64,000 nt of DNA from Streptacidiphilus sp. ASG 303 (GTDB lineage Bacteria; Actinomycetota; Actinomycetes; Streptomycetales; Streptomycetaceae). The stretch is from positions 62,001-126,000 of the forward strand of contig NZ_JAJLRA010000005.1 of NCBI RefSeq assembly GCF_020991365.1. The letters run 5' to 3'. Both the position numbers and the translations under genes were made by a program. The notes under the pieces are model-generated. The model was not told the origin of the DNA. It saw only the letters and a program-made list of their open reading frames with translations, and made no database searches. How positions within the stretch are numbered: the stretch's first letter is position 1; every line of letters starts with the position of its first letter. Positions 1 through 64,000 of the stretch are shown piece by piece.

Positions 1-2084
1 ACCTGGAGCCGCTGGCCGCGCGCCTGCACGCCCTGCTCTCCGCCCGCCCCTTCCACCCCTGGCCGGCCCGCGAGGTCGGGGCCGCCCTGGTCCGCGCCCA
101 CTGCACGGACCCGCAGGCGCTCGCACAGAGCCTCGACGTCATCGAGTCCTACCTGCTGCTGTACTGCCCGACCGGCCTCGGCGGCGAGCCCGGCACCGCC
201 CGCAGCCGCCTCACCCGCCTCCAGCACCACCTCGCGGCCGGCTACGCCCGCGAGCTGCGGGAGCGGGCGCTGGGCGAGCAGGAGGCCATCTCCCGGGCCG
301 CGCTCACCGCGCAGGTCCGCGCCGAGCAGGCGCTGCGCGCCAGCGAGGCCCGCTTCCAGGCCCTCTTCCGCGACTCGGCGATCGGCATCGGCATCGCCGA
401 CCTCCAGGGCCGCATCACCGACGTCAACGGCGCCCTCGCCCGCATGCTGGCGGCCAGCCCCGAGGACCTCACCCAGCTCAACGTCAACGACTTCGTCCAC
501 CCCGACGACACCGACGGCGTGTGGGAGCTGTACCGGGACTCGGTGCGCGGCGACCGCGACCACTTCCGCGCCGAGAAGCCCTACTTCCGGCAGGACGGCT
601 CCGTCGTCTGGACCGACCTCACCGTCTCCCTCATCCGCGACGACCGGGGCCTGCCGCAGTACCAGGTGGCGATGATGGAGGACATCACCGAGCGCCGCAT
701 GCTGCACGACCGGCTCCACCACCAGGCCACCCACGACCCGCTCACCGGACTGCCCAACCGGACGCTCTTCCTGGAGCGGCTGAACACCGCCCTGGCGCCG
801 GGCTCCCCCGTCCGCAGCGTGGGCGTCTGCTACCTGGACCTCGACGGCTTCAAGGCCGTCAACGACAGCCTGGGCCACCGCGCGGGCGACCAGCTCCTCA
901 CCGCCGTCGCCGAGCGGTTCCGCCGCTGCGTGGACGGCCCGGGCCGGACCGTCGCCCGCATGGGCGGCGACGAGTTCACCGTCCTCGTCCCCGACCCGGA
1001 CGGCGAGGAGGAGATGGTGGCCCTGGCGCGGCGGCTCACCGGCTGCCTCGCCGACCCCGTCGACGTCGCGGGCCGCCCCCTCTCCCCCACCGTCGGCGCG
1101 GGCGTCATCGTCTGCGCGGCCGGCGCGCTGGAGCCCGCCGAGGTGGTGCAGGCCGCCGACATCGCGCTGCTGCGGGCCAAGGCGGAGGGCGCCGGCCGCT
1201 GGGCCCTGTACGACGCCGACAGCCACGCCCGGGAGATCGCCCGCTCCACCCTCTGCACCCACCTGCCGCTGGCCCTGGAGCGCGGCGAGTTCTTCCTGGA
1301 GTACCAGCCGCTGGTCTCGCTCGCCGACGGGGCCGTGGTGGGCGCCGAGGCCCTGGTGCGGTGGCGGCACCCGCAGCACGGCACCCTCGGCCCCGACAGC
1401 TTCGTGCCGCTGGCCGAGCAGACCGGGCTGATCGTGCCGCTGGGCCGCTGGGTGCTGGAGACCGCCTGCCGGCAGGCCCGTGCCTGGCAGCGGGCGCTGC
1501 CCGGCACGCCGCTGCGCATCAACGTCAACCTGGCGCCGCAGCAGGCGCGTTCGCCCGAGCTGGTGCACGACGTGCTGCGGATCCTCAAGGAGGCCGGGCT
1601 GGAGCCGGAGGCGCTCTGCCTGGAGGTCACCGAGAACGCGCTGATCGGCGCCGACGACCAGGCCCTGCACGCCCTGCGCCGCCTCACCGACCACGGCGTC
1701 GCCGTCGCCCTGGACGACTTCGGCACCGGCTACTCCAACTTCTCCCACCTGCGGCGGCTGCCGGTCCACGGCCTCAAGATCGACCGGTCGCTCGTCGGCG
1801 ACCTCGCCGGCCCCGGGGTGCCCGACCCGACGGCCGAGAAGATCCTCACCGCCCTGGTCTCCCTGGCCCGGGCGCTGGGCCTCACCGTGACGGCGGAGGG
1901 CGTCGAGACGGCGGAGCAGGCGGACCGGCTGCGCAGCCTGGGCTGCGACACCGCCCAGGGCTGGCTCTACGGCCGGCCGGGGTCCGCCGAGGCGTTCCCC
2001 GAGAGGGCCGCCGGGCTCGTCGCGGCGCGGGCGGCCCTCACCGCGACGGGCCCGGCGGCGCCGACGGCGGCCGGCCGGCCGTGA
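1..2084 (+). CDS. PAS-GGDEF-EAL c-di-GMP turnover protein (5' end outside window)
   Basis: The reading frame is open from base 3, so the start lies upstream of the window and this is a 3' portion of about 693 codons. Visible order: a helical N-terminal stretch, a PAS/PAC domain (about nt 340-700, ending in the usual MEDITERR-type linker), a GGDEF domain with intact ARMGGDEFTVL, and an EAL domain with GAEALVRWRHP, DDFGTGYS and AEGVET motifs. The family makes (GGDEF) and degrades (EAL) cyclic di-GMP, which in Streptomyces controls development. Both active sites look complete. The RxxD inhibitory site expected five residues before GGDEF is absent. An Ala/Thr-rich tail closes the protein and a hairpin follows directly. 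Which of the two activities dominates cannot be told from sequence. Confidence 0.93.
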   Translation, partial: LEPLAARLHALLSARPFHPWPAREVGAALVRAHCTDPQALAQSLDVIESYLLLYCPTGLGGEPGTARSRLTRLQHHLAAGYARELRERALGEQEAISRAALTAQVRAEQALRASEARFQALFRDSAIGIGIADLQGRITDVNGALARMLAASPEDLTQLNVNDFVHPDDTDGVWELYRDSVRGDRDHFRAEKPYFRQDGSVVWTDLTVSLIRDDRGLPQYQVAMMEDITERRMLHDRLHHQATHDPLTGLPNRTLFLERLNTALAPGSPVRSVGVCYLDLDGFKAVNDSLGHRAGDQLLTAVAERFRRCVDGPGRTVARMGGDEFTVLVPDPDGEEEMVALARRLTGCLADPVDVAGRPLSPTVGAGVIVCAAGALEPAEVVQAADIALLRAKAEGAGRWALYDADSHAREIARSTLCTHLPLALERGEFFLEYQPLVSLADGAVVGAEALVRWRHPQHGTLGPDSFVPLAEQTGLIVPLGRWVLETACRQARAWQRALPGTPLRINVNLAPQQARSPELVHDVLRILKEAGLEPEALCLEVTENALIGADDQALHALRRLTDHGVAVALDDFGTGYSNFSHLRRLPVHGLKIDRSLVGDLAGPGVPDPTAEKILTALVSLARALGLTVTAEGVETAEQADRLRSLGCDTAQGWLYGRPGSAEAFPERAAGLVAARAALTATGPAAPTAAGRP

Positions 2085-2104
2085 CCCCGCCCCCCGGGGC
2101 GGGG
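2085..2104 (+). terminator. GC hairpin after the GGDEF-EAL gene
   Basis: The 9-bp inverted repeat CCCCGCCCC / GGGGCGGGG starts right after the stop codon. It has almost no loop and no U-tract, as is common for actinomycete terminators. The rest of the gap to 2399 is low-complexity G+C-rich sequence in which I see no gene. Confidence 0.4.
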
Positions 2105-2399
2105 GCCGCGTCCGCCGCGGCCCGGGGCACCGGGTCCTCGCCGGACACCCACCGCGCGCCCCCCTCCGCCGGCCGTCCGGCACCCCGGTCCCGGCGCAGG
2201 ACGCCCGCCGCCCGCCCCGGCCCGGCGGCGGCACGGGCCCGCGGCCGGGGGCGCAGGCCCGGAGGGCAGCGGACGGCGGGCAGCGGACGGCGGCAGGGTA
2301 CGGCGGCCCGGGGGCGGCGGAACCAGGTCGCCCGGAACCTGGCCCCGGCGATCAGCGCGCTCCTACGATGGGGCCAGACAACGGTCCGTCAGGAACAGG

Positions 2400-3230
2400 A
2401 TGGTCAGCATGCCCGAGATGGCGTCAGAGGTGGACCAGACCCGGCCGAGCATCGCCCGGGTCTACGACTACCTCCTCGGCGGCAAGGACAACTACGCCGC
2501 CGACCGGGCCGTCGGGGACCACTTCAAGGTCAACCTGCCCGGTTCGGTGGCGATCGCGCACACCAACCGCGCGGCGCTCACCCGGGCGGTCCGGGACATC
2601 GCCGCGCACACCGGCATACGCCAGTTCCTCGACATGGGCAGCGGGCTGCCCACCGCCGACAACGTGCACCAGGTCGCGCAGCGGCACGCCCCCGGCTCGC
2701 GCGTGGTGTACGTGGACATCGACCCCATCGTGCTGGCCCACGGCCGGGCGCTGCTGGAGGAGAACGAGCTCACCCGCGTCATCCAGGCCGACGTGCGCGA
2801 CCCGGAGGCCATCCGCAGCCACCCGGACACCACGGCCCTCATCGACTTCGACCAGCCGGTGGCCGTGATCCTCTCCGCGATCCTGCACCACGTGAACGAC
2901 GACGAGGACCCGGGCGCCATCGTCCGCTACTGGCGCGACCAGGTGCCGTCCGGCAGCCACGTCTTCATCTCGCACTTCCGCTCCGGCGCCAACGCGGAGA
3001 CCGCCGAGGCCGAGGCGAAGCTGCAGGAGACCTTCGGCCGGGGCCGCTGGCGCACCGACGACGAGCTGCGCGCCCTCTTCGACGGCCTGGAGCTGCTGGA
3101 GCCGGGCGTCGTCACCTGCGCGTCCTGGCGGCCGGACCCGGAGGACGGCATGTCCCGCATCGGCGAGGAGCAGCGCGAGCCCGGCGTCTGGGAGCAGCTG
3201 ATCGCGGCGGGCCTGGGCCGCAAGCCGTGA
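2400..3230 (+). CDS. DUF574-type SAM-dependent methyltransferase
   Basis: The 276-residue protein matches the actinobacterial S-adenosyl methyltransferase family formerly called DUF574. Near the N-terminus it has the hallmark PSIARVYDYLLGGKDNY, then a Rossmann fold with FLDMGSGLP as the SAM-binding glycine loop, VVYVDIDPIVL for the acidic ribose-binding residue, and an HHVNDDEDP segment. The substrate of this family is generally unknown, and many copies occur per Streptomyces genome. The ATG at 2400 has AGGAA five bases upstream. An in-frame ATG at 2409 is a possible alternative. Its left neighbour ends at a hairpin, so it is probably monocistronic. It converges on the phosphoesterase gene, with a shared terminator between. 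Confidence 0.88.
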   Translation: MVSMPEMASEVDQTRPSIARVYDYLLGGKDNYAADRAVGDHFKVNLPGSVAIAHTNRAALTRAVRDIAAHTGIRQFLDMGSGLPTADNVHQVAQRHAPGSRVVYVDIDPIVLAHGRALLEENELTRVIQADVRDPEAIRSHPDTTALIDFDQPVAVILSAILHHVNDDEDPGAIVRYWRDQVPSGSHVFISHFRSGANAETAEAEAKLQETFGRGRWRTDDELRALFDGLELLEPGVVTCASWRPDPEDGMSRIGEEQREPGVWEQLIAAGLGRKP

Positions 3231-3344
3231 CGCCGCGGGGCCGTGGCCCCGGGGCCCGGTGACACCGTGGCCCCATGACGTCGTGACGCCGTGGCGCGGT
3301 GGCCCCGTGGCCCCGTGGCACGGCGCCGCACGGAGCGGGGACGG

Positions 3345-3379
3345 CGGAGGGGCGGCCCGGTGACCGGGCCGCCCCTCCG
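3345..3379. terminator. Bidirectional terminator between convergent genes
   Basis: Perfect 15-16 bp stem with arms GGAGGGGCGGCCCGG (3346-3360) and CCGGGCCGCCCCTCC (3364-3378) around a TGA loop. It lies between the stops of the methyltransferase and the phosphoesterase. The stretch before it (about 3239-3322) is built of degenerate GTGGCCCC-like short repeats. Confidence 0.75.
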
Positions 3380-3419
3380 TGGTTCCGTGCTGCGGCGCCT
3401 CCGCGCCTCCGCGCCTCCG

Positions 3420-5276
3420 TCAGACGGCCGCGCCGCGGCGGCGCAGGCGGCGGTTGAGCACCCAGCCGCCGGCGACGGCCGCCGCGGCGGCACCGCCGAG
3501 CGCGGCGGGCAGCGCCGCCGAGGAGCCGGCGGGGGTGGCGGCGGCGACCGTGCCGGCGTCCTTCAGGCCGACCCGGGCGGGCCGCACGGGGTGCGCGGGG
3601 ATCGGGCCGGCGGACTTCACGGACCCGTCGGCGTTCAGCAGGACCTGCTGCCGGTTCGGGTGGCGGAAGTCGAAGGCGTGGGTGAGCTTCCCGGCCCGGC
3701 GGTCGAAGGAGGAGTCGCCGATGCGGCCGGTGCCCCAGTTGTCCTCGATGAAGGCCGTGATCGAGGCCTGCTCGGTCGGGGTGTGGTCGACGTGGTCGAC
3801 CTTGGAGTACGGGGAGATCACCAGCAGCGGCTGGCGGGCGCCCGGGCCGCAGCGGTCCTGGTAGCCGCCCTTGGCCGCGGGGCCGGCCTGGCAGGCCGGG
3901 GAGTCGGTGGGCAGCCCGTTGGAGCCCTTGGTGGCGTCGGTGGAGCCGTTGCGCACCGGGGCGTAGGCGTGGTCGTACCAGCCGTCGGAGTCGTCGTAGG
4001 CGACGACGACGGCGGTGTCCTTCCACTCCGGCGACTGCTGGATGCGGTTGATCTCGGAGACGAGGAAGTGCTGCTCGTCGAGCGGGTCGGAGTAGGCGGC
4101 GTGGCCGTCCTGGTACTCCGGGGCCTTGAGGAAGGAGACGGCGGGCAGGTTGCCGTCGGCCAGGGCCGCGTCGAAGTCGCTCATGTCGTACTGGTGGTTG
4201 GCGCGCCCGGCGTGGCCGATCTCGGCGACGGAGGCCGGCGGCAGGTGGTGCGGGTTGGCCGTCGACCTGTAGTACTGGAACGGCGCGTGGTGGGGGCTGT
4301 AGTCGACGGAGGCGTTGCCCGCGACGTTGGCGTGGGTGGTGCCGCCGCACTTGGCGTAGTGGCCGGCCTGCCCGTCCCAGGGGGTGCTGGGGCGGAAGCC
4401 GCCCTGGAACCAGCCCCAGCTGACGCCCTTGGCGTTGAGCAGGTCGCCGATGTTGCGGCCCTTCATCGCCGCCAGCTTGTAGCTGCTCGTGTGGTCCTTG
4501 TCGGAGCAGTCGTCGTAGGCGGGGTCCGGGTCGTTGATCACGGTGCCCACGCCGTGCGCGTCGGGGGAGGCCACGGTGTACGGGTCCGGGGTGGAGGTCT
4601 GCCCCGGGTTCTCGGTGCCGGTGGCGGGGTCGACCGAGACGACACCGTGGGTCTGGCCCGCGATGAGGTTGAGCGCGCCCGGGGTGGAGGGGCCGTAGGT
4701 GGAGCCGAAGGCCCGGTCGCTCAGGGTGTAGTGCTGGGCGTAGTTCCACAGCGCGGTGACGGTGTTGCCGTCGTAGTAGTCCATCACCAGGCCGGGCTCG
4801 CCGTAGAGGGTGCCGGAGCACTTGCCGGAGTCGGTGTACTGGACGAACTTGTCCGCCTTGCCGCCGTCGTAGGCGAGCTGCTCGGCGCCGTAGTTGTGGT
4901 TCTGGTCGCAGGTGACCGCCTGGGCGGGGCCGAGCCGCTTGGGGGCGTACTGGTTGGGGTTGTCCTTCAGCAGGCCGGCGGCGCTCAGGGTGTCGATCGA
5001 GCGGGGGGTGCCGGGCGCGGCGTGGAAGGGCGTGCCGTCGGTGTTCGCCGCCACCGGGTAGGTCCCGAAGTAGTGGTCGAAGGACACGTTCTCGCCGTAG
5101 ATCACCACCAGGTGCTTGATCGGCGTGGCGGTCCGGGCCGGGCCGCCGCCGTGCGCGGGCGCGGCGGAGGCGGGCGCGGCCGCGCCGAGGGCGGTGAGGG
5201 CCGCGGCCGCGGCGAGGGCGCCGGCGCGGCGGGCGGACCGGCGGACCGGCGGGCTGGTGAGTCTCCTGCTGGGCAT
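3420..5276 (-). CDS. Secreted, membrane-anchored phosphoesterase (phospholipase C/acid phosphatase family)
   Basis: A 618-residue protein of the PF04185 phosphoesterase family. It starts with a positively charged n-region and an Ala-rich hydrophobic signal sequence ending near APASA. It then shows the family signature HLVVIYGENVSFDHYFG and later HDRA-type metal-site segments. The last about 35 residues form an Ala/Gly-rich membrane helix followed by RRLRRR, which suggests anchoring at the outer face of the membrane; no LPXTG motif is visible. Start chosen: the ATG at 5276 has GGAAGG six bases upstream, and the longer open frame beyond it has no signal-like start. The family hydrolyses phosphate esters such as phospholipids; the actual substrate is unknown. 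The upstream region (5277-5480) contains a less G+C-rich block around 5360-5400 that may hold the promoter. Confidence 0.88.
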   Translation of the reverse strand: MPSRRLTSPPVRRSARRAGALAAAAALTALGAAAPASAAPAHGGGPARTATPIKHLVVIYGENVSFDHYFGTYPVAANTDGTPFHAAPGTPRSIDTLSAAGLLKDNPNQYAPKRLGPAQAVTCDQNHNYGAEQLAYDGGKADKFVQYTDSGKCSGTLYGEPGLVMDYYDGNTVTALWNYAQHYTLSDRAFGSTYGPSTPGALNLIAGQTHGVVSVDPATGTENPGQTSTPDPYTVASPDAHGVGTVINDPDPAYDDCSDKDHTSSYKLAAMKGRNIGDLLNAKGVSWGWFQGGFRPSTPWDGQAGHYAKCGGTTHANVAGNASVDYSPHHAPFQYYRSTANPHHLPPASVAEIGHAGRANHQYDMSDFDAALADGNLPAVSFLKAPEYQDGHAAYSDPLDEQHFLVSEINRIQQSPEWKDTAVVVAYDDSDGWYDHAYAPVRNGSTDATKGSNGLPTDSPACQAGPAAKGGYQDRCGPGARQPLLVISPYSKVDHVDHTPTEQASITAFIEDNWGTGRIGDSSFDRRAGKLTHAFDFRHPNRQQVLLNADGSVKSAGPIPAHPVRPARVGLKDAGTVAAATPAGSSAALPAALGGAAAAAVAGGWVLNRRLRRRGAAV

Positions 5277-5480
5277 GTCTGGCCTTCCGGGCTGAGCGGG
5301 ACGACGGGGTTGATCCTGGCGCGGCCCGGCGAGCGGCGCGCGGGCTGCGGGCGGCGGTCGGATGAACTGATGGTCAGGAGATCCCCGGGTTTCTTTGCCC
5401 GGGCATTGCCTTCCCGTTCCGCGGCGGCCCATGACGGCCGCCGGCCTTCGGCGGGCCGGCGGCCGGCGGCGGCGCCGCGG

Positions 5481-6725
5481 TCACGGCAGCAGCCCGCGGC
5501 CCAGCCGGTCCGCGCCGTCGCGCACGCCCGGCAGGACGAAGAAGTAGCCGCCGCCGTAGGGGGTCACGTAGTCGGTCAGCGGCTCCCCCGCCAGCCGCCG
5601 CTGCACCGCCGCGAACTGCCGGTCGAGGTCCTGCTGGAAGCAGCAGAAGACCAGGCCGGTGTCGAGGTCGCCGTCCGCCTGCAGGCCCCGGTCGTAGCTG
5701 TAGCCGCGCCGCAGCATCCGGGTGGGCGCGGCGGCGGGGGTCCGGGGGTTCGCCAGGCGGATGTGGGCGTCGAGCGGGATGACGTCGCCCTTGGGGTCCT
5801 GCGCGTACCGCGGCGCGTCGTGCTCGGCGGAGCCGTCCAGCGGGGCGCCGGTGTCCCGGGCCCGGCCGATGATCCGCTCCTGCTCGCCCTGCGTCACCCG
5901 GTCCCAGAACTCCACGTGCATCCGGATCAGCCGCACCACCTGGTAGCTGCCGCCCACCGCCCAGTCCGGCTCACCGGTGCCGGGCCCCACCCAGACCAGG
6001 CGGTCCATCGCGGCGGCGTCCGCGGTGTCGGGGTTGGCGGTGCCGTCCTTGAAGCCGAAGAGGTTGCGGGGGGCTCCCTCCGGCCGCGGCGGGGGGACGA
6101 AGCCGTCGACCCGCCACCGCGCCTGCATCAGGCCCCGGGTGCTGCGGGCCACGTCCCGCAGGGCGTGCAGCACGGTGTCGGGGCTGTCCGCGCAGAGCTG
6201 CAGCAGCAGGTCGCCGTGGCACCACGCCTCGTCGGGCGCGTCGTCGGGGAAGACGTCCATGGGCCGCAGCCGGCGGGGCCGGCGGTCCGCGAGGCCGTAC
6301 CGGCCGTCGAAGAGCGAGGCGCCGACGGCCACCGTGCCGGTGAGCCGGTCGGCGGGGGGCACGGGCCCGAGGACGCCCGTGTCGGCGGGCGGGGCGCCGA
6401 CGCCCGCGGGCTCCGGCGCTCCCCCGGCGGTCAGCAGGCGCAGCCGGTCGGTGAGGGTCCGCAGCAGTCCGGCCAGCTCGCCGCGGTCGCGGGCGGTGAC
6501 GTCGAAGGCGGCGAAGACGCCGTGGCGCTGCGGCGGGGTGAGGACGCCCGCCTGGTGGCGGCCGTGGAACGGCACCGCGGGCGCCGGCCCGGTGCCGGCG
6601 GGGGACGACGCCCGGGCCGTCTCCGCCGCACCCACCGCCGCCGCACCGGCGGCCGCACCGGCCGCCCCCGCCGCCAGCGCGCCGCGCAGGAACGACCTGC
6701 GGCCCACTCCCTGCCGCCGGTTCAC
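5481..6725 (-). CDS. efeB: EfeB-like Dyp-type heme peroxidase / deferrochelatase
   Basis: A 414-residue Dyp-type peroxidase. It begins with a twin-arginine signal (GRRSFLRG followed by an Ala-rich stretch), so a Tat-exported, heme-loaded protein is expected. The family motif GFKDG lies in [13 protein letters not shown], and the likely proximal heme ligand His is in [11 protein letters not shown]. EfeB homologues act with EfeO in low-pH ferrous iron uptake and have been reported to release iron from heme. The GTG start overlaps the efeO stop by 4 bp (GTGA), with AGGAGG just upstream, so translation is coupled. The longer frame running to 8021 is a shadow of efeO. Confidence 0.92.
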
Positions 6726-7936
6726 GAGGTCCTCCTCGGGTCGCACACCGCCGCCACCGCGGCCAGCCGCTCCGCCAGGGCGCCGAAGTCGGCCTCCAGG
6801 CGCTCCCGCCGCCCCGCCGGCAGGGCGCCCGGGAGCGGGCGGGGGCCGCCGGGCCGGACCGGGCGGACGGCGTCCAGGTCGCGCCGGGTCCGGTCGAGCC
6901 ACCGCTCGGTGCCGGGCAGGCCGGGGTCGCGGCGGACCAGCAGCGGGCGCAGCAGGCCGAGCACCTCGGCGGTGCCGTCGAGCCGGGCGCGGGCGGTGTC
7001 GAGGACGGAGCCGCTGCCGTGGTCGGTCCGGCCGGACAGGTCCAGGCGGAGGGTGTCCTCGGTGATCTCGTGGGCCCGCACGCCCAGGTCGGCGGGGTCC
7101 ATGCGGGTGTCCGCCCAGTGGCGGCGCAGCGCCGCCACGTCGTCGGCGAGCCGCCGCACGGGCCCGCGCAGGGCGGCGGCGGGCTCCCCGTGCCACAGGC
7201 CGTGCTCGATGCGGTGGAAGCCGGTGAAGGCGGGGTCGCGGACGCCGAGCGGGCGGCCCTCGGCGAGGCCGTCGACGGCCTCGCCGAGGTCGCCGAAGGC
7301 CCCGTAGGCGGCGCCGAGGCGGGCGTAGGCGAGGTGCGCGTCCAGCCAGGCGCTCCGGGCGGCGGCGGTGTCGCCGCGGTCGACGGCGGCGCGCAGGGCC
7401 GCCACCTTCCCGGTGAGGCGGTCCAGTCCGGCGGCGACCCTCGCCTGGTAGGCGATCGCGGGCGGGATCAGGTCGTGGACGGTGACGGGGAGGACGGCGG
7501 GGCCGCCCGTGCGGGGCCCGGCGGCCACGCGGACGGTGGGGCCGGTCACCGCGTCCGCGTCGTCGGGCAGGCAGCGGAAGGCGTAGCTGCCGCGGCCGAG
7601 GACCGCCTGCAGGGGGCGCGTGACGCCGGGCGCGAGACCCTCGATCTCGCCGAGCAGGGCGCCGGTGGCGGCGTCGGTGAGGTACACCTCGGTCGCGTCG
7701 GAGGAGGTGTTGCGCACGTCGAAGACCTGGCGGCCGGGGTGCGGGCGGTCCCAGCCGCGGCCGCAGGAGCCCGGGGACGCCTCGACCGCGGTGCGGGGCA
7801 GGCCGTCGGGGGGTGCGGGCGCGCCGGCCGGTGCGCCGGCCGGCAGCAGCACCGCGGCGCCCGCGGCGGCGGCCGCGGCGGCCGCCACCGCGGCGAGGGC
7901 AGCCGGTCGGGCGGGGCGGCGGAGTGGGGGGCGCAT
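6722..7936 (-). CDS. efeO: EfeO-like periplasmic-type iron uptake protein (cupredoxin + M75 domain)
   Basis: A 404-residue exported protein. After a signal-like Ala-rich helix it has a cupredoxin-like domain (about residues 40-125). An EfeO/imelysin M75 domain follows, with the metal-site signature [11 protein letters not shown]. In the EfeUOB system EfeO passes ferrous or ferric iron to the EfeU permease. Here efeO overlaps efeB by 4 bp, but no EfeU permease gene is adjacent. Start: ATG at 7936, which places the signal peptide at the N-terminus; the open frame further upstream lacks signal features. A TAGCAT sequence sits 9-14 bases upstream and could be a -10 of a nearly leaderless transcript. 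I see no iron-box-like palindrome. Confidence 0.9.
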
Positions 7937-8116
7937 GGAAGCCGATGCTAGGCGCGCGGCGGGGTCCCGCGCGGCCCGCGACGGGCGGGGCGGCCGGAGT
8001 TCGCCGGAAGTTCCCCCGCACGCCGCCCGCGGGTCACCCGGCGCGCCCGGGGGGCCGGGACGGCACGCCGGGCGCAGCGGGCGTACCGGATGCGGAGCGC
8101 ACCCATCCGCGGACGC

Positions 8117-8128
8117 TTCGGATCCGAA
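8117..8128. promoter_or_regulatory. 12-bp perfect palindrome in intergenic region
   Basis: TTCGGATCCGAA is a perfect palindrome in the otherwise featureless gap 7937-8250 upstream of efeO. It could be an operator, but it has no recognised family and may be chance. Confidence 0.2.
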
Positions 8129-8250
8129 CCAGTGGTGGGGCGGGCGGGGCGCGGGGGCGCCCCGCCCGCCCGCGCGGGACCGCCGGATCGGCCCCCGCAC
8201 GCACCCTGACGCCCCCTTGCCGCCCCTGCGACCAGGAACGGCGGTCCCCC

Positions 8251-8472
8251 TTGGCCTCGCGGACCGGCGAGCCGCTGCCCGACCTCTCCCTGCCCGGGGT
8301 GCGCCGGGACGGCGAGCGTGCGGAGCGGGGTGGAGTGCACACTCCCGGCGCAGCGCGGCCGCCCGGTGGCCGCCGCGTTCCGCCCCGGGGACGGCACGGC
8401 GGTGTGCACCCTGCAGCCGTGCGCGTACGCCTCCGGGCCGGAGCGCTTCGAGGAGCCCGACGCCGTGGTCCG
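8251..8472 (+). pseudogene. Decayed peroxiredoxin (AhpC/TSA-Bcp family) remnant
   Basis: Reading from a TTG at 8251 gives a typical peroxiredoxin N-terminus (GEPLPDLSLPGV). At about 8318 the similarity jumps to the next frame and continues with TLPAQRGRPVAAAFRPGDGT and then AVCTLQPCAYASGPERF. That matches the usual peroxidatic-Cys region of actinomycete peroxiredoxins (AVCTKQLCSYSSG type). After about 8470 similarity stops, and about 90 C-terminal residues are missing before the rhomboid gene begins. A frameshift plus a 3' deletion makes a functional product unlikely. The Cys-x4-Cys pair is still present. Confidence 0.65.
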
Positions 8473-8524
8473 GGCCGCCGCCGAGCGGGGCGCCGCGCTC
8501 CCCCGCCGCCGCACCGCAGCGCCG

Positions 8525-9331
8525 CTACACCGCCGCCCGGGGCCTGCGCGGACCGGGCGGCGGGGGCTGCCGGGTGCCCGGCCGCAGCGGGACGGCGAGG
8601 GCGGCGCCGACGGCGAAGCCGATGACGTGGGCGGCGTACGCGACGGTGCCGGCCTCGGTGAGGCCGTACCCCGCCGAGTAGAACGCCTGGAGGACGAACC
8701 ACAGGCCGAGCACCACCCACGCGGGCAGCCGCAGCGGGATGAAGAACAGGAACGGCACCAGGCTCCACACCCGCACCCGCGGGTAGAGCACCAGGTAGGC
8801 GCCGAGGACGCCGGCGATGGCGCCGGACGCCCCGATCAGCGGCGTCCCGGACCGCGGGTCGAGCAGCGCGAAGCCGTACCCGGCGACGTACCCGCAGAGC
8901 AGGTAGAAGAGCAGGTAGCGGACCCTGCCGAGACGGTCCTCGATGTTGTTCCCGAAGATCCACAGGAAGAGCATGTTGCCCAGCAGGTGCACCCAGCTGC
9001 CGTGCACGAACATGGCGGTGAGCACCGACAGCACCGGCGACTTGCCGTAGTCCGGCGGGGCGAGGAGGCAGCCGGGCCCCTGCGGGCCCACCCCCGTGCC
9101 GCCGGTGGGCACCAGTTCGGGCGTCCGGCCCAGGACCAGCTCGCGCGGGACGGCGCCCCAGTGCTCGATGAAGGCCTGGAGGCGGCACAGGTCGGCGAGG
9201 GCCGTGCCGCCTCCCGGGGAGGAGACCACCCCCGGCGTCAGCAGGAAGACCGCGAGGTTGGCGGCGATCAGGGCATAGGTGACCCACGGGGTGCGGCGCA
9301 CCGGGTTGAGGTCGTGCACGGGGATGACCAC
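8525..9331 (-). CDS. Rhomboid-family intramembrane serine protease
   Basis: A 268-residue polytopic membrane protein. It contains the rhomboid signatures WVHLLGNMLFLWIFGNNIED, a catalytic-Ser segment GASGAIAGVLGAY and a late His segment AAHVIGFAVG. These suggest an active Ser-His dyad that cleaves transmembrane substrates within the bilayer. Start: the GTG at 9331 gives the usual N-terminus VVIPVHDLNPVRRTPWVTYAL. The open frame continues upstream only into a repetitive region. The 3' end lies beside the peroxiredoxin remnant on the other strand. Confidence 0.9.
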   Translation of the reverse strand: MVIPVHDLNPVRRTPWVTYALIAANLAVFLLTPGVVSSPGGGTALADLCRLQAFIEHWGAVPRELVLGRTPELVPTGGTGVGPQGPGCLLAPPDYGKSPVLSVLTAMFVHGSWVHLLGNMLFLWIFGNNIEDRLGRVRYLLFYLLCGYVAGYGFALLDPRSGTPLIGASGAIAGVLGAYLVLYPRVRVWSLVPFLFFIPLRLPAWVVLGLWFVLQAFYSAGYGLTEAGTVAYAAHVIGFAVGAALAVPLRPGTRQPPPPGPRRPRAAV

Positions 9332-9369
9332 AGAGGGCTCTCTGCCCGCGCGCGCCGCGGGCCAACCGG

Positions 9370-9426
9370 CGGCCGGCAGGCGGAGGCCGTCGGCCGGCAG
9401 GCGGAGGCCGGCGGCAGGCAGGCGGC
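9370..9426. repeat. Short tandem repeat (21-bp unit) upstream of rhomboid gene
   Basis: Two near-identical 21-bp copies of CGGCCGGCAGGCGGAGGCCG(T/G) are followed by a partial third copy. They lie in the region between the rhomboid start and the divergent VOC gene. Confidence 0.7.
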
Positions 9427-9539
9427 CGGACCCCCGGGAGGGCGAGGGCGGGGGGCGCCCGGCGCGCGCGCCGCGGACGGAGCTGTGAGGATCGGACGGG
9501 GCACGCACACGGGGGCACGCACGAGGAAGGCGGCGTCGG

Positions 9540-10370
9540 ATGGCGGAGCAGGCGTGGCGGTCCATGCCGGGCACACCGTGCTGGGTGAGCCTGATGGCGC
9601 GCAGCCTGGACGCGGCCCAGGAGTTCTACGGGTCGCTGCTGGGGTGGGAGTTCCGGGCGGCGCCCTCGGCGCGGCTGGGCCCGTACCTGGAGGCGGTGGT
9701 CGGCCACATGCCGGTGGCGGGCATCGGCGCGATGGCGCAGAACCTGGGCTTCCCCGTGTCGTGGACGGTCTTCTTCGAGGCGGAGGACGCCGACGCCCGC
9801 GCCCAGGCGGTGCGCGAGTCGGGCGGCACGGTAGCGGTGGGCCCGCTGGGCTTCCAGGACGGCCGGGCGGCGCTGGCGGCCGACCCGGCGGGCGCGGTCT
9901 TCGGGATCTGGCAGGGCGACAAGACGCCCGGCTGGCGGATGCGGCGCTCGCGCGGGGTGCCCGCCTGGATCGAGCTGCAGACCCGGGACGCCTTCGCGGC
10001 GGCGGTCTTCTACGGGGAGGTCTTCGGCTGGGGGTCGGACCCGGAGGGGCGCAGCGACGTGGCGTGGGAGCACGACCGCGTGGTGCTGCGGGTCGACGGG
10101 CACCCGGTGGCGGGGCTGTGCGGGGGTGCCGTGGAGGCGGCGCCGGACCCGCGGGTGCGCCCGCGCTGGGACGTCTTCTTCGCGGTGCCGGACGTGGACG
10201 CGGCGGCCCGCGCGGCGGCGGCCCTGGGGGGCGAGGTCGCCGGGCCGCCGACGGACACCCCGTACGGGCGGGTGGCGGCGCTCCGGGACCGCGAGGGCGG
10301 CCTGTTCCGGGTGGCCGACCTGCGGGCGCCGAACGGCCGGGAGGGGACGGCCTGCCTGCCCGTGGCCTGA
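9540..10370 (+). CDS. Two-domain VOC (glyoxalase/bleomycin-resistance fold) protein
   Basis: A 276-residue protein with two tandem VOC modules (about residues 10-130 and 140-265). The first opens with MPGTPCWVSLMARSLDAA then QEFYGSLLGWEF; the second with PAWIELQTRDAFAAAVFY then GEVFGWG. Each module ends in a DPAGAVFGIWQ/DREGGLFRVADL-type strand. Proteins of this shape (27-kDa antigen-like) are common in Streptomyces and rarely have a known substrate. The ATG at 9540 is preceded by AGGAAGG at good spacing. It is transcribed divergently from the rhomboid gene. Confidence 0.88.
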   Translation: MAEQAWRSMPGTPCWVSLMARSLDAAQEFYGSLLGWEFRAAPSARLGPYLEAVVGHMPVAGIGAMAQNLGFPVSWTVFFEAEDADARAQAVRESGGTVAVGPLGFQDGRAALAADPAGAVFGIWQGDKTPGWRMRRSRGVPAWIELQTRDAFAAAVFYGEVFGWGSDPEGRSDVAWEHDRVVLRVDGHPVAGLCGGAVEAAPDPRVRPRWDVFFAVPDVDAAARAAAALGGEVAGPPTDTPYGRVAALRDREGGLFRVADLRAPNGREGTACLPVA

Positions 10371-10559
10371 GCGGGTGGGGCGCCGTGGCCTGAGCTGGCG
10401 GGGGCGCGGGACGCGGGCGGGCGGAGGCGGGCAGCGCAGCGGCGGGGCGGGCCCGGGCGGGGGACGTATCCGGAATACCGGACGGCGGCGCGGGGTTGGC
10501 GGGTACGGCGACGGCCGGAACGGTGGTCGCGACCACGACCAGGCTCCAGGAGCGCGCAC

Positions 10560-10928
10560 ATGGCGACTTCCACGATCGATGTGACCAAGGACGACTTCGT
10601 CCGCACCGTCGAGGGCGACGGTATCCGGCTGGTGGACTTCTGGGCCTCCTGGTGCGGCCCCTGCAAGGCGTTCGCCCCCGTCTACGAGCGGGTGGCCGCG
10701 GCCAACCCCGACGTCGTCTTCGCGAAGGTCGACACCGAGCAGGAGCCGGAGCTGTCCGCCGCGCTGGAGATCACCTCCATCCCGACGCTGATGGTGTTCC
10801 GGGACGGGTTCCTCGTCTTCTCCCAGCCGGGCGCCCTGCCGCAGGCCGCGCTGGAGGACCTGCTGGCGCAGGTGCGCGCCCTGGACATGGACGAGGTCCG
10901 GAGCCGGGCGGCCAAGGCGCAGAACTGA
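10560..10928 (+). CDS. trxA: Thioredoxin
   Basis: A 122-residue cytosolic thioredoxin with the canonical WCGPCK active site (Cys32 and Cys35), the cis-Pro loop SIPTLMVFRDG, and an extended C-terminal helix typical of actinomycete copies. It reduces protein disulfides as part of the thioredoxin/thioredoxin reductase system. No reductase gene is adjacent, so this is probably one of several thioredoxins in the genome. A strong hairpin follows the stop codon, so it is likely monocistronic. Confidence 0.93.
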   Translation: MATSTIDVTKDDFVRTVEGDGIRLVDFWASWCGPCKAFAPVYERVAAANPDVVFAKVDTEQEPELSAALEITSIPTLMVFRDGFLVFSQPGALPQAALEDLLAQVRALDMDEVRSRAAKAQN

Positions 10929-10938
10929 CCGGACGGAC

Positions 10939-10964
10939 GGGCCGCCCGGTCACCCGGGCGGCCC
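10939..10964 (+). terminator. Terminator after thioredoxin gene
   Basis: Perfect 11-bp stem GGGCCGCCCGG / CCGGGCGGCCC with a TCAC loop, ten bases after the stop codon. Confidence 0.75.
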
Positions 10965-11178
10965 AGCCCCGCGGAATCCCCCGTTCCCGGCGGGGACCGC
11001 AGGTCCGCGCGCCCGCACCCCGGTCCGGACGGCCGTGCGGTCCTCGAACGCACCTCGCACGGATTGCGGCGCGGCCCCGGCCGGACAGCATGGGTCGTGA
11101 GGGCGGCAGGGGCGCGGGGCCGGACGGGCGGACCCCGGGCGGACGCCGCCGCGGCCGCAGCCATCCGGGAGGACGACC

Positions 11179-12195
11179 GTGGGATTCGTGGGACTGCTGA
11201 CACGCGACATAGCACTCGACCTCGGCACCGCATCCACCCGGATCTACAACGCGCACGGCGGCATCGCCGTCGACGTCCCCACGGCGGTCGCCGTGAACAC
11301 CACCACCGGCCGCATCCTCGCCATCGGCGCCGAGGCGGGCCGCATGTACGGCCGCACGCCCGCGCACGTGAAGGTCGTCCGCCCCCTGCGGGCCGGCAAC
11401 ATCGACGACTTCGAGGTCGCCGAGCGGATGCTGCGCCACCTGCTGATGCTCGCCGGGCGCGGCCGCGGCCCGGCCCGCACCCAGGCGGTGGTCTGCGCCC
11501 CGTCGGACACCACCGGCGTGGGCCGCCGGGCCGTCCTCGACGCCTGCCGGGTGGCGGGCGTGAGCCGCGTGCGGCTCATCCCCAAGCCGGTCGCCGCGGC
11601 GCTGGGCGCGGGCCTGCCGGTGCAGGAGGCCACCGGCACGCTCGTCGTCGACGTGGGCGCCGGGACGACCGAGATCGCCGTGCTGTGCCTGGGGGGCGTG
11701 GTCGCCGCCCGGTCCGTGCCGGTCTCCGGCGACGTCCTGGACGAGGCGATCCGGACCCGGCTGCGCAAGCGCCTCCAGGTGGACGTCGGCCGGCACACGG
11801 CGGAGCGGCTGAAGACCGGCCTGGCCGCCGCCGACGCGGCGGGCCGGACCCTGACGGTACGGGGCCGGGACACGTCGACCGGCATGCCGGTCACCCTGGC
11901 GGTGGAGGCGGACGAGGTCCGTGCGGCCCTGCGCGACCCGCTGGAGCGGATCGCGGCGGAGGTCGTCGCGGTCCTCGACCGCTGCCCGCCGGAGCTGTCG
12001 CGCGACCTCCTGGGCCGGGGGGTCACCCTCACGGGCGAGGGCGCCCGCCTGGACGGCCTGGAGGAGCTCCTGCGGCGGGCCACCGGGACGCCGGTGCACA
12101 TCGCCTCCGAGCCGGGGACGGCGGCCGTGCGCGGCGCGGGCCGCTGCGCCGAGGACCCCTCCCTGGCGAACCTCCTGGAGGCCGTCTCCCGCTGA
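11179..12195 (+). CDS. MreB-like actin-fold protein (orphan)
   Basis: A 338-residue MreB/Mbl-family protein. The phosphate-binding loops DLGTASTRIYN and VVDVGAGTTEIAVL, and the adenosine motif TGEGARLDGLEELL, are recognisable. Streptomyces carry a canonical mreB in an mreBCD cluster, plus Mbl and a third, more divergent MreB-like protein; these act in spore-wall assembly. This copy stands alone, without mreC/mreD, so it is more likely an Mbl or third-paralogue type. The start is GTG at 11179 with GGGAGGA upstream. The following DUF1469/DUF3618 pair is in the same direction, 220 bp downstream, and need not be co-transcribed. Confidence 0.88.
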   Translation: MGFVGLLTRDIALDLGTASTRIYNAHGGIAVDVPTAVAVNTTTGRILAIGAEAGRMYGRTPAHVKVVRPLRAGNIDDFEVAERMLRHLLMLAGRGRGPARTQAVVCAPSDTTGVGRRAVLDACRVAGVSRVRLIPKPVAAALGAGLPVQEATGTLVVDVGAGTTEIAVLCLGGVVAARSVPVSGDVLDEAIRTRLRKRLQVDVGRHTAERLKTGLAAADAAGRTLTVRGRDTSTGMPVTLAVEADEVRAALRDPLERIAAEVVAVLDRCPPELSRDLLGRGVTLTGEGARLDGLEELLRRATGTPVHIASEPGTAAVRGAGRCAEDPSLANLLEAVSR

Positions 12196-12416
12196 CGTCC
12201 GCACGGCGCGGCGGCCCGCGGTCCTGCGGGGTCCCGTGCGGGCCTGACCTGCGGAGGACCGGTTCCGGGAGGCCTGGTCCGGGAGGCGACGGCGATGCCG
12301 GATCCGCCCGGTCGGGGACGGGTCGGACGGGCCGCGGCGGGTTTGCCCCGGCCCTCCCGGGAAACCCGGCGCAGTAGGGGGGCGTCGAAGCGCGGGGACT
12401 GCGAAGGAGGCCGACC

Positions 12417-12854
12417 ATGGCCCGAACCCAGGTGTACGAACCGGCAACCGAGCAGCGGGGGCACGTCCGCGGGGCCGACCGCGCCTCGGTGGGAGAACTC
12501 GTCGGCGAGCTCGGCCGGGACATGTCGCTGCTGGTGCGCCAGGAGATGGCACTGGCGCGGATGGAGCTGAAGCAGGAGGCCGCCAAGGCCGGCAAGGGCG
12601 CGGGCATGCTCGGGGGCGCCGGGTACGCCGGCCACATGCTGGTCCTGTTCGGCAGCCTCGCCGGGGTCTTCGGCCTGGCCCACGTCATGGACATCGCCTG
12701 GGCGGCCCTGGTGGTGACGGGTGTGTGGGCGCTGGTCGCGGGAGTGCTGTTCCTGACCGGGCGGCGGAAGCTGCACGCGGTGCACCCCAAGCCCCAGCAC
12801 ACCATGGAGACGCTGAAGGAGGACGCGCAGTGGGCTCGACACCCGAGGAGCTGA
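12417..12854 (+). CDS. DUF1469/phage-holin-like small membrane protein
   Basis: A 145-residue protein. It has a conserved N-terminal amphipathic region (SVGELVGELGRDMSLLVRQE then MALARMELKQEA) followed by two transmembrane helices (about residues 65-90 and 95-117) and a basic tail. It belongs to the holin-superfamily-III-like DUF1469 group, a widespread actinomycete membrane protein that is not a phage holin in context. AGGAGG precedes the ATG. Its 3' end overlaps the next gene by 25 bp. The DUF1469-DUF3618 gene pair is a recurrent arrangement in Streptomyces; its function is unknown. Confidence 0.85.
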   Translation: MARTQVYEPATEQRGHVRGADRASVGELVGELGRDMSLLVRQEMALARMELKQEAAKAGKGAGMLGGAGYAGHMLVLFGSLAGVFGLAHVMDIAWAALVVTGVWALVAGVLFLTGRRKLHAVHPKPQHTMETLKEDAQWARHPRS

Positions 12855-13780
12855 GGCACGAGATCGAGGACACCCGCCGCCATCTCACGGAGACGGTGGA
12901 CCGGATCGCCGACAAGGTGACGCCGGGCCGGGTGGCGCACCGCCGCACCGAGGACGCCAGGCGCAGGCTGGGCGACGCCCGCGCCTCCGTCGCCGGCACG
13001 GCGCAGAGCACGGCGCAGCGTGTGCGGAGCGCGGTGCACATGCCGCACCGCGGCACGGTGAACGGACACGGCAACGGCAACGGCAACGGGTCCGCGGCGG
13101 CCGTCCCCCCGGCCGGGGCGGTCCCGGCCGCCGGCGCGGAACCGGCGGCGGCCATGGGGCCGATGGCCGGGGCGGTCCCGGTGACCGGCGCGGGCACGGC
13201 GGCCGACGCCGGGCCCGGAGCGGTCCCGGTGGCCGGCGCACCGGGCGAGGCCGCGGGCGCGCACCCCGCCACCGGGGCGGAGGGCGTGGCCGGACGCCTG
13301 CGGAGGCAGGCACCGCTGGCGGCCGGGGTGCTGGCGGCCTGCGCGGGCGTGGCGACCGCGGTCGTCGTCGTGCGGAAGGGGACGCGCCGCGGCGCGGCCT
13401 CCTGGCCGAGCAAGGCGCCGCGGACCACCGCGCGGGCCCGCCGGGGCACCGCCGGGGCGCTCGCCGCCTGGCCGGGCCGGACGCGCCGCAGGGTCGCCTG
13501 GACCCGCAGGGGCGCGGCCGCCGGGGCGCTCGCCTCGTGGATGAGCCGGCCCCGCCGCGCGGCCGCCTGGACGCGGAAGGGCACCGCCGCCGGCCGGACC
13601 GCGGCCTCGTGGACGGGCGGGGGCGCCCGCCGCACCGCGGCCTGGTCCCGCAGGGGCGCCGCGGCCGGGGCCGTCACCTCCTGGGCGAGCCGGCCCCGCC
13701 GCGCGGTCGCCTGGACCCGCAGGGGCGCCGCCGGCGGAAGGACCGCCGCCTCCTGGAACCGGGTCGGCCGGACCCGGTGA
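12830..13780 (+). CDS. DUF3618 membrane protein with Arg/Trp-rich tandem repeats
   Basis: A 316-residue protein starting at GTG 12830, with AAGGAGG seven bases upstream inside the preceding gene. Residues 1-50 match DUF3618 (STPEELRHEIEDTRRHLTET...DKVTPGRVAHRR). An Ala/Gly/Pro-rich spacer with repeated AGAVP-like units spans about 80-155. One transmembrane helix lies at about 163-180. The remaining about 130 residues are a basic tail of roughly five imperfect 22-25-residue repeats of the type RRGAAAGALASW...RPRRAAAWT. The tail is expected in the cytoplasm and might bind nucleic acid or lipid, but no function is known. DUF3618 proteins usually stop soon after the membrane helix, so the repeat tail is unusual. 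Confidence 0.82.
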   Translation: MGSTPEELRHEIEDTRRHLTETVDRIADKVTPGRVAHRRTEDARRRLGDARASVAGTAQSTAQRVRSAVHMPHRGTVNGHGNGNGNGSAAAVPPAGAVPAAGAEPAAAMGPMAGAVPVTGAGTAADAGPGAVPVAGAPGEAAGAHPATGAEGVAGRLRRQAPLAAGVLAACAGVATAVVVVRKGTRRGAASWPSKAPRTTARARRGTAGALAAWPGRTRRRVAWTRRGAAAGALASWMSRPRRAAAWTRKGTAAGRTAASWTGGGARRTAAWSRRGAAAGAVTSWASRPRRAVAWTRRGAAGGRTAASWNRVGRTR

Positions 13781-14333
13781 GGGAGCCGCCGGCCCCCTGA
13801 GGAGGACGCACAGGACGCGGACCGCCGCGCGGACCGCCCGGAGCACCGGGCCGGGTCCGCGCGGCGGTGCGCGTCACGGCCGGGACGGGCCGGGTCCGGG
13901 TCCGGGTCCGGACGGACCGGATCGGGCCGGATCGGGCCGGGCCGGGTCGGGCCGGGGGGACGCGACCGCAGGGCGCCGCGGGACACCCGGTCCGCAGCAC
14001 CGGGCCCGGGAGCGCAGGACGCGGGAACGCCGGCCCCGGGGGCACCGCGACGCAGGGGCCCCGGACGCAGGGGCCCCGGACGCAGGAGCAGGCACAGGGG
14101 GGCGGCGGGCGGTGTGCGCCCGGGCGGCGGCGGCCGTCGAGCGTCGCGCACGAACGACCGCTCCCCACCGCGGCCGACCGGGGGCAGGACGGGTTCGGAC
14201 GCGGAGGCTACCGCCGGGTAGCGCGATGGCCTACCGTCGAGAGGCGCCGCCGCCCCGGCGCCCCCGCGGCAGCCGCAGGAAGGCCCCCCACCCGCGCCGG
14301 CGGCTGCCCTCGCAGACGAGGAGTGTGGCCGCG
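13781..14333. other. Low-complexity intergenic region with short direct repeats
   Basis: No convincing gene in these 553 bases. It contains runs of GGGTCCGGGTCC and GGATCGGGCC-like units (about 13890-13960) and a triplicated CGCAGGGGCCCCGGA-like unit (about 14050-14095). The second half presumably holds the promoter of the PucR-type gene. Confidence 0.6.
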
Positions 14334-15737
14334 ATGCACTGCTTCGCCGACGACGACTGGGACGACATCAGGGACGACCTGCCGCAGGAGGTCGTGCCGC
14401 TGCTCCGCGCCGGACTGCCGCACCTGACGGACCTGACGGTGAGGGAGATCCTGAGGTGCGTACCGGAGTTCCGCCGGCCGGCACCGGCCGGCGGTCCGGA
14501 CGCCGCCGGCGGCTGCACCGTCCGGCTCGGCGTGGAACGCGCCCTGGCGGGGTTCGCGGACCGGGCCGCCGCCGTCCGCGGCGCCCCGGACCCGGACACG
14601 GCCGAGCTGTTCCGGTCGCTGGGCCGCGCCGAGGCCCGCGAGGGCCGCGGCCCGGACGCCCTGCGGGCCGCGTACCGGACCGGCGCCCGCGCCGTCTGGC
14701 GGTGGCTGGTGGAGTCCGGCTCCCGCGCCGGCGTGCCGCCGGAGCGGATGTACCGGGTCGCCGAGGCCGTCTTCGCGTACGCGGAGGAGCTCACCGGCCA
14801 CAGTGCCGAGGGGTACGGCGAGGTCCGCACCGCCCTGGCCGGGGAGGTGCAGCGCAACCGGCGGCGGCTGCTGGAACTGCTGACCGGGACGCCCGTACCG
14901 GGCCGCGAGGCCGTCGCCGCCCTGGCCCGCGCCGCACGCTGGCCGCTGCCGGAGACCGTGCGGGCCGTCGCGCTGCGGCCGTCCGGGCGGGCCGGGGAGC
15001 CGGGCCCCCTCCCGCCGGACCCCCTCCTGCCGGCCGCCGGGGTCGACGCCCTCGCGGACACCGAGGGGCCCGAGCCGTACCTGCTCCTCGCCGACCTCGG
15101 TCCGCGCACCCGCCCGGTGCTGGACCGGGCCCTGGGCGGCCGGCCGGCCGCGGTGGGGCCGCCGGTGCGGCTGGCGGACGCGGGCGTCTCGCTGCGGTGG
15201 GCGCGCCGCCTGCTGGCCCTGGGCGCCCGGGGCCTGGGCGAGGGACCGGTGCTGCACTGCGCCGACCACCTGCCGGCCCTGGTCCTGCTGGGCGACGAGA
15301 CCCTGGTCCGGATCATGGCCGGGCGCCGCCTGGCACCGCTGCAGAAGCTGACGGTCCGCCAGCGGGAACGGCTGGCGGAGACCCTGCTGGCCTGGCTGGA
15401 CTGCGGCGGCAGCGCGCCCGGGGTGGCCCGGCTGCTGGGGGTCCACCCGCAGACCGTGCGCTACCGGCTGCGGCAGATCGAGGAGCTGTTCGGGGAGGGG
15501 CTGCACGACCCGGACGTCCGCTTCGAGCTGGAACTGGCCCTGCGGGCGCGCCGCCTGCTGTCCGGCCTGGCCCCGTCCACCGTCCCGGGGGCCGGTGCCG
15601 GGACCGGGACCGGGGCGGGGGGCGCCGGGGACGCGGGCGCGCCCGGCGGACTGCCGACGCTGCGGCGGTCCGTCGCGGCGCGGGTGGCCGGACCGGCCGG
15701 GGTCTCCTCGCGGGCGGCGGCCCGGCCCGCCCGCTGA
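14334..15737 (+). CDS. PucR/CdaR-type transcriptional regulator
   Basis: A 467-residue regulator. The N-terminal half resembles the RsbRD-type helical sensor domain found in many Streptomyces PucR proteins (AELFRSLGRAEAREGRGPDA then LRAAYRTGARAVWRWL). The middle is a poorly conserved GGDEF-like/CdaR region. The C-terminus is the PucR helix-turn-helix, LTVRQRERLAETLLAWLDCG followed by GVARLLGVHPQTVRYRLRQI. Start: ATG at 14334, with GAGGAG eleven bases before it; the longer frame to 14112 is Arg/Pro-rich and unlike the family. No metabolic target gene is adjacent, so the effector is unknown. A 14-bp-stem terminator follows. Confidence 0.87.
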   Translation: MHCFADDDWDDIRDDLPQEVVPLLRAGLPHLTDLTVREILRCVPEFRRPAPAGGPDAAGGCTVRLGVERALAGFADRAAAVRGAPDPDTAELFRSLGRAEAREGRGPDALRAAYRTGARAVWRWLVESGSRAGVPPERMYRVAEAVFAYAEELTGHSAEGYGEVRTALAGEVQRNRRRLLELLTGTPVPGREAVAALARAARWPLPETVRAVALRPSGRAGEPGPLPPDPLLPAAGVDALADTEGPEPYLLLADLGPRTRPVLDRALGGRPAAVGPPVRLADAGVSLRWARRLLALGARGLGEGPVLHCADHLPALVLLGDETLVRIMAGRRLAPLQKLTVRQRERLAETLLAWLDCGGSAPGVARLLGVHPQTVRYRLRQIEELFGEGLHDPDVRFELELALRARRLLSGLAPSTVPGAGAGTGTGAGGAGDAGAPGGLPTLRRSVAARVAGPAGVSSRAAARPAR

Positions 15738-15748
15738 CCGGCCGGGCC

Positions 15749-15780
15749 GCGGTGCCCGGGCCCCGCGGCCCGGGCACCGC
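15749..15780. terminator. Bidirectional terminator between PucR and expansin genes
   Basis: Perfect 14-bp stem GCGGTGCCCGGGCC / GGCCCGGGCACCGC with a 4-base CCGC loop, between two convergent genes. Confidence 0.78.
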
Positions 15781-15864
15781 CCCGCCGGTTCGCCCCGCCG
15801 CGGCGGCGTCGGACCGCGGCCCGGCCGCGCCCTCGGAGGTCCCGGGAGCGGGAGCGGACGGGTG

Positions 15865-17331
15865 TCAGGAGGCGGTGCAGGCCGGTGTTCCGAGGTTCCG
15901 GTCGGAGCCGTCGAGGGTCATGCCCCACGAGGTCGAGGCGGCCGGGGCGAGGGAGCCGTTGTAGGAGACGTTGCGCGTCGTCGTGGGCGGCGCGGAGGCG
16001 TCCACGGCCGCGTTCCAGATGCCGCTGATGCGAACCCCCGGGGGCAGGACCAGGCCGACGGCCCAGCCGGTGGTGGTGCGGGAGCCGGTGTTCGCGACCG
16101 TCACGTCCACCTGGTAGCCGCCGGTCCAGGAGTTGGTGACCCGCCAGGTCGCACTGCACGCCGCACCGCCGGACGTGGGGGTGGCGGTGGGGGTCGGCGT
16201 CGCGGTCGGGGTGGGCGTGGGGGTCGGGGTGGGTGTGGGGGTCGGGGTGGGTGTGGGGGTCGGGGTGGGCGTCGCGGTCGGGGTTGGCGTGGGGGTGGAG
16301 CCGTCCTGGCCGGTGGTGTAGTCGGCGGGCGTGTAGTCCTGGGAGCAGCCGCCCGAGCAGGCCGCCGGGAGGGAGAAGTCATAGGTGCGGCCGCCGAAGA
16401 GGTAGCGGTCGGAGGCGTCGCGCACCCGGACCGTGAACCGCGTCCCCCCGGCGGTGGTCGGGGCGAGGATGTAGGACTGGCCCATGTCGCTGTTCATCCG
16501 CGCGTCGTGCCAGGCGCCGTCGGCGAGGTACTGCACGCCGTGGATGCCGTCGGGCAGGTGGGAGAGGGCGACGGCCGGCCAGTACGGCTGCGCCCCCTGC
16601 ATCCAGCCGATCCGGATGTCGCCGGTGTAGCCGGGGGCGGGCACGAAGCTCCAGGAGATGTGCCGGTTGTTCCAGTGGTCCGGGTACATGCCGGTCACCG
16701 GGCTGCCGTTCTTCGCGAAGCGGGCGAGCGAGCCGGTGGCGAGGTCGAGGTGGGCCGGGTCGTCGCGGCACCAGGCGTTGGGGTCGGCGCAGCTGTCCGC
16801 GACGAGCATGGTGAGGGTCGCGCCGTTGTAGGCGTCCGCCGTCCATGCGCCGTTCCGGCAGAACGGCTGCCGGGGTGCGCCGTCGTTGGTGCCCGTGCAG
16901 TAGTCGCCGATGGTCACCTTCACCCAGCGGCCGCAGTTGAGGCCGTTGTCCCAGACGCCCTTCTTCGCGTCCATCGAGGACGGCACGGGCCGCGGGTAGG
17001 AGTCGGAGTAGTCGCCGGGGGTGTCGAAGACGTTGAGGGCGACGAAGTCCTGCGAGTCCAGGCGGGACTGCGGCAGGCCGCAGCCCCCGTAGGGGGAGCC
17101 CAGGCCGTCGAAGTGGGTGGCGTTGCCGGTCACCTCCGCGCCGGGCGGCGGCACGGTGGCGGCGGGCGCCGACGGGACGGCCGCCGTCGACAGCAGGAGG
17201 GCGGCGAGGAGGCCGGCGGCCGCGGCTCCGGCGCGGCCGGACAGGGCGCGCGGGGACAGGGCCCGGGGGGACGGGGCCCGGAGGGACGGGGGGCGCGCGG
17301 GCAGGGCGCGGGGGTGGAGGAAGCGCAGCAT
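15865..17331 (-). CDS. Secreted expansin-like protein with C-terminal CBM2
   Basis: A 488-residue exported protein. It has a long basic n-region plus signal helix (about residues 1-58) and then a double-psi beta-barrel/barwin-like domain (about 65-190; VTGNATHFDGLG, SPYGGCGLPQ, NVFDTPGDYSDSYPRPVP). A beta-sandwich domain of the expansin D2 type follows (about 195-300). An extreme Pro-Thr repeat linker (about 312-365) leads to a family 2 cellulose-binding module (CSATWRVTNSWTGGYQVDV then TVANTG...). Bacterial expansins loosen cellulose without hydrolysing it; the CBM2 tethers the protein to the polymer. Start ATG 17331, with GGGAG nine bases upstream. A LacI-type palindrome lies 57-70 bases upstream. 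No glycoside hydrolase is adjacent. Confidence 0.88.
   Translation of the reverse strand: MLRFLHPRALPARPPSLRAPSPRALSPRALSGRAGAAAAGLLAALLLSTAAVPSAPAATVPPPGAEVTGNATHFDGLGSPYGGCGLPQSRLDSQDFVALNVFDTPGDYSDSYPRPVPSSMDAKKGVWDNGLNCGRWVKVTIGDYCTGTNDGAPRQPFCRNGAWTADAYNGATLTMLVADSCADPNAWCRDDPAHLDLATGSLARFAKNGSPVTGMYPDHWNNRHISWSFVPAPGYTGDIRIGWMQGAQPYWPAVALSHLPDGIHGVQYLADGAWHDARMNSDMGQSYILAPTTAGGTRFTVRVRDASDRYLFGGRTYDFSLPAACSGGCSQDYTPADYTTGQDGSTPTPTPTATPTPTPTPTPTPTPTPTPTPTPTATPTPTATPTSGGAACSATWRVTNSWTGGYQVDVTVANTGSRTTTGWAVGLVLPPGVRISGIWNAAVDASAPPTTTRNVSYNGSLAPAASTSWGMTLDGSDRNLGTPACTAS
16174..16302 (-). repeat. Pro-Thr linker minisatellite inside expansin gene
   Basis: About 20 in-frame CC(G/C)AC(C) Pro-Thr dipeptide units, read on the minus strand, with occasional Ala-Thr. 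The unit is nearly perfect at DNA level and therefore prone to length change by slippage. Confidence 0.85.
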
Positions 17332-17387
17332 GGGGGGTTTCTCCCGGGTGGGGGCCGGGCGCGGCGCGCCTCGGGGCGCCGGAGCCC

Positions 17388-17401
17388 TGACAACGATGTC
17401 A
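17388..17401 (-). promoter_or_regulatory. LacI-family-type operator upstream of expansin gene
   Basis: TGACAACGATGTCA is a 14-bp palindrome with one mismatch and a central CG, located 57-70 bases before the expansin start. Palindromes of the type TGACAACGTTGTCA are typical for LacI-family regulators of carbohydrate genes in actinomycetes. The regulator gene is not in the window. The remaining gap (17402-17749) shows no gene. Confidence 0.5.
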
Positions 17402-17749
17402 TCCTGCGGCGCCGCACGGCGGCGGGACAGGACGGCGGGGGATCTCGCGCGGCCGCCGTACCGGCGCGGCGGCGGGGCCGCCCACCCGGCGGGACGTCCG
17501 CGCCGGGCACCGGGCCGGGGGCGGCCCTGGGGCCGCTCGACAGTCGCGCAGCCCCGGCTGCTGCGATGGAAGCACCCATGAGCGTGAACGGTCAAGGCTT
17601 CGGACGGCGGCGGCCCGGGAGCGTGGCCGCGGCGCGCGGCCCGCCGCGGGCCGGGGGCACGACCCGGCACGGGCGCGGGCACGGCCGGCCGAGGCGGGCG
17701 CGGCCGGGCGGACACCAAGGCCGGCCGGCCGGAGGCCGCCGCCGGCGCC

Positions 17750-18958
17750 CTACGGGACGGCCGCGAGGGCGTAGTCGGGCAGGTCGATGTCCCTGGCCTT
17801 GGCGAACTGCGCGGCGAGCAGGTTCCGCAGCGGCCGGCGGTTCATCGCGCGCATCGAGGCGTTCCGCAGCCGGATGGCCAGGGCGCCGGAGGGGGCGTAC
17901 CCGGAGGCGCCCCCGGGCGGCAGCTGCTGCGCCTGGGCGACGTAGGGGCGCATGAGCCGGTCGTAGGCCGCGAAGGCGGCACGGTGGTCGCCCCCGGCGG
18001 CGGAGAGCTCGCCGGCCAGGACGTAGGCGCCGACCAGGGCGAGGCTGGTCCCCAGGCCCGTGAGCGGCGTCGGGCAGTACCCGGCGTCGCCGAGCAGCAC
18101 GGTCCGCCCGCGCGACCAGCGGTCGAGGTGCACCTGGCCCACGGAGTCGAAGGAGAAGTCGGGCGCCTCGCGCATGGCCCGCAGGAGGCGCGGGACCTCC
18201 CACCCGGCACCGGCGAAGCGCCGGGCCAGCAGGTCCCGCTGGGCCGCGGTGTCGCGGCGGTCGAGGGCGAGCGGCTCCGACCGGAAGCTGAGCCCCGCCT
18301 TGGTCTCGCCGGCCAGGCGGCCGGGGCGGGCCGAGGCCACGAGCCCGCCGGGCGCGTTGTGCATGAGGAACCAGCCGTCGAGGCCCATGTCCTCGGCGAC
18401 GGTGAACCAGGAGGTGTACAGGCCCAGGGGCCGGACGCACTCCTCCTCCGGGCCGAAGGCCAGGGCGCGCACCGCGGAGTGCAGCCCGTCCGCGCCCACG
18501 ACGAGCCCGAAGCGGCGCGGACCGGCCTTCTCGAGGACGGCGGTGACGCCGTCGGCGTCCTCGGCGAGCCCGGTCACGGTGTCGTCGAAGAGGTACCGGG
18601 TGCCCGGCAGGGCGGCCTCGTGGAGCAGGTTCGCGAGGTCGTCGCGGAGGATCTCGACCTCGGAGACGATGCCCTCGCCGCCGAAGGCGTCCACCGGCAT
18701 CCGGGCGGCGACGCGGCCGCGGGCGTCGACCATCGCGATGCCGCGCTGGTCGACGGAGAGGGCCTTCGCCCGGTTCAGCAGGCCCATCCGCTCGACCACG
18801 GTGCGGCCGGCGCCGCGCAGGTCGACGGTCTGGCCGCCCGGCCGGGGGCCGGGGGCGCGCTCGACGACGGTGGGCGTGAAGCCGGCCCGGCAGAGCCAGT
18901 GGGCCAGGGCGTTCCCGGCGATGCCGCCGCCGGAGATGAGGATGTCCGTGTTCTCCAT
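17750..18958 (-). CDS. FAD-dependent monooxygenase (class A flavoprotein)
   Basis: A 402-residue p-hydroxybenzoate-hydroxylase-fold enzyme. It shows the N-terminal dinucleotide motif ILISGGGIAGNALAHWLCRAG, the DG motif LVVGADGLHSAVR and the second FAD motif RTVLLGDAGYCPTPLTGLGT. Such enzymes hydroxylate or inactivate aromatic compounds and antibiotics using NAD(P)H and O2; TetX-like tetracycline inactivators belong here, but the substrate cannot be read from sequence. It is divergent from a GntR-TetR hybrid regulator, with operators between. The promoter has a good -35/-10 pair whose predicted transcript starts a few bases from the ATG, so the message is probably leaderless. Confidence 0.88.
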   Translation of the reverse strand: MENTDILISGGGIAGNALAHWLCRAGFTPTVVERAPGPRPGGQTVDLRGAGRTVVERMGLLNRAKALSVDQRGIAMVDARGRVAARMPVDAFGGEGIVSEVEILRDDLANLLHEAALPGTRYLFDDTVTGLAEDADGVTAVLEKAGPRRFGLVVGADGLHSAVRALAFGPEEECVRPLGLYTSWFTVAEDMGLDGWFLMHNAPGGLVASARPGRLAGETKAGLSFRSEPLALDRRDTAAQRDLLARRFAGAGWEVPRLLRAMREAPDFSFDSVGQVHLDRWSRGRTVLLGDAGYCPTPLTGLGTSLALVGAYVLAGELSAAGGDHRAAFAAYDRLMRPYVAQAQQLPPGGASGYAPSGALAIRLRNASMRAMNRRPLRNLLAAQFAKARDIDLPDYALAAVP

Positions 18959-18965
18959 GACGCGG

Positions 18966-18994
18966 AATGTACAGCGTACACTTCACTGCATCAA
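18966..18994 (-). promoter_or_regulatory. Promoter of the FAD monooxygenase gene
   Basis: On the minus strand, TTGATG (-35; 18994-18989) and TACATT (-10; 18971-18966) are separated by exactly 17 bases. The -10 ends seven bases before the ATG, which predicts a leaderless mRNA. Confidence 0.6.
18968..18980. promoter_or_regulatory. TetR-type operator overlapping the monooxygenase promoter
   Basis: TGTACAGCGTACA consists of perfect 5-bp arms TGTAC/GTACA around a 3-base spacer. It covers the -10 and spacer of the monooxygenase promoter, a position suited to repression. Confidence 0.55.
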
Positions 18995-19030
18995 GCCCCG
19001 AAAAGCCATGAAGGACAGGGCACTTCTTCC

Positions 19031-19050
19031 CCAGCGCACTAGTGCGCTGG
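19031..19050. promoter_or_regulatory. 20-bp perfect palindrome in the divergent intergenic region
   Basis: CCAGCGCACTAGTGCGCTGG is perfectly self-complementary over 20 bases. It shares the core GCACTAGTGC with a second copy 91 bp downstream at the regulator's start. It is probably an operator of the divergent GntR-TetR hybrid. Confidence 0.6.
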
Positions 19051-19126
19051 CGCGCGGGGGCCCTGGTGCGGGCCCCGGCGCGGGGCGTCGCGGCAGCGTG
19101 ACGGCTAGGGTGGTGCGGCCCGGAGT

Positions 19127-19136
19127 GCACTAGTGC
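19127..19136. promoter_or_regulatory. Second GCACTAGTGC operator, at the regulator start
   Basis: The 10-bp palindrome GCACTAGTGC repeats the core of the 19031-19050 site and ends seven bases before the regulator's ATG. A TAGGGT -10-like element lies at 19106-19111. This placement fits autoregulation. Confidence 0.55.
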
Positions 19137-19143
19137 GGAGGGG

Positions 19144-20148
19144 ATGCCCGTGGACGGGACGGAGGCGCCGCGCTCCGGCCGGATCGCCGCGGAGCTGCGC
19201 CGGCGGATCGCGGCGGGCGAGCTGGCTCCCGGGGACCGGGTGCCCTCGACCCGGGAGATCACCCGCGAGTGGGGCGTGGCGATGGCCACCGCCACCAGGG
19301 CGCTCACCGAACTGCGCCGCGAGGGCCTGGTCCGGGCGGTCCCGGGCGTCGGCACCGTCGTCGCCGACGCCGGCGCGGGCGCGGGCGCGGGCCGGCCGGT
19401 CCGGGACGCCCGGCAGACCGGACCGCGCCCCGCCCCCGCCCCCGCCCCAGCCCCTGCGGCACGCGCCCGCCGCAGGAGCGCCACCGACGGGGCGCTCACG
19501 CCCGGACGGGTCGTCACCACCGCCGTCGCGGTCGCCGACGCGGAGGGGCTGGCCGCGGTCTCGATGCGCCGGGTCGCCGCCGAGCTGGGCGTCTCCACCA
19601 TGGCGCTCTACCGGCACGTGGCCGACAAGGACGACCTGCTCCTGCAGATGATGGACGCGGCCTTCTCCGAGCAGCCGCTCCCCGCCGACCCGCCGGAGGG
19701 CTGGCGGGAGCGGCTCACGGTCGCCGCCCGGCTGCTGTGGGGCATGTTCCGCCGCCACCCGTGGCTCGCCCCGGCCCTGTCCCTAACCCGGCCCCAGCCG
19801 GTGCCCGGCGCGCTGCCCTTCACCGAGTGGGCCCTCGCGGCCCTGGAGGGCCGCGGCCTCGACCTCCCCACGGTCATGACCGCCCACCTCACCCTGGTCA
19901 ACTACGTGCGCGGCACCGCCGTCAACGTCGAGGCGGAGACGGAGGCGGAGGCGCTCAGCGGCCTGGACGTCGAGGAGTGGCTGGAGACCCAGGGACCGGC
20001 GCTCGGGGCGCTCCTGGCCACCGGCCGCTTCCCCGCCCTAGGACGGCTCACCGCAGCCGGGTACGAGCTCGACCTGGACGTCCTCTTCGAGTTCGGCCTG
20101 CAGCGCCTCCTCGACGGCATCGCGGTGCTCCTCGGCGAGACGCCCTGA
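19144..20148 (+). CDS. GntR-TetR hybrid transcriptional regulator
   Basis: A 334-residue protein with two DNA-binding domains. Residues about 12-75 form a GntR winged helix (GRIAAELRRRIAAGELAPGD...VPSTREITREWGV). After an Ala/Pro-rich linker (about 80-115), residues about 118-165 form a TetR helix-turn-helix (VSMRRVAAELGVSTMALYRH then VADKDDLL), followed by a TetR_C ligand-binding domain. GntR-to-TetR fusions are known in actinomycetes. It is divergent from the FAD monooxygenase, and the intergenic region carries two different palindrome families, one per binding domain at face value. It most likely represses the monooxygenase and itself until an aromatic or antibiotic ligand binds. Confidence 0.88.
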   Translation: MPVDGTEAPRSGRIAAELRRRIAAGELAPGDRVPSTREITREWGVAMATATRALTELRREGLVRAVPGVGTVVADAGAGAGAGRPVRDARQTGPRPAPAPAPAPAARARRRSATDGALTPGRVVTTAVAVADAEGLAAVSMRRVAAELGVSTMALYRHVADKDDLLLQMMDAAFSEQPLPADPPEGWRERLTVAARLLWGMFRRHPWLAPALSLTRPQPVPGALPFTEWALAALEGRGLDLPTVMTAHLTLVNYVRGTAVNVEAETEAEALSGLDVEEWLETQGPALGALLATGRFPALGRLTAAGYELDLDVLFEFGLQRLLDGIAVLLGETP

Positions 20149-20287
20149 CCCGGCGCCCGCGGAACCGGCGGCGCGCGCCCCGGCCCGCGGCGCACGGCGG
20201 ACCGGGGTGGACGGCGCCCCGCGCCACCGGCGCCGGCCGCCAGGCCCCGGGCCGCCCGCCGCGGCCCGGTCGCCGCCCGCCGTCCGG

Positions 20288-21019
20288 TCACCGCCCGCCG
20301 AGCAGGCTCCGGACCGCCAGGCGCGAGACGTTCGCCAGGCCCCGCACCAGCACGGGGGTGAGCAGGACCAGGGCCACGCCGAGCAGGCAGGTCCCGGTGA
20401 TCTGGGCGGGCGAGGTGAGGACGTACTCGTGGTGCCTGCCGTTCCGGGTGTACTCGAAGAGGCGGTAGCCCGGCCAGGGCGTCCAGCGGGCGAGGGCCCA
20501 GTGGTAGGCGGGGTAGAGCGCGAGCACCCAGCCGGTGACCAGGAACGTCAGCGAGACGGTGGAGGCGAGGATCGCCCAGGGGAGCATCACCACCTGGTAC
20601 AGCACCGCCCTCCAGCCCGCGGCGTCGGCCAGCCGGGCGGTGACGAGGCCCCAGAACCCGGGGCGTCGCGGCCGGACGGGCGGCGGGGCGGCGACGTCGA
20701 GCCCGAGCATGCCCCGGGCCCGCGCGCGCTCCAGTGCGCCGAGGCCCCGCGCGCCCGCCGTCAGCGCGGCCAGCACCGGCAGCCCGACCACGGTCACGAG
20801 CAGGGAGGCGCCGGCGGAGAGGAGCGTGACGGCGAAGCAGAAGCCCGCGACGGCGACGGGCAGCGACGACAGGGCGTGGCCGATCTCGCGGTAGGCGGCA
20901 CCGGACACCGGCGCCAGCCAGAAGGGCGGCCGCCGGGCGGCGCCGGACGCGGTCCGCTCGCGGACGCCGCGGCCGGCGCGGTGGCCGTACTCGCCGGACA
21001 GCGGGGTGCTGGTGCTCAT
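20288..21019 (-). CDS. Standalone sensor-domain membrane protein
   Basis: A 243-residue protein matching the putative sensor domain that usually sits N-terminal to Streptomyces histidine kinases. It has four hydrophobic segments (about residues 45-95 and 125-235) with the signatures REIGHALSSLPVAVAGF, LPWAILASTVSLTFLVTGWV and YRLFEYTRNGRHHEY. Here no kinase domain follows, and no kinase or response regulator gene is adjacent. The ATG at 21019 has GAGGA six bases upstream. It converges on the GntR-TetR gene. The function is unknown; it might pair with a kinase elsewhere. Confidence 0.78.
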   Translation of the reverse strand: MSTSTPLSGEYGHRAGRGVRERTASGAARRPPFWLAPVSGAAYREIGHALSSLPVAVAGFCFAVTLLSAGASLLVTVVGLPVLAALTAGARGLGALERARARGMLGLDVAAPPPVRPRRPGFWGLVTARLADAAGWRAVLYQVVMLPWAILASTVSLTFLVTGWVLALYPAYHWALARWTPWPGYRLFEYTRNGRHHEYVLTSPAQITGTCLLGVALVLLTPVLVRGLANVSRLAVRSLLGGR

Positions 21020-21264
21020 CTCGGTCCTCGTTCCTCCGGGGTTCCGGCTCCCTCGCGGCCGGCTCCCCCACGATGTCCCGCCGGACCCCTCCCCCGGAAT
21101 CCGGCGGGCCGCCCGGTGCGGGGTGGGGCTGTCCCCACCCCGGCGTCCCCGCGGGCGCCGCGCCCGGGCGGATCCGTGCGGGCCGGACCGGCACGCGGGG
21201 AGGCCGGGGCCGGACCCGCGGACGCGGACGGAATACGGGCCGCGGCCGCGCGGAATCCGCACTC

Positions 21265-21278
21265 TGCACTAAAGTGCA
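21265..21278. promoter_or_regulatory. Inverted repeat upstream of the RiPP genes
   Basis: TGCACT-AA-AGTGCA has perfect 6-bp arms and encloses a TAAAGT -10-like hexamer (21270-21275). It lies about 300 bp upstream of the precursor gene and about 250 bp upstream of the sensor gene on the other strand. The half-site GCACT is the same as in the 19031 and 19127 palindromes, but with two extra central bases. Confidence 0.35.
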
Positions 21279-21423
21279 TCCGGGCGTGGAGAATCAGGCA
21301 GGATGCCATCCGTTTCCACCGCTTTTCCCACCGGATACATGATCCGCACCACGCCTCCCGCATGTTCGCTTTTGCGGCGGAACACCCCGCGCGAAATCGG
21401 GTCGGGACGACACCGCTCCGCCG

Positions 21424-21439
21424 TGTGACGTGCATCACC
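21424..21439 (+). promoter_or_regulatory. CRP-like site upstream of the RiPP precursor gene
   Basis: TGTGACGTGCATCACC fits the TGTGA-N6-TCAC(A/C) pattern of CRP-family regulators, including the GTG-N8-CAC core described for Streptomyces Crp. It ends just before a TTGACG hexamer, so activation from an adjacent position is plausible. Confidence 0.4.
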
Positions 21440-21440
21440 A

Positions 21441-21469
21441 TTGACGCGTGAGATCCCCTGGGATTCACT
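21441..21469 (+). promoter_or_regulatory. Candidate promoter of the atropopeptide operon
   Basis: TTGACG (21441-21446) as -35, then 17 bases and TTCACT (21464-21469) as a weak -10. It is about 100 bp upstream of the precursor start. The -35 is convincing, the -10 is not. Confidence 0.35.
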
Positions 21470-21571
21470 CGTCGCGGCGAGGGGAAGCGGAGTACCGGAA
21501 GAATCGGAAAACAATTCCCGCAAGGCTCGCCGAGCATTTCCGTCATCCGCGACGACCGCAGGAGGAAATTC

Positions 21572-21652
21572 ATGAAGCTCGTCGGTTCCCTCAAGAAGAA
21601 GCTCTCGGGCGAGAAGAGCCTGAAGGCGTACGCCTGGTACATCTGGTACTAG
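21572..21652 (+). CDS. Atropopeptide (tryptorubin-type) RiPP precursor peptide
   Basis: A 26-residue peptide. The start is very well supported: AGGAGGAAATTC immediately precedes ATG. The first 20 residues are a Lys-rich leader (MKLVGSLKKKLSGEK..., ending LKAY). The last six, encoded right before TAG, are AWYIWY. That hexapeptide is the sequence of tryptorubin A, a Streptomyces atropopeptide in which a P450 forms C-C and C-N bonds between Trp and Tyr side chains. The next gene, 143 bp downstream, is a cytochrome P450 with unusual features, as the pathway requires. The gene falls below the length limits of routine gene calling. The leader must be removed by a protease not encoded as a dedicated cluster gene. 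Confidence 0.93.
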   Translation: MKLVGSLKKKLSGEKSLKAYAWYIWY

Positions 21653-21795
21653 AAGGCGGGCGGTTCGCCGGAAGCGCGGGGTCGTCGAATCCCCTGCGGG
21701 AAAGGCGGCCGCGGCCTCCCGGCATTCCGCTCTCCGGCGCGTCCGGCGCGGCCCCCGAAGGCCCGCCGGGCGCGCCGCCCGCTCCTGGAGATCCC

Positions 21796-22842
21796 ATGCA
21801 CGCTTCCGTCACAGCCCCGGGGCGCCGCGCGACGGCCTTCGCCCCGCGGATCGACGCGCTCCTCCGCGACCACCTCGGCGAGGATGTCTTCCGACTGGAT
21901 CCCGGAACCGTGGGAGTCGCCTCTCCGGCGCTGATCGACGAGATCCTCGCGGCCCGTCCCGCCAACGACTTCGAACGTCCCACGTTCAAACCGCTCCAGG
22001 GCAGGGCCATTCCCAGGACCGAGGCGTCCGCGCTCATGCGCGCGGTCGGCCAGGACGTCCGCGCCGCCCTGCAGACCCCGGTGGACCTCTCGGCCGACCT
22101 GTCGGGCGAGTGGCCGCACGTCGCGCACAACCATCTCCGGGACCTGGTCTTCGGGTCCGACCCGTACCGGCTGAAGGTCCTGGTGGACCGCAGGCTGGAG
22201 TGGACGCCCAAACTGACCTGGGCCGTCATCGCCGGTGGTGCGGCCCTGCCCCGGGACCGCGGCACCGGACGCCCGGCCTCCCGCCTCGCCGCCGCCACCG
22301 CGGCCCCGACGTACGGGGAACGCCGCCACGCCATGGGCATGTACCGGCGGGCGGCCGCTCCGGTCTGCTTCACCGTCTCCGCCCTCGTCGCGAACGCGCT
22401 GTGGCTCGGCGCCCCCTTCGCCGACGACGTGCCCAACCGGCACATCATCCACGAGTCGCTCCGGCTGCTCCCGGTCTCCTGGAACCTGCTCCGGGTGGCC
22501 TCCCCCGAGTTCCACGCCCTGGACGGGCGGATCGGCGCCGGGGACGACGTGCTGATGCTGCCGCTGCTGAGCCACCGTGACCCCGCCGTCTGGGACGCGC
22601 CGCTGGAGTTCCGCCCCGAGCGGTGGAACCACCTCGACCCCGACGACACCCCGGGCTACCTACCCTTCGGCCACGCCAACGAGCGCTGCTGGGGCCGCCA
22701 CATGGTCATGCCGCTCGCCGAGCGCCTCCTCGACATCGCCCGGCACAACGGCCTCGCCCCGGACCCGGGGCAGACCACCGCCCGCGTGCCCCTCGCCGGC
22801 CTGATGAGCGTCGTCGGCGTCCGGATGGTGCCGCGCTCCTGA
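21796..22842 (+). CDS. Cytochrome P450 of the atropopeptide cluster
   Basis: A 348-residue P450, shorter than the usual about 400 residues. Seen: the ExxR pair in HESLRL (Glu220, Arg223), FRPERWN, and the heme loop FGHANERCWGRHMV with Cys298 as thiolate ligand. The usual I-helix AGxDT motif is not recognisable; the corresponding stretch reads VSALVANALWLGAPF. A degenerate oxygen-activation motif fits enzymes that crosslink substrate side chains rather than hydroxylate. By context it should install all crosslinks on the AWYIWY core. The ATG at 21796 has a GGAG eight bases before. No ferredoxin or reductase gene is adjacent, so redox partners come from elsewhere. A strong terminator follows. 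Confidence 0.9.
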   Translation: MHASVTAPGRRATAFAPRIDALLRDHLGEDVFRLDPGTVGVASPALIDEILAARPANDFERPTFKPLQGRAIPRTEASALMRAVGQDVRAALQTPVDLSADLSGEWPHVAHNHLRDLVFGSDPYRLKVLVDRRLEWTPKLTWAVIAGGAALPRDRGTGRPASRLAAATAAPTYGERRHAMGMYRRAAAPVCFTVSALVANALWLGAPFADDVPNRHIIHESLRLLPVSWNLLRVASPEFHALDGRIGAGDDVLMLPLLSHRDPAVWDAPLEFRPERWNHLDPDDTPGYLPFGHANERCWGRHMVMPLAERLLDIARHNGLAPDPGQTTARVPLAGLMSVVGVRMVPRS

Positions 22843-22885
22843 GGCGGCCGGGCCGCCGGATGCCGGTGCCTCCGCTGGACCCGGC

Positions 22886-22928
22886 GGCCGACGGGCGCCG
22901 GAAACGCTCGTCCCGGCGCCCGTCGGCC
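22886..22928. terminator. Terminator closing the atropopeptide operon
   Basis: Perfect 16-bp stem GGCCGACGGGCGCCGG / CCGGCGCCCGTCGGCC with an 11-base loop. It lies between the P450 and the convergent protease gene. Confidence 0.78.
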
Positions 22929-23055
22929 CCTGGCACGGCACGGCACCCGGACTGCGCGTCGAACGCCCGCCGCTCCCTCCGCAGCCCCGTGCCCGCACCT
23001 GCGTCAGGAACCCGCTCCGGGCCGACGGCCCGGCCGTTCTCCGGGGAAGGCGGGT

Positions 23056-23889
23056 TCAGCCGCCCGCGGCGACGGCGCGGCGGTAGAGGGCGGTGACGCC
23101 GGGCCCGAAGACGGAGCTGTAGGAGACCTCGTCGGTGTCTCCGCCCTGCTCGTGGCCGCCGATGACGCCGACGACGGTGCCGGTGCGGGCCGGGTCGGCG
23201 CGGTCGGTGCCGGTCACCCAGGGGCTGCCGCTGGTGCCCTGGCTGTACGAGGAGCAGGCGATGCGCAGCTGCCCGGCGCTGATCCGGGTGGCGGTGTTGG
23301 TACAGGTGAGGGGCTCCTCGCCGGAGTCGGGGTAGCCGGTGAGGCGGACCCGGGCGTGGTCGGCGGGGCTGGCGCCGAGGCGGTTGCCGCCCACCGCGTC
23401 CTCGACGCGGGCCCCGTCCGTGCGGCTGACGACGGCGAACGCGACGTCGGCGTCCTCGTCGCCGTCGGAGTCCCAGCGGGGGTCGGTGAAGGTGCGGGCG
23501 AGGTGCCACACGCCGTAGGGGGCGGTGCCGTTGCGGTACCCGGGGACGAAGAGCAGGTCGCCGCCCGCCCCGGGGTCGTCGAGGCAGTGGGCTGCGGTGA
23601 GGACCAGGCTGCGGCCGGGGCTGTCGACGACGCTGGCCGTGCAGAAGTGCCCGTTGGCGAGGCTGCCCCGGAAGAGTGCGCCGACCCGGGCGGCCTGGGG
23701 CGTGCGGTGGGAGACGTGGGCCGTGCCGGGGCGGTGGGCCAGGACGGCGCTGGTGGGCGTGGCGCCGGCGGCGAGCAGGAGGGAGGCGAGCAGGACGACG
23801 CCGGCGGGGGCGCCGGGCCACCGGCGCCGCCCGGCGGCGGGCCCCGGCGCCTCGGCGGTCGCGGTCTTCACGCCCCTACTGTGCACCAT
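23056..23889 (-). CDS. Secreted trypsin-like serine protease
   Basis: About 277 residues (ATG at 23889; a GTG at 23871 with a nearby TAGGGG is an equally possible start). After a signal helix (about residues 28-48) comes a chymotrypsin-fold domain with all three catalytic residues: His101 in VLTAAHC, Asp148 in DEDADVAF and Ser220 in QGTSGSPW. The active-site motif is GTSGSP rather than GDSGGP, which places it with the trypsin-like peptidases of the V8/glutamyl-like branch. It follows nrfD on the same strand by only 20 bp but is functionally unrelated to formate dehydrogenase. Its neighbour in the other direction is the RiPP P450. Confidence 0.87.
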   Translation of the reverse strand: MVHSRGVKTATAEAPGPAAGRRRWPGAPAGVVLLASLLLAAGATPTSAVLAHRPGTAHVSHRTPQAARVGALFRGSLANGHFCTASVVDSPGRSLVLTAAHCLDDPGAGGDLLFVPGYRNGTAPYGVWHLARTFTDPRWDSDGDEDADVAFAVVSRTDGARVEDAVGGNRLGASPADHARVRLTGYPDSGEEPLTCTNTATRISAGQLRIACSSYSQGTSGSPWVTGTDRADPARTGTVVGVIGGHEQGGDTDEVSYSSVFGPGVTALYRRAVAAGG

Positions 23890-23909
23890 GGCGCGCCCGC
23901 GCGCGGGGG

Positions 23910-25106
23910 TCACACGCCCTCCGGACCGCCGGTGTCCGCCCGGCCGGCGGCGGCGCCCGTGCCCGGGGACCCGCCGTCCGGGCGGTCGCCGTCCCCGGGC
24001 CCGCCACCGGGACGTCCGCCGTCCGGACGTCCGCCGTCCGGGTGGTCGCCGGCCGGGTGGTCGCCGACCGGGTGGTCGCCGACCGGGCGGTCGCCGGCCT
24101 GCTCGGCCCGGCGCCGCTCCAGGCGCTCGCGCTGCGGCAGCACCGTGTACTTCGGGTCCTCCGCCGACTGCACGCCCGCGTGGAAGACCCCGAACCGGGT
24201 GCAGGCGGAGGCGGCCAGCAGGGCCGCGCCGCTCAGCGCGGAGACGGCGCGGCTGCGCCGCCCCAGCACCGCCCCGGCGGCGCCCGCCGCCGTGAGCAGT
24301 CCGGCGGCGCGCATCAGCCGCCCGGCCCTCCCCTCGCGGTAGGTCTCGGCGACGACGCCGAGGCGCCGCTCCATGGCCTTCACGGCGGCGGTCTCCACGG
24401 CCGCGCCGAGGAGCGCGGCGCTGCGCGCCGGGCCGCTCTCCGCGAGCGGGCCGGTGACGAGCGCCATGCCGGAGGCGGCGACGGCGGCGGAGCCGACGAA
24501 GACGACGGGCAGCTCGCGGTGGGCGTCGTGCCAGGCCGGCACGGCGGTGTCGGCGGCGAGGACGGCGGTGTAGGAGGCGACGGCGGGCCCGAGGAGGGCG
24601 GCGGCGCCGGTGGCGGTGCGGCCGAGGCGCGGGAGCAGGCCGGTCACGTCGAGCGCGGCGGCGGCGCCGGCGGCCGGGCCGTACGCGGCGAGCAGCCAGG
24701 AGCCGACGGACATCGGCGAGGTGGGCTTGAGGACCCGCAGCATGTTGTAGAAGCGCCCGGGGCGGCCCAGGTCGTGGACGAGGGCGGCCGCGGAGGCGGT
24801 GATCGCCGCGAGCGAGGAGAGCTTGAGGGCGCGGGCGGTGGCGGGCCGGCCGGTGGCCTGGGCGCCGGCGGCGAGGACGGACCCCGCGCCGGCGAGGCCG
24901 CCGAGGAAGAAGTACCCGGCGATGTCGAGCGGCTCCCAGCCGGGCTTCCTGATGACGGGCCGGCCGTAGTAGGAGGTGAACTCGGCCTGCGGCACCATGC
25001 TCTGCTCGGCGCGCCGCCCGCGGCGGCGCAGGCCGCCGCCGACCTCGGCCTCGCGGCCGGGGCGCTCCCCGCGGAGGCCCTGCCTGGTGACGTCGGAGGT
25101 GCTCAT
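23910..25106 (-). CDS. NrfD-type membrane subunit of formate dehydrogenase
   Basis: A 398-residue NrfD/PsrC-family protein with eight or more hydrophobic helices between about residues 55 and 310. It opens after a soluble N-terminus with YYGRPVIRKPGWEPLDIAGY then FFLGGLAGAGS, the quinone-site region of the family. It should anchor the FdhA-FdhB catalytic pair to the membrane and pass electrons to menaquinone, in place of the cytochrome b subunit of Fdn-type enzymes. ATG overlaps the fdhB stop (ATGA). The last about 60 residues are a hydrophilic tail of repeated (V/A)GDHP and DGGRP units, not part of the family domain. Confidence 0.88.
   Translation of the reverse strand: MSTSDVTRQGLRGERPGREAEVGGGLRRRGRRAEQSMVPQAEFTSYYGRPVIRKPGWEPLDIAGYFFLGGLAGAGSVLAAGAQATGRPATARALKLSSLAAITASAAALVHDLGRPGRFYNMLRVLKPTSPMSVGSWLLAAYGPAAGAAAALDVTGLLPRLGRTATGAAALLGPAVASYTAVLAADTAVPAWHDAHRELPVVFVGSAAVAASGMALVTGPLAESGPARSAALLGAAVETAAVKAMERRLGVVAETYREGRAGRLMRAAGLLTAAGAAGAVLGRRSRAVSALSGAALLAASACTRFGVFHAGVQSAEDPKYTVLPQRERLERRRAEQAGDRPVGDHPVGDHPAGDHPDGGRPDGGRPGGGPGDGDRPDGGSPGTGAAAGRADTGGPEGV
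23996..24100 (-). repeat. Repetitive C-terminal tail of the NrfD gene
   Basis: Imperfect 12-15 bp tandem units (CCGTCCGGACGTCCG-like and GGTGGTCGCCGACCG-like) encode the repeated GDHPVGDHP / DGGRPDGGRP tail. This looks like recent repeat expansion. Confidence 0.7.
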
Positions 25107-26125
25107 CGGCGGCGGGTCCTTCCGAGGAGGGCGGCGAGGCCGGAGGGGCCGGGGCGGCCGTGGGCGGCGAAGACGGCGGCGAGGCCGCCGAGGAGGCCGG
25201 CGGCGGCGATCCCGGCCTGCCGCCACATGGCGGGCAGGTCGCGGGTGGTGACGACGGGGTCCGGCGGCAGGCCGTAGACCTCGGGTTCGTCGAGGAGGAG
25301 GAAGAAGGCGCCGTCGCCGCCGACGCCGTCCCCGGGGTCCTCGCCGTACAGGCGGGCGTCGGCGACGCCGAGGTCGTGCAGCTGCTCGACGCGGGCGGCG
25401 GCGCGCTCGCGCAGTTCGTCCAGGGGGCCGAACTGGATGGAGTCGGTGGGGCACGCCTTGGCGCAGGCGGGCTCCTGGCCGGCGCCGAGCCGGTCATAGC
25501 ACATGGTGCACTTGAAGGCGCGTCCGTCGCCGGGGCGCTGCTCGATGACGCCGTACGGGCAGGCGGGCACGCAGTAGCCGCAGCCGTTGCAGACGTCCTG
25601 CTGCACCACCACGGTCCCGAACTCGGTGCGGAAGAGCGCACCGGTGGGGCAGACGTCGAGGCAGGCGGCGTGGGTGCAGTGCTTGCAGACGTCGGAGGAC
25701 ATCAGCCAGCGCAGCTCGGTGCGGCCGTCGGCGGTGGGCGGCCCGGGGGTCGTGGGGGTGATCGCGGCCCGGTCGACGGGGGTGGCGGAGCCCTGGGCGG
25801 CGAGCGCCAGGACGTCGAGGCCGCTGTGGTCGACGTCGGCGTGGGTCATGCCCAGCGGCTTGCCCTGCTCGATGAAGGCGACGTGCCGCCAGGTGGAGGC
25901 GCCCAGGCCCTGGGAGTTGTCGAAGGACATGCCGGTGAACTCCAGCCCGTCCTCGGGGATGGCGTTCCACTCCTTGCACGCCACCTCGCACGCCTTGCAG
26001 CCGATGCAGACGGAGGTGTCGGTGAAGAAGCCGACCCGGGGCGGGGCGTCGGTGTGCCCGGCGTCGCGGGCCGGGTCCGGCTCGGCCCCGGCGAGCAGGT
26101 TGCGGCCGATCAGCGAGTCGGTCAT
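25103..26125 (-). CDS. fdhB: Formate dehydrogenase beta subunit (4Fe-4S ferredoxin-like)
   Basis: A 340-residue iron-sulfur protein with sixteen cysteines in four ferredoxin motifs: CIGCKACEVACKEWNAIP, CKHCTHAACLDVCPTGAL, CNGCGYCVPACPYGV and a split CTMC...CAKACPTDSI. It wires electrons from the molybdopterin subunit to the membrane subunit. A C-terminal hydrophobic helix (about residues 307-326, GIAAAGLLGGLAAVFAA) resembles the anchoring helix of FdnH-type beta subunits. Both ends overlap neighbours by 4 bp (ATGA), so FdhA, FdhB and NrfD are translationally coupled in a 1:1:1 arrangement. Confidence 0.93.
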   Translation of the reverse strand: MTDSLIGRNLLAGAEPDPARDAGHTDAPPRVGFFTDTSVCIGCKACEVACKEWNAIPEDGLEFTGMSFDNSQGLGASTWRHVAFIEQGKPLGMTHADVDHSGLDVLALAAQGSATPVDRAAITPTTPGPPTADGRTELRWLMSSDVCKHCTHAACLDVCPTGALFRTEFGTVVVQQDVCNGCGYCVPACPYGVIEQRPGDGRAFKCTMCYDRLGAGQEPACAKACPTDSIQFGPLDELRERAAARVEQLHDLGVADARLYGEDPGDGVGGDGAFFLLLDEPEVYGLPPDPVVTTRDLPAMWRQAGIAAAGLLGGLAAVFAAHGRPGPSGLAALLGRTRRR

Positions 26126-29100
26126 CCCTTGGTCTCCGTTCCGGTGGAGGCGGTGATCCCGGCCCGCTCCCGGTAGTCGCGGACGAGGTCCAGCAGGCGG
26201 GGCCCGCGCGGGCGGCGCCCGGGGCGGATGTCGGCGGTGAGCGCCTTGTCCTCCTGGATGTGCACGTTGGGGTCGAGCGCCATGGCGGTCAGCTCGTTGA
26301 CGGCGTCGCCGGTGGTGTGGCCGTTGGGGCCCCAGTGGAACGGCATGCCGATCTGGTGGATCGTCCGGCCGCCGGCCCGCAGCGGCGTCATCCGCTCGGT
26401 GACCAGCACCCGGGCCTCGACGGCGCCGCGCGCGGTGACGACGGTGGCCCACCCGGCGTGCTCCAGGCCGCGCTCGGCGGCGAGCTCCGGGGAGACCTCG
26501 CAGAAGAAGGCGGGCTGCAGCTCGGCGAGGTAGGGGGACCAGCGGGTCATGCCGCCGGCGGTGAAGTGCTCGGTGAGCCGGTAGGTGGTCACCACGTACG
26601 GGAAGACCTCGGAGCCGGGGTCGCCGGGACCGGGGTGCATCGGGTTGTGGTGGTGGGCGAGGAGCTGCCGGACGGGGCTGCGCTGCTGCTTGCCGTACAC
26701 CGGGTTGCGGACCGGGGAGTCCTGCGGCTCGTAGTGGGTGGGCAGCGGCCCGTCGACCAGCCCGGCGGGCGCGTACAGCCACGCCTTGCCGTCGGCCTGC
26801 ATGATGAACGGGTCGTCGCCGGCGAGGGCGTCGGTGCCGGCGGCGTCCTCGGGCGGCCGGTAGCCGGGGGCGCGGTCGGGGATGAAGTCGGGCACGTCGT
26901 GGCCGGTCCACCTCCCCTGCTCGGCGTCCCACCACACGTACGCCTTGCGCTCGCTCCACGGGTTGCCGTCGGGGTCGGCGGAGGCCCGGTTGTAGAGGAT
27001 GCGGCGATTGGCGGGCCACGCCCAGGCCCACTCGGCGGCGACCCAGTCCTGCTCCGTGTGCGGCTTGCGGCGGGCGGCCTGGTTGACGCCGTCGGCGTAC
27101 ACGCCGCAGTAGATCCAGCAGCCGCAGGAGGTGGAGCCGTCGTCCCTGAGCTCGGTGTACGCGCCCAGGGGTGCGCCGTCGGGCCCGCGGCCGTTGATCT
27201 CGGCGAGGACTGCCTCCGCGCTGGGCTCCTCCAGGGGGCCCTCGGTGGGGTAGTCCCAGACGAGGTCGAGGACCGGGCGGTCCATGGGGTCGGTGGACTC
27301 CCGCAGCCGCTCCTTGATCCGGCGGCCCAGGTGGTACATGAACCACAGGTCGCTGCGGGCCTCGCCGTCGGGCTCCTTGGCCGCATGGTGCCACTGGAGC
27401 ATGCGGTTGGTGTTGGTGAAGGAGCCGTCCTTCTCGGTGTGGGCGGCGGCGGGGAAGAAGAAGACCTCGGTGCCGATGTCCTCGGTGCGCATCTCCCCGG
27501 TCTCGATCTCCGGGCCGTCCTTCCACCAGGTGGCGGACTCGATGAGGGAGAAGTCGCGGACCACCAGCCAGTCGAGCTCCGCCATGCCGAGCCGCTGCAT
27601 CTTCGTGTTGGCCGAGCCCACGGCGGGGTTCTCGCCCATGAGGAAGTAGCCCTTGCAGGTGCCGTCGAGCTGGGCGAGGACGGTCTCGTAGGTGCTGTGG
27701 GAGCCGGTGAGGCGCGGCAGGTGGTCGAAGCAGTAGTCGTTCTCGGCGGTGGCCGCGTCGCCCCAGTAGGCCTTGAGGAGGCTGACGACGTAGGCGCGCA
27801 TGTTCGCCCAGAAGCCCTTCTCGGCCTTCACGGCCTCGACGAAGGCGTCGAGGTCCTCGTGCTGGTGGGCGTGCGGCATGGGGATGTAGCCGGGCAGCAG
27901 GTTGAACAGGGTGGGGATGTCGCTGGAGCCCTGGATGGAGGCGTGGCCGCGCAGGGCCTGGATGCCGCCGCCGGGGCGGCCGATGTTGCCGAGCAGCAGC
28001 TGCAGGATGCAGGCGGTGCGGATGTACTGGGCGCCGACGGTGTGCTGGGTCCAGCCGACGGCGTAGACGAACTCGGAGGTGCGGTCGGGGCCGGAGTTCT
28101 CCACCAGGGCGCGGCAGACCTCCAGGAAGGTCTCGCGGGGGATGCCGCAGGTCTCCTCGACCATCTCCGGGGTGTAGCGGGCGTAGTGCCGCTTGAGGAC
28201 CTGGTAGACGCAGCGCGGGTGCTGGAGGGTCTCGTCGCGCTGCGCCCGGCTCGACGCGGGCGCGCCGCCGGAGCCGTGGGACTCGGAGCGGCCGGACTCG
28301 GCGACGCCGTGGTTCCCGGCGTTGCGCTCGTCGTAGAGGGAGTCGCGGTCCTCGGCGGCGGCCTGGACGTCGGCTCCCTCGTACTGCCAGCTGGAGACGT
28401 CGTAGTGGCCGGTCTCCTCGTCCAGGCCGGAGAAGACGCCGTCGAGGTCCTCGGTGTCGCGGAAGTCCTCGCTCACCAGGGTGGCGGCGTTGGTGTAGTG
28501 CAGGACGTACTCGCGGAAGTCGGAACCGGTGCTGAGCACGTGGTTGATGATGCCGCCGAGGAAGGCGATGTCGGTGCCGGCCCGGATGGGCACGTACAGG
28601 TCCGCCAGGGCGCTGGTGCGGGAGAAGCGCGGGTCGACGTGGATCACCTTGGCGCCGCGGGCCTTGGCCTCCATGACCCACTGGAAGCCGACGGGGTGGG
28701 CCTCGGCGAAGTTGGAGCCCTCGATGACGATGCAGTCGGAGTTCTGCAGGTCCTGGAGGAAGGTGGTGGCGCCGCCGCGGCCGAAGGAGGTGCCGAGGCC
28801 GGCGACGGTGGAGCTGTGGCAGACGCGGGCCTGGTTCTCGACCTGGACGATGCCGAGGGCGGTCCACAGCTTCTTGATGAGGTAGTTCTCCTCGTTGTCG
28901 AGGGTGGCGCCGCCGAGGTGGGCGATGCCCATGGTGCGGTTGACCTGCTTGCCGTCCAGCTCGGACTGCCAGGTCTCCCAGCGGGTGCGCAGGATGCGGT
29001 CGACCACCATGTCCATGGCGGTGTCCAGGTCGAGGGACTCCCAGTCGGTGCCGTACGGGCGCCGGTAGAGCACCTCGTGGCGGCGGGCCTCGCCGGTGGT

Positions 29101-29385
29101 GAGCTGGAGGCTGGCCGAGCCCTTGGGGCACAGGCGGCCCCGGCTGACCGGCGAGTCGGGGTCGCCCTCGATCTGGACGACCTCGCCGTCCTTGACGTAG
29201 ACGTTCTGGGCGCAGCCGACGGCGCAGTAGGGGCAGACCGACTTCACCACCCTGTCGGCGGTCTCGGTGCGGGCGGTGAGGGCGCGGGTCTGCCGGGACT
29301 CCGCGGCGGCGCCGCGCCCGAGCGGGTCGCCTCCGCTCAGCTGCCGGTACACCGGCCAGTCCTGGATCCAGGTGCGTACGCCCAT
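26122..29385 (-). CDS. fdhA: Formate dehydrogenase alpha subunit (Mo/W-bis-MGD, Cys-type)
   Basis: A 1087-residue FDH-N/O-type catalytic subunit. The N-terminal 4Fe-4S ligands are Cys51, Cys54, Cys58 and Cys86. The metal ligand is a cysteine (Cys189 in NQARVCHSSTVAGLGTSFGR) where the E. coli enzymes carry selenocysteine; the following His is conserved. A C-terminal molydopterin-dinucleotide-binding domain ends the protein. It oxidises formate to CO2. Unlike FdnG there is no twin-arginine signal at the N-terminus (MGVRTWIQDWPVYRQL), so the active site should face the cytoplasm. GGGAGGA eight bases before the ATG supports this start. An insertion around residues 335-385, rich in Ser/Asp/Gly, is not part of the usual domain. 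Confidence 0.94.
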   Translation of the reverse strand: MGVRTWIQDWPVYRQLSGGDPLGRGAAAESRQTRALTARTETADRVVKSVCPYCAVGCAQNVYVKDGEVVQIEGDPDSPVSRGRLCPKGSASLQLTTGEARRHEVLYRRPYGTDWESLDLDTAMDMVVDRILRTRWETWQSELDGKQVNRTMGIAHLGGATLDNEENYLIKKLWTALGIVQVENQARVCHSSTVAGLGTSFGRGGATTFLQDLQNSDCIVIEGSNFAEAHPVGFQWVMEAKARGAKVIHVDPRFSRTSALADLYVPIRAGTDIAFLGGIINHVLSTGSDFREYVLHYTNAATLVSEDFRDTEDLDGVFSGLDEETGHYDVSSWQYEGADVQAAAEDRDSLYDERNAGNHGVAESGRSESHGSGGAPASSRAQRDETLQHPRCVYQVLKRHYARYTPEMVEETCGIPRETFLEVCRALVENSGPDRTSEFVYAVGWTQHTVGAQYIRTACILQLLLGNIGRPGGGIQALRGHASIQGSSDIPTLFNLLPGYIPMPHAHQHEDLDAFVEAVKAEKGFWANMRAYVVSLLKAYWGDAATAENDYCFDHLPRLTGSHSTYETVLAQLDGTCKGYFLMGENPAVGSANTKMQRLGMAELDWLVVRDFSLIESATWWKDGPEIETGEMRTEDIGTEVFFFPAAAHTEKDGSFTNTNRMLQWHHAAKEPDGEARSDLWFMYHLGRRIKERLRESTDPMDRPVLDLVWDYPTEGPLEEPSAEAVLAEINGRGPDGAPLGAYTELRDDGSTSCGCWIYCGVYADGVNQAARRKPHTEQDWVAAEWAWAWPANRRILYNRASADPDGNPWSERKAYVWWDAEQGRWTGHDVPDFIPDRAPGYRPPEDAAGTDALAGDDPFIMQADGKAWLYAPAGLVDGPLPTHYEPQDSPVRNPVYGKQQRSPVRQLLAHHHNPMHPGPGDPGSEVFPYVVTTYRLTEHFTAGGMTRWSPYLAELQPAFFCEVSPELAAERGLEHAGWATVVTARGAVEARVLVTERMTPLRAGGRTIHQIGMPFHWGPNGHTTGDAVNELTAMALDPNVHIQEDKALTADIRPGRRPRGPRLLDLVRDYRERAGITASTGTETKG

Positions 29386-29571
29386 GGCGCGTCCTCCCGT
29401 GGTGATCGGTCCGCGTGGTGCGGGTGCCCCGTCGGCACGGGTTCACGCCTGGCCCGGGGATCGCGCCGCAGGTCGGGCGGATAATCCTCTTCGGGCGGGA
29501 ATACGGTCTTTCGGGCTAACCGCATCCCGGATGCGGCGTGCCGCCTCCGGGGGGCCCGCAGCATCCTGCGT

Positions 29572-30210
29572 GTGAGCGAACGGCTTCTCCCCCGGACGGG
29601 TGCCCGGACCGGTGCCCGGACCGACGTCCGGACCGGCGAACGGACCGACGAACGGACCGACGAACGGACCGGCGAACGGACCGGCGTCCGTCACTGCGCC
29701 CGCGCCGGCGCGGTCGCGCTGCTGGCCGCGGTCGCGGCGGGGGTGTGCGGCGGCGTCGCGGCGGCGTTCCCGCCGCCCGCGCCCCCGACGCCCGTCCCGC
29801 CGGCACCCCCGGCCGTGGTGCGCCCGGCGCCGCCCGTCCCGCCCGCCGTGGTGCCGCCGCGCCCGCCGGTACCGCCGGTGCCGCCGGTGCCGCCCAGGCT
29901 GCCGGTGTTCCCCGCACCGCACCGGCCGCACGTGCCCGCGCGGGTCCCCGCGCCCGCGCCGCGGCGGCGGCCCGCGCCGGCGCCCGCCCCGGCACCGCGG
30001 CCCGCCCCGCGGCCGTCCCCCGCTCCCCCACCGGCACCGGCGCCTGCGCGCCCCGCCCTGCCGCGCGCCGCCGCGGCGGCGCGCCCGGTCCCGCAGGGGG
30101 CGTCCACCGTCCGCACCACCCTGCTCGTCACCGTGCCCGCCGTCCTGACCGCCGTCTCCCTGCGGCCGCGGTCCGGCGCGGGCCGGGCGGGCGGCCGCCG
30201 GTCGTCCTGA
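29572..30210 (+). CDS. Hypothetical Pro-rich membrane protein with N-terminal Arg-Thr repeats
   Basis: Not recognised. A GTG-initiated frame of 212 residues with strong G/C third positions. Residues about 8-38 are RTG(A/E)RTD-type repeats. One hydrophobic helix follows (about 43-66, AGAVALLAAVAAGVCGGVAAAF), then about 110 residues with very high Pro and Ala content, and a second short hydrophobic segment (LLVTVPAVLTAV). No clear ribosome binding site precedes the GTG. It could be a secreted/anchored wall-spanning spacer protein, or not a gene at all. Confidence 0.45.
   Translation: MSERLLPRTGARTGARTDVRTGERTDERTDERTGERTGVRHCARAGAVALLAAVAAGVCGGVAAAFPPPAPPTPVPPAPPAVVRPAPPVPPAVVPPRPPVPPVPPVPPRLPVFPAPHRPHVPARVPAPAPRRRPAPAPAPAPRPAPRPSPAPPPAPAPARPALPRAAAAARPVPQGASTVRTTLLVTVPAVLTAVSLRPRSGAGRAGGRRSS
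29592..29690. repeat. 12-bp tandem repeat array
   Basis: About eight copies of a 12-bp unit of the type CGGACC(G/A)(A/G)CGAA or CGGACCGGTGCC. They encode the Arg-Thr repeats of the overlapping hypothetical gene. Confidence 0.8.
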
Positions 30211-30384
30211 TCCGGGAGGCCCGGAGCAGGGCGCGCCCCTGCACGGGACCACCCCGTGCGGGACCGCCCCGCGGGGGACGGTCCCGCACGGAGCCGTCCC
30301 GCCCCGGCCTCCCCGGGCGACCGCCGCCGTCCGCCCCGCCACCCGTTCCCGCACCCCGTTCCCGTCACCCCTGGAGGTACCGCC

Positions 30385-31149
30385 GTGTCCGAATGGCTCG
30401 CCCTCACCCTCGCCATGGCCGCCGCCGGGGCGGTGGTCGTCTCCGTGGTGGTGCTGCGGCAGCGGCGCATCCCGGAGGACGACGACCCCTCCGAGACCCC
30501 CGACGTGATCGAGTACATGACGATGATGATCGGCGTGGTCTACGCCATCGTGCTGGGCCTGGCGATCGCCGGCGTCTGGGAGGGCCGCAGCGGCGCGCAG
30601 GCGGGCACGCTGCAGGAGGCGCAGGCGCTGCACGAGGTCGCCTCGCGGGTGCAGGTGTACCCGCCGGCCGTCCGCGACCGCACCCGGGCCGACATCGACG
30701 CGTACGTCTCCTACGTGGTGCACACCGAGTGGCCGCACATGGCGGCCCGGGGCGAGCTGACCGACCGGGGCGGGGCGCTGCTGGAGCGGGTGCGTCGCGA
30801 CGTCACCGACCGCGCGCCGCAGGGCGACCTGGAGGGGCAGGCGTACCAGCCGCTGGTCGACCAGGTCGCCCTGGCGGACCTGGCCCGCACCTCGCGCGGC
30901 CAGAACGCCGGGGAGACCATGCCGCCGATCGTCTGGTTCGGGCTGGTCGCGGGCGCGCTGGTCACGGTGGGGCTGGTCTTCACGCTGCAGATCCGGCGCT
31001 CGGCCCGGGAGCTGCTGCTGGCGGGGCTGTTCAGCGCCCTGATCGCGTTCCTGCTCTTCCTGATCTGGGACTTCGACGCGCCCTTCGCCCGCGGCCTGTC
31101 CGTGACGGCGGGGCCCTTCCTCGACCTCTTCCCGCACGTGGCGGGCTGA
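30385..31149 (+). CDS. DUF4239 membrane protein
   Basis: A 254-residue protein with transmembrane helices at about residues 4-25, 49-70, 188-208 and 215-235, and a soluble helical middle. The pattern (EYMTMMIGVVYAIVLGLAIA then GVWE... and TLQIRRSARELLLAGLFSAL) matches the DUF4239 family, which is remotely like bestrophin channels. The GTG start at 30385 has GGAGG eight bases upstream. Function unknown; an ion-channel role is only a family-level hint. Confidence 0.8.
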   Translation: MSEWLALTLAMAAAGAVVVSVVVLRQRRIPEDDDPSETPDVIEYMTMMIGVVYAIVLGLAIAGVWEGRSGAQAGTLQEAQALHEVASRVQVYPPAVRDRTRADIDAYVSYVVHTEWPHMAARGELTDRGGALLERVRRDVTDRAPQGDLEGQAYQPLVDQVALADLARTSRGQNAGETMPPIVWFGLVAGALVTVGLVFTLQIRRSARELLLAGLFSALIAFLLFLIWDFDAPFARGLSVTAGPFLDLFPHVAG

Positions 31150-31287
31150 CCGGCCGCCCGCCGAGCCGTCCGCCGCACCGCCCGCCGCGCGGCAGCACCG
31201 CCGCCCGCCGCACCGCTCCCGGAGGCCCCCGCCCCCGTCCGCCGCGCCCCGCACCCGCCCGCGGGCACGGCGGGCGGGGGCGGACCG

Positions 31288-31317
31288 TTGACACGGCGGG
31301 CCGCCGGGATGAAGCAT
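31288..31317 (+). promoter_or_regulatory. Promoter of the maoC-acyl-CoA dehydrogenase operon
   Basis: A perfect TTGACA (31288-31293) is followed, 18 bases on, by AAGCAT (31312-31317). The predicted transcript start falls inside the adjacent palindrome. Confidence 0.5.
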
Positions 31318-31334
31318 GAGCAAGCGCTTACTCA
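31317..31334. promoter_or_regulatory. TetR-type operator of the acyl-CoA dehydrogenase operon
   Basis: TGAGCAAGCGCTTACTCA is an 18-bp palindrome with one mismatch, located at the predicted transcription start. Palindromes with an AAGCGCTT core are typical of TetR-family regulators of acyl-CoA catabolism. The regulator is not in the window. Confidence 0.6.
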
Positions 31335-31360
31335 CACTCCTCCCAGGACAGGACCCGGAC

Positions 31361-31813
31361 ATGCGCCTCTTCCAAGGGCTCGACGAACTCGCCGCGGCCA
31401 AGGGCGAGCACCTCGGACACAGCGGCTGGCACACCGTCACCCAGGAGCAGGTCGACCTCTTCGCCCAGGCCACCGGTGACCACCAGTGGATCCACGTCGA
31501 CCCGGAGCGGGCCGCGGCCGGGCCGTTCGGCGGCACCATCGCCCACGGGTACCTCACCCTCTCGCTGATCCCCATGCTGACCTCTGAGATCTTCCGGGTC
31601 GAGGGCATCACCATGGGCGTCAACTACGGCACCGAGAAGGTCCGCTTCCCCTCCCCCGTCCGCGTCGGCTCCCGGGTCCGCTCCGGCGCCGAGCTGCTCG
31701 ACCTGCGCGACGCCGCCATGGGGAAGCAGGCCGTGGTGCGCCACACGGTCGAGATCGAGGGCGGCGCCAAGCCCGCCTGCGTGGCCGAGACCGTCTCCCT
31801 GCTGGTCCCCTGA
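31361..31813 (+). CDS. MaoC-type (R)-specific enoyl-CoA hydratase/dehydratase
   Basis: A 150-residue hot-dog-fold protein. The signature FAQATGDHQWIHVDPERA holds the catalytic Asp-His pair. It continues with GPFGGTIAHGYLTLSLIP and NYGTEKVRFPSPVRVGSRVR. It hydrates trans-2-enoyl-CoA, the step after acyl-CoA dehydrogenation, which matches the three dehydrogenase genes that follow. Start: ATG at 31361 with AGGACAGGA upstream. An ATG at 31316 would lie inside the operator and would add a TTA codon. Confidence 0.9.
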   Translation: MRLFQGLDELAAAKGEHLGHSGWHTVTQEQVDLFAQATGDHQWIHVDPERAAAGPFGGTIAHGYLTLSLIPMLTSEIFRVEGITMGVNYGTEKVRFPSPVRVGSRVRSGAELLDLRDAAMGKQAVVRHTVEIEGGAKPACVAETVSLLVP

Positions 31814-31823
31814 GGAGGACGCC

Positions 31824-33044
31824 GTGGACTTCGCGTACGACGCGCGCACCCTGGAGCTGCGCGAGCGGCTCCTCGCCTTCATGGACGAGCACGTCCACCC
31901 CGCCGAGCCGGTCCTGCAGGCCGAGCTCGCCGACCCCGCCCGCACCCCGTGGACGGTGCCGCCGGTCGTCGGCCGCCTCCAGGCGGAGGGCCGCCGGCAG
32001 GGGCTGTGGAACCTCTTCCTGCCCGGGGAGCACGGCGCCGGGCTCACCAACCTCCAGTACGCCCCGCTGGCGGAGGTGACCGGCCGCTCGATCCAGCTCG
32101 CCCCCGCGGCGCTGAACTGCGCCGCGCCGGACACCGGCAACATGGAGGTGCTGGCGGAGTTCGGCGACGAGGCCCAGCGCAAGCAGTGGCTGGAGCCGCT
32201 GCTCGCGGGGGAGATCCGCTCCGCCTTCGCCATGACCGAGCCCGACGTGGCCTCCTCCGACGCCACCAACATCGCCACCCGGATCGAGCGGGACGGCGAC
32301 ACGTACGTGGTCAACGGCCGCAAGTGGTACATCACCGGGGCGATGAACCCCGACTGCCGCATCCTGATCGTCATGGGCAAGACCGACCCGGACGCGCCGA
32401 AGCACCGGCAGCAGTCGATGGTGCTGGTCCCCCGCGACACCCCCGGCGTCACCGTCCGCCGCGGGATGCAGGTCTTCGGCTACGACGACGCCGACCACGG
32501 CGGCCACGCCGAGATCGTCTTCGAGGACGTCCGGGTGCCCGCCGCGAACATCATCGGCGGCGAGGGCGAGGGCTTCGCCATCGCCCAGGCCCGCCTCGGC
32601 CCCGGCCGCATCCACCACTGCATGCGCGCCATCGGCCTCGCCGAGCGCGCCCTGGAGCTGATGTGCCGCCGGGCGCTGGACCGCAGCGCCTTCGGCCGCC
32701 CGCTCGCCGAGCAGGGCGTCGTCCAGGAGTGGATCGCCGAGTCCCGGGTGCGCATCGAGCAGGCCCGCCTGCTGGTGCTGAAGACGGCCTGGCTGATGGA
32801 CACCGTCGGCAACCGCGGCGCCCACACCGAGATCCAGTCCATCAAGATCATCGTTCCGGCGGCCGTCGAGTGGATCCTCGACAAGGCCGTCCAGGTCCAC
32901 GGCGCGGCCGGGGTCAGCCAGGACTTCCCGCTCGCCGCCATGTGGGCCGGCAACCGCACGCTGCGGCTGGCCGACGGGCCCGACGAGGTCCACAAGCGGT
33001 CCCTGGCCCGCCGCGAGCTCAAGCGCCACCTCCGGGAGTCCTGA
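31824..33044 (+). CDS. Acyl-CoA dehydrogenase (ACAD10/11-like)
   Basis: A 406-residue flavoenzyme starting at GTG 31824 with GAGGAGGA upstream, ten bases after maoC. Recognised: AFAMTEPDVASSDATNIATR in the FAD/substrate domain, NGRKWYITGA, RALDRSAFGRPLAEQGV, and KAVQVHGAAGVSQDFPLA near the C-terminus. The order of motifs and the ending DGPDEVHKRSLARRELK match the ACAD10/11-like branch, which handles branched or long-chain acyl-CoAs. Electrons pass to ETF. It is the first of three consecutive dehydrogenases in the operon. Confidence 0.92.
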   Translation: MDFAYDARTLELRERLLAFMDEHVHPAEPVLQAELADPARTPWTVPPVVGRLQAEGRRQGLWNLFLPGEHGAGLTNLQYAPLAEVTGRSIQLAPAALNCAAPDTGNMEVLAEFGDEAQRKQWLEPLLAGEIRSAFAMTEPDVASSDATNIATRIERDGDTYVVNGRKWYITGAMNPDCRILIVMGKTDPDAPKHRQQSMVLVPRDTPGVTVRRGMQVFGYDDADHGGHAEIVFEDVRVPAANIIGGEGEGFAIAQARLGPGRIHHCMRAIGLAERALELMCRRALDRSAFGRPLAEQGVVQEWIAESRVRIEQARLLVLKTAWLMDTVGNRGAHTEIQSIKIIVPAAVEWILDKAVQVHGAAGVSQDFPLAAMWAGNRTLRLADGPDEVHKRSLARRELKRHLRES

Positions 33045-33047
33045 GCC

Positions 33048-34271
33048 ATGACGACCACAGCCAAGGGGACGGCCCCCGCCGGGGGGACCGGGCCCGCCGT
33101 CACCGCCGAGGACGTGCGCCGCCGCGTCCGCGCCCTCCTCGACGCCCACGGCACCGCCGACCGCACCGCCTTCCTCCGCGCCCGCTTCGACGCCGGACTG
33201 GCCTGGGTGCACTTCCCCGAGGGCCTCGGCGGCCTCGGCGCCCCCCGCGGGCTCCAGGCCGTCGCCGACGCGGAGCTCGCCGCCGCGGGCGCCCCCGACA
33301 ACAACCCCCGCGCCAACGGCATCGGCCTCGGCATGGCCGCGCCCACCCTCCTGCGCTTCGGCACGCCCGAGCAGCAGGCCCGCTTCCTGCGGCCGCTGTG
33401 GACCGGCGAGGAGACCTGGTGCCAGCTCTTCAGCGAGCCCGGCGCCGGCTCGGACCTGGCCGCGCTCGGCACCCGGGCCGTCCTCGACGGGGACACCTGG
33501 ACCGTCGACGGCCAGAAGGTGTGGACCTCCGGCGCCCACACCGCCCGCTGGGCCATCCTCGTCGCCCGCACCGACCCGGACGCGCCCAAGCACCGCGGCA
33601 TCACCTACTTCGTCTGCGACATGACCGACCCCGGCGTCGAGGTCCGGCCGCTGCGGCAGATCACCGGCGAGGCCGAGTTCAACGAGGTCTTCCTGACCGG
33701 CGTGCGCATCCCCGACGCCCACCGGATCGGCGAGGCCGGCGACGGCTGGCGGGTCGCCCAGACCACCCTCAACAACGAGCGCGTCGCCATCGGCGGCCAG
33801 CGCACGCCCCGCGAGGGCGGCATGATCGGCACCGTCGCCGCCACCTGGCGCGACCGGCCCGAGCTGCGCACCCACGACCTGCACCAGCGGCTGCTGCACG
33901 GCTGGGTCGAGGCCGAGGTCGCCCGGCTCACCGGCGAGCGGCTGCGCCAGCAGCTCGCGGTGGGCCAGCCCGGCCCCGAGGGCGCCGCGATGAAGCTCGC
34001 CTTCGCGCGGCTCGCGCAGCACCTCAGCGGCCTGGAGGTGGAGCTGCTGGGCGAGGAGGGCCTCGGCTACGGCGACTGGACCATGGTCCGGCCGGACCAC
34101 GTCGACTTCCTCGGCCGCGACGCCGGCTACCGGTACCTGCGCGCCAAGGGCAACTCCATCGAGGGCGGCACCTCGGAGATCCTGCGGAACATCATCGCCG
34201 AGCGGGTGCTGGGCCTGCCCGCCGAGCCGCGCACCGACAAGGACGTGCCCTGGAAGGAGCTCCCCCGATGA
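33048..34271 (+). CDS. Acyl-CoA dehydrogenase, putative alpha partner
   Basis: A 407-residue acyl-CoA dehydrogenase, 3 bp after the previous gene. Motifs: WCQLFSEPGAGSDLAALGTR, DGQKVWTSGAHTARWAILVA, and the C-terminal YLRAKGNSIEGGTSEILRNI. It resembles the FadE29-type partner in actinobacterial heteromeric dehydrogenases that act on steroid side-chain or other bulky acyl-CoAs. Its stop overlaps the next dehydrogenase start by 4 bp (ATGA), which suggests equimolar synthesis of two subunits. Confidence 0.9.
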   Translation: MTTTAKGTAPAGGTGPAVTAEDVRRRVRALLDAHGTADRTAFLRARFDAGLAWVHFPEGLGGLGAPRGLQAVADAELAAAGAPDNNPRANGIGLGMAAPTLLRFGTPEQQARFLRPLWTGEETWCQLFSEPGAGSDLAALGTRAVLDGDTWTVDGQKVWTSGAHTARWAILVARTDPDAPKHRGITYFVCDMTDPGVEVRPLRQITGEAEFNEVFLTGVRIPDAHRIGEAGDGWRVAQTTLNNERVAIGGQRTPREGGMIGTVAATWRDRPELRTHDLHQRLLHGWVEAEVARLTGERLRQQLAVGQPGPEGAAMKLAFARLAQHLSGLEVELLGEEGLGYGDWTMVRPDHVDFLGRDAGYRYLRAKGNSIEGGTSEILRNIIAERVLGLPAEPRTDKDVPWKELPR

Positions 34272-35404
34272 CCACCCCCGACCTGCTCTACTCCGAGGTC
34301 GAGGAGGACCTGCGGGCGAGCGTCCGCGCCCTGCTGGCGGACCGCTGCCCGCCCGCGGCGGTCCTCGCCCGCGCCGAGGGGCCCGCCCCGTACGACGGGA
34401 AGCTCTGGCACGCCCTCGCCCGCGAGCTGGGCGCCGCCGGGCTCCAGGTGCCCGAGGAGCACGGCGGGGCGGGCGCCACGCTGCGCGAGACCGCCGTCGT
34501 GCTGGAGGAGCTGGGCCGGGCCGCCGCGCCCACCCCGTTCCTCGGCAGCGCCGTGCTGGCCACCACCGCCCTGCTCGCCTGCGCGGGCGGCGCGGAGCTG
34601 CTCGCGGAGCTCGCCGCCGGGGAGCGCACCGCCGCCCTCGCCGTCCCCCTGGCGGCCGCGCCCGGGACGGGGTTCCCGTGGGCCGGCCTCCCGCAGACGG
34701 TGCGGGCCGACGGCGCCGGCGCCCTCACCGGCCGGGTGGCCGCCGTCGCCGACGCGGCCGCCGCCGACGTGCTGCTGGTCCCGGCCGCCGGCCCGGACGG
34801 GCCCGGCCTGTACGCGGTCGAGGCGGACGCGGCCGGCCTCGCGGTGGCGCCCCGGACCTCCCTCGACCTGACCCGGCCGCTCGCCGACCTCGCCCTGCAC
34901 GGCGTGCCGGCCCGCCGCCTGGCCGGTCCGGCGGAGGCCCCCGCCGCCGTGGAGCGGGCCCTGCTCACCGGCGCCGGGCTGCTCGCCTCCGAGCAGCTGG
35001 GCATCGCCGAGTGGTGCCTCGCCACCACGACGGCCTACCTGAAGGAGCGCCGCCAGTTCGGCCGCCCGGTCGGGTCCTTCCAGGCCGTCAAGCACCGCCT
35101 GGCCGACCTGTGGCTGGAGGCGGCCGGGGCCCGGGCCGCCGCCCGGGGCGCCGCCGACGCGCTGGCCCGGGGCGCGGAGGACGCGCCGCTCGCCGTCGCG
35201 GTGGCGCAGGCGTACTGCGGCGACGCGGCGGTGCGCGCCGCCGAGGAGTGCGTGCAGCTGCACGGCGGCATCGGCATGACCTGGGAGCACCCGGCCCACC
35301 TGTACCTCAAGCGGGCGAAGGCCGACCAGATCGCGCTGGGCACCCCGGGCCGCCACCGCGCCGCCCTCGCGGTCCTCGCCGACCTGCCCGCCCCCACGGG
35401 CTGA
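34268..35404 (+). CDS. Acyl-CoA dehydrogenase, putative beta partner
   Basis: A 378-residue, more divergent acyl-CoA dehydrogenase. The N-terminus (LYSEVEEDLRASVRALLADR) and the middle are Ala-rich and poorly conserved. The C-terminal domain is clear: FGRPVGSFQAVKHRLADLWL and ECVQLHGGIGMTWEHPAHLY. This profile resembles FadE28-type subunits that pair with a second dehydrogenase to form alpha2beta2 enzymes. The ATG overlaps the upstream stop (ATGA). A very strong hairpin ends the operon. Confidence 0.9.
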   Translation: MTTPDLLYSEVEEDLRASVRALLADRCPPAAVLARAEGPAPYDGKLWHALARELGAAGLQVPEEHGGAGATLRETAVVLEELGRAAAPTPFLGSAVLATTALLACAGGAELLAELAAGERTAALAVPLAAAPGTGFPWAGLPQTVRADGAGALTGRVAAVADAAAADVLLVPAAGPDGPGLYAVEADAAGLAVAPRTSLDLTRPLADLALHGVPARRLAGPAEAPAAVERALLTGAGLLASEQLGIAEWCLATTTAYLKERRQFGRPVGSFQAVKHRLADLWLEAAGARAAARGAADALARGAEDAPLAVAVAQAYCGDAAVRAAEECVQLHGGIGMTWEHPAHLYLKRAKADQIALGTPGRHRAALAVLADLPAPTG

Positions 35405-35431
35405 CGCCCCGGCGCCGCACCCGCACCCCAC

Positions 35432-35475
35432 GGCCCCGGCGGGCCCCGGACACGGTCCCGGGGCCCGCCGGGGCC
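35432..35475 (+). terminator. Terminator of the acyl-CoA dehydrogenase operon
   Basis: Perfect 18-bp stem GGCCCCGGCGGGCCCCGG / CCGGGGCCCGCCGGGGCC with an 8-base loop, 27 bases after the stop. Confidence 0.82.
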
Positions 35476-35553
35476 GTCCGCGCCCTCGCCGGACCGCCCC
35501 GGCACGGTCAAGCTGGAGGGGAACCCCGAGGACCCCGAGGAGCGGACCGGCGG

Positions 35554-36429
35554 ATGCAGCAGCTCACGCAGTGGCTCGGCGACCTGGCCGGGGCCCCGGC
35601 CTACGGCGCGGTGGCACTGCTCGTCTTCTGCGAGGTGGCGGTCCCCTTCGGGTTCCTGCTGCCCGGCGAGACCTCCGTCGTGCTCGGCGGGGTGCTGGCG
35701 CAGCACGGACGGGTCTCGGTGGCCGCGGTCGCCGCCGTGGCCGCGGCGGCGGCCGTCGCCGGGGACTCCGCCGGGTACCTCGTCGGCCGGCTGACCGGCG
35801 GCCGGCTCCGGGAGGCCGCGCCGCGCGGCCGCAACGGCGAGCGGCTGCGGCGGGCGGAGCGGCTGATGGAGCGGCACGGCGCGGCCGCCGTCTTCGCCGG
35901 GCGCCTGGTCCCGTTCGTCCGCTCGGCCGTGCCGCTGCTGGCGGGCGCGGCCCGGATGCCGTACGGGCGGTTCCTGCTGGTGGACGCGCTCGCCGGGCTG
36001 GTCTGGGGCACGGGCTCGGCCCTGCTCGGCTACGCCGCCGGCGCGGCCTGGAGCCGGGCGGCGCACGCCGTCGGCGGGTCGCTGCTGGTCCTGCTGGCCG
36101 CGGCCTGCGCCGCCGCCCTGGCGGTGCGGCGCTACCGGGGCGGCAGGGACGGGAGGGAGTCCGCGGGGCCCGCTCCGGAGGAGGGGTGTACGGGCGGGCC
36201 CGGCCCGCGGAGGACTCCCGTCCGGGGCCCGGCCGCGGCGGCGGACCGCACCGCGGCGGGCCCGGACGCCGGGCGGCGGGCTCCGGGGGGCGCCGACGCC
36301 GGTGAGGACGGCGGGAGCGCCGGCCGGGCCGGCGGCACGGGCAGGACGGGCGGCACGGGCGGCACCGGGAGCGGCGGCGCGGGTCCCGGGGGCGGCCCCC
36401 GGGACCCGCGCCGGGTTCAGCCCCGGTAG
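35554..36429 (+). CDS. DedA-family membrane protein with long Gly-rich tail
   Basis: A 291-residue DedA/VTT-domain protein. The family core spans about residues 15-195: FCEVAVPFGFLLPGETSVVL, then FAGRLVPFVRSAVPLLAGAA and MPYGRFLLVDALAGLVWGTG. DedA proteins are inner-membrane lipid transporters or scramblases linked to envelope stability. The last about 90 residues are a hydrophilic Gly/Ala/Pro-rich tail, atypical for the family, and its coding sequence overlaps the end of the convergent oxidoreductase gene by 13 bp. Confidence 0.88.
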   Translation: MQQLTQWLGDLAGAPAYGAVALLVFCEVAVPFGFLLPGETSVVLGGVLAQHGRVSVAAVAAVAAAAAVAGDSAGYLVGRLTGGRLREAAPRGRNGERLRRAERLMERHGAAAVFAGRLVPFVRSAVPLLAGAARMPYGRFLLVDALAGLVWGTGSALLGYAAGAAWSRAAHAVGGSLLVLLAAACAAALAVRRYRGGRDGRESAGPAPEEGCTGGPGPRRTPVRGPAAAADRTAAGPDAGRRAPGGADAGEDGGSAGRAGGTGRTGGTGGTGSGGAGPGGGPRDPRRVQPR

Positions 36430-37850
36430 GCCTCCAGCAGCCGCAGCCACACCTCGCTGACGGTCGGGTAGGACGGGACCGCGTGCCACAGCCGGTCCAG
36501 CGGCACCTCCCCGGCCACCGCCACGGTGGCCGAGTGCAGCAGCTCGGCGACGCCCGGCCCGACGAAGGTGACGCCGAGCAGCACGCCCCGGTCCTCGTCG
36601 ACGACCATGCGGGCCCGCCCCCGGTAGCCGTCCGCGTACAGGCTCGCCCCGGCGACCGCGCCGAGGTCCTGGTCGACGGCGCGGACGCGGTGCCCGGCCC
36701 GCTCGGCCTCCGCCGCCGAGAGCCCCACGGCGGCGGCCTCGGGATCGGTGAAGACCACCTGCGGGACGGCCGCGTGGTCGGCGGTGGCCGCGTGGGCGCC
36801 CCAGGGCGCGGTGTCGGGCTCCCGCCCGGCGGCGCGCTCGCCGATGGCGGCGCCCGCGATCCGCGCCTGGTACTTGCCCTGGTGGGTGAGCAGGGCGCGG
36901 TGGTTGGCGTCGCCGACCGCGTACAGCCAGCCGCCCTCCACGCCGCGGACCCGGCAGGTGTCGTCGACGTCCAGCCAGGAGCCGGGCTCCAGGCCGACGG
37001 TCTCCAGGCCGAGGTCGGCGGTGCGGGGCGCGCGGCCGGTCGCGAAGAGCACCTCGTCGGCCTCCAGCCGCTCCCCGCCCCCGAGGACGAGCGTCACGGG
37101 GCCGCTGCCGCCGGGCCGGTGCAGTTCGGCGACGGAGGTGCCGGTGCGGACGTCGACGCCCGCGCGGGCGAGCCCCTCGGCGACGAGCTCGCCGGCGAAG
37201 GGCTCCATGCGGGGCAGCAGGCGCCCGCCGCGGACGAGCAGGGTGACGGCGGAGCCGAGGGCCCGCCAGGCGGTGGCCATCTCCACGGCGACGACGCCGC
37301 CGCCGACCACGGCGAGGCGGCCGGGGACGGTGTGCGAGCCGGTGGCCTCCCGGCTGGTCCAGGGCCGGGCCTCGGCGATGCCGGGCAGGTCGGGGACGGC
37401 GGCGCGGGTGCCGGTGCAGACGGCGACGGCGTGACGGGCCGTGAGCACCAGCCGCCCGCCCTCGGCGGTGTCGACGAGGACCCGGCGGGGGCCGTCGAGC
37501 CGCCCGTGGCCGCGGACCAGGTCGGCGCCGATGCCCTTGACCCAGTCGGCCTGGCCGTCGTCGTGCCAGTGGGAGGTGAAGCCGTCGCGGCGGGCGAGGA
37601 CGGCGGCGGCGTCCAGCTCCCCCGTCACGGCCTCGCGGGCGCCGGCGACGCGGCGGGCGTCGGCGAGGGCGGCGGCGGGGCGCAGCAGCGCCTTGCTGGG
37701 CATGCAGGCCCAGTAGGAGCACTCGCCGCCGACGAGCTCGCTCTCCACGACGGCGGTGGTCAGCCCGGCGGCGCGGGCCCGGTCGGCGACGTTCTCGCCC
37801 ACCGGTCCGGCCCCGATGACCACGACGTCGTACGTGTCGGACGCGCCCAT
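36417..37850 (-). CDS. Class I flavoprotein disulfide reductase (dihydrolipoamide dehydrogenase-like)
   Basis: A 477-residue FAD/NAD(P) enzyme: VVIGAGPVGENVADRA for FAD, the redox-active disulfide Cys44/Cys49 in GGECSYWACMPSKALL, AVVGGGVVAVEMATAWRALG for NAD(P)H, and the second FAD motif GGWLYAVGDANH. The C-terminal dimer interface carries HAVPSYPTVSEVW, where the His-Glu pair of the family is kept but with two extra residues before PT. The substrate disulfide (mycothiol-type, lipoyl or other) is not evident. The ATG at 37850 follows GGGGAG closely. It is probably monocistronic. Confidence 0.88.
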   Translation of the reverse strand: MGASDTYDVVVIGAGPVGENVADRARAAGLTTAVVESELVGGECSYWACMPSKALLRPAAALADARRVAGAREAVTGELDAAAVLARRDGFTSHWHDDGQADWVKGIGADLVRGHGRLDGPRRVLVDTAEGGRLVLTARHAVAVCTGTRAAVPDLPGIAEARPWTSREATGSHTVPGRLAVVGGGVVAVEMATAWRALGSAVTLLVRGGRLLPRMEPFAGELVAEGLARAGVDVRTGTSVAELHRPGGSGPVTLVLGGGERLEADEVLFATGRAPRTADLGLETVGLEPGSWLDVDDTCRVRGVEGGWLYAVGDANHRALLTHQGKYQARIAGAAIGERAAGREPDTAPWGAHAATADHAAVPQVVFTDPEAAAVGLSAAEAERAGHRVRAVDQDLGAVAGASLYADGYRGRARMVVDEDRGVLLGVTFVGPGVAELLHSATVAVAGEVPLDRLWHAVPSYPTVSEVWLRLLEAYRG

Positions 37851-38015
37851 GCGTGCTCCCCTTCGTGCTGCCGGCGGACCCGGTGCGGACCCGCTGCCAT
37901 CCCTTCCCCCGGGCGGCGGGGGCCGAACCGGCGGCCCGAGGGGGGCTCGCGCGGGGCGCACCCGATCGGCGGACCGGGCGGTGTGGGCGGGGGCGGTGCG
38001 GCGCATCCTTCGGGG

Positions 38016-39191
38016 GTGCGCATCCCGACCGCGGCGGTCCTGCCGGCCGCCGCCCTCTCCGCCGTGCTCTGCGGCGCCCCGGCGGGATCCGGGGTCCCCG
38101 CGGACCACGGCGTCCGGCCGGTTCCCGACGCCCCGGCGGTGCGGGCCGCACCGGCCGCGGGCTGCACCGGCTCCGTCCCATTCGCCTCCGGCGAGGACGG
38201 CTACGCGGTGTTCCGCATCCCGGCCCTGGCGTGGACGCGGGGGGTGCTGGTGGCGTTCGCCGAGGGCCGCCGCGACGGCCCGGCCGACGACGGGGACATC
38301 GACGTGGTGGCGCGGCGCTCCCTCGACGGCGGCTGCAGCTGGGGGCCGCTGCGGGTGGTCGCGGACGACGGCCCGGACACCGTCGGCAACCCGGCGCCCG
38401 TGGTGGACCGGGGGACGGGGCGCGTCGTGCTGCTGACGACCCGCCAGCACGGCGGCCGCGCGGGCGCGCGCGACCGGCGGGTGTGGCTGCAGTCGAGCCC
38501 CGACGGCGGCGCCTCCTGGACGGAGCCGGTGGAGATCACCGCCGACGTGAAGCGGCCCGGCTGGCGCTGGTACGCGACGGGCCCCGGCCACGGCGTGGAG
38601 CTGCGCTCCGGCCGCATGGCGGTCGCGGCCGACCACACCGACGGCGGCAGCCTGCACGGCGCACACCTGCTGCTCAGCGACGACGGCGGGCGCCACTGGC
38701 GGATCGGCGCGGTCGACGACCACGACGACGGGGAGCTGAACCCGGACGAGACGGCCGTCGCCGAACTCCCCGACGGCAGCCTCTACCTCAACACCCGCGA
38801 CCAGTACGGGCGGACCCCGGCGACCCGGGCCTTCACCCGCAGCGAGGACGGCGGGGAGTCGTTCACGGCGCCCTTCCGGCCGCTGCCGGGGCTCGCGGCG
38901 CCGGTGGTGCAGGGGTCGCTGCTCCAGGTGCGCGGCGCGCCCTGCCTTCCCCTGCTGCTCGCGGCGCCGGACGACCCGGCCCGGCGGCGGGGCATGGCCG
39001 TGCGGCGCAGCACCGACGGCGGTCTCGGCTGGAACACGGAGGCCCGGCTCACGGACGGCCCGGCGGCGTACTCGGACCTGGCCGAGGTGGCGCCGGGGGT
39101 CGTGGGGGTGCTGTACGAGACGGGCGGCGGCGGCCCGTACGAGCGGATCGCCTTCCGGCTGGTCCCGGTGGGCTGCGGAGCGGGGTGGTGA
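38016..39191 (+). CDS. Secreted exo-alpha-sialidase (GH33-type)
   Basis: A 391-residue exported protein (GTG start; signal sequence ending near residue 22). It has the sialidase FRIP motif (YAVFRIPALAW) and five Asp boxes: SLDGGCSW, SPDGGASW, SDDGGRHW, SEDGGESF and STDGGLGW. They mark the six-bladed propeller. Candidate catalytic residues are the Arg/Asp in the GRRDGPADDGDIDV region, the Glu of DETAVAEL and the Tyr of AAYSDLAEV. It should release terminal sialic acids outside the cell. No sialic acid catabolic genes are adjacent. The GTG has only a weak ribosome binding site. Confidence 0.88.
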   Translation: MRIPTAAVLPAAALSAVLCGAPAGSGVPADHGVRPVPDAPAVRAAPAAGCTGSVPFASGEDGYAVFRIPALAWTRGVLVAFAEGRRDGPADDGDIDVVARRSLDGGCSWGPLRVVADDGPDTVGNPAPVVDRGTGRVVLLTTRQHGGRAGARDRRVWLQSSPDGGASWTEPVEITADVKRPGWRWYATGPGHGVELRSGRMAVAADHTDGGSLHGAHLLLSDDGGRHWRIGAVDDHDDGELNPDETAVAELPDGSLYLNTRDQYGRTPATRAFTRSEDGGESFTAPFRPLPGLAAPVVQGSLLQVRGAPCLPLLLAAPDDPARRRGMAVRRSTDGGLGWNTEARLTDGPAAYSDLAEVAPGVVGVLYETGGGGPYERIAFRLVPVGCGAGW

Positions 39192-39205
39192 GCGGCCGGG
39201 GCGGA

Positions 39206-39234
39206 CCGGGGAGGGGCGGGCGGCCCCTCCCCGG
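39206..39234. terminator. Bidirectional terminator between sialidase and response regulator
   Basis: Perfect 12-bp stem CCGGGGAGGGGC / GCCCCTCCCCGG with a 5-base loop between convergent genes. Confidence 0.75.
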
Positions 39235-39269
39235 GCGGACCCTCCCCGGCCGGGCCGGCGGCGGGCGGC

Positions 39270-39710
39270 TCAGCGGCGCGGCAGGCGGACCACCTGGACG
39301 AAGAACTCGTCGATCTGGCGGACGGCGGCGATGAACTGGTCCAGGTCGACCGGCTTGGTGACGTAGGCGTTGGCGTGCAGCTTGTAGCTGCGCAGGATGT
39401 CCTCCTCGGCGGCGGAGGTGGTGAGCACCACGACCGGGATGAGCGCGAGGTCCGGGTCGGACTTGATGCGCTCCAGCACCTGCCGGCCGTCGTACTTGGG
39501 CAGGTTGAGGTCGAGCAGGATCAGGTCCGGCCGGGGGGCGTCGGTGTGGGCGCCCCGGCGGTAGAGGAAGTCGAGGGCCTCCTCGCCGTCCCGCACCACG
39601 TGCAGGGTGTTGCCGATCTTGTTGTCCTCGAACGCCTCCCGGGTCATCAGCTCGTCACCCGGGTCGTCCTCGACCAGCAGGACCTCGATCGGGGCTGCGG
39701 GGGTGCTCAT
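39270..39710 (-). CDS. Single-domain response regulator (Rcp1-type)
   Basis: A 146-residue receiver domain with acidic pocket VEDDPGD, phospho-acceptor Asp67 in [13 protein letters not shown], Thr in [11 protein letters not shown] and Lys in YVTKPVD. The long loop after the first helix and the KYDG sequence match the Rcp1 class found next to phytochrome-like kinases. It has no output domain, so it signals by protein contact. Its ATG overlaps the kinase stop by 4 bp (ATGA), and it is the last gene of the three-gene operon. Confidence 0.92.
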
Positions 39711-41521
39711 GCGGGGGCTCCTTCGGTGGAGGCGGCCTCGGCCTCGGCGTGAGCCTCGGTCTCGGTGCTGGAGGCGGTCGCGGGGCGGGAGGTGGTCTCG
39801 GCGGCGGGGGCGGCCTCGGCGGCGGAGGCGGCAGCGGTGCGGTCGGCGGCGGTCGCGGGCCGGGGGACGGACGCGGCGGCGTCGGAGCCGGGGGCCGCGG
39901 CGGCGTCGGAGCCGGGGGCCGCGGCGTCCCCGTCCGCGGCGGTGTCCGCCTGCGCGGCCGGCAGCGTGAAGTGGATGCTCGCACCCTCGGCGCGGTCGGT
40001 GTCCAGCCAGATCCGGCCGCCGTGGTGCTCGACGATCTTCTTGCAGAGGGCCAGGCCGATGCCGGTGCCGGTGTAGGCGTCGCGCCCGTGCAGCCGCTGG
40101 AAGATCACGAAGACCTTCTCCGCGAACTGCCCGGGGATGCCGATGCCGTTGTCGGTGACCGAGAAGTGCCAGCCCTCCTCCTCGTCCGGACGGGCCTCGA
40201 TCCGGACCACGGGCGGGCGCGACGGGTCGCGGAACTTCACGGCGTTGCCGACCAGGTTCTGCCAGAGCATGGCGAGCAGCATGGGGTCGCCGGTGATCTC
40301 CGGGAGGGCGTCGGGCCGCTCGACCACGGCGCCGCTCTCCTCGACGGCGGCGGCGAGGTTGGCGAGCGCCTTGTCGAGGGTGCGGTCCAGCTCGACGGGG
40401 AGCCGGGCGTCGTTGAGCCGCCCCACGCGGGAGAAGGTGAGCAGGTCGTTGATGAGGACCTGCATGCGCTTGGCGCCGTCCACCGCGAAGCCGATGTACT
40501 GGGTGCCGCGCTCGTCCAGCTTGTCGCCGTAGCGCTTCTCCAGCAGCTGGCAGAAGGAGGCGACCTTCCGCAGCGGCTCCTGGAGGTCGTGCGAGGCGAC
40601 GTAGGCGAACTGCTCCAGTTCGGCGTTGGAGCGGCGCAGCTCGACGGCCTGCGCGTCGAGGTCGGCGGCCTGCCGGGCGAGGGTCTCCCGCTTGGCCTGG
40701 GAGGACTCCAGCTCCTCCACGATGCGGTCGCGCATGGCCTCCACGTCGGCGGCGAGGAGCCGCAGGTCGGCGGGGCCGTCCTCGGTGATCCGGTGGCCGA
40801 ACTGCCCGGCGGCCACCTTGCGGGAGTCGGCGCCCAGGGCCCGCAGCGGGCGTCCGACGATCATCTGGAGCAGCACCGCGAGGCCCGCGCAGGTGACCAG
40901 GAAGCCGCCGACCATGGCGCCGAGGACCCCGTCGCGCATGGTGCGGATGCGCTTGAGCTCGGCGCGGGCGCGGTCCCGCTCCTGGACCAGGTGCCGGTCC
41001 TGGTCGGTGAAGGCCGTACGCACCTGGTCGAAGGACCGCTTGCTCCGGTCCAGCAGGGTGCTGTCGTCGCCGGGCCGCTCGCCCGCGCGGGTCCTGTCGA
41101 TCAGCGGCTCGGCGAAGTCGCGGCGCCAGGAGGCGGCGGCCTGCTCGACCCGGTCCAGGTCGGCGGCGGCCGCGGGGCTGCCGGCGGTCATCGTGCGCAG
41201 CAGGCGCCCGGCGTCGGCGGCCTCGGCCAGGCCGCGGGTGTACGGGTCCAGGAAGCGCGGGTCGCGGCTGATGACGTAGCCCCGCACGCCGGTCTCCTGG
41301 TCGGCCAGGGCCGCCTGCAGGCGGTAGGCCTGGGTGCGGGAGGGCAGCACCTCGCCCTGGAGGTGGTCGGAGACGTCGGCGGTGCGGGACAGGAGCTGGG
41401 AGCCGACCACGGCGGCGACCACGACCAGCACGCCCATCAGGGCCAGGACGAGGTTGAACCAGCCCTGCACGGTCAGCCGGCCGGTCAGGGTGCGGCGGGA
41501 GGCGGGCGGCGCGGGGCTCAT
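39707..41521 (-). CDS. CHASE3-HAMP histidine kinase
   Basis: A 604-residue membrane kinase. An N-terminal helix (about 20-42) is followed by an extracellular CHASE3 domain (about 45-185; [20 protein letters not shown]), a second helix (about 200-220), HAMP (about 222-275) and a coiled linker. The HisKA ([17 protein letters not shown]; His near 309) and HATPase_c ([31 protein letters not shown]) domains come next. This is the bacteriophytochrome-type HisKA sequence. The last about 85 residues are an Ala/Glu/Thr/Ser-rich tail without a domain. It overlaps both neighbours by 4 bp. Confidence 0.92.
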
Positions 41522-42777
41522 GAGTCGGTCTGCTTCCATCCGAGGTGGACGAGGGCGACGTCGTCGGCCAGGCCGCCGTGTCCGGCGGCCGCGGCCTCGG
41601 CGTCGCTGATGAGGGTGTCGACGAACAGGTCGGACGCCAGGCCGGCGGCCTTGCGGGCCAGCGCCAGCAGGCCACGCTCCCCCAGCCGCTCGCGGCCGCG
41701 GCCGGTGTGCCCCTCGAAGAGGCCGTCCGTGAAGAGCGCCAGCCCGGCGCCGGGCGGCAGGGGCAGCTCCTCCTGCGGCCAGTGTGCCAGGCCGGGCAGG
41801 AGGCCGAGGGCGGGTCCGCCGGGCGGCTCCACCCACTCCACGTCGCCGCCGACGCGCTGCAGCATGCCCGGGTGGCCGGCGCGCACCACCCGCACCCGGC
41901 GGCGGTCGGGGGTGAAGGAGAGGCTGGTCAGGGTCGCGAAGAGCTGCTCGCCGTCGCGCTCGGCCACCAGGATCTGCTCCAGCAGCTCCATGAGGGTCGA
42001 CCCGGAGCTGCCGGCCAGGACGAAGGAGCGCCACGCCACCCGGAGGCAGACGCCGAGGGCGGCCTCCGCCGGTCCGTGGCCCGAGACGTCGCCGACGACG
42101 GCGTGCACCGTGCCGTCGGCGGTCTCCACCACGTCGTAGAAGTCGCCGCCGAGCAGCGCCTGGGCGCGGCCGGGGCGGTAGCGGGACACGACCTCGAAGC
42201 CGTCGCCGCGCAGCAGCGGCACCGGCAGCAGGCCGCGCTCCAGGCGGGAGTTCTCCTGGGCGCGCACCCGCTCCACCTGGAGGGCGGCGGCGGCCTGCTC
42301 GACCTGCTTGCGCTGGGCGGCGTAGCGGACGGCGCGGCCGAAGAGCTGCGGCTCCAGCTGCCCCTTGACCAGGTAGTCCTGGGCGCCGGCGGCGACCGCG
42401 GCGAGGCCGGAGGCCTCCTCGGCGAGCCCGGTGAGGACGACCACGGCGGCCCCGGGGGCGGCCGCGAGGAGCTGGGTGACCGCGTCCAGGCCGTGGGCGT
42501 CGGGCAGGTGCAGGTCCAGCAGGATGCAGCCGGGGACGCCCTGCTCGGCCAGGACGCGGCGGGCGTCCGCGAGGGAGCGGGCCCAGGAGAGGGCGGCGGA
42601 GATGCCGCTGTCGGCGAGCAGCTCCTCGACGAGGAGGGCGTCGCCCGGGTCGTCCTCCACCAGCAGCAGCGCGACCGGGTCCCCCGGCCACGCGGAGCGG
42701 GACGCCTCCAGCGTCCCGCTCAGCACCGCGTCCGCGTTCCTGCGCGGCGCCGGCACCCCTTCCAGGGCCTCAGCCAT
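41518..42777 (-). CDS. Response regulator with SpoIIE/RsbU-type PP2C phosphatase output
   Basis: A 419-residue two-domain protein. A receiver domain has Asp88 in [13 protein letters not shown] and Lys in [10 protein letters not shown] short coiled linker leads to a PPM phosphatase with [27 protein letters not shown] and the late Asp in [13 protein letters not shown], so the metal ligands are intact. Such proteins dephosphorylate anti-sigma-factor antagonists and so control alternative sigma factors. It is the first gene of the operon with the CHASE3 kinase and the single-domain regulator, all coupled by ATGA overlaps. The ATG at 42777 is preceded by GGGAAGAGG. Confidence 0.92.
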
Positions 42778-43057
42778 CCTCTTCCCTTCGACCACCCGCC
42801 TGCGCGCACGGCGACACCGGGCAGCACACAACCAGGGGAAGGGTACTTGCCCGAGGGCACGTACAGGCGGTTTCACCGGCCGCAACGGCGGCGGGGAGCG
42901 GGCCGGTGGCGCTCCGGAACAGGAGCCGCACCCCTTTTGACCTGCTTTGTTGCATTTCCCTACGCCATCCTTACAGCCCGGGGGGGATGCTCGTCACAAC
43001 CCCTTCGGGGAGCCCCACCGGGGGGCGGCAGCCCACCCCTCGCGATCGGAGACAGCG

Positions 43058-43348
43058 ATGACCTTCGTGCCCTACGTCGAAGCCCTCGCCTTCTGGGGCA
43101 GGGCCGTCCAGAACGGCTCCGCCCCCCGCGACTACGCCATCGGTGTCCTGCTCGACCACCCCCTGATCACGGACCACTCCGCCGGCACCCCGGAGCAGAA
43201 GGCGGACCTGGTCGCCGGCGACCTCGACGCCTGGGAGGACCGGGTCGTGGAGATGCTCTGGGACCCGCAGGCCGACGTCGACGAGGGCCTGCGCCGCTCG
43301 CAGGGGCTGCCGGCCCGGCCCGAGCGCCCGCAGCGCACCTCCGGGTAG
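43058..43348 (+). CDS. Hypothetical small acidic protein
   Basis: Not recognised. A 96-residue hydrophilic protein (TFVPYVEALAFWGRAVQNGS..., then acidic EDRVVEMLWDPQADVDEGLR). GGAGA precedes the ATG. A less G+C-rich block around 42935-42975, with a TTGACC hexamer at 42937-42942, may be its promoter. It is divergent from the signalling operon. Codon use is typical for the chromosome, so it is probably a real gene. Confidence 0.6.
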   Translation: MTFVPYVEALAFWGRAVQNGSAPRDYAIGVLLDHPLITDHSAGTPEQKADLVAGDLDAWEDRVVEMLWDPQADVDEGLRRSQGLPARPERPQRTSG

Positions 43349-43451
43349 GACCGCGGCGGCCGCGACGGCAACGGGCCGGCCGGGCCGGGCCGGGCGGGCC
43401 GGGCGCGGACAGGCCGGAGCAGGACGGTACAGGACAGGACGGGACAGGACG

Positions 43452-43482
43452 GCGGGACCCGGGGCGGCGCCCCGGGTCCCGC
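43452..43482 (+). terminator. Terminator before the photolyase gene
   Basis: Perfect 14-bp stem GCGGGACCCGGGGC / GCCCCGGGTCCCGC with a GGC loop. It is preceded by repeated ACAGGAC units (about 43421-43451). Confidence 0.75.
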
Positions 43483-43540
43483 GCCGTCCGCGCGGCGTGT
43501 CACCGCGACGCGGCCCCGGCCGCCGCGCCACCGTTGAGGT

Positions 43541-44917
43541 ATGCCCGTTTCGATCGCCCTCTTCACCTCCGACCTGCGCGTCCACGACCAGCCGGTGCTG
43601 CGTGCCGCGCTCGACGACGCGGACCGGGTGGTGCCGCTGTTCGTCCTGGACGACGCCGTCCTCGCCTCCGGCTTCACCGCCCCCAACCGCGCGGCCTTCC
43701 TCGCCGACTCCCTGGAGGACCTCGACGCCTCCCTGCGGGACCTCGGCGGCCGGCTGGTGGTCCGGCGCGGCGACCCGGCCAGGGTGGCGGCGGAGCTGGC
43801 CGCGGAGACCGGGGCGGACACCGTGCACGTCGCGTCCGGGGTCAGCCGCCACGCCCAGCGGCGCGAGGACCGCCTGCGGGAGGCGCTCGGCGGCCGGCTG
43901 CGGGTCCACGACGCGGTGGTGACCGTCGTCGCCCCCGGCGCCGCGGTGCCCGCGGGCAAGGACCACTTCGCGGTCTTCACCCCCTACCTGCGGCGCTGGG
44001 AGGCCGCGGCCCGGCGCGAGGTCCTGGACCCGCCGCACCGGGTGGCGGTCCCGGAGGGGGTCCGCGGCGAGCCCCTGGCCGACGTCCGCGCCGCCCTGGC
44101 GAAGGCCGGCGGCGGGGAGCCCTCCCCGGGCCTGCCGCGCGGCGGGGAGACCGAGGCGCGCCGGCGCTGGGACGCGTGGGTGTCGGGCCCGGTGGCGGCC
44201 TACGAGGACCGGCGCGACGAGCTGGCGGGCGACGCCACCTCGCGGCTCAGCCCCTACCTGCACTTCGGCTGCCTGTCGGCGACCGAGGCGGTGCGGGGCG
44301 CGGGTGCCGAGGGCAGCGTCGGCGCGGAGTCGTTCGTGCGGCAGCTGGCCTGGCGCGACTTCCACCACCAGGTGCTGGCGGCCCGCCCCGGCGCCGCGTC
44401 CGCCGACTACCGGCCGCGCGGCGACGCGTGGGAGGCGGACGCGCGGGAGGTGGCGGCCTGGCGGGAGGGCCGCACCGGCTTCCCGGTGGTCGACGCGGGC
44501 ATGCGGCAGCTCGCCCACGAGGGCTGGATGCACAACCGGGCCCGGCTGCTGACCGCGAGCTTCCTCACCAAGACCCTGTACGCGGACTGGCGGCTCGGCG
44601 CCGCACACTTCCTGCACCTGCTGGTCGACGGGGACATGGCCAACAACCAGCTCAACTGGCAGTGGGTGGCCGGCACCGGCACCGACACCCGGCCCAACCG
44701 GGTCCTCAACCCGCTGGTGCAGGCCAAGCGCTTCGACCCGCGGGGGGACTACGTCCGCCGCTGGGTGCCGGAGCTGGCGGGCGTGGAGGGGGCTGCGGTG
44801 CACGAGCCGTGGCGGCTGCCGCGCTCCCGGCGGGAGCAACTGGGCTATCCGGCGCCGGTCGTGGACCCGGGGGCGGTCGGGGAGCGCTTCCGGCGCGGGC
44901 GGGGCCTGGAGCCGTAG
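43541..44917 (+). CDS. phr: Deoxyribodipyrimidine photolyase (cryptochrome/photolyase family)
   Basis: A 458-residue class I photolyase. The N-terminal alpha/beta antenna domain starts SIALFTSDLRVHDQPVL. The FAD domain has SRLSPYLHFGCLSATEAVR, WHN-type MHNRARLLTASFLTKTLYAD and DGDMANNQLNWQWVAGTGTD. It repairs cyclobutane pyrimidine dimers using blue light, and the conserved C-terminal Trp residues needed for electron transfer are present. The second chromophore cannot be told. It is close to, but probably independent of, the potassium locus, as a strong terminator follows. Confidence 0.92.
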   Translation: MPVSIALFTSDLRVHDQPVLRAALDDADRVVPLFVLDDAVLASGFTAPNRAAFLADSLEDLDASLRDLGGRLVVRRGDPARVAAELAAETGADTVHVASGVSRHAQRREDRLREALGGRLRVHDAVVTVVAPGAAVPAGKDHFAVFTPYLRRWEAAARREVLDPPHRVAVPEGVRGEPLADVRAALAKAGGGEPSPGLPRGGETEARRRWDAWVSGPVAAYEDRRDELAGDATSRLSPYLHFGCLSATEAVRGAGAEGSVGAESFVRQLAWRDFHHQVLAARPGAASADYRPRGDAWEADAREVAAWREGRTGFPVVDAGMRQLAHEGWMHNRARLLTASFLTKTLYADWRLGAAHFLHLLVDGDMANNQLNWQWVAGTGTDTRPNRVLNPLVQAKRFDPRGDYVRRWVPELAGVEGAAVHEPWRLPRSRREQLGYPAPVVDPGAVGERFRRGRGLEP

Positions 44918-44958
44918 GAGGGCCGGTCCGGGACGGGCGGCGGCCGGGGCCGTACGGC

Positions 44959-44993
44959 GGGGCGGGCCGGGTGGGGAACCCCCGGCCCGCCCC
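44959..44993 (+). terminator. Terminator after photolyase gene
   Basis: Perfect 13-bp stem GGGGCGGGCCGGG / CCCGGCCCGCCCC with a 9-base loop, 42 bases after the stop. Confidence 0.75.
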
Positions 44994-45052
44994 GGCGGCC
45001 CGGCGGTGGCGGCCCGCCCCGGGCCGCCGCACCCGGCACCGCCGCGCCCGGG

Positions 45053-45074
45053 GCGTTAAGGTCGCGTCAAGATG
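45053..45074 (+). promoter_or_regulatory. Predicted KdpE box A, upstream of the APC permease
   Basis: Two contiguous 11-bp direct repeats, GCGTTAAGGTC and GCGTCAAGATG, in the same direction as the permease, about 180 bp upstream. The rest of the gap 44994-45251 shows no gene. Confidence 0.6.
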
Positions 45075-45251
45075 CGGGGCCGCGGTGCACACCGCCGCAC
45101 GTGCCGGGGATGCCCGCCCCACCGGCCCGTTGGCCCGCGCCCGGCGCCGGGACGGCACCCGCGCGCTCCCCGTCTGCGGTGACGGTTTCTCGTACGCTCG
45201 CCTGGCCGTCCACCCGGGCGGTCATATCGTCAGCCGGTACGACAGGAGTCC

Positions 45252-47219
45252 ATGGTGTCCACCACCGTCCCCTCGCAGCAGGGCCGGACAGCCGGGGGCC
45301 GCTTCCGCGCCTGGCTGCTGGAGGGGCTGTCCGACCGGGCCGGGCAGCAGTCCGGCCCGCACGCCGCGCCGCAGGCCGGGCACGCCGGGCAGCGCTGGTG
45401 GCGGGTCATGTGCCTCACCGGCCTGGACTACTTCTCCACCCTGGGCTACCAGCCCGGCATCGCCGCCCTGGCGGCCGGCCTGCTCTCCCCGCTGGCCACG
45501 GTGGTCCTGGTCGTGGTGACGCTCTGCGGCGCACTGCCGGTGTACCGGCGGGTGGCGCACGAGAGCCCGCACGGCGAGGGCTCGATCGCGATGCTGGAGC
45601 GGCTGCTCTCGTTCTGGCAGGGCAAGCTGTTCGTCCTGGCCCTCCTGGGCTTCGCGGCGACCGACTTCCTCATCACCATCACCCTCTCGGCCGCCGACGC
45701 CACCGCCCACCTGGTGGAGAACCCGCACCTGACCAGCACCTTCCAGGGCCACGAGGTCGTCATCACCCTGGTGCTGGTGGCGCTGCTCGGCGCCGTCTTC
45801 CTCAAGGGCTTCACCGAGGCGATCGGCGTCGCCGTCGTCCTGGTCGGCGTCTACCTGGCGCTGAACGTGGTGGTCGTCGCGGTCGGCCTGTGGCACGTCG
45901 GCGGGTCGCCGCACCTGGTCACCGACTGGTCGCACGCGCTCACCGCCCAGCACGGCAACCCGGTCGCCATGGTCGGGGTCGCCCTGCTGGTCTTCCCCAA
46001 GCTGGCGCTGGGCCTGTCCGGCTTCGAGACCGGCGTGGCCGTCATGCCCCACATCGAGGGGGCGCCCGATGACACCGAGGAGCGCCCGACCGGCCGGATC
46101 CAGGGCGCGCGCAAGCTGCTGACCACGGCCGCGGTCATCATGAGCTGCTTCCTGATCACCAGCAGCATCATCACCACCCTGCTCATCCCGCAGAAGGAGT
46201 TCCAGCCGGGCGGGGCGGCGAACGGACGCGCCCTGGCCTACCTGGCCCACGAGTACCTGGGCTCCGGGTTCGGCACGGTCTACGACGTCTCGACCATCGC
46301 CATCCTGTGGTTCGCCGGCGCCTCCGCCATGGCGGGCCTGCTCAACCTCATGCCCCGCTACCTCCCCCGCTACGGTATGGCCCCGCACTGGGCGCGGGCG
46401 GTGCGCCCGATGGTGATGGTCTTCACCCTCATCGCCTTCCTGGTCACCTGGCTCTTCAAGGCCGACGTGGACGCCCAGGGCGGCGCGTACGCCACCGGCG
46501 TGCTGGTGCTCATCACCTCCGCCGCGATCGCGGTGACCATCGCGGCCCGGCGCGCCCGCCAGCGCGGCTGGACGGCCGTCTTCGGCGCGATCTCGCTGGT
46601 CTTCCTGTACACGACCGGCGCCAACGTGGTGGAGCGGCCCGACGGCGTCAAGATCGGCGCCTGCTTCATCGCGGGCATCATCCTGGTGTCGCTGCTCTCC
46701 CGGCTCTCCCGCGCCTTCGAGCTGCGGGTCACCGGCCTGCAGCTGGACGCGATGGCGGAGCGGTTCGTCCGCGACGCCGCCCACCGCCGCATCCGGTTCG
46801 TCGCCAACGAGCCCGGGGTGCGCGACGCGGCCGAGTACCGGGACAAGCTGCGGCAGGTGCGCGCCGACAACGACCTCCCGGCCGAGGACGACCTGGTCCT
46901 CGTCGAGGTCACCGTCCGCGACCCCTCGGACTTCGAGACCGAGGTGCGGGTGCACGGCGAGGTGCTGCACGGGAAGTACCGGGTGCTCACCCTGGAGGGC
47001 GCCGCGATCCCCAACGCCATCGCCGCGCTGCTGCTGCACGTGCGGGACGTCACCGGGGTGATCCCGCACGTCTACTTCGAGTGGACCGAGGGCGGCCCGT
47101 TCGCCCAGTTCCTGCGGTTCCTCCTCTTCGGCCAGGGCGAGGTCGCCCCGGTCACCCGCGAGGTGCTGCGCGAGGCCGAGTGCGACCGGGCCCGCCGCCC
47201 CCGCGTCCACGTGGGCTGA
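45252..47219 (+). CDS. APC-superfamily permease, candidate potassium transporter (KimA/KUP-like)
   Basis: A 655-residue protein with 12 predicted membrane helices (about residues 50-500) and a soluble alpha/beta C-terminal domain of about 155 residues. The region [18 protein letters not shown]...[20 protein letters not shown] and [20 protein letters not shown] lines up by eye with the KimA (YdaO) potassium importer of Bacillus. It is annotated by default as an amino acid permease. It sits at the edge of the kdp locus and has the same predicted operator as kdp, which favours a potassium role. AGGAG precedes the ATG. Transport substrate is inferred, not shown. Confidence 0.8.
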
Positions 47220-47252
47220 GCCCCCCGAATCCCCCGCCCGGGCTGCGGTGGT

Positions 47253-47298
47253 CCGCCCGGCGGGCGGTCCACCGTCCGGTGGACCGCCCGCCGGGTGG
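47253..47298. terminator. Bidirectional terminator after the APC permease
   Basis: 21-bp stem with a single mismatch (arms 47253-47273 and 47278-47298, loop GTCC) between convergent genes. Confidence 0.8.
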
Positions 47299-47312
47299 CC
47301 CGTCCGCACCGC

Positions 47313-47783
47313 TCAGCCGCGCACCCGGGCCCTCCCCCGGGCGGCGGTCCCCCCGGGGGAGGACGGCAGGTGCACGACGGCGGCCCGGACGCGGCGGCGG
47401 GGCAGCGAGCCCGGCAGGGAGGCCAGCAGCGCGGCCGCCGCCGGCACGGCCAGGCGCGGCAGCTCGACCCCCGGGCCGGCCCAGCCCAGGCCGCCGTACC
47501 GGTGGGCGACGAAGCCGTCGTAGAACAGCCAGCAGGCGACGGCGACCACCGGGGCCGCCCAGGGCCGGGAGAAGGCCCCCACGGCGGCGGCCACGCCGGC
47601 GAGGAGGGCCAGGGACAGCCAGGAGGCCCGGTCCTGGCCGGCGGCGGCGAGGACGAGGCACAGCGCGGCCGCGCCGACGGCGGCCGCGGCGCCGGAGACG
47701 GGCACGGTCAGCCGGCCCGCGGCCGGCCGCAGGCGCCGCCCGCCCGGCCGGGCGTAGTACAGGGGACCCCTGAGGACGGACAC
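47313..47783 (-). CDS. Orphan DUF4118-like (KdpD sensor-type) membrane protein
   Basis: A 156-residue protein beginning at GTG 47783 with GGAGG six bases upstream. Three or four transmembrane helices lie between about residues 25 and 125 (VPVSGAAAAVGAAALCLVLA and SRPWAAPVVAVACWLFYDGF then VAHRYGGLGWAG). The helix pattern and the AP..A...WLFYDGF...RYG motif resemble the four-helix DUF4118 module in the middle of KdpD. There are no kinase, KdpD or USP domains. It is preceded by predicted KdpE box B. Its role is unknown; it could modulate KdpD or sense turgor itself. Confidence 0.7.
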   Translation of the reverse strand: MSVLRGPLYYARPGGRRLRPAAGRLTVPVSGAAAAVGAAALCLVLAAAGQDRASWLSLALLAGVAAAVGAFSRPWAAPVVAVACWLFYDGFVAHRYGGLGWAGPGVELPRLAVPAAAALLASLPGSLPRRRVRAAVVHLPSSPGGTAARGRARVRG

Positions 47784-47931
47784 GGCCGCCTCCCTCGCTC
47801 GTCGGACCTTCTGCCGGGCGCCGCGTCCGGTCCGGACCCGTCCGGAGCACACGCGGCGCGCACCTCCAGACCACCACCCGGGGGCACGGACGGCAGGGCC
47901 CGTTGACGCGCCCCGAGCGGCGGGGGCCCGG

Positions 47932-47953
47932 ATCCTGACGCGTCCTTGACGCC
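47932..47953 (-). promoter_or_regulatory. Predicted KdpE box B, upstream of the DUF4118 gene
   Basis: Read on the minus strand, 11-bp repeats GGCGTCAAGGA and CGCGTCAGGAT are contiguous and point towards the DUF4118-like gene, about 150 bp downstream. Confidence 0.6.
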
Positions 47954-47973
47954 CGGCCCGGGGCCGGGGCGCC

Positions 47974-48525
47974 TCACCCGCGCGACGGCCGGCCGGCCCC
48001 CGCCACTGGTCCGTCCGGGGGAAGGCGCAGCCGGCGGGCGCTGCGGCGGTGCAGCGCCTCCAGGTCGCGCCGGAGCGGGGACGGCGGCACGGCCAGCACC
48101 GGGCAGGAGGCGTGTGTCAGGCAGTACCGGGCCGGGGAGGGGCGCAGGGCCCGCGCCGGCACACCGCGCGGACCGGTGCCGACGACCAGCAGGTCGGCGT
48201 CCCGGTCCGCGGTGCGCACCAGGACCTCGCCGGCGCGGCCGCGCACGGCCCAGGAGAGCACCCGCACCCCGGGGTCGGCGCCGCCGAGCGCGGCGTCCAG
48301 CGCGGCGCGCAGCCGCTCCCGGGCCAGCCGGCGGCACTCGCCGAGCAGCGGCGGGCACGGGAAGCGGCGGTAGCCGAACTCCCCGCCGGGGGGCTCCCAG
48401 GCCAGGACCGCCAGGACCTCGGCGCCGGTGCGCCGGGCCTCGCCCACCGCCCGGTGCAGCGCCGCCAGGCTGCCCAGGGAACCGCTGACCCCGACCACGA
48501 CGCGTCGACCGCCGCCCTCGTCCAC
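47974..48525 (-). CDS. Universal stress protein (USP) family protein
   Basis: A 183-residue single-USP-domain protein. VVVGVSGSLGSLAALHRAV opens the fold. DADLLVVGTGPRGVPARALR corresponds to the ATP-binding G-2x-G-9x-G(S/T) motif, and THASCPVLAVPPS ends it. The C-terminus is extended by a basic segment. USP domains also occur inside KdpD, where they tune the kinase; a free USP in this locus may act on one of the two KdpDs. The GTG at 48525 has AGGAG about nine bases upstream. The promoter region carries predicted KdpE boxes C in the same direction. Confidence 0.85.
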   Translation of the reverse strand: MDEGGGRRVVVGVSGSLGSLAALHRAVGEARRTGAEVLAVLAWEPPGGEFGYRRFPCPPLLGECRRLARERLRAALDAALGGADPGVRVLSWAVRGRAGEVLVRTADRDADLLVVGTGPRGVPARALRPSPARYCLTHASCPVLAVPPSPLRRDLEALHRRSARRLRLPPDGPVAGAGRPSRG

Positions 48526-48683
48526 CGCTCACCGCTCCTGTCCTCGTCGTCCTGCGCCCGCAGCCCCCGCGCGTGCGCCCGGGGTGCGGGCGGGCCGCAC
48601 GCCCGTGGCGGGGCCGTACGGCGGGACGGCCCCGCGGGCCGCCCCCTGCCATGCAACCGGGTCCGCAGCCAGGTCCCGGCCGC

Positions 48684-48737
48684 CCTTGACACCGTCCTGA
48701 CGGGCGGCGGCCGCCTCCTGACGGGACCCTGATCCGG
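48684..48737 (-). promoter_or_regulatory. Predicted KdpE box C (two tandem pairs), upstream of the USP gene
   Basis: CTTGACA/CCTGACG cores at 48685 and 48696 are spaced by 11 bp. A second pair with CTGAC at 48718 and CTGAT at 48729 also has 11-bp spacing. Read on the minus strand these are GTCAGG/GTCAAGG units directed towards the USP gene, about 160 bp away. The second pair is the weaker. Confidence 0.5.
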
Positions 48738-48829
48738 CACCACGGCGCACCGCACCGCGCCGCACCGCCGGACCCGGGAGGAGCGGCCCCCGGGAGGAGC
48801 GGCCCCGGGACCGGGCCGCCGGGCGCGCG

Positions 48830-48883
48830 GCGTCAGGAAGGCGTCAAGGCCCGCGAAGGGGCCGTATGGGCGGCGTCAAGGCG
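48830..48883 (+). promoter_or_regulatory. Predicted KdpE box D, upstream of the kdp operon
   Basis: Contiguous 11-bp repeats GCGTCAGGAAG (48830-48840) and GCGTCAAGGCC (48841-48851), plus a third unit GCGTCAAGGCG (48873-48883) on the same helix face about three turns on. All point towards the kdp genes. A GTATGG hexamer at 48864-48869 may belong to the promoter. Confidence 0.65.
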
Positions 48884-48897
48884 GCCGCCGCGCCCCT

Positions 48898-48917
48898 GAG
48901 CAGGTTGTTTCCTGCTC
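48898..48917 (+). promoter_or_regulatory. Inverted repeat in the kdp leader
   Basis: GAGCAGG-TTGTTT-CCTGCTC: a perfect 7-bp stem with a 6-base loop between KdpE box D and the first small gene. It could be a leader hairpin or an operator. Confidence 0.35.
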
Positions 48918-48985
48918 CATGGCCGGTCGTGCACCGGCACCGGGCCACGCCCGGTCCCCCACTCCCGAAAACCCCGGGTGATCCC

Positions 48986-49069
48986 ATGCTCGACGTCGTC
49001 CTCATCGGCGTCACGGTCGTCGTCTTCGCCGTCCTCGCCCTGATCGCGCGGGGGGTGGAGCGCCTGTGA
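48986..49069 (+). CDS. 27-residue single-span membrane peptide preceding kdpF
   Basis: A 27-codon ORF (starts MLDVVLIGVTV, ends LIARGVERL) encoding one transmembrane helix with a charged C-terminal end. It is the first gene behind the kdp promoter region, 55 bp before kdpF. It is not KdpF itself, which follows with its usual ...LALIHPEKF ending, but has the same architecture. Peptides ending in a ...ERL motif upstream of kdpF are, to my knowledge, seen in other bacteria and remain unnamed. The start codon has only a weak ribosome binding site. Confidence 0.6.
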   Translation: MLDVVLIGVTVVVFAVLALIARGVERL

Positions 49070-49124
49070 GCGCCCTGCCCCCCTGCACACGCCAACCGTC
49101 CGCCGCCCGTGCCGGAGTGAAGCG

Positions 49125-49214
49125 ATGAGTGTCGAGAACGTCGTCGGTCTGGTCGTCGCCGTCGTGCTGGTCGGCTACCTGGTGCTGGCCCTGATCCACC
49201 CGGAGAAGTTCTGA
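49125..49214 (+). CDS. kdpF: KdpF, small subunit of the potassium-transporting ATPase
   Basis: A 29-residue single-helix peptide (starts [15 protein letters not shown], ends [12 protein letters not shown]), matching KdpF in length and in the conserved YL..AL..PE(K/R)F end. It stabilises the KdpABC complex in the membrane. GGAGTGA precedes the ATG. Its stop codon overlaps the kdpA start (TGATG). Confidence 0.92.
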
Positions 49215-50872
49215 TGAGCCCCACCCTGGCCGGCTGGCTCCAGGTGAGCGTCCTGGTGGGCGCGCTGGCCGCCTGCTACCGCCCGCTGGGCGACTGGATC
49301 GCGCACCTGTTCACCTCGCCGAGGCACCTGAGGGCCGAGCGCGCCCTGTACCGGCTGACCGGCGTGGACGGCGACGCCGACCAGCGCTGGCCGGTGTACC
49401 TGCGCAGCGTCCTCGCCTTCTCGGCGGTCTCGGTCGTCTTCCTCTACGTCCTCCAGCGGGTGCAGAACCACCTGCTGCTCAGCCTCGGCTTCCCCGCCGT
49501 CAAGGCGGACATGGCGTTCAACACCGCCGTCTCCTTCGTGACCAACACCAACTGGCAGTCGTACTCGGGCGAGTCGACCATGGGCCACCTGGTGCAGATG
49601 GCCGGCCTGGCGGTGCAGAACTTCGTCTCCGCCGCGGTGGGCATCGCCGTCGTGGCCGCCCTCATCCGGGGCTTCACCCGCAGCCGCACCGACCGGGTCG
49701 GCAACTTCTGGGTGGACCTCACCCGGGTCGTGCTGCGCCTGCTGCTGCCGCTGGCGGTCGTCCTCGGCCTGGTCCTCGTGGCCGCGGGCGCGGTCCAGAA
49801 CCTCCACGGCCTCACCGACGTGCACACCCTCGTCGGCGGCAGCCAGTCGATCACCGGCGGGCCGGTGGCCTCGCAGGAGGTCATCAAGGAGCTGGGCACC
49901 AACGGCGGCGGCTTCTACAACGCCAACTCCGCCCACCCCTTCGAGAACCCCAACGGCTTCACGAACTGGCTGGAGGTCTTCCTCATCCTGCTGATCCCGG
50001 TGGCGCTGCCGCGCACCTTCGGCCGGATGGTCGGGGACAACCGCCAGGGCTACGCGATCCTCTCCGTGATGGCGGTCTTCTGGGTCGCCTCCGTGGCGCT
50101 GGTCACCTTCTTCGAGGCGCAGCACCACGGCGCGGCCGCCCAGGCGGCGGGCGCGGCCACGGAGGGCAAGGAGCAGCGGTTCGGGATCGCGGCATCGGCG
50201 CTGTTCGCGGCGTCCACGACGCTCACCTCCACCGGCGCGGTGAACTCCTTCCACGACTCGTACACGCCCTTCGGCGGCGGCGTGACGATCTTCAACATGA
50301 TGCTGGGCGAGATCGCGCCCGGCGGCGTGGGCTCCGGCCTGTACGGCATGCTGGTCCTCGCGGTCGTGGCGGTCTTCGTGGCCGGCCTGATGGTGGGCCG
50401 CACCCCCGAGTACCTGGGCAAGAAGCTCGGCGCCCGGGAGATGAAGTTCGCCTCGCTGTACATCCTCACCACCCCCGCGGTCGTGCTGGTCGGTACCGGC
50501 CTGGCGATGGCACTGCCGGGCGAGCGGGCGGACATGCTCAACAGCGGGCCGCACGGCTTCTCCGAGGTGCTGTACGCCTTCACCTCGGCGGCCAACAACA
50601 ACGGCTCCGCCTTCGCGGGCATCACGGTCAGCACCCCCTGGTGGAACACCGCGCTCGGCCTGGCCATGCTCGTCGGCCGCTTCCTCCCGATGGTGTTCGT
50701 CCTGGCGCTCGCCGGCTCACTGGCGCGCCAGCAGCCCGTCCCGGCCACCGAGGGCACCCTGCCCACCCACAAGCCCCTGTTCGTGGGCCTGCTGACCGGC
50801 GTCGTCCTGATCGTCGTGGGCCTCACCTACTTCCCGGCGCTCGCGCTGGGGCCGATCGCGGAAGGTCTGTGA
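49214..50872 (+). CDS. kdpA: Potassium-transporting ATPase subunit KdpA
   Basis: A 552-residue, ten-helix channel-like subunit that binds and admits potassium. Family landmarks include [40 protein letters not shown] and [20 protein letters not shown], which contribute to the four-repeat selectivity filter. Length is standard. Translationally coupled to kdpF (TGATG) and 3 bp from kdpB. Confidence 0.97.
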
Positions 50873-50875
50873 GCC

Positions 50876-53041
50876 ATGCCGTCCCCCACCCCCACCGAGG
50901 CGGGCCCCGCCGGCGCCGCCACCCTCGGGCCGGTGCCGCAGCCGGCCGGGACCCCCGGCCGGGACTCCGGGCCGCACCGGGTCTCCGGCGGCCTGCTGGA
51001 GCCCGGACAGCTCCTCGCCGCCCTCCCCGGCGCCCTGCGCAAGCTCGACCCCCGGGTGATGGTGAGGAACCCGGTGATGTTCGTCGTCGAGGTCGGCTCG
51101 GTGCTCACCACCGGCTCGGCGGTCGCCGACCCGAGCGTCTTCTCCTGGTCGATAGCCGCCTGGCTCTGGCTCACCGTGGTCTTCGCCAACCTGGCCGAGG
51201 CCGTGGCCGAGGGCCGCGGCAAGGCGCAGGCCGACACCCTGCGCCGCACCAGGACCGACACCACCGCCCGCCGCCTGGTCGACTGGGCCCCCGGGCGCAC
51301 CGGCGCCGCCGAGGAGGAGGTGTCCGCCACCGCGCTGCGGCTGGGCGACACGGTGGTCGTCGAGGCGGGCCAGACCATCCCCGGCGACGGCGACGTCGTC
51401 GAGGGCGTGGCCAGCGTCGACGAGTCCGCCATCACCGGCGAGTCCGCACCGGTCATCCGCGAGTCCGGCGGCGACCGCTCGGCCGTCACCGGCGGCACGA
51501 AGGTGCTCTCCGACCGGATCGTCGTGCGGATCACCTCCGAGCCCGGCAAGACCTTCATCGACCGGATGATCGCCCTCGTCGAGGGCGCGGCCCGGCAGAA
51601 GACCCCCAACGAGATCGCCCTCAACATCCTGCTGGCGTCCCTCACCGTCGTCTTCCTGCTGGCGGTCGTCACCCTGCAGCCCATGGCGGCCTACGCGGGC
51701 GCCCCGCAGACGCTCGTCGTCCTGACCGCGCTGACCGTGGCGCTCATCCCGACCACCATCGGCGCGCTGCTCTCCGCGATCGGCATCGCCGGCATGGACC
51801 GCCTGGTGCAGCGCAACGTGCTCGCCATGTCGGGCCGCGCCGTGGAGGCCGCGGGCGACGTCAACACCCTGCTGCTGGACAAGACCGGCACCATCACCCT
51901 GGGCAACCGGCAGGCGGCCGAGTTCCTCCCGGCCGCGGGCACCGCCACCGGGGAGCTGGCGGACGCCGCCCAGCTCTCCTCGCTCGCCGACGAGACCCCC
52001 GAGGGCCGCTCCGTCGTCGTGCTCGCCAAGGAGAAGTACGGGCTGCGGGCCCGGCAGCAGGGCGAGCTCGGCCACGCCGTGTGGGTGCCCTTCACCGCGC
52101 AGACCCGCATGTCCGGCGTCGACCTGGACGAGGACGGGACGGTGCGCAGCGTCCGCAAGGGCGCCGCCGGGGCGGTCTCCGCGTGGGTGTCCGACAACGG
52201 CGGCACGGTCGGTGCGGACGTCGGGGAGCTGGTGGAGCGGATCTCCGCCTCCGGCGGCACCCCGCTGGTCGTCGCCTCCCGCGAGGGCGACGCCGCGCCG
52301 CGCGTGCTGGGCGTCATCCACCTCAAGGACGTGGTCAAGCACGGCATCCGGGAGCGCTTCGAGGAGCTGCGCCGGATGGGCATCCGCACCGTGATGATCA
52401 CGGGCGACAACCCGCTGACGGCACGGGCCATCGCGGAGGAGGCGGGCGTCGACGACTTCCTCGCCGAGGCCACCCCCGAGGACAAGATGGCCCTGATCAA
52501 GCAGGAGCAGGCCGGGGGCAAGCTGGTCGCCATGACCGGCGACGGCACCAACGACGCCCCGGCGCTGGCCCAGGCCGACGTGGGCGTGGCCATGAACACC
52601 GGCACCATGGCGGCCAAGGAGGCCGGCAACATGGTGGACCTGGACTCCAACCCCACCAAGCTGATCGAGATCGTCGAGATCGGCAAGCAGCTCCTGATCA
52701 CCCGCGGCGCGCTGACCACCTTCTCCATCGCCAACGACGTCGCGAAGTACTTCGCGATCATCCCCGCGATGTTCGCCGCGGTCTACCCGGGCCTGGACCG
52801 GCTCAACGTCATGCAGCTGCACAGCCCGCAGTCGGCGATCACCTCGGCGATCGTCTTCAACGCCCTGATCATCGTGGTGCTGATCCCGCTGGCGCTGCGC
52901 GGCGTGCGCTACCGGCCGTCCTCGGCGGCCTCCCTGCTCCGCCGCAACCTGTGGGTCTACGGGCTCGGCGGGCTCGTCCTGCCGTTCGCCGGCATCAAGC
53001 TCATCGACCTCGTCGTCCAGTTCGTCCCCGGGCTCCGCTGA
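50876..53041 (+). CDS. kdpB: Potassium-transporting P-type ATPase subunit KdpB
   Basis: A 721-residue P-type ATPase. Actuator motif [12 protein letters not shown]; phosphorylation site [19 protein letters not shown] with Asp near 335; the nucleotide domain with [11 protein letters not shown] and VRKGAAGAV; hinge [14 protein letters not shown] and [23 protein letters not shown] hydrolysis here drives uptake through KdpA. All catalytic motifs are intact. The N-terminus is about 30 residues longer (Pro/Gly-rich) than in enterobacteria. A perfect hairpin separates it from kdpC. Confidence 0.97.
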
Positions 53042-53059
53042 CCCGAGGCCCGAAGAGAT

Positions 53060-53087
53060 CCGGGGCCCGGAGAGGTCCGGGCCCCGG
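53060..53087 (+). promoter_or_regulatory. Hairpin between kdpB and kdpC
   Basis: 12-bp perfect stem CCGGGGCCCGGA / TCCGGGCCCCGG with a GAGG loop, ending 20 bases before the kdpC start. Within an operon this looks like an mRNA stabiliser or partial terminator. Confidence 0.55.
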
Positions 53088-53107
53088 AGAGAACGGAAGA
53101 AGCCACC

Positions 53108-53737
53108 ATGGCAACCCCTCTCCCCGCAGCACTCCGCACGCACCTGACGGCGCTGCGCATGCTGCTCGTCATGACCGTCCTCCTCGGCCTCGCCTACCCG
53201 CTGCTGCTCACCGGCGTCGGCCAGGCCGCCTTCCCCCGGCAGGCGAACGGCTCCCTGGTGGAGTCGCACGGGAAGGTCGTCGGCTCCAGCCTGATCGGCC
53301 AGGGCTTCGACCTGCCGAAGAAGGACCCGGGCGACGCCGACGAGCCGGCGCGGCCGGACCCCCGCTGGTTCCAGCCCCGCCCGTCCGCGGGCGGCTACGA
53401 CCCGACCGCCACCGGCGCCTCCAACCTCGGTCCGAACAGCGAGGACCTGGTCAGGGCCGTGAGGGAGCGCCGGGCCGCCGTCGCCGCCTTCGACGGCGTC
53501 GCGCCCTCGCAGGTCCCCGCCGACGCGGTGACCGCCTCCGGCTCCGGCCTCGACCCGCACATCTCCCCCGCCTACGCCCGGGAGCAGGTCGCCCGGGTCG
53601 CGCGGGTGCGGGGGCTGGACCGGGCCGCCGTCGCCGCCCTGGTCGAGCGGCACGTGCAGGGGCCGGTCGCCGGCTTCCTCGGCCAGGAGCGCGTCAACGT
53701 CCTGGAGCTCAACCGGGCGCTCGACGCCCTGAGGTGA
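53108..53737 (+). CDS. kdpC: Potassium-transporting ATPase subunit KdpC
   Basis: A 209-residue protein with one N-terminal transmembrane helix (about 18-38; MLLVMTVLLGLAYPLLLTGV) and a soluble domain. Signatures are GSSLIGQGFDLPKKDPG, RPDPRWFQPRPSAGGYDP and ASGSGLDPHISPAYAREQVA. KdpC stabilises the KdpAB complex and raises its nucleotide affinity. Length is normal. AGAAGCC-type weak ribosome binding sequence precedes the ATG, so expression may depend on the upstream hairpin region. Confidence 0.96.
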   Translation: MATPLPAALRTHLTALRMLLVMTVLLGLAYPLLLTGVGQAAFPRQANGSLVESHGKVVGSSLIGQGFDLPKKDPGDADEPARPDPRWFQPRPSAGGYDPTATGASNLGPNSEDLVRAVRERRAAVAAFDGVAPSQVPADAVTASGSGLDPHISPAYAREQVARVARVRGLDRAAVAALVERHVQGPVAGFLGQERVNVLELNRALDALR

Positions 53738-53826
53738 CGCACGGCCGGCACACGCCGTGACCACCGGCCGGCCCGGCCGCGCGGGGACGCCCCCGCCGGC
53801 GGGCCGGCCGCACCCCGTGGGACGAC

Positions 53827-53880
53827 CCCGCCCCACGGACCGGTCCCGCCCCACGGACCGCCCCCGCCCCACGGAGGAGG
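53827..53880 (+). repeat. 18-bp tandem repeat before kdpD (first copy)
   Basis: Three copies of CCCGCCCCACGGACC-type units at exactly 18-bp spacing (starts 53827, 53845, 53863). The last merges into the GGAGGAGGA ribosome binding site of the first kdpD. Confidence 0.75.
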
Positions 53881-56566
53881 AGCGCGACGGTGACGCGCAA
53901 CCAGGACCCGTACCCCGGCAGCCGCCGGCCCGGCCGCCTGCGGGTGTACCTGGGGGCCGCCCCCGGGGTCGGCAAGACCTACCGCATGCTGGACGAGGCC
54001 CGCCGCCGCGCCGACCGCGGCACCGACGTCGTCGTCGCCTACGTGGAGTGCCACGGCCGGGCCCGCACCGAGGGCATGCTGGAGGGCCTGGAGGTCGTGC
54101 CCCGGGCCGTCCGCACCCACCGCGGCGCGGAGTTCACCGAACTGGACACCGACGCGGTCCTGGCCCGGCGCCCCCGCGTCGCCCTGGTCGACGAGCTCGC
54201 CCACACCAACGTCCCCGGCGGCCGCCACGCCAAGCGCTGGCAGGACGTCGAGGAGCTCCTCGCGGCCGGCATCGACGTGGTCTCCACCGTCAACGTCCAG
54301 CACCTGGAGTCCCTCAACGACGTCGTCGAGAAGATCACCGGGGTGCCGCAGCGCGAGACCGTCCCCGACGAGGTCGTCCGCCGCGCCGACCAGATCGAGC
54401 TGGTCGACATGGCCCCCGAGGCGCTGCGCCGCCGGATGGCCCACGGCAACGTCTACGCCGCCGAGAAGGTGGACGCCGCGCTCTCGAACTACTTCCGGGT
54501 CGGCAACCTCACCGCGCTGCGCGAACTCGCCCTCCTGTGGGTGGCCGGCCGGGTCGACGAGGGCCTGCGCGACTACCGCGCCGCCCACGGCATAGGGAAG
54601 GTGTGGGAGACCCGGGAACGGGTCGTGGTCGCCCTCACCGGCGGCCCCGAGGGCGCCACGCTGGTCCGCCGGGCCGCCCGCATCGCCGACCGCACGGCGG
54701 GCGGCGAGGTCATGGCCGTCCACGTCGCCCGCAGCGACGGCCTGGCCGGGGCCTCCCACGCCGCCCTCGCCGGGCAGCGGCAGCTCGTGGAGTCCCTGGG
54801 CGGCACCTACCACGTGGTCGTCGGCGACGACGTGCCAACCGCGCTGCTGGACTTCGCCCGCGCCCAGGACGCCACGCAGCTGGTGCTCGGCACCAGCCGC
54901 CGGGGCCGCCTCACCCGCTTCCTCACCGGCCGCGGCATCGGCGAGACCACCGTCGACCTCTCCGCCGACATCGACGTCCACATGGTCACCCACGAGGAGG
55001 CGGGCCACGGCCGGCTGCCGCCGCTGGGCCGCCGCCACTCCCGGCCCCGCTCGGCCGCGGGCTTCGCCTCCGGGCTGGCACTGCCCTGGCTGCTGACCCT
55101 GGTCCTCACCCACCTGCGCGAGGAGGTCAACCTCACCAGCGTCGCCCTGCTCTTCCAGCTCGCCGTGGTCGGGGTCGCCCTGCTCGGCGGCGTCGCCTCC
55201 GCGCTGCTCGCCTCGCTCACCGCCTCGCTGCTCCTGAACTACTACTTCATCCCCCCGGTGGGCCGCTTCACCATCGCCGAGCCCAACAACGTCCTGGCGC
55301 TCGGCGTCTTCGCCTGCGTGGCGCTCGCCGTGGCGGCGGTCGTGGACCGCGCGGCCCGGCAGACCGCGCGCGCCGCCCGCGCCACCGCCGAGGCCGAGAC
55401 CCTCTCCGACCTGGCCGGGAGCGTCCTGCGGGGCGCCGACACCGTGCCCGCCCTCCTGGAGCGCTCCCGGGTCGCCTTCGGCATGGCGAGCGCCGCGCTG
55501 CTGCGCCGCGGCCCCGACGGCACCGGCGGGGCCGTCGCCCGCAGCGACGCCCCCGTCCCGGCCGCGCACCCGGCCCGGACGCCGGCGGCAGCGCAGGCAC
55601 CGGCTCCGGCACCGGCCGGGGACGGCTCCGCGGCAGCCCGGCACGCGGGGGGCTCCCCCGCGGCGGACGCGCCGGTCACCGAGGTCCCGGTCGGCGACGA
55701 CGCCGTCCTCGTCCTCACCGGCCGCCGGCTGCCCGCCTCGGACCAGCGCGTCCTCGCCGCCTTCGCCGCCCACGCCGCGGCCGCCCTGGACCGCGAGCGC
55801 CTCGCCCGCGCCGCTGCCGAGGTCGAGCCCATCCGGGCCGCCGACCGCATGCGCACCGCCCTGCTGGCCGCCGTCAGCCACGACCTGCGGACCCCGCTGG
55901 CCGCCGCCCTCGCCTCCGTCGGCTCGCTGCGCAGCCCCGACGTGCACTTCCCGCCCGAGGACGAGGCCGAGCTGCTCGCCACCGCCGAGGACTCCCTCGC
56001 CAAGCTGGCGCGGCTGGTCGACAACCTCCTCGACATGAGCCGCCTCCAGGCCGGGGCCCTCACCCTGCACCTGGAGGCGACGGACCTGGGCGAGGCCCTC
56101 TCCCGGGCCGTGGACAGCCTGCCCGCCCCGCAGCCGGCGGTCGCGGGCGACGGGCTCGGCGCGGCCCCGCCCGTCCTCGCCGACCCGCCGCTCCTGGAGC
56201 GCATCCTCGCGAACCTCGCCGCCAACGCCGCCCGCCACAACACCCCCGGCCGGCCGGTCACCGTCACCGCGGGCGCCCTGGGCGACCGCGTCGAACTGCG
56301 GGTCATCGACCGGGGCCCCGGCATCCCGGCGGAGGACCGCGACCGGGTCTTCCAGCCCTTCCAGCGCCTGGGCGACACGGACAACACCACCGGCACCGGC
56401 CTGGGCCTCGCCCTCTCCCGCGGCCTCGCCGAGGCCATGGGCGGCTCCCTCGGCGTGGAGGACACCCCCGGCGGCGGCGCGACCCTCGTCCTCACCCTCC
56501 CCGCGGCGCCGTCCCCGTCGGGCGCCGCGCCCGCCGGCGACGCGGCGCCCGGGGCCGGACCGGCGG

Positions 56567-57250
<684 letters not shown>

Positions 57251-57266
57251 GGGGTGCGCTGCCTTT

Positions 57267-57338
57267 CGGTACGGGTCTGGATGCCGGTACGGGTCCGGAT
57301 GCCGGTACGGGCCGGAATGCCGGTACGGGTCCGGATGC
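57267..57338 (-). repeat. 18-bp tandem repeat in the kdpE leader
   Basis: Four contiguous 18-bp copies of CGGTACGGGTCCGGATGC with one or two differences, between the second kdpD and kdpE. In the kdpE frame they would read as HPDPYR repeats. Confidence 0.9.
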
Positions 57339-57395
57339 CGCCGGGGGGCGGCGCGGCCCGCGGCGGCCGGGGGCGGGGCCGGGGCCGGGGGCACG

Positions 57396-59948
57396 TCACG
57401 CGGCCTCCTCGGGGGAGGGCGGCACGCCCGCGGCGGCGCCGACCGCCGCGGGCAGGGCGACCACCATGGTCATCCCGCCGCCGGGGGTGTCCTCGGCCGT
57501 CAGCCGCCCGCCCATGGCCTCCACGAAGCCGCGGGCCACCGCGAGGCCCAGGCCGACGCCGCTGCCGCGCGGAGCGTCCCCGTACCGCTGGAAGGGCTCG
57601 AAGATCCGGTCCTTGGCGTCGTCCGGCACCCCCGGCCCGCGGTCGGCGACCCGCAGCTCCACCCGGTCGCCGCCCGGCAGGCGCAGGGCGTCGGCGCGGA
57701 CGACCACCGGGGTCCCGGGCGGGCTGTACTTGACGGCGTTCTCCACCACGTTGGCGACGGCCCGCTCCAGCAGGCCGGCGTCGGCGAGGACCATCGGCAG
57801 GTCCTCGCCGACCTCCAGGCGCACCGCGTCGGCGGGGACGCCGCCCAGCGCCACCGGGACCACCTCGTCGAGGTCGACCTCGCGCAGCAGCGGGGCGACC
57901 GTGCCGGTCTGGAGGCGGCTCATGTCGAGGAGGTTGCCGATGAGGTGGTCGAGCCGGTCGGCGCCGTCCTCGATGCCGGCGAGCAGCTCGGCCTCGTCCT
58001 CGGGGCTCCACCGCACCTCCTGCGAGCGCAGCGAGGTGACGGCGGCCTTGATCCCGGCGAGGGGGGTGCGCAGGTCGTGGGAGACGGCGGCGAGCAGCGC
58101 GGTGCGGATGCGGTTGCCCTCGGCGAGGCGGCGGGCGCCGGCGGCCTGCTCGGCGAGGCGGCGGCGCTCCAGGAGGGCCACGGCCTGGGCGGCGTACGCG
58201 CCCAGCAGGCGGCGGTCGTCGGCGGGCAGGACCCGGCCGCCGAGCGCCAGCGAGAGGCGGTCGCCCACCGGGACCTCCGTCGCGGCGTCCTCGGGCCGCC
58301 CCGCGGGGTCGGGTCCGGCCGAGGCCGTGCGGTGCCAGGGGCCGCGGTCGCCGGTCCGCTCCAGCAGGGCGGCGGACTCGACCTGGAAGTCCTCCCGGAC
58401 CCGCTGGAGCAGCGCCGCAAGGCTGTCCTCGCCGCGCAGGACGGCGCCCGCCAGGCGGCCCAGGGCCTCCGCCTCGGCGCGGCTGCGGGCGGCCTGCTGG
58501 GCGCGCCGCGCGGCGAGGTCGACGACGGAGGCGACGGCCGTGCCCACCCCGACGAAGACCAGCAGCGCCAGGAGGTTCTTCGGGTCGGAGACGGTGAGGG
58601 TGTGGGCGGGCGGGGTGAAGAACCAGTTGAGCAGCAGTGAGCTGAGGACGGCCGCGGCGATCGCCGGGAACACCCCGCCGACCAGGGCGGCGCCGACGGT
58701 GAGGGTGAGGAAGAGCAGCAGGGCGGTGGGGAGTCCCGGGTCCCCGGTGACGCGGGTGAGCAGCAGGGTGAGCAGCAGCGGCCCGCCGCAGCCCAGGAGC
58801 CAGCCGGAGACGGCGCGGACGCGGCCGAGCTTGACCGGCAGCCGCCCGGGGAGGGCGGGGCGGCCGCGGGCGGCGTGCTCGTGGGTGACGATGTGGACGT
58901 CGATGTCGCCGGACTCCCGCGCGACGGTGGCGCCGACGCCGGGGCCGAGGAGGGACTGCAGGGTGCCGCGGCGGCTGGATCCCAGCACGACCTGGGTGGC
59001 GTTGACGCCGCGGGCGAAGTCGAGCAGGGCGGTGGCGGTGTCGCCCCCGGCCACGGTGTGGAAGGTCCCGCCGAGGTCCTCCACCAGCTGCCGCTGGGCG
59101 GCCAGGTGCTCCGGCGGGGGGCCGGCGAGGCCGTCGGAGCGGCGGACGTGGACGGCGAGCAGTTCGCTGCCGGAGCCGCGGGCGGCGATCCGGGCGGCCC
59201 GGCGCAGCAGGGTGGCGCCCTCCGGTCCGCCGGTGAGCCCGACGACGATCCGCTCGCGCGCCGGCCAGGTCGCCTCGATGCCGTGCTCGGTGCGGTAGCG
59301 CTGGAGGTACTCGTCGACGCGGTCGGCGGTCCACAGCAGGGCGAGTTCGCGCAGCGCGGTGAGGTTGCCGGGCCGGAAGTAGTGGGAGAGGGCGGCGTCG
59401 ACCCGGTCGGGGGCGTAGACGTTGCCGTGGGCGATGCGGCGGCGCAGCGCCTCGGGGGCCATGTCGACCAGTTCGATCTGGTCGGCGCGGCGGACCACCT
59501 CGTCGGGGACGGTCTCGCGCTGCCGGACGCCGGTGATGCCCTCGACGACGTCGCCGAGCGACTCCAGGTGCTGGACGTTGACGGTGGAGACCACGTCGAT
59601 GCCGGCCGCGAGGAGCTCCTCGACGTCCTGCCAGCGCTTGGCGTGGCGGCCGCCGGGGGCGTTGGTGTGGGCGAGCTCGTCGACCAGGGCGACGCGGGGG
59701 CGCCGGGCCAGGACCGCGTCGAGGTCCATCTCGGTGAGGACGGTGCCCCGGTACTCCGTCCGGCGCCGCGGCACGACCTCCAGGCCCTCCAGCAGCTCGG
59801 CGGTGCGGGCCCGGCCGTGGTCCTCGGCGAAGCCGACGACGACGTCGGTGCCGCGGGAGGCGCGGCGGTGGGCCTCGGCGAGCATGGCGTAGGTCTTGCC
59901 CACCCCGGGGGCCGCCCCGAGGAGGATCCTCAACCTGCCGCGCGCCAT
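57396..59948 (-). CDS. kdpD: KdpD sensor histidine kinase, copy 2 (minus strand, upstream of kdpE)
   Basis: An 850-residue second full-length KdpD. It has Walker A GAAPGVGKTYAMLAEAHRRA, DELAHTNAPGGRHAKRWQDV, a USP-like domain, the four-helix DUF4118 module, HisKA AAVSHDLRTPLAGIKAAVTS (His near 623), and HATPase with NVVENAVKYSPPG, DRGPGVPDDAKD and GVGLGLAVARG. All kinase motifs are intact. The N-terminal half is close to copy 1, whereas the GAF-like and membrane regions differ. ATG at 59948 fits GGAGA ten bases upstream; an ATG at 59957 is possible. Predicted KdpE box E lies upstream, suggesting feedback control of a kdpD-kdpE operon. Confidence 0.95.
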   Translation of the reverse strand: MARGRLRILLGAAPGVGKTYAMLAEAHRRASRGTDVVVGFAEDHGRARTAELLEGLEVVPRRRTEYRGTVLTEMDLDAVLARRPRVALVDELAHTNAPGGRHAKRWQDVEELLAAGIDVVSTVNVQHLESLGDVVEGITGVRQRETVPDEVVRRADQIELVDMAPEALRRRIAHGNVYAPDRVDAALSHYFRPGNLTALRELALLWTADRVDEYLQRYRTEHGIEATWPARERIVVGLTGGPEGATLLRRAARIAARGSGSELLAVHVRRSDGLAGPPPEHLAAQRQLVEDLGGTFHTVAGGDTATALLDFARGVNATQVVLGSSRRGTLQSLLGPGVGATVARESGDIDVHIVTHEHAARGRPALPGRLPVKLGRVRAVSGWLLGCGGPLLLTLLLTRVTGDPGLPTALLLFLTLTVGAALVGGVFPAIAAAVLSSLLLNWFFTPPAHTLTVSDPKNLLALLVFVGVGTAVASVVDLAARRAQQAARSRAEAEALGRLAGAVLRGEDSLAALLQRVREDFQVESAALLERTGDRGPWHRTASAGPDPAGRPEDAATEVPVGDRLSLALGGRVLPADDRRLLGAYAAQAVALLERRRLAEQAAGARRLAEGNRIRTALLAAVSHDLRTPLAGIKAAVTSLRSQEVRWSPEDEAELLAGIEDGADRLDHLIGNLLDMSRLQTGTVAPLLREVDLDEVVPVALGGVPADAVRLEVGEDLPMVLADAGLLERAVANVVENAVKYSPPGTPVVVRADALRLPGGDRVELRVADRGPGVPDDAKDRIFEPFQRYGDAPRGSGVGLGLAVARGFVEAMGGRLTAEDTPGGGMTMVVALPAAVGAAAGVPPSPEEAA

Positions 59949-60063
59949 GACCACCATTCTCCGCACGGGCGGCCTGCCCGCGCCCTCCGCGGTCCGGGGC
60001 CGCCCCGCCGAGCGTACGGCCGTCCGGGCGGCGGCCGGTCCGCGGGGCGGGGGCCGCCGGGCG

Positions 60064-60085
60064 ATCCTGACGGCATCTTGACGGC
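60064..60085 (-). promoter_or_regulatory. Predicted KdpE box E, upstream of kdpD copy 2
   Basis: Read on the minus strand, contiguous 11-bp repeats GCCGTCAAGAT and GCCGTCAGGAT, about 120-135 bp before the kdpD start and in the same direction. A weak 8-bp hairpin (60103-60134) between this and the glycosyltransferase stop may terminate the upstream gene. Confidence 0.62.
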
Positions 60086-60140
60086 GCCCGGCACGGGCCG
60101 CCCCGGCGCCGCTGCGCACCCGTCCGGGCGCCGGCGGCGC

Positions 60141-63100
60141 TCAGACGGTGGGCATGAAGGTGTGCCGGGGCCGCTGCTCGGGGACGTGCAGGCGCGGGTC
60201 GGGCCGGGGCAGGTCGCCGCCCGCCTCCAGGATGCGGTCGGCGAGCCGGTGCGCGGCGTGGCCGTCGTCCAGGTCGCAGAACTCCTCCCGGAACCACCGG
60301 TACCGGTCGGCGTACGCGTACTCGACCTCCCCGACGTCCGCGATCGCCTCCACCAGCTCCCGCGAGGTGGACAGCAGCGGCCCGGGGGCGCACTGCTCGA
60401 AGTCGAAGTAGAAGCCGCGCAGGGTGTCCCGGTAGTGCTCCAGGTCGTAGGTGAAGAAGAGCATCGGCCGGCCGGTGTTCGCGAAGTCGAACATCAGCGA
60501 CGAGTAGTCGGTGACCATGACGTCGGTGATCAGCGACAGGTCGGCCATGTCGGGGTAGGCGGACACGTCCCAGACGAAGCCGTTCCCGGCGCCCGGCACG
60601 GGGTCGACCACGTTGGGGTGGCGCCGGACCAGCAGGACGTGGTCACGGCCCAGCACCCGGCGGGCGTGCTCCAGGTCGATGCGGAAGTCGAACCTGTACC
60701 GGCCCGCGCCGTGGAACTGGTCGTCGCGCCAGGTCGGGGCGTAGGTGACGACGCGCCTGCCCGGGGGGATGCCGATCCGGGCGCGGACCTCGGCGGCCCT
60801 CCTGCCCCGGTCGGCGCGGACGAGGACGTCGTTGCGGGGGTAGCCGGTCTCCGCGAGCTCGCCCTCGAATCCGAAGGCCCGCCGCAGGATGGGCGTGCTG
60901 AAGCTGTTGGGCGAGACGAGCACGTCCCACTGCGCGACCTCGGACCGCAGCCTCTCCAGGTAGCGCCGGTCGGCGAAGTGGACCGCCTCGATGTCGTGGC
61001 CGATCCGCTTGAGCGGGGTGCCGTGCCAGGTCTGCACCACCAGCTGGCCCTCCCGCTTGCGGAACCAGTCCGGCAGGTGGTTGTTGGCGACGACGTACCG
61101 GGAGGTGGCCAGCGCCTCGTACCAGTCCGGCGACCACATGCGCACCGGGCGGACCGACGGCGGCAGCTCCACCTGGTCGTCCTTGACCACCCACAGGTGC
61201 TCCAGCCCGGTGCCGCGGCGCAGCAGCTCCTCGTGCAGGGCCCGGGGGCTGTCGGAGAACTGGCTGCCCTTGAAGGAGTCGAAGAGCACCGCCGGGCGCA
61301 CGGGCCGGCGGCGCGCCTCGGGGTAGGCCTTGGTGCGTAGCAGCTTCTGCCGGTAGGGGCCGCGGGCGTCCTCGGGCATCGCGGAGTGCACCAGGAGCGA
61401 GAGCCGGTCCCACGCCTCGGACTGCAGCTCGTAGCGGCGGCCGTCCACGGCGAGGTCGGCGGGCAGGCCGGGGATCAGCCGCTGGTCGACCTTGACCATG
61501 AGGTCGGCCGGGGGTCCGTCCTCCCGCGCCTCCTGCGGGAGCGCGGCGTCCTGGCGGCGCAGGAAGAAGTCCCACCGGCCGGAGGCGAGCGGGATGCTCC
61601 CGGCGAGCGTCCGCATCCGGGCGGGGGTGAGCACCGCCCGGAACTCGTCGCCCAGCCACTGCAGGGGCACGGTCCGCTCGGCGCCGTGGGCGCGCGAGCG
61701 GACCACCAGCTGCGCGGTGGCGTACTGGGCGGCCGTCAGGAGGCGTGCGGCGGGGTAGCGGCAGCGCAGCTCCAGCGAGCCGTCGGGGTGCCAGGACACG
61801 GCGGAGGCCACGGGGAGCGCGGCCCGTTCGAACAGCACCAGGTAGCCGGCGCCGTTGCGGTGGACCACGACCTCGCGGTCGCCCTCGGGGTTCTGCAGGG
61901 CGTCGGGCAGGCGGTGGCAGCCGTCGGGGACGTCCTCGGCCACCACCGGGTGGAGCGGCGCCCTGCGGCCGGCGATGTGGAAGGAGGTCTTCCAGCCGTT
62001 GCTGCCCATGTTCCAGGACCGGGGCGTGTCCGCCCTGGCCTCGCGGCGGGACCGGGGGACCAGCCAGGACATGGGGACCCGGGCGGTGAAGGTGCACCAG
62101 CCCTCGCCGCCGGGGGCGAAGCGCACCGGGGCGTCGTACTGGGCGGCGCCGGCCAGGCTGCGCACCCGCAGGGTGGCGCGTTCGGGGACCTCGGGGGCGA
62201 GGAGCACCCCGCGCAGTTCCACGGCGTCCCCGTCGGCGCGGTGCCCGGTGATGCGGCAGCGCACGACCTCGATCCGCAGCTTGAGCCGGCCCTGGACGAA
62301 GAGCGGCACGGCCCGGACATTGCGGTCCACATACCGGTACGGCGGGTGGGAGGCGCTCCCGGCGCTCCCGGCGACCATGCCGCGGTAGCGGAACAGGCCG
62401 CGGCTGAGGACGCCGGCGGCGACGTCCCAGGTGCCCTCGACCCACTCGTCCCGCTTCTTCAGGCGGGAGACGTCGATCCTGGTCTCGAAACCGGACCAGT
62501 CGTAGCAGTAGCGGTTCTGCCCGGAGGACTCGGTGGCCTGCGGGCGGTGGACGGTCCTCGCGGGGACCACGACCAGCCGGCCCTGCCTGCGGTTGCGCAG
62601 CGCCACGGCCTTGATCGACATGCGGCGCTTGTGGACGTTGATGAAGCGGATGTACGCGGCCCCGGAGAGGTGGAGCCGGTCCCCCTCCCAGTGGGCGCCG
62701 CCGAGCGAGGAGAAGAGCGAGAGGTCCTTCTCCACCCGGTACGCGCTCTTGTCCACGCCCGCCTCGCGGTCGCCGAGGAAGGGGTAGTCGAGGTAGCGGT
62801 GCAGCCGGCGGCGGATCGGGGGCGGGCCGCCCTTGCGGGCGAACTCCACGACGGCGAGCAGCTCGTCGAGCTTGCCCTGGCGGACCAGCGACCACTTGAC
62901 CCGCATCTCGGCGGGGAGGTCGTCGACGACGGACGGGTGGGCCTCGTCGATGAAGGCGTTGGCCGCCTCCATGAAGTACCGGCGGAACTCCTCGTCCGCG
63001 TCGGGGAGCACGTTCAGGTGGATCATCAGGTCGGACCTGAGGCAGGCCTGGTCGTACCTGCGCTTGTGCTCCAGGTGGGTCCCGCCGCCGAACTCCGCCA

Positions 63101-63839
63101 GGAAGCGGCTGACGGAGCGGACCGCGGCCACCCGGTCGCGCAGGCACGGCAGCTCGTGGTGGCGCTGGGTGATGGACGGCGCGGAGCCGCCGTCGCGGCG
63201 GCGCCAGTAGTAGACGACGTCCTGGACGACGTCGACCTTGGCGGCGCGGTAGTGGGCGGTCATGTTGACCCAGGAGTCCTCGTAGAGGACGCCCTCGGGG
63301 AAGGCCAGGCCGTGGCCGTCCCAGAAGGAGCGGCGGAAGAGCTTGTTCCACACGGTGCGGTCGTAGATCAGCGCGTCGAAGCGCGTGATGTGGGTGCCGC
63401 GGCGGCTCTTCCCCAGGGGGGCCCTGTGCAGCGGGGACTGCCAGCGCCGGGTGGAGTCCATCATCTGGACGTTGCCGGAGACGAAGTCGGCGTCGGAGCC
63501 GTCCAGGGTGCGGACCAGCAGCTCGTAGGCGTACTCGGGCACGACGTCGTCGCCGTCCGCGAAGGCGAGGTACTCCGCGCGGGGGTGGGCCGCGCGGATG
63601 CCGGCGTTGCGGGCGGCGCCGGGGCCCTGCGCGGACTGCCGGAGCATCCGGAAGCGGGGGTCGCGGCGGCAGAAGTCCTCGGCGATGCGCGGGGAGGAGT
63701 CGGTGGAGCCGTCGTCCACCAGGAGCACCTCGAAGTCCTCGAAGGTCTGCCCCGCGAGGGACTCCAGGCACTCGGGGAGGTACTCCTCCACGTCCTGGAA
63801 GGGCACGACGATGCTCACACGGGGATGCACGGGCGCCAA
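60141..63839 (-). CDS. GT2 glycosyltransferase fused to a TagF-like CDP-glycerol glycerophosphotransferase
   Basis: A 1232-residue bifunctional wall-polymer enzyme. Residues about 7-240 form a GT-A family 2 transferase (SIVVPFQDVEEYLPECLESL, LLVDDGSTDSSPRI, ADGDDVVPEYAYEL). About 240-830 is helical and then beta-rich without a recognised family. About 845-1215 is a CDP-glycerol:poly(glycerophosphate) glycerophosphotransferase domain (LVVQTWHGTPLKRIGHDI, TYAPTWRDDQFHG, VTDYSSLMFDFANTGRPMLF). It should build or decorate a teichoic-acid-like polymer at the cytoplasmic face of the membrane. Start: TTG at 63839 with GGAGG at ideal spacing; a GTG at 63830 is less well placed. It is separate from the potassium locus in function. 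Confidence 0.92.
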   Translation of the reverse strand: MAPVHPRVSIVVPFQDVEEYLPECLESLAGQTFEDFEVLLVDDGSTDSSPRIAEDFCRRDPRFRMLRQSAQGPGAARNAGIRAAHPRAEYLAFADGDDVVPEYAYELLVRTLDGSDADFVSGNVQMMDSTRRWQSPLHRAPLGKSRRGTHITRFDALIYDRTVWNKLFRRSFWDGHGLAFPEGVLYEDSWVNMTAHYRAAKVDVVQDVVYYWRRRDGGSAPSITQRHHELPCLRDRVAAVRSVSRFLAEFGGGTHLEHKRRYDQACLRSDLMIHLNVLPDADEEFRRYFMEAANAFIDEAHPSVVDDLPAEMRVKWSLVRQGKLDELLAVVEFARKGGPPPIRRRLHRYLDYPFLGDREAGVDKSAYRVEKDLSLFSSLGGAHWEGDRLHLSGAAYIRFINVHKRRMSIKAVALRNRRQGRLVVVPARTVHRPQATESSGQNRYCYDWSGFETRIDVSRLKKRDEWVEGTWDVAAGVLSRGLFRYRGMVAGSAGSASHPPYRYVDRNVRAVPLFVQGRLKLRIEVVRCRITGHRADGDAVELRGVLLAPEVPERATLRVRSLAGAAQYDAPVRFAPGGEGWCTFTARVPMSWLVPRSRREARADTPRSWNMGSNGWKTSFHIAGRRAPLHPVVAEDVPDGCHRLPDALQNPEGDREVVVHRNGAGYLVLFERAALPVASAVSWHPDGSLELRCRYPAARLLTAAQYATAQLVVRSRAHGAERTVPLQWLGDEFRAVLTPARMRTLAGSIPLASGRWDFFLRRQDAALPQEAREDGPPADLMVKVDQRLIPGLPADLAVDGRRYELQSEAWDRLSLLVHSAMPEDARGPYRQKLLRTKAYPEARRRPVRPAVLFDSFKGSQFSDSPRALHEELLRRGTGLEHLWVVKDDQVELPPSVRPVRMWSPDWYEALATSRYVVANNHLPDWFRKREGQLVVQTWHGTPLKRIGHDIEAVHFADRRYLERLRSEVAQWDVLVSPNSFSTPILRRAFGFEGELAETGYPRNDVLVRADRGRRAAEVRARIGIPPGRRVVTYAPTWRDDQFHGAGRYRFDFRIDLEHARRVLGRDHVLLVRRHPNVVDPVPGAGNGFVWDVSAYPDMADLSLITDVMVTDYSSLMFDFANTGRPMLFFTYDLEHYRDTLRGFYFDFEQCAPGPLLSTSRELVEAIADVGEVEYAYADRYRWFREEFCDLDDGHAAHRLADRILEAGGDLPRPDPRLHVPEQRPRHTFMPTV

Positions 63840-64000
63840 CGGGTCCTCCGGGTCTCTCTCGTCGTGGCGCCCTGCACCGGCCGGCCCACAGCCCTCTCGC
63901 TCGGGGCCGGCGAGCGGCCCCTCCGGTCACGGATGTGTCCCCCGGCCAAAAGAAAGGCAAAGGATTTGTAACCAGTTCGTGAACCATACAACGTGTTTTC
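63840..64000 (-). promoter_or_regulatory. Upstream region of the glycosyltransferase gene
   Basis: No gene. The last about 55 bases (63946-64000) are clearly less G+C-rich than the rest of the window. On the minus strand they include TTGTAT and TTACAAA-like hexamers and a GTTCACGAAC element. The promoter is probably here, but no single -35/-10 pair is compelling. Confidence 0.35.

What the first reader, a model, noticed from the sequence alone, without database searches (positions are those of the whole stretch)
21572..22842. Tryptorubin-type atropopeptide cluster: a 26-codon precursor plus one P450
Seen: an 81-base ORF with an excellent ribosome binding site whose product ends in AWYIWY, followed 143 bp later by a short, unusual P450 (348 residues, ExxR and heme Cys present, no clear AGxDT) and a strong terminator. 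Known: tryptorubin A is a ribosomally made hexapeptide Ala-Trp-Tyr-Ile-Trp-Tyr, crosslinked between aromatic side chains into a single atropisomeric shape, and atropopeptide clusters need only a precursor and a P450. Inferred: this locus encodes tryptorubin A or a compound with the same core. The precursor is missed by ordinary gene prediction.
Basis: partly seen in the sequence, partly recalled or inferred. Interest (0 to 1): 0.95.

Follow-up and report, generated by a model that had tools for sequence, protein, structure and literature searches.

The report
Two-gene tryptorubin-type crosslinked peptide cluster
A bacterium most likely of the Streptomyces family carries a 26-codon peptide gene ending in Ala-Trp-Tyr-Ile-Trp-Tyr next to one P450 gene, a known kind of cluster predicted to make the rigid crosslinked hexapeptide tryptorubin A, and its enzyme appears to sit on an early side branch of this enzyme family.

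Summary
The 81-base ORF at 21572-21652 (MKLVGSLKKKLSGEKSLKAYAWYIWY) scores 59.6 bits against NCBIfam's tryptorubin precursor model (cut-off 33). The P450 (348 aa) lies 143 bp downstream and falls inside the atropopeptide P450 family. All three published defining features are met: class P450, KSLK leader motif, core Trp2. The short P450 without a clear AGxDT is normal for this family. Seven flanking genes show no shared neighbourhood with 80 related loci, so the pair appears to be the whole cluster. The product is most likely tryptorubin A, but one core can carry other bridge patterns, so that stays inferred. This is a new member of a known kind: the core recurs in 29 of 125 P450 rows (window included), and antiSMASH 8 has a rule for the class. 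Two additions: the enzyme is on an early branch, apart from the SPB074-type enzyme (AU p 0.006), and AWYIWY is inferred as the ancestral core on its lineage. Outside the window, a sister P450 clade (40-44% identity) has a precursor with a Trp-x-x-His core and no KSLK in 19 of 19 loci; I found no paper on it in the library held, which lacks key papers.

The parts
21560..21565 (+). ribosome binding site AGGAGG of the precursor gene
   Evidence: sequence; 6 bases before the ATG
21572..21652 (+). precursor peptide gene, 26 codons, MKLVGSLKKKLSGEKSLKAYAWYIWY
   Evidence: NF038372 59.6 bits, cut-off 33; homologous precursor upstream of the P450 in 79 of 80 related loci
21614..21625 (+). KSLK leader motif (residues 15-18), thought to anchor the leader in the P450
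   Evidence: sequence; motif defined in PMC11450843
21632..21649 (+). core peptide AWYIWY (residues 21-26), the tryptorubin A sequence
   Evidence: sequence; core boundary by analogy with the published clusters
21787..21790 (+). GGAG, likely ribosome binding site of the P450 gene
   Evidence: sequence
21796..22842 (+). atropopeptide cytochrome P450, 348 aa, predicted to install the crosslinks
22312..22410 (+). I helix (residues 173-205), followed after only 8 residues by the K helix (214-224): no helix modelled where ordinary P450s have J/J'
   Evidence: AF2 secondary structure; same short stretch in the alignment
22453..22464 (+). ExxR (ESLR, residues 220-223)
   Evidence: sequence and alignment
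22666..22695 (+). heme loop FGHANERCWG (residues 291-300), Cys298
   Evidence: sequence and alignment
22886..22928 (.). 16-bp GC-rich hairpin between the convergent P450 and protease genes, likely terminator without a T-run
   Evidence: fold z -4.1; no hit in the consensus scan

Best explanation
A 26-codon precursor gene ending in AWYIWY and an adjacent atropopeptide-family P450 gene form what appears to be a complete two-gene cluster, predicted to make tryptorubin A. Likely steps: the ribosome makes the 26-residue precursor (inferred from the ribosome binding site and conservation); its basic leader with the KSLK motif would dock on the P450 and thread the core to the heme (from published modelling of the relative); the P450 would then join Trp2, Tyr3 and Trp5 by a Trp-Trp carbon-carbon bond, a Trp-Tyr carbon-nitrogen bond and a carbon-nitrogen bond from Trp5 to the backbone (places taken from laurentirubin and varsorubin by analogy); a general host protease would cut after residue 20, and an aminopeptidase may remove Ala1 to give tryptorubin B. 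Shown here: the genes, their homology, the motifs, the enzyme's place in the tree. Not shown: expression, bridges, release.
For: Precursor model match. P450 inside the atropopeptide family, with a homologous precursor upstream in 79 of 80 related loci. Core identical to tryptorubin A's: one search gives tryptorubin B as Trp-Tyr-Ile-Trp-Tyr and says that it arises by loss of the N-terminal Ala. Published: one P450 installs all three tryptorubin crosslinks (PMC12352619 introduction), and the leader is thought to be cut by a general protease (PMC11450843 passages). The window enzyme has W142, F192, T193, E296 and W299, which 102 of 102 enzymes of the WxxW group outside the ScaB-like rows share and 3 of 3 ScaB-like rows lack. 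P450 fold predicted with high confidence. Of seven flanking genes sought within about 6 kb of the P450 in 80 relatives, only one weak regulator hit. No second P450 match on the same 377-kb contig.
Against: No expression or mass data. The same core can end with other bridges: ScaB on LauA gives a single Trp-Trp C-N bond, and lau with its second P450 adds an ether. The enzyme is 65% identical to the SPB074-type enzyme and not its closest kin. Varsorubin shows one P450 giving several bridge patterns. Coding constraint on the precursor is modest between near relatives (pN 0.18 against pS 0.20 with L009, pN 0.16 above pS 0.13 with L023; pN below pS in 76% of 3160 pairs). Two of 41 further whole-genome loci (L147, L149) showed no precursor by my pattern. 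The 3 ScaB-like rows were recognised by their TWxIWYS cores, not by accession.
Confidence: 0.8

Rival explanations
1. The cluster is an atropopeptide cluster, but this early-branching P450 installs only one bridge, so the product is a monocyclic scabrirubin-like peptide with the tryptorubin sequence.
For: The window enzyme branches near the ScaB-like enzymes; ScaB acting on a precursor with the WYIWY core gives only the Trp-Trp C-N bond (PMC12352619).
Against: The window enzyme carries W142, F192, T193, E296 and W299, which the 3 ScaB-like rows lack and 102 of 102 others have; one clade with the ScaB-like rows is disfavoured (AU p 0.03).
Confidence: 0.1
2. The product has the tryptorubin bridges plus a further change made by an enzyme encoded elsewhere, or a different set of bridges.
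For: lau-type clusters add an ether bond by a second P450; the genome has ten further P450 matches, all on other contigs.
Against: No other P450 match on the contig; neighbours are not conserved with relatives.
Confidence: 0.06
3. The genes are intact but silent in the native strain, so no product is made there.
For: The four clusters of the AtropoFinder paper were characterised by heterologous expression; no sigma-70-like promoter found (a weak test in this group).
Against: Intact reading frames, ribosome binding sites and conserved motifs. This rival concerns expression, not what the genes would make.
Confidence: 0.2
4. The 81-base ORF is a chance reading frame beside an unrelated P450.
For: Very short ORF overlapped by longer frames on both strands.
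Against: NF038372 E 2.6e-16; one match in the genome; same arrangement in 79 of 80 relatives.
Confidence: 0.01

Closest known systems
tryptorubin A cluster (try/trp; P450 WP_007820080.1), Streptomyces
   Same: Two genes, KSLK leader, identical core AWYIWY, atropopeptide P450.
   Different: The SPB074 locus L032, which I take from recall (not by accession; one search gave no support) to be of this type, has another leader and a P450 65% identical to the window's in another supported clade; one clade with it is rejected (AU p 0.006).
lau cluster (laurentirubin B / tryptorubin B)
   Same: Same WYIWY pentapeptide after trimming; LauB1 with LauA gives tryptorubin B (PMC11450843).
   Different: lau has a second P450 that adds an ether bond; none here on the contig.
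sca cluster (scabrirubin, ScaB)
   Same: Precursor plus P450, early-branching enzyme.
   Different: Heptapeptide core TWFIWYS, one C-N bond only; rows with this core type lack the W142/F192/T193/E296/W299 set found in the window enzyme.
Sister P450 clade with Trp-x-x-His cores (loci L119-L137, found here)
   Same: Same two-gene layout, 27-residue precursor with a basic leader, Trp2 in the core, P450 of similar length.
   Different: 40-44% P450 identity, no KSLK, core AWVLHVI type with one Trp and one His; of three precursors tested none reaches a family cut-off.

Membership tests
atropopeptide (as redefined in PMC11450843) | atropopeptide class-defining P450 | tested here: met
   up to 82% identity to family enzymes, inside the family in two trees
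atropopeptide (as redefined in PMC11450843) | KSLK motif in the leader | tested here: met
   residues 15-18
atropopeptide (as redefined in PMC11450843) | Trp at core position 2 | tested here: met
   AWYIWY
tryptorubin family RiPP precursor (NCBIfam NF038372) | score over the curated cut-off of 33 bits | tested here: met
   59.6 bits
bitryptide subfamily (xWxxWx with KSLK) | second Trp at core position 5 | tested here: met
   AWYIWY; definition as told in PMC11450843
tryptorubin A producer | three crosslinks in one atropisomer | not testable with these tools
   needs LC-MS and NMR
orthologue of the tryptorubin A P450 (TryB) | closest kinship with the TryB-type enzyme | tested here: inconclusive
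   one clade with L032/L025 rejected, AU p 0.006, but L032 is taken as TryB-type from its precursor and recall, not by accession
scabrirubin type (ScaB-like) | TWxIWYS core and the residues at 142, 192, 193, 296, 299 seen in rows with that core | tested here: not met
lau type | second P450 in the cluster | tested here: not met
   no other PF00067 match on contig C156
biarylitide | five-residue precursor | tested here: not met
   26-residue precursor; definition from PMC13417212 passages

The most novel reading that the evidence does not exclude
Tryptorubin chemistry is the old core of a two-branched peptide system. On one branch AWYIWY is the founding sequence, kept unchanged on the window's early lineage and lost and regained elsewhere. 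The other branch, a sister P450 clade, makes an undescribed class of Trp-x-x-His bridged peptides, a bond that ScaB could not make when His was put at that place.
Probability: 0.35. Interest if true: 0.7.

Novelty: new member of a known kind. Interest (0 to 1): 0.35.

Why it matters
Taken alone the cluster is one more of several hundred atropopeptide clusters. Its use is evolutionary: Tan et al. (PMC12352619, Discussion) say that it is open whether other early-diverging enzymes are as promiscuous as ScaB. The window enzyme appears to be an early-diverging one with the full tryptorubin core, so expressing it would test when multi-bridge chemistry arose and whether W142, F192, T193, E296 and W299 go with it. 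The sister Trp-x-x-His clade, if its bridge is real, would be a new kind of P450-made peptide crosslink.

Tried and rejected
Conserved neighbourhood: seven flanking ORFs (FAD monooxygenase, GntR/TetR-type regulator, sensor-domain protein, the ORF with the trypsin domain, formate dehydrogenase, and the ORFs at 14112-15737 and 30256-31149) were sought in 80 relatives, which hold at most about 6 kb each side; one weak regulator hit in L081. So the protease next door, on the other strand, is not claimed as the leader peptidase.

I-helix threonine: T193 (102 of 102 WxxW-group enzymes, Gly in the 3 ScaB-like and 19 WxxH enzymes) might replace the missing AGxDT Thr. Profile alignment to five ordinary P450s of the same genome is reliable only from the K helix on, so this is left open.

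Foldseek and VIA-align say only 'P450 fold'; I saw no RiPP-crosslinking P450 in the 50 rows shown of each, and that absence means nothing.

Class-wide and relatives searches gave 3 of 394 and 34 of 297 genomes. No further full-length clade came out; G037 has two partial matches on separate contigs (68% and 53%), left as they are. In some searches only 5 to 7 candidates per genome were scored, so counts are lower bounds.

Slips: one search held a wrong ten-base range as a fourth row; only its first three rows are used. In one search sixteen minus-strand loci were read on the wrong strand; one search corrected them. The 125-row tree dropped rows over 97% identical (140 to 125), L083 (partial match) and L091; L057, which reads as only 105 residues, was in that tree but left out of the site count. 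The 102 WxxW-group rows include L147, for which no precursor was found.

Literature: Trp-His and sequence-string searches found no paper on the WxxH precursors.

Rfam on nine loci, including the window's own (L089): no match.

Full report
OBSERVATION. The ORF at 21572-21652 reads MKLVGSLKKKLSGEKSLKAYAWYIWY, with AGGAGG six bases before its ATG. The P450 ATG lies 143 bp downstream at 21796 with GGAG at 21787-21790; the gene ends at 22842. ExxR and the heme Cys are present. A 16-bp GC hairpin follows at about 22886-22928 (z -4.1), without a T-run.

FAMILY. The precursor matches NCBIfam NF038372, 'tryptorubin family RiPP precursor', at 59.6 bits against a cut-off of 33, and is the only match in the window's own genome. 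The P450 finds 421 homologues at E <= 0.001 in the protein collection (120 listed, and only the candidates sharing most words were scored) and 84 relatives in the species genome collection, of which 80 were kept. A homologous short precursor lies upstream of the P450 in 79 of those 80 loci; the exception, L083, is a locus in which only the second half of the P450 matches. Of 41 further loci from the whole-genome searches that were examined, partly the same strains, 39 have one; L147 and L149 showed none by my pattern. The paper that defines the family (PMC11450843; outline with abstract, Results parts 1-3 of 4, Conclusion and passages seen) asks for the class P450, the KSLK leader motif and Trp at core position 2. 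All three are met.

SURROUNDINGS. Neighbours are a FAD monooxygenase (17750-18958), a GntR/TetR-domain regulator (19144-20148), a sensor-domain protein (20288-21262), a trypsin-domain protein (within 23056-25641) and a formate dehydrogenase (26122-29385). Seven flanking ORFs were sought within about 6 kb of the P450 in 80 relatives; one weak regulator hit was found. The pair is therefore the whole cluster as far as can be seen; the contig has no second P450 match. The family of the genome is taken as that of Streptomyces because contigs of its family members have the lengths of named Streptomyces records (for example 11,344,947 bases); its own genus has three genomes held, and only this one carries the P450.

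PLACE IN THE TREE. A 67-row tree rooted on the sister clade first splits off three enzymes with TWxIWYS cores (TWFIWYS is the published ScaA core), then L094 (weakly, 87/66), then two large groups. The window sits with P0003-P0006 and P0008 (support 99/97) in a 23-row group (91/90). The SPB074-type locus L032, which I take from recall to be of the tryptorubin A type, sits in the other, 34-row group (100/100) with Xanthomonas and many Streptomyces enzymes. Forcing the window clade together with L032 and L025 is rejected (AU p 0.006); forcing it together with the ScaB-like rows is disfavoured (p 0.03). The published rooting with P450Blt also puts ScaB nearest the root (PMC12352619; outline with abstract, Introduction, Results part 1 of 3, mutagenesis section and Discussion seen).

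THE CORE. AWYIWY occurs in 29 of 125 rows, window included. On the 67-row tree the AWYIWY rows do not form one clade (AU p 2.7e-26; at least 11 changes). The AtropoFinder paper suggests that this core evolved several times. A simple equal-rates reconstruction refines that: AWYIWY is inferred at the ancestor of all enzymes other than the ScaB-like ones (0.93) and on the window's lineage (0.94-0.99), while the ancestor of the group that holds L032 is inferred as AWYHWY (0.93). So the window's copy is likely a retained old core and L032's a regained one. The model is crude, ten rows have unknown cores, and the precursors of the window's five nearest kin were not seen.

BRIDGES. Five residues, W142, F192, T193, E296 and W299, are present in 102 of 102 WxxW-group enzymes other than the ScaB-like ones and replaced in all 3 ScaB-like ones. 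The window has all five. ScaB makes one bridge even on the WYIWY core, whereas the tryptorubin P450 makes all three and LauB1 with LauA gives tryptorubin B. I infer that the window enzyme is of the multi-bridge type. That link of residues to bridge number rests on three sequences on one side and is untested.

SISTER CLADE. In 394 genomes of the family, 65 match at E <= 1e-60. There are 52 matches at 60-100% identity and 19 at 40-44%; five genomes hold both kinds. All 19 lower loci were fetched, and all 19 have a 27-residue precursor ending 111-254 bp before the P450 match, such as MKMIKALVKKFKKDEELAQHAWVLHVI, with the core pattern [A/S]W..H[V/L]I, one Trp and one His, and no KSLK. They form one side of a branch with 100 support. 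Of three such precursors tested, two match no NCBIfam model and one reaches 13.6 bits against the tryptorubin cut-off of 33. A protein search with one of these P450s lists 90 hits, 85 of them at 62-94% identity, the named ones mainly Streptomyces and Kitasatospora; their precursors were not seen beyond the 19 loci. ScaB did not cyclise mutants with His in place of the bridging Trp or Tyr, so these P450s would do chemistry ScaB cannot. That the bond is Trp-His is inferred from the core alone. By the published definition they are not atropopeptides (no KSLK). I found no paper with these sequences, but Nam et al. 2023, the main survey of such P450 clusters, is not held.

VERDICT. A real, apparently complete, two-gene atropopeptide cluster with the tryptorubin A core; a new member of a known kind, modest in interest by itself, with an early-branching enzyme that makes an open question testable.

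Noticed in passing
L119-L137 (19 loci, for example L133:1263-1346): Sister P450 clade, 40-44% identical to the window enzyme, each locus with a 27-residue precursor whose core is [A/S]W..H[V/L]I: a possible undescribed class of Trp-His bridged peptides.
   Followed up: partly
upstream of the WxxH precursors, L119-L137: In most of the 19 loci an inverted repeat of the form TTCGG-TTCCGG-CCGGAA-CCGAA (CCGAAT in 14 of 19), then a short hairpin with weak covariation (6 predicted pairs, 3 with changes on both sides, -0.84 kcal/mol), and a TCGGTTA-GGTCC-like stretch further up; no Rfam match in the eight such loci scanned. Possible operator or leader RNA.
   Followed up: partly
window 21653-21795: The stretch between precursor and P450 folds strongly as RNA (-92.3 kcal/mol, z -2.6, 1 of 200 shuffles as good). 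Its length varies in relatives (about 75-228 bp), so it may just reflect GC content.
   Followed up: no
window 23056-25641 (-): Trypsin-like serine protease domain encoded convergently right after the cluster; the true gene probably starts well inside this ORF. Not found beside the cluster in relatives.
   Followed up: partly
window 19144-20148 (+): Regulator with a GntR DNA-binding domain fused to TetR-type N-terminal and C-terminal domains.
   Followed up: no
window 17750-18958 (-): FAD monooxygenase scoring 243 bits against the tetracycline destructase subfamily model, below its cut-off of 550.
   Followed up: no
L084:5511-5773: Xanthomonas locus with two different atropopeptide precursors in a row (ending SWPHWY and AWEGYISY) before one P450.
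   Followed up: no
L067, L073, L077: Atropopeptide clusters in records titled Luteibacter and Burkholderia multivorans, outside Streptomyces and Xanthomonas.
   Followed up: no
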